A DNA stretch of 5,558 bases, from assembly GCA_030620115.1 (NCBI GenBank), contig JAUXFG010000215.1, forward strand, positions 1 to 5,558, written 5' to 3'. This DNA comes from Candidatus Fermentibacterota bacterium. GTDB lineage: Bacteria > JAFGKV01. This document shows, one piece after another, positions 1 through 5,558 of the stretch (positions are counted from its first letter, which is position 1; every line of letters starts with the position of its first letter). The notes beneath the pieces were generated by a model. That model saw nothing but the letters and a program-made list of their open reading frames with translations, had not been told where the DNA came from and searched no databases. The position numbers and the translations under genes are program-made.

Positions 1-768
1 CATAGGTGTGGCGAAGATCGTGGAGACGAGGCGGTTGCGGTGCGTGGGCGCCAATTCCGCATTGAGTAGCCATGCGGCGGAAGGTTCGGGCGGTTTGACT
101 GTAGGCGAGTCGCTTCCTCGATTGATTGAGGAAGAGGGGGCGTTTTCGCCGGATGGCAGGTAGGCAGTTCTGTAGCTGAGATAGTCCTGGACTACGAGGA
201 TGGTGGACTGATCTAAGGCGAGGTAGCGTTCTTTGCCGAATTTGCCATTGCGTACGAAGAGCAAGCCTCGATTGGTATCCAGGTCTCCGAGGTTGAGTGC
301 CAAAGCCTCACCGATGCGCAGGCCGGAGACGTAGAGGAGACCGAGGAGCAGGTGAAAGCAATGTGGGTGCAAAGAGCGAGCGGGGCGGAGAGTTCTTGCG
401 TGGCACAAGAGAGAGGCAATGTCGTGTGGAGAGTAGAGGAACCATCGGGGGAGGGAAGGACGCTGGACGGGTAAGTGATGGAGGACATAGCTTTCAGGAC
501 CAAAGAGATGCAGGTGGCGAGAGAGGACGCGGACGATTGAGAGGCGAGTGTAGCGAGTGTTGGGAGTTAGGTGTGCTGTTTCGGAGACGTAGGCTTCGAC
601 GATCCGGCGGTTGAGAGAGGTTTCTTGGTATCTTTGTTCGCAGAGGAATGCGTCGAGGAAGTGCAGAGACTTGGCTTGGGCGGAGTAGTCGAAGCCTTGC
701 ATACGCTTGAAAGACACGAAGTCGGTCATGTGCTGTGCCAGGGAGCTGTGGAAAGTAGGCGTGTTCAT
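1..768 (-). pseudogene. Second tyrosine recombinase of the tandem pair, frameshifted and cut by the window edge
   Basis: A tyrosine recombinase (phage-integrase/XerCD fold) that would cut and rejoin DNA through a tyrosine-phosphate intermediate. It starts at ATG 768, which overlaps the stop of the upstream recombinase (ATGA). Residues 1-130 look like the helical core-binding domain (begins MNTPTFHSSLAQHM). The catalytic domain follows, with the first catalytic Arg at about residue 151 in SGLRIGEAL and the beta-hairpin Lys in RNGKFGKERY (about 176-179). After about residue 211 the frame breaks in a five-C run (minus strand, 136-140). Reading -1 from there restores family sequence: LFLNQSRKRL, FRRMATQCGIG, then the box HDLRHTY at 4-24. 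The unshifted frame stays open to the edge but gives non-family sequence. The final GH motif and Tyr nucleophile lie outside the window. The frameshift could be real decay or a sequencing error. Family assignment is firm; function is doubtful. Confidence 0.85.
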
Positions 769-1733
769 AGTTTGGTCACCTCGGGCCACGGGAGAGCCGT
801 TTCATTGAGGGCCTTGAAGTCGACTTTGCTGTAGATCAAGGTGCTGGACAGGTCGCGATGGCCGAGCATGTCGGCGATGTGAGAGAAGGGGAAATTGCCG
901 GAGAGACGAGTGGCGAATGCGTGGCGGAAAGAGTGGGTTCCGTGAGAGACGCCATTGGGAAGCCGGACATCGATTTGTCGCAGGCGGCGTGCGATGATTC
1001 CGGAAAAGGAGTTAGAGGACCTGAAGGGAGGAAAGGGGGATCGAGAGGTAAGGAAGACCTCAGGGTAAGACGCGGAGTTCGGGCGCTCGTCGTGGAGGTA
1101 AGCGAGGAGACTGTTGCCGACTTATGGGGTGAGATGCTGGGTTATGGGTTTACCGTTCTTGACGGGTCGAAAATAAATCCGGCTGTTAACCCAATCGATG
1201 TCGTGAAGACAGAGCAGTCGGACTTGGATGCCTCGTACGCCATAGGTAGAGAGCATGAGAATGATAGCGAGGTCGCGTAATCCCAGGGGCGAATGGGTAT
1301 CGATGCTCTCTATGAGAAGACGAACGGTGTCGTCATCGGTGCCTTTGGGACCCGATGATAGACGAGGTGAGGAGAAAGCAGGGATGGCGGGTGACAAATC
1401 GCCGGAAAGATATCCCTGGCAATAGCAGAATCTGAGGAAAGAGCGCAGCGTAAATTGCATCCAGCGCCGGGAGCCGGAGCCGTGGTCCTCGGCGTATGCA
1501 AAAATGAATCGCTGAAGGGTAGCAGCGGTCAGCGAAGCGAACAGCTCTGATGGCGACGCAGCCTCCAGAGCCGCAAGAAACCGCTCGAGATACAGGCGCT
1601 GTGTCTTGACGGTATCTTGCGCGAGACTACGGACACGAGTAGCGAAGGCAGCATACTCATCAAGCAGTTCTGACAACGCGGGCGGTGTTTGAGCAGGATC
1701 TTGAGGTTCTGAGTTTCCTGTCTGAGACAACAT
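765..1733 (-). pseudogene. First tyrosine recombinase of the tandem pair, interrupted by one in-frame stop
   Basis: A tyrosine recombinase of 322 codons, a usual length for the family, interrupted by TAA at 1124-1122 (codon 204). Residues 15-110 form a SAM-like core-binding domain (LDEYAAFATRVRSLAQDTV onward). The catalytic domain has the first Arg at about 167 in TYGVRGIQVRLL and Lys in VKNGKPITQHLTP just before the stop. The same frame continues after the stop with VGNSLLAYLHDERP, HSFRHAFATRL (His267, Arg270), MLGHRDLSSTLIYSKV (His292, nucleophile Tyr301) and ends at TGA 767-765. All catalytic residues therefore survive. One CAA-to-TAA change (Gln to stop) would explain the lesion; that is inference. 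ATG 1733 is preferred over GTG 1739 because a strong Shine-Dalgarno at 1739-1745 ends 5 nt before the ATG, whereas the GTG overlaps it. The stop overlaps the next recombinase start by 4 bp, so the two were translated together. As read, only the N-terminal 203 residues would be made, without the nucleophile. Confidence 0.88.
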
Positions 1734-1738
1734 GAGCA

Positions 1739-1745
1739 CCTCCTT
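1739..1745 (-). promoter_or_regulatory. Ribosome-binding site of the first recombinase
   Basis: The minus strand reads AAGGAGG, a full match to the anti-Shine-Dalgarno core, ending 5 nt before ATG 1733. It decides the start codon: the upstream GTG at 1739 lies on the site itself and cannot be the start that uses it. Confidence 0.75.
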
Positions 1746-1795
1746 CTCGGTGTGAGTTGATACCGGAAAGAAGATGCATCCAAGAAACCCGGGAT

Positions 1796-1881
1796 GTTAT
1801 GTTGAGAGATCTATGGGGAAAGTCTATGGATTTGCTGATGAAATCGGCAGTCGCTCCACATAACGTGGCGCTTCACATAAC
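1796..1881. repeat. Cluster of 13-bp repeats next to the recombinase gene, possible recombination or element-end sites
   Basis: Two direct copies of CGCTYCACATAAC lie at 1852-1864 and 1869-1881, 4 bp apart. A third copy, inverted (GTTATGTTGAGAG, 1796-1808), matches the reverse complement GTTATGTGRAGCG at 11 of 13 positions. Within the pair, GCTCCAC-ATAAC-GTGGCGC (1853-1871) is an imperfect inverted repeat, with one mismatch in seven and a 5-bp centre, as expected of a tyrosine-recombinase core site. The cluster sits 60-150 bp upstream of the first recombinase start, where the end of a multi-recombinase element is expected. The repeats are visible in the sequence; the role is inferred from position. 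Confidence 0.5.
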
Positions 1882-1901
1882 CTCTGAACCTTGAACCAAG
1901 G

Positions 1902-1923
1902 CATTCAACATCGAACGTCGAGG
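1902..1923. repeat. CATTCAACATCGAACGTCGA motif
   Basis: This short sequence resembles a degenerate GAACNTCGAA-type intergenic motif that I recall as common in Verrucomicrobia/Planctomycetes genomes (from memory, not searched). A related copy, CATTCAACGTCGAAGTGAGG, is at 5495-5514. The two copies flank the ExbB-ExbD-TonB-TPR segment. No function is known to me. Confidence 0.4.
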
Positions 1924-1951
1924 TTTGGATGGGAGGGAAGGGAAGTTCGGG

Positions 1952-1972
1952 ATCCCGCGTCCGCCGCGGGAT
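1952..1972. repeat. GC-rich perfect 8-bp palindrome with 5-nt loop
   Basis: ATCCCGCG (1952-1959) pairs perfectly with CGCGGGAT (1965-1972) around the loop TCCGC. No T-run follows on either strand, so it is not a standard terminator. It lies in the leader region about 90 bp before exbB and could be an operator or an mRNA hairpin. No clear -35/-10 pair could be placed in 1734-2064. Confidence 0.4.
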
Positions 1973-2054
1973 TCGAGACCAAGTTGGGATGAAGTTTCAG
2001 ACTAGAGCCATCCGCCGAGCGGGACCAAACAGGCGGGAGACCTTGGCCCAAATT

Positions 2055-2059
2055 GAGGT
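2055..2059 (+). promoter_or_regulatory. Ribosome-binding site of exbB
   Basis: GAGGT lies 5 nt before ATG 2065. It supports this start over the overlapping upstream ATGs, which are in other frames. Confidence 0.6.
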
Positions 2060-2064
2060 AAGAT

Positions 2065-2685
2065 ATGGAAACCGTGATCAAGTACTGGACCATGGGTGGC
2101 CCCCTCATGGTGCCTCTCGCTCTACTCTCAGCGGCAACATGGTTTTGGATGATCGAGCTCCATATCCGCCTCAAAGGCGCTCTGGCAGGCTCATCGCATC
2201 TTGACGAAATCTTGGGCTGCCTGGGTGGCGAGTCAAGCGATCTGGATTTGGCAACAGAACTGCTGCATGGATCTTCAAGCTCGGTGGGCCGTGTCATGGA
2301 ACATGTTCTGGGAGGTGATATGACCCAGGAAACCATCCGAAGCCGATCCAAGGAGGCTATCATTGCAGAAACGAGTCCCATGGAACGCGAGATCGGAGTG
2401 CTCAAAGGAATGGTCGCCACGGCGCCGCTCTTGGGCCTGTTGGGCACCGTAGTAGGCATGATCGCAACATTCTCGGCGTTGGCGGCCCGTGGAACCGCAT
2501 CGGCTGACGCCCTATCTCAAGGTATCTCTCAGGCGCTGATCACCACCCAGGTGGGGCTTGTGGTTGTGCTTCCGGGCATTTTTGGCGCTCACGCTCTGGG
2601 CCAAAAGCTGCTGGAGCTGACCGTGACTCTCGAACGGGCAGTGGCTCATCTTCTTACAAGCGCATCCAACGGCTATGCATCATGA
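2065..2685 (+). CDS. exbB: MotA/TolQ/ExbB-family proton channel protein (TonB system)
   Basis: Inner-membrane subunit of the ExbB-ExbD proton channel that uses the proton-motive force to energise TonB. The 206-residue protein has three predicted membrane segments: about 11-31 (GGPLMVPLALLSAATWFWMI), 113-138 (MVATAPLLGLLGTVVGMIATF) and 155-178 (SQALITTQVGLVVVLPGIFGAH). The second and third carry the family hallmarks GLLGTVVGM and ALITTQVGLVVVLP. Thr128 and Thr161 align by motif with the conserved channel threonines of E. coli ExbB (T148, T181). The cytoplasmic loop between segments 1 and 2 (about 33-112) is soluble and helical, as in the family. A Shine-Dalgarno precedes ATG 2065. The TGA overlaps the exbD start (ATGA), indicating translational coupling. 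The protein appears intact. A generic TolQ/MotA relative is the alternative, but the adjacent ExbD and TonB genes favour ExbB. Confidence 0.93.
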   Translation: METVIKYWTMGGPLMVPLALLSAATWFWMIELHIRLKGALAGSSHLDEILGCLGGESSDLDLATELLHGSSSSVGRVMEHVLGGDMTQETIRSRSKEAIIAETSPMEREIGVLKGMVATAPLLGLLGTVVGMIATFSALAARGTASADALSQGISQALITTQVGLVVVLPGIFGAHALGQKLLELTVTLERAVAHLLTSASNGYAS

Positions 2686-3095
2686 AACGAGCCATCTCGC
2701 GCGTCCGAAGCCAGAGCGGCGATCCGGAAATCAATATCGCCCCACTTCTGGACATGGTGTTCATACTGCTCATCTTCTTCGTAGTGACTACCGTTTTTGT
2801 CGAGGAGACCGGCATCGAAGTCCAGAAACCGACGGCTGGGTCTGCTCGAGATCTCGAGAAGAACAGCATACTCATCGCCGTCACGCATGACGGCAGAATC
2901 GTGTATGGGGGCCAGGAGTATTCTCTCAACGGGCTACGGGCCATCGTATCCCGGGAGCTCAGCCAACGCGAGATGCCGGTCATTCTCCTGGTGGATCGAG
3001 CTGCCCAGAGCGGCGCCCTGGTCGACGTGATCGACGAGTGTAAGCTAGCAGGGGCAAAGAATGTCAGCATTGCCGCCCAGAAGGAGAAGGTGTGA
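2682..3095 (+). CDS. exbD: ExbD biopolymer transport protein
   Basis: Partner of ExbB in the proton channel: a short cytoplasmic N-terminus, one membrane helix and a periplasmic domain. The 137-residue protein has the family signature EINIAPLLDMVFILLIFFVVTT at about 16-37. Asp24 in PLLDMVF corresponds by motif to the essential proton-path Asp25 of E. coli ExbD. The periplasmic part (about 40-137) keeps the pattern ILIAVTHDGRIVYGG, VILLVDRAAQSGALVDVIDE and AGAKNVSIA. The sequence after the helix (ETGIEVQKPTAG) is reminiscent of the ExbD2 subgroup from TonB2 clusters; this is a judgement by eye. No Shine-Dalgarno is visible before ATG 2682, so translation probably depends on ribosomes finishing exbB across the ATGA overlap. 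Its own stop overlaps the tonB GTG start. Confidence 0.95.
   Translation: MKRAISRVRSQSGDPEINIAPLLDMVFILLIFFVVTTVFVEETGIEVQKPTAGSARDLEKNSILIAVTHDGRIVYGGQEYSLNGLRAIVSRELSQREMPVILLVDRAAQSGALVDVIDECKLAGAKNVSIAAQKEKV
3081..3086 (+). promoter_or_regulatory. Ribosome-binding site of tonB inside the exbD end
   Basis: AAGGAG ends 5 nt before GTG 3092 and lies within the last codons of exbD. It supports the GTG start and the 4-bp GTGA overlap with the exbD stop. Confidence 0.65.
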
Positions 3096-3802
3096 TTTCT
3101 GAGACCAAGGAAGGATTCTACACAGGAGCTCGCTCCGCAGTACGATCCAGCCTACGAAGTGCAATCCTCGCGGTGATCCTTGCCGGCATCACTTTCTCGG
3201 TATTGCCGCTATTTGGCTTCCTGGCAGCCAAGAGTCACAAGAAAATGCACATCCGGCCTGCGCCCGATATCACGCTCCACCACCCTCCACCGCCTCCGAT
3301 TCGGCCGGAGAAGAAACCCCAGCGCCCAAAAGAACGCCCCAAGCTCAAGGACAAGCCAGAGCTCCGGCAACATCAGCACATAGAGGCATTGAGGATGGAT
3401 CTCGATCTGGGGATGTCGAGCCTCGCCAATGGAGTCGGTGATTTCTCACTCAGTTTCCGGGTTCACCAGGATCCGCTGGGAGACATTGGCGCTCAAGGTC
3501 CTCCTGTCTTCGATCTCTCGGAGCTGGATAGCCCTCCCAGGCCGTTGGTCCGGAGCCGCCCCATCTATCCATTCCGTGCTCGGGAGCAAGAGCTGGAAGG
3601 TTTGGTGCGACTTGTCTTCGTAGTGGAAGCAGATGGCGCCGTGAGTGAAGTACGAGTAGCACGTGCAGACCCCGAGGGTGTCTTTGACCGGGCTGCAATC
3701 GCAGCGATCCGGCGGTGGCGTTTCGCGCCAGGAACAAAGGGCGGGCAGCCGGTCCGCTCCCGAGTGAGTCTGAACCTGAGGTTCAATCTGGATGAGGGAT
3801 AA
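3092..3802 (+). CDS. tonB: TonB energy transducer (TonB2-like)
   Basis: Transmits energy from ExbB-ExbD across the periplasm to TonB-dependent outer-membrane receptors. The 236-residue protein starts at GTG. It has a cytoplasmic stretch of about 23 residues, one membrane helix (about 24-45, AILAVILAGITFSVLPLFGF), and a Pro/Lys/Glu-rich periplasmic spacer (about 56-90, with five consecutive prolines). A linker follows, then a C-terminal TonB domain (about 150-236). That domain shows SRPIYPFRAREQELEG, VVEADGAVSEVRV and AAIAAIRRWRFAPG, matching the YP, EG.V and WRF.P landmarks of the family. The membrane helix contains no His, so the SxxxH motif of classical E. coli TonB (Ser16, His20) is absent, as in many TonB2-type proteins. 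The gene is coupled to exbD. No TonB-dependent receptor is in the window, so the substrate is unknown. Confidence 0.93.
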   Translation: MISETKEGFYTGARSAVRSSLRSAILAVILAGITFSVLPLFGFLAAKSHKKMHIRPAPDITLHHPPPPPIRPEKKPQRPKERPKLKDKPELRQHQHIEALRMDLDLGMSSLANGVGDFSLSFRVHQDPLGDIGAQGPPVFDLSELDSPPRPLVRSRPIYPFRAREQELEGLVRLVFVVEADGAVSEVRVARADPEGVFDRAAIAAIRRWRFAPGTKGGQPVRSRVSLNLRFNLDEG

Positions 3803-3807
3803 GGGGA

Positions 3808-3833
3808 TGACAGGGGAGGGCTGTCCTCTGTCA
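3808..3833 (+). terminator. Strong hairpin directly after tonB, without a T-run
   Basis: TGACAGGGGA (3808-3817) pairs with TCCTCTGTCA (3824-3833) over ten pairs, one of them G-U, around the 6-nt loop GGGCTG. It begins 5 nt after the tonB stop. The downstream bases CAGGACAAGACG contain no T-run, so it is not a canonical intrinsic terminator. It may protect the exbB-exbD-tonB mRNA 3' end or lower expression of the downstream TPR gene. Confidence 0.45.
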
Positions 3834-3858
3834 CAGGACAAGACGTACATATCCTTCT

Positions 3859-3930
3859 ATGGAGGGCCATGCTCCGTCATGGCCGCCGTCAGTGCCAATA
3901 CTGCGGACGCGACGGAGCGCGTCCCTCCAT
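3859..3930. repeat. 72-bp cloverleaf-like palindromic element
   Basis: The element folds exactly into a four-way junction. The outer stem is ATGGAG (3859-3864) with CTCCAT (3925-3930). The first hairpin (3865-3884) is GGCCATG-CTCCGT-CATGGCC and the last (3905-3924) is GGACGCG-ACGGAG-CGCGTCC. Between them a 20-nt arm (3885-3904) can form a short CAGT/ACTG hairpin. The two 6-nt loops are perfect complements. Read as inverted repeats, the two 26-bp halves differ at six positions, and all six form three compensatory base pairs. A further half copy is at 5518-5544. It lies in the tonB-TPR spacer and carries a chance ATG (3859) in frame with the TPR gene. It is probably an interspersed REP/MITE-like repeat. 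The family name and mobility are unknown to me. Confidence 0.8.
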
Positions 3931-3957
3931 AAGGGATCAAACATAGGCGGGTGTTCC

Positions 3958-5286
3958 ATGAATAGAATGATACTATCGTTTGTTATTGGCGCCCTTCTGC
4001 TCCAAGGCGTTGAGTTATCCACTGCTTGGTCCGATGCCCATGGACATCATGATCGGCTTGATCCAAGGAATGAGCCCGTGGTTTCCAGGCGAGAGGCGGC
4101 ACTGCTTGAAGAGGTGGGCTCGCTCGTTCAATCGGACAGGCCCACAGCCATGGACAAGCTTGTTCAAGCAATAGACGAGGAATCATCGGCTGCCATGGAT
4201 TTCGCGTTGGGGGTATTCCTGACCCAGGAAGGCCGGCTTGCTGAGGCCGAGAGTGCATATGTCAGGGCTACTGATAAGTTCGCAGGATTTCGACGTGCCT
4301 GGGTCAATCTTGGGCGCGTTCGATTGTTGAGAGAGCGACCAGACGAAGCAGCCGATGCGCTTCGTGAGGCTGTGGGGATCGATGGGGACGATCCCGATGC
4401 CTGGAAGCTACTGGGTTACGCATACCTTCTTGAGGACAGATTGGCGGCGTCTGAGTCAGCATATCGGACCGCTTTGGTGTTCGCTCCTGACGATCCTGAG
4501 ATCGAACTGGGCCTAGCGAAGGTCCTGCTGAACACAGATCGGTTTCGAGAGGCGCTGCCGCTTATCAAGCATCAAGTCGCGGAAACGCCTATGTACGGAG
4601 AGCTCTGGCTCATTCTGGTGAATACACACATCGGCCTGGGAGATGAGAGCAAGGCCCTGGTTGCAATGGAAACAGCCTGGAGACTGGGGGTTCTCGAACA
4701 CGAACAACTGCTCACGCTCGGAGACCTCTATTTCAACTCCGGGCTCTACGCAAAAGCAATGGAACGATATCATGACGCCTTGTCTGGAGGCGCGGTGTCT
4801 CCGGATCGACTCTTGAGGTGTGCCGAGGCGCTTTTCCATGCCGACAGAATTGACGATGCATCAGAGTTCTTGGCCAAAGTTCAAGAAAGAGAGCTGTCTG
4901 ATCCAGCGAGAGCATGGAATCTCGCCGGTCGCATAGCGGAAGCGCGTTCAGAGACAGAGAATGCGAAAATCGCGTATCAGGCTGCGCTCACGGCAGATCC
5001 CCTCAACGCCGAGGCGCTCATGGCCCTGGCAATGCTTCAGCAGCGCTCGGGTGAGTATGAACTGGCAGCTCTCAATCTCGGGCGCGCCGCACGGTTAGAT
5101 GGATACGAAGCCAGAGCGCTGGTGCAACTTGCCCAGATGGAAGTTGAGCTTGATCGTTTCCAGCAGGCCGTGGAGCATCTCGAGCGTGCCCAACGTTCTG
5201 ATCCGGATCCAAGGGTGGCTCGCTACCTGAACGAGGTTCGACAGATCATCCAGATGAACCGCCACAGCGATCTCCAAACGCATTGA
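3958..5286 (+). CDS. Exported tetratricopeptide-repeat protein linked to the TonB operon
   Basis: A predicted periplasmic scaffold protein of 442 residues. Residues 1-25 form a signal peptide (MNRMILSFVIGALLLQG core, likely cut after AWS25). A His-rich patch DAHGHHD follows. Residues 78-418 hold ten TPR units in unbroken 34-residue phase, with one extra residue near repeat 8. Recognisable units include RRAWVNLGRVRLLRERPDEA, PDAWKLLGYAYLLEDRLAAS and AEALMALAMLQQRSGEYELA. A short charged tail ends the protein. ATG 3958 is chosen because it gives the signal peptide; the in-frame ATG at 3859 lies inside the palindromic repeat and would bury the signal. The ribosome-binding site is weak (AGGCGGG). 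The order ExbB-ExbD-TonB-TPR is recalled from TonB2-type clusters of other bacteria, where the TPR protein is thought to assist the system. The specific role here is inference; TPR proteins in general bind other proteins. Confidence 0.87.
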   Translation: MNRMILSFVIGALLLQGVELSTAWSDAHGHHDRLDPRNEPVVSRREAALLEEVGSLVQSDRPTAMDKLVQAIDEESSAAMDFALGVFLTQEGRLAEAESAYVRATDKFAGFRRAWVNLGRVRLLRERPDEAADALREAVGIDGDDPDAWKLLGYAYLLEDRLAASESAYRTALVFAPDDPEIELGLAKVLLNTDRFREALPLIKHQVAETPMYGELWLILVNTHIGLGDESKALVAMETAWRLGVLEHEQLLTLGDLYFNSGLYAKAMERYHDALSGGAVSPDRLLRCAEALFHADRIDDASEFLAKVQERELSDPARAWNLAGRIAEARSETENAKIAYQAALTADPLNAEALMALAMLQQRSGEYELAALNLGRAARLDGYEARALVQLAQMEVELDRFQQAVEHLERAQRSDPDPRVARYLNEVRQIIQMNRHSDLQTH

Positions 5287-5339
5287 TGATCCCCGATCTG
5301 ACAGTGGGGAATTCAGAGCAAAAATGAGCTCCCAATGTG

Positions 5340-5431
5340 CCCCGAAGGGGCTTGACATACCAGCCCAGGGGAAGCCCGATAGGGCGTAACCCTGGGGCAT
5401 GGTAACAAAATGCCCTCAGCCCTGACAGGGC
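5340..5431. repeat. Multi-hairpin intergenic repeat
   Basis: Three hairpin units occur in a row. CCCC-GAA-GGGG is at 5340-5350. CCCAGGG (5364-5370) pairs with CCCTGGG (5390-5396) and encloses GCCC-GATA-GGGC (5374-5385). GCCCT-GAC-AGGGC is at 5419-5431. This combination (CCCCGAAGGGGC, then AGCCCAGGG..CCCTGGG, then AGCCCTGACAGGGCG) resembles an interspersed repeat family I recall from Verrucomicrobia, Planctomycetes and other soil bacteria; no search was possible. It lies 53 bp downstream of the TPR stop and may also act as a transcript end, though no T-run is present. Confidence 0.6.
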
Positions 5432-5494
5432 GAGACATGAAGGAGAGAATCGGACTAGCATTGTCCAAACGTCCAATCCTCCAGCTAGCGGAAA

Positions 5495-5514
5495 CATTCA
5501 ACGTCGAAGTGAGG
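5495..5514. repeat. Second CATTCAAC..TCGAA motif
   Basis: CATTCAACGTCGAAGTGAGG is a diverged copy of the motif at 1902-1923, in the same orientation. It sits 3 bp before the half cloverleaf element at 5518, so the two repeat types are adjacent here. Confidence 0.35.
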
Positions 5515-5517
5515 ATG

Positions 5518-5544
5518 ATGGAGGGCCATGCTCCGTCATGGCCG
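5518..5544. repeat. Half copy of the cloverleaf element at the window edge
   Basis: These 27 bp are identical to 3859-3885: ATGGAGGG, then hairpin GGCCATG-CTCCGT-CATGGCC, then G. The following 14 bases differ from the first copy (TTGATGCTCGATAC), which fits a variable middle arm. The second half, if present, lies beyond the window. The orientation is the same as the first copy, so the two flank the TPR gene as direct repeats. Confidence 0.75.
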
Positions 5545-5558
5545 TTGATGCTCGATAC

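Follow-up and report, generated by a model that had tools for sequence, protein, structure and literature searches.

The element at 3859-3930 of the window, a stretch of 5,558 nt that makes up the whole of contig C290, is a unit of the BIME/REPIN type in which two inverted REP hairpins are joined by a linker, and it very probably represents the non-autonomous, copy-numerous part of a REPtron. Elements of this kind, consisting of a REP pair served by a transposase, are already known; what differs from the published GTAG and GTGG is the recognition tag, GGAG. As a mobile repeat it is of an ordinary kind; what is uncommon is the head tetranucleotide, which also offers a testable lead on specificity. 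The striking hairpins are settled as two paired REPs served by a transposase, and many phyla carry GGAG-tagged REPs, which fall outside the GT[A/G]G rule by which REPs are sought.

Each REP unit comprises a 5'-TGGAG head, a perfect 7-bp stem without bulge and a 6-nt CTCCGT loop, with GGAG retained in nearly all copies in the source genome; the parts of the window copy and its neighbors are listed in Table 1. As the original prediction stated, 20 of the 26 positions are identical between 3859-3884 and the reverse complement of 3905-3930. The six that differ (half positions 9, 11, 12, 21, 22 and 24) form three compensatory pairs (C-G/A-T, A-T/G-C and T-A/C-G). These three changes are the difference between two REP subfamilies, designated A and B. 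Because the spacer upstream of the window copy resembles array spacers, this copy is probably the remnant of a REP array, and the hairpin shortly before the spacer is possibly a degenerate upstream REP.

Table 1. Features of the window around the REP pair
Feature	Positions	Strand	Details	Basis
Left REP, type A	3859..3884	+	Head TGGAG 3860-3864; stem 3865-3871/3878-3884 (GGCCATG/CATGGCC); loop CTCCGT 3872-3877	Own sequence, copies in own genome, covariation
Linker joining both REPs	3885..3904	+	20 nt, weakly conserved; middle arm without support	
Right REP, type B	3905..3930	-	Minus-strand reading; head TGGAG 3929-3925; stem GGACGCG/CGCGTCC; loop CTCCGT 3917-3912	Own sequence, copies in own genome
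Spacer	3832..3859	+	CACAGGACAAGACGTACATATCCTTCTA; resembles the unit-separating spacer of tandem arrays elsewhere	Compared by eye
Candidate degenerate upstream REP	3809..3825	-	Hairpin GACAG-GGGAGGG-CTGTC, shortly before the spacer	Sequence only
Upstream neighbor, TonB C-terminal domain protein	3092..3802	+		PF03544, 76 bits
Downstream neighbor, TPR protein	3958..5286	+		TPR families
Second type A REP, then start of an 18-nt-type linker	5518..5544	+	GTTGATGCTCGATAC	27/27 identical

The element had been described as a cloverleaf, a picture of which the two hairpins are borne out and the middle arm is not. Instead of an arm free of unpaired bases, the linker alone folds into a stem of 5 bp and leaves six bases unpaired outside the loop; in 14 copies that share one linker length, pairing in the middle arm (74.3%) does not rise above that in shuffled letters (76.8%), which leaves it unsupported as a conserved stem. 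The supposed outer stem, TGGAG/CTCCA, is nearly invariant, and since TGGAG is the head of each REP, this invariance is no evidence for a stem. Covariation supports the REP hairpins themselves: among 40 distinct REP variants of the source genome, 92.5% of cells are paired, compared with 80.0% after shuffling, with 47 two-sided changes (0 of 500 shuffles). When full elements are considered under the two-hairpin model, the 24-copy set exceeds shuffles (1/500), and the 14-copy set, with a single two-sided change, shows no clear excess (71/500).

For the full 72 nt, the predicted minimum-energy structure is a single long, imperfect hairpin and not a clover, with either RNA (-42.4 vs -34.4 kcal/mol) or DNA parameters (-21.6 vs -18.4 kcal/mol), and Bertels and Rainey drew both hairpin and "clover" forms of REPINs (PMC3116915). 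It nevertheless appears rather unlikely that the functional fold is this single hairpin of paired halves, the hairpin form of a REPIN, and not two hairpins. In the sets of 14 and 24 full elements, 96.6% and 97.6% of cells are paired in the two-hairpin model, against 81.1% and 81.8% in the long hairpin, whose covariation is not above that of shuffles; although it is the energy minimum, the long hairpin was rejected as the conserved fold on the evidence of the substitutions in the copies. It may still form without being what the substitutions preserve. Overall, these substitutions support two separate hairpins over a middle arm or a single long hairpin.

Further copies of the element do exist. 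A whole-genome pattern with free stem positions identified at least 140 units in the source genome (75 forward and 65 reverse; the reversed-pattern control gave 0), and a covariance-model search returned at least 150 matches. Units occur singly, in pairs or in tandem arrays that repeat about every 97 nt and share a conserved spacer, the array sizes being lower bounds in an assembly fragmented into 296 contigs. Pairs of the A-linker-B form have linkers of 17-21 nt and fall into at least three groups according to their flanks. By crude ORF-based tests, 6 of 45 REP clusters lie inside a long ORF, leaving most of them intergenic, and clusters between divergent genes are rarer than in the background (2/28 vs 34/116). 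Among the features by which REPs are defined, high copy number, mostly intergenic placement and a hairpin-forming palindrome downstream of the tetranucleotide are present, the palindrome with covariation; the inverted REP pairs with a linker, often in tandem arrays, by which BIMEs and REPINs are recognized are likewise found. In four loci (L098, L099, L104 and L107), the right type B REP carries an additional ATCCGCCAGCTGGCGGA-like hairpin in place of its loop.

Uncompensated stem variation, which the original prediction had named as evidence against a maintained fold, is in part observed, with 39 one-sided stem changes in 130 copies. The stems are compensated from one subfamily or lineage to another, and not within each decaying copy. 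Given these uncompensated stem changes, many copies may be dead.

A search with the Pfam Y1_Tnp model detected four genes in the source genome, none flanked by the REP of the element. A survey of RAYT genes was conducted in 26 other genomes carrying this REP, in which 30 loci were first examined; at 7 of the 30 the same REP lies beside the RAYT gene, and at 6 of these 7 on both sides. The seven RAYTs belong to one clade of nine (support 98/98), whose other members are L264, with three copies of a degenerate REP form on one side, and L267, with a GGAG-headed element of related but different sequence on both flanks. A profile of the nine clade proteins retrieved one gene of the source genome (G000:C160:20667-21122; E 6.6e-73), which corresponds to an intact 159-aa frame, L014:753-1232, with arrays of A and B REPs immediately on either side, their units being near-identical. 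This match rules out an orphan REP without transposase, a reading derived from the Pfam search and the RAYT flanks. The L014 protein passes the cut-off of the NCBIfam REP-transposase model NF047646 (93.5 bits, cut-off 80) and falls below that of Pfam Y1_Tnp (18.9 against 23). It carries MPDHVHLF as its HuH motif, gives a match to crystal chain 4er8 of E. coli TnpA-REP (E 4.9e-6) and groups with the REP-linked RAYT clade (support 94/94). Some RAYTs of the GGAG clade thus escape Pfam Y1_Tnp at its cut-off, and a negative Pfam result does not amount to absence.

What is found here is therefore a HuH/Y1 RAYT flanked by the same REP family, the arrangement that defines a REPtron, and judged from sequence, the L014 RAYT and the GGAG-headed REPs form a complete one. 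The original prediction that the element might be the target of a REP-associated, RAYT-like transposase is well supported by the at least 140 copies, the RAYT between arrays and the association of RAYT and REP in other phyla, and the co-occurring transposase it had proposed to look for is present in the source genome as the L014 RAYT. An IS200/IS605 element was also considered and rejected; no transposase bounded by ends of its own and mobilized together with them in multiple copies was found, and one gene of the RAYT clade (245 bits; next match in the source genome, 64) stands against at least 140 repeats. Other RAYTs, including that of L051 in the source genome, adjoin REP types of their own, and the genome holds two REPtrons with different tags. 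The second RAYT, at 4722-5261 of L051 (the same place as L011), is flanked by GTAGGTCGGGTTAG-type REPs.

By analogy with the characterized TnpA-REP (PMC8266576), the RAYT, as a HuH nuclease whose catalytic tyrosine is single, would bind the single-stranded GGAG head together with its hairpin, cut the single-stranded DNA beside them and rejoin the strands. REP pairs would spread in this way, chiefly into intergenic DNA, and the window copy would be one insertion in the gap between the tonB-like and TPR genes. The differences between subfamilies A and B most probably originated in source elements that were subject to RAYT recognition, and were passed on as the element was copied.

That the element is instead a structured RNA or mRNA element (an attenuator, stabilizer or small RNA), kept for its transcribed hairpins, is considered highly improbable, and the original suggestion to this effect gained no backing. 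The strand does fold well as RNA, with a folding-energy z score of -4.9 that was matched or beaten by none of 200 shuffles, and it lies between two co-directional genes. On the other hand, Rfam 15 contains no covariance model that matches at the element, even at E values up to 1, no tRNA or tmRNA was found in a search for these, and terminator-like or promoter-like sites around the element were likewise sought and not found. Among the one-sided mispairs of the 130 copies, G-T (17) shows no clear excess over A-C (14). In addition, the association with the RAYT by itself explains the copies, arrays and subfamilies, and therefore no RNA role is needed. E. coli REPs have known effects on mRNA, and the present element may have a comparable secondary effect.

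A further alternative is that the hairpins are kept as a site on the chromosome, such as one for DNA gyrase or a nucleoid protein, and that the RAYT currently plays no role there. E. coli REPs bind gyrase, IHF and DNA polymerase I, as stated in PMC3686654, and few copies of the present family lie between divergent genes. This alternative is nevertheless regarded as very unlikely, as the 159-aa RAYT frame is intact and adjoins arrays whose units are nearly identical, and the assignment to a REPtron is preferred.

The same REP is found in other bacteria. In a search of the PVC superphylum and other bacteria with the GGAG head fixed in the pattern and three base pairs left free, 126 of 143 elements among the matches listed were Watson-Crick at all three free pairs, for which the chance expectation is about 1/64; beside RAYTs, the GGAG head was recovered freely. 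The matches listed include Lentisphaerae, Kiritimatiellae, Verrucomicrobia, Planctomycetes, Armatimonadetes, Desulfobacterales and others. Two viral contigs (L255 and L256) also carry the REP pattern.

Published definitions of REPs give GT[A/G]G as the 5' tetranucleotide (PMC6006769 and PMC3686654), "most often GTAG" (PMC8266576), and REP-like elements without GT[AG]G have been allowed near classes 2.6 and 3 (PMC6006769). The elements described here carry GGAG at this place and depart from the strict form. Within the limited literature covered, the string GGAG is absent from the main text of PMC3733652 and from PMC8266576 and PMC6006769, and in the available portions of PMC2817692 and PMC3686654 it occurs only inside GT[A/G]GGAG stems and not as a head. 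A possible determinant of the head is the residue matching H101 of E. coli TnpA-REP, which has been discussed together with the guide-contact residues (PMC6006769). This position was compared in 49 RAYTs with readable heads, loci without readable heads being left out; the RAYTs came from searches with profiles of the GGAG clade and from genomes selected because they carry the REP, and a script read the heads, except those of L264 and L267, which were called by hand. RAYTs with GTAG heads have His in 22 of 23 cases, and those with GGAG heads have Thr (14), Arg (11) and His in none of 25; in one further RAYT the residue was unread. In the tree, the GGAG rows form one clade of 25 (96/88), with L276 in addition; L272, the partner of L276, has Arg with a GTAG head. 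Independent origins of GGAG were considered and set aside, with only one clear switch plus L276. Because the switch happened essentially once, the link between head and residue is correlative and is taken as a lead. It is tentatively proposed, with somewhat less than even confidence, that a RAYT clade of the PVC superphylum and other phyla switched its tag from GTAG to GGAG, that one contact residue, at the His101 position, helps to set specificity, and that searches restricted to GT[A/G]G would have missed this whole class. The correlation offers a simple test of how RAYTs read the guide tetranucleotide.

Compared with known systems, the E. coli BIMEs (Y, Z1 and Z2; PMC8266576, PMC6006769) share inverted pairs of two REP subfamilies, tandem mosaic arrays and a RAYT flanked by arrays; the division into A and B resembles that between the Y and Z REPs. 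The L014 RAYT resembles E. coli TnpA-REP as a HuH/Y protein matching 4er8, but has Thr at the residue corresponding to H101. The REPs themselves differ, with a GTAG head in E. coli and, here, a GGAG head, a stem without bulge and the CTCCGT loop. The REPINs of P. fluorescens (PMC3116915), for which clover and long-hairpin folds were both proposed, are similar in their REP doublet unit, fairly constant linker length and tandem clusters beside RAYTs, whereas in the present element the two REPs are of different subfamilies and the linker has no supported pairing. The GTAG and CGTC super-families (PMC3733652) are likewise tagged palindromes of high copy number, with GTAG types reported in the PVC superphylum; "GGAG" and "CTCCGT" are both absent from that paper's main text.

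The window copy lies between two co-directional genes, tonB-like and TPR. For the TPR gene, the likely start is the ATG at 3958, after which comes a signal-peptide-like stretch; the longer listed ORF, starting at 3859, is unlikely because that start lies inside the REP. Among 60 genomes searched, two others belong to the same family as the source; in these two, a search with the tonB-like protein for an empty site gave a 43% partial match at best and no usable syntenic locus, and no transposition event was seen. The second type A REP of the window is truncated by the contig end at 5558.

Other repeats and genes were also observed in the window. A second, different repeat at 5325-5425 has 35 matches in the source genome, several of them lying some 100 nt away from a REP of type A, and gives a sub-threshold match to Rfam Acido-Lenti-1 (20.3 vs 37 bits). 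On the minus strand, a tyrosine-recombinase-like frame at 760-1739 is broken by one in-frame TAA (1122-1124); after it comes a second ORF of the integrase family, at 1-789 (PF00589). Short repeats of the AACATCGAAC/ATTCAACGTCGAA type occur at 1899-1920 and 5495-5518, and are also present just 5' of many elements with an 18-nt linker.
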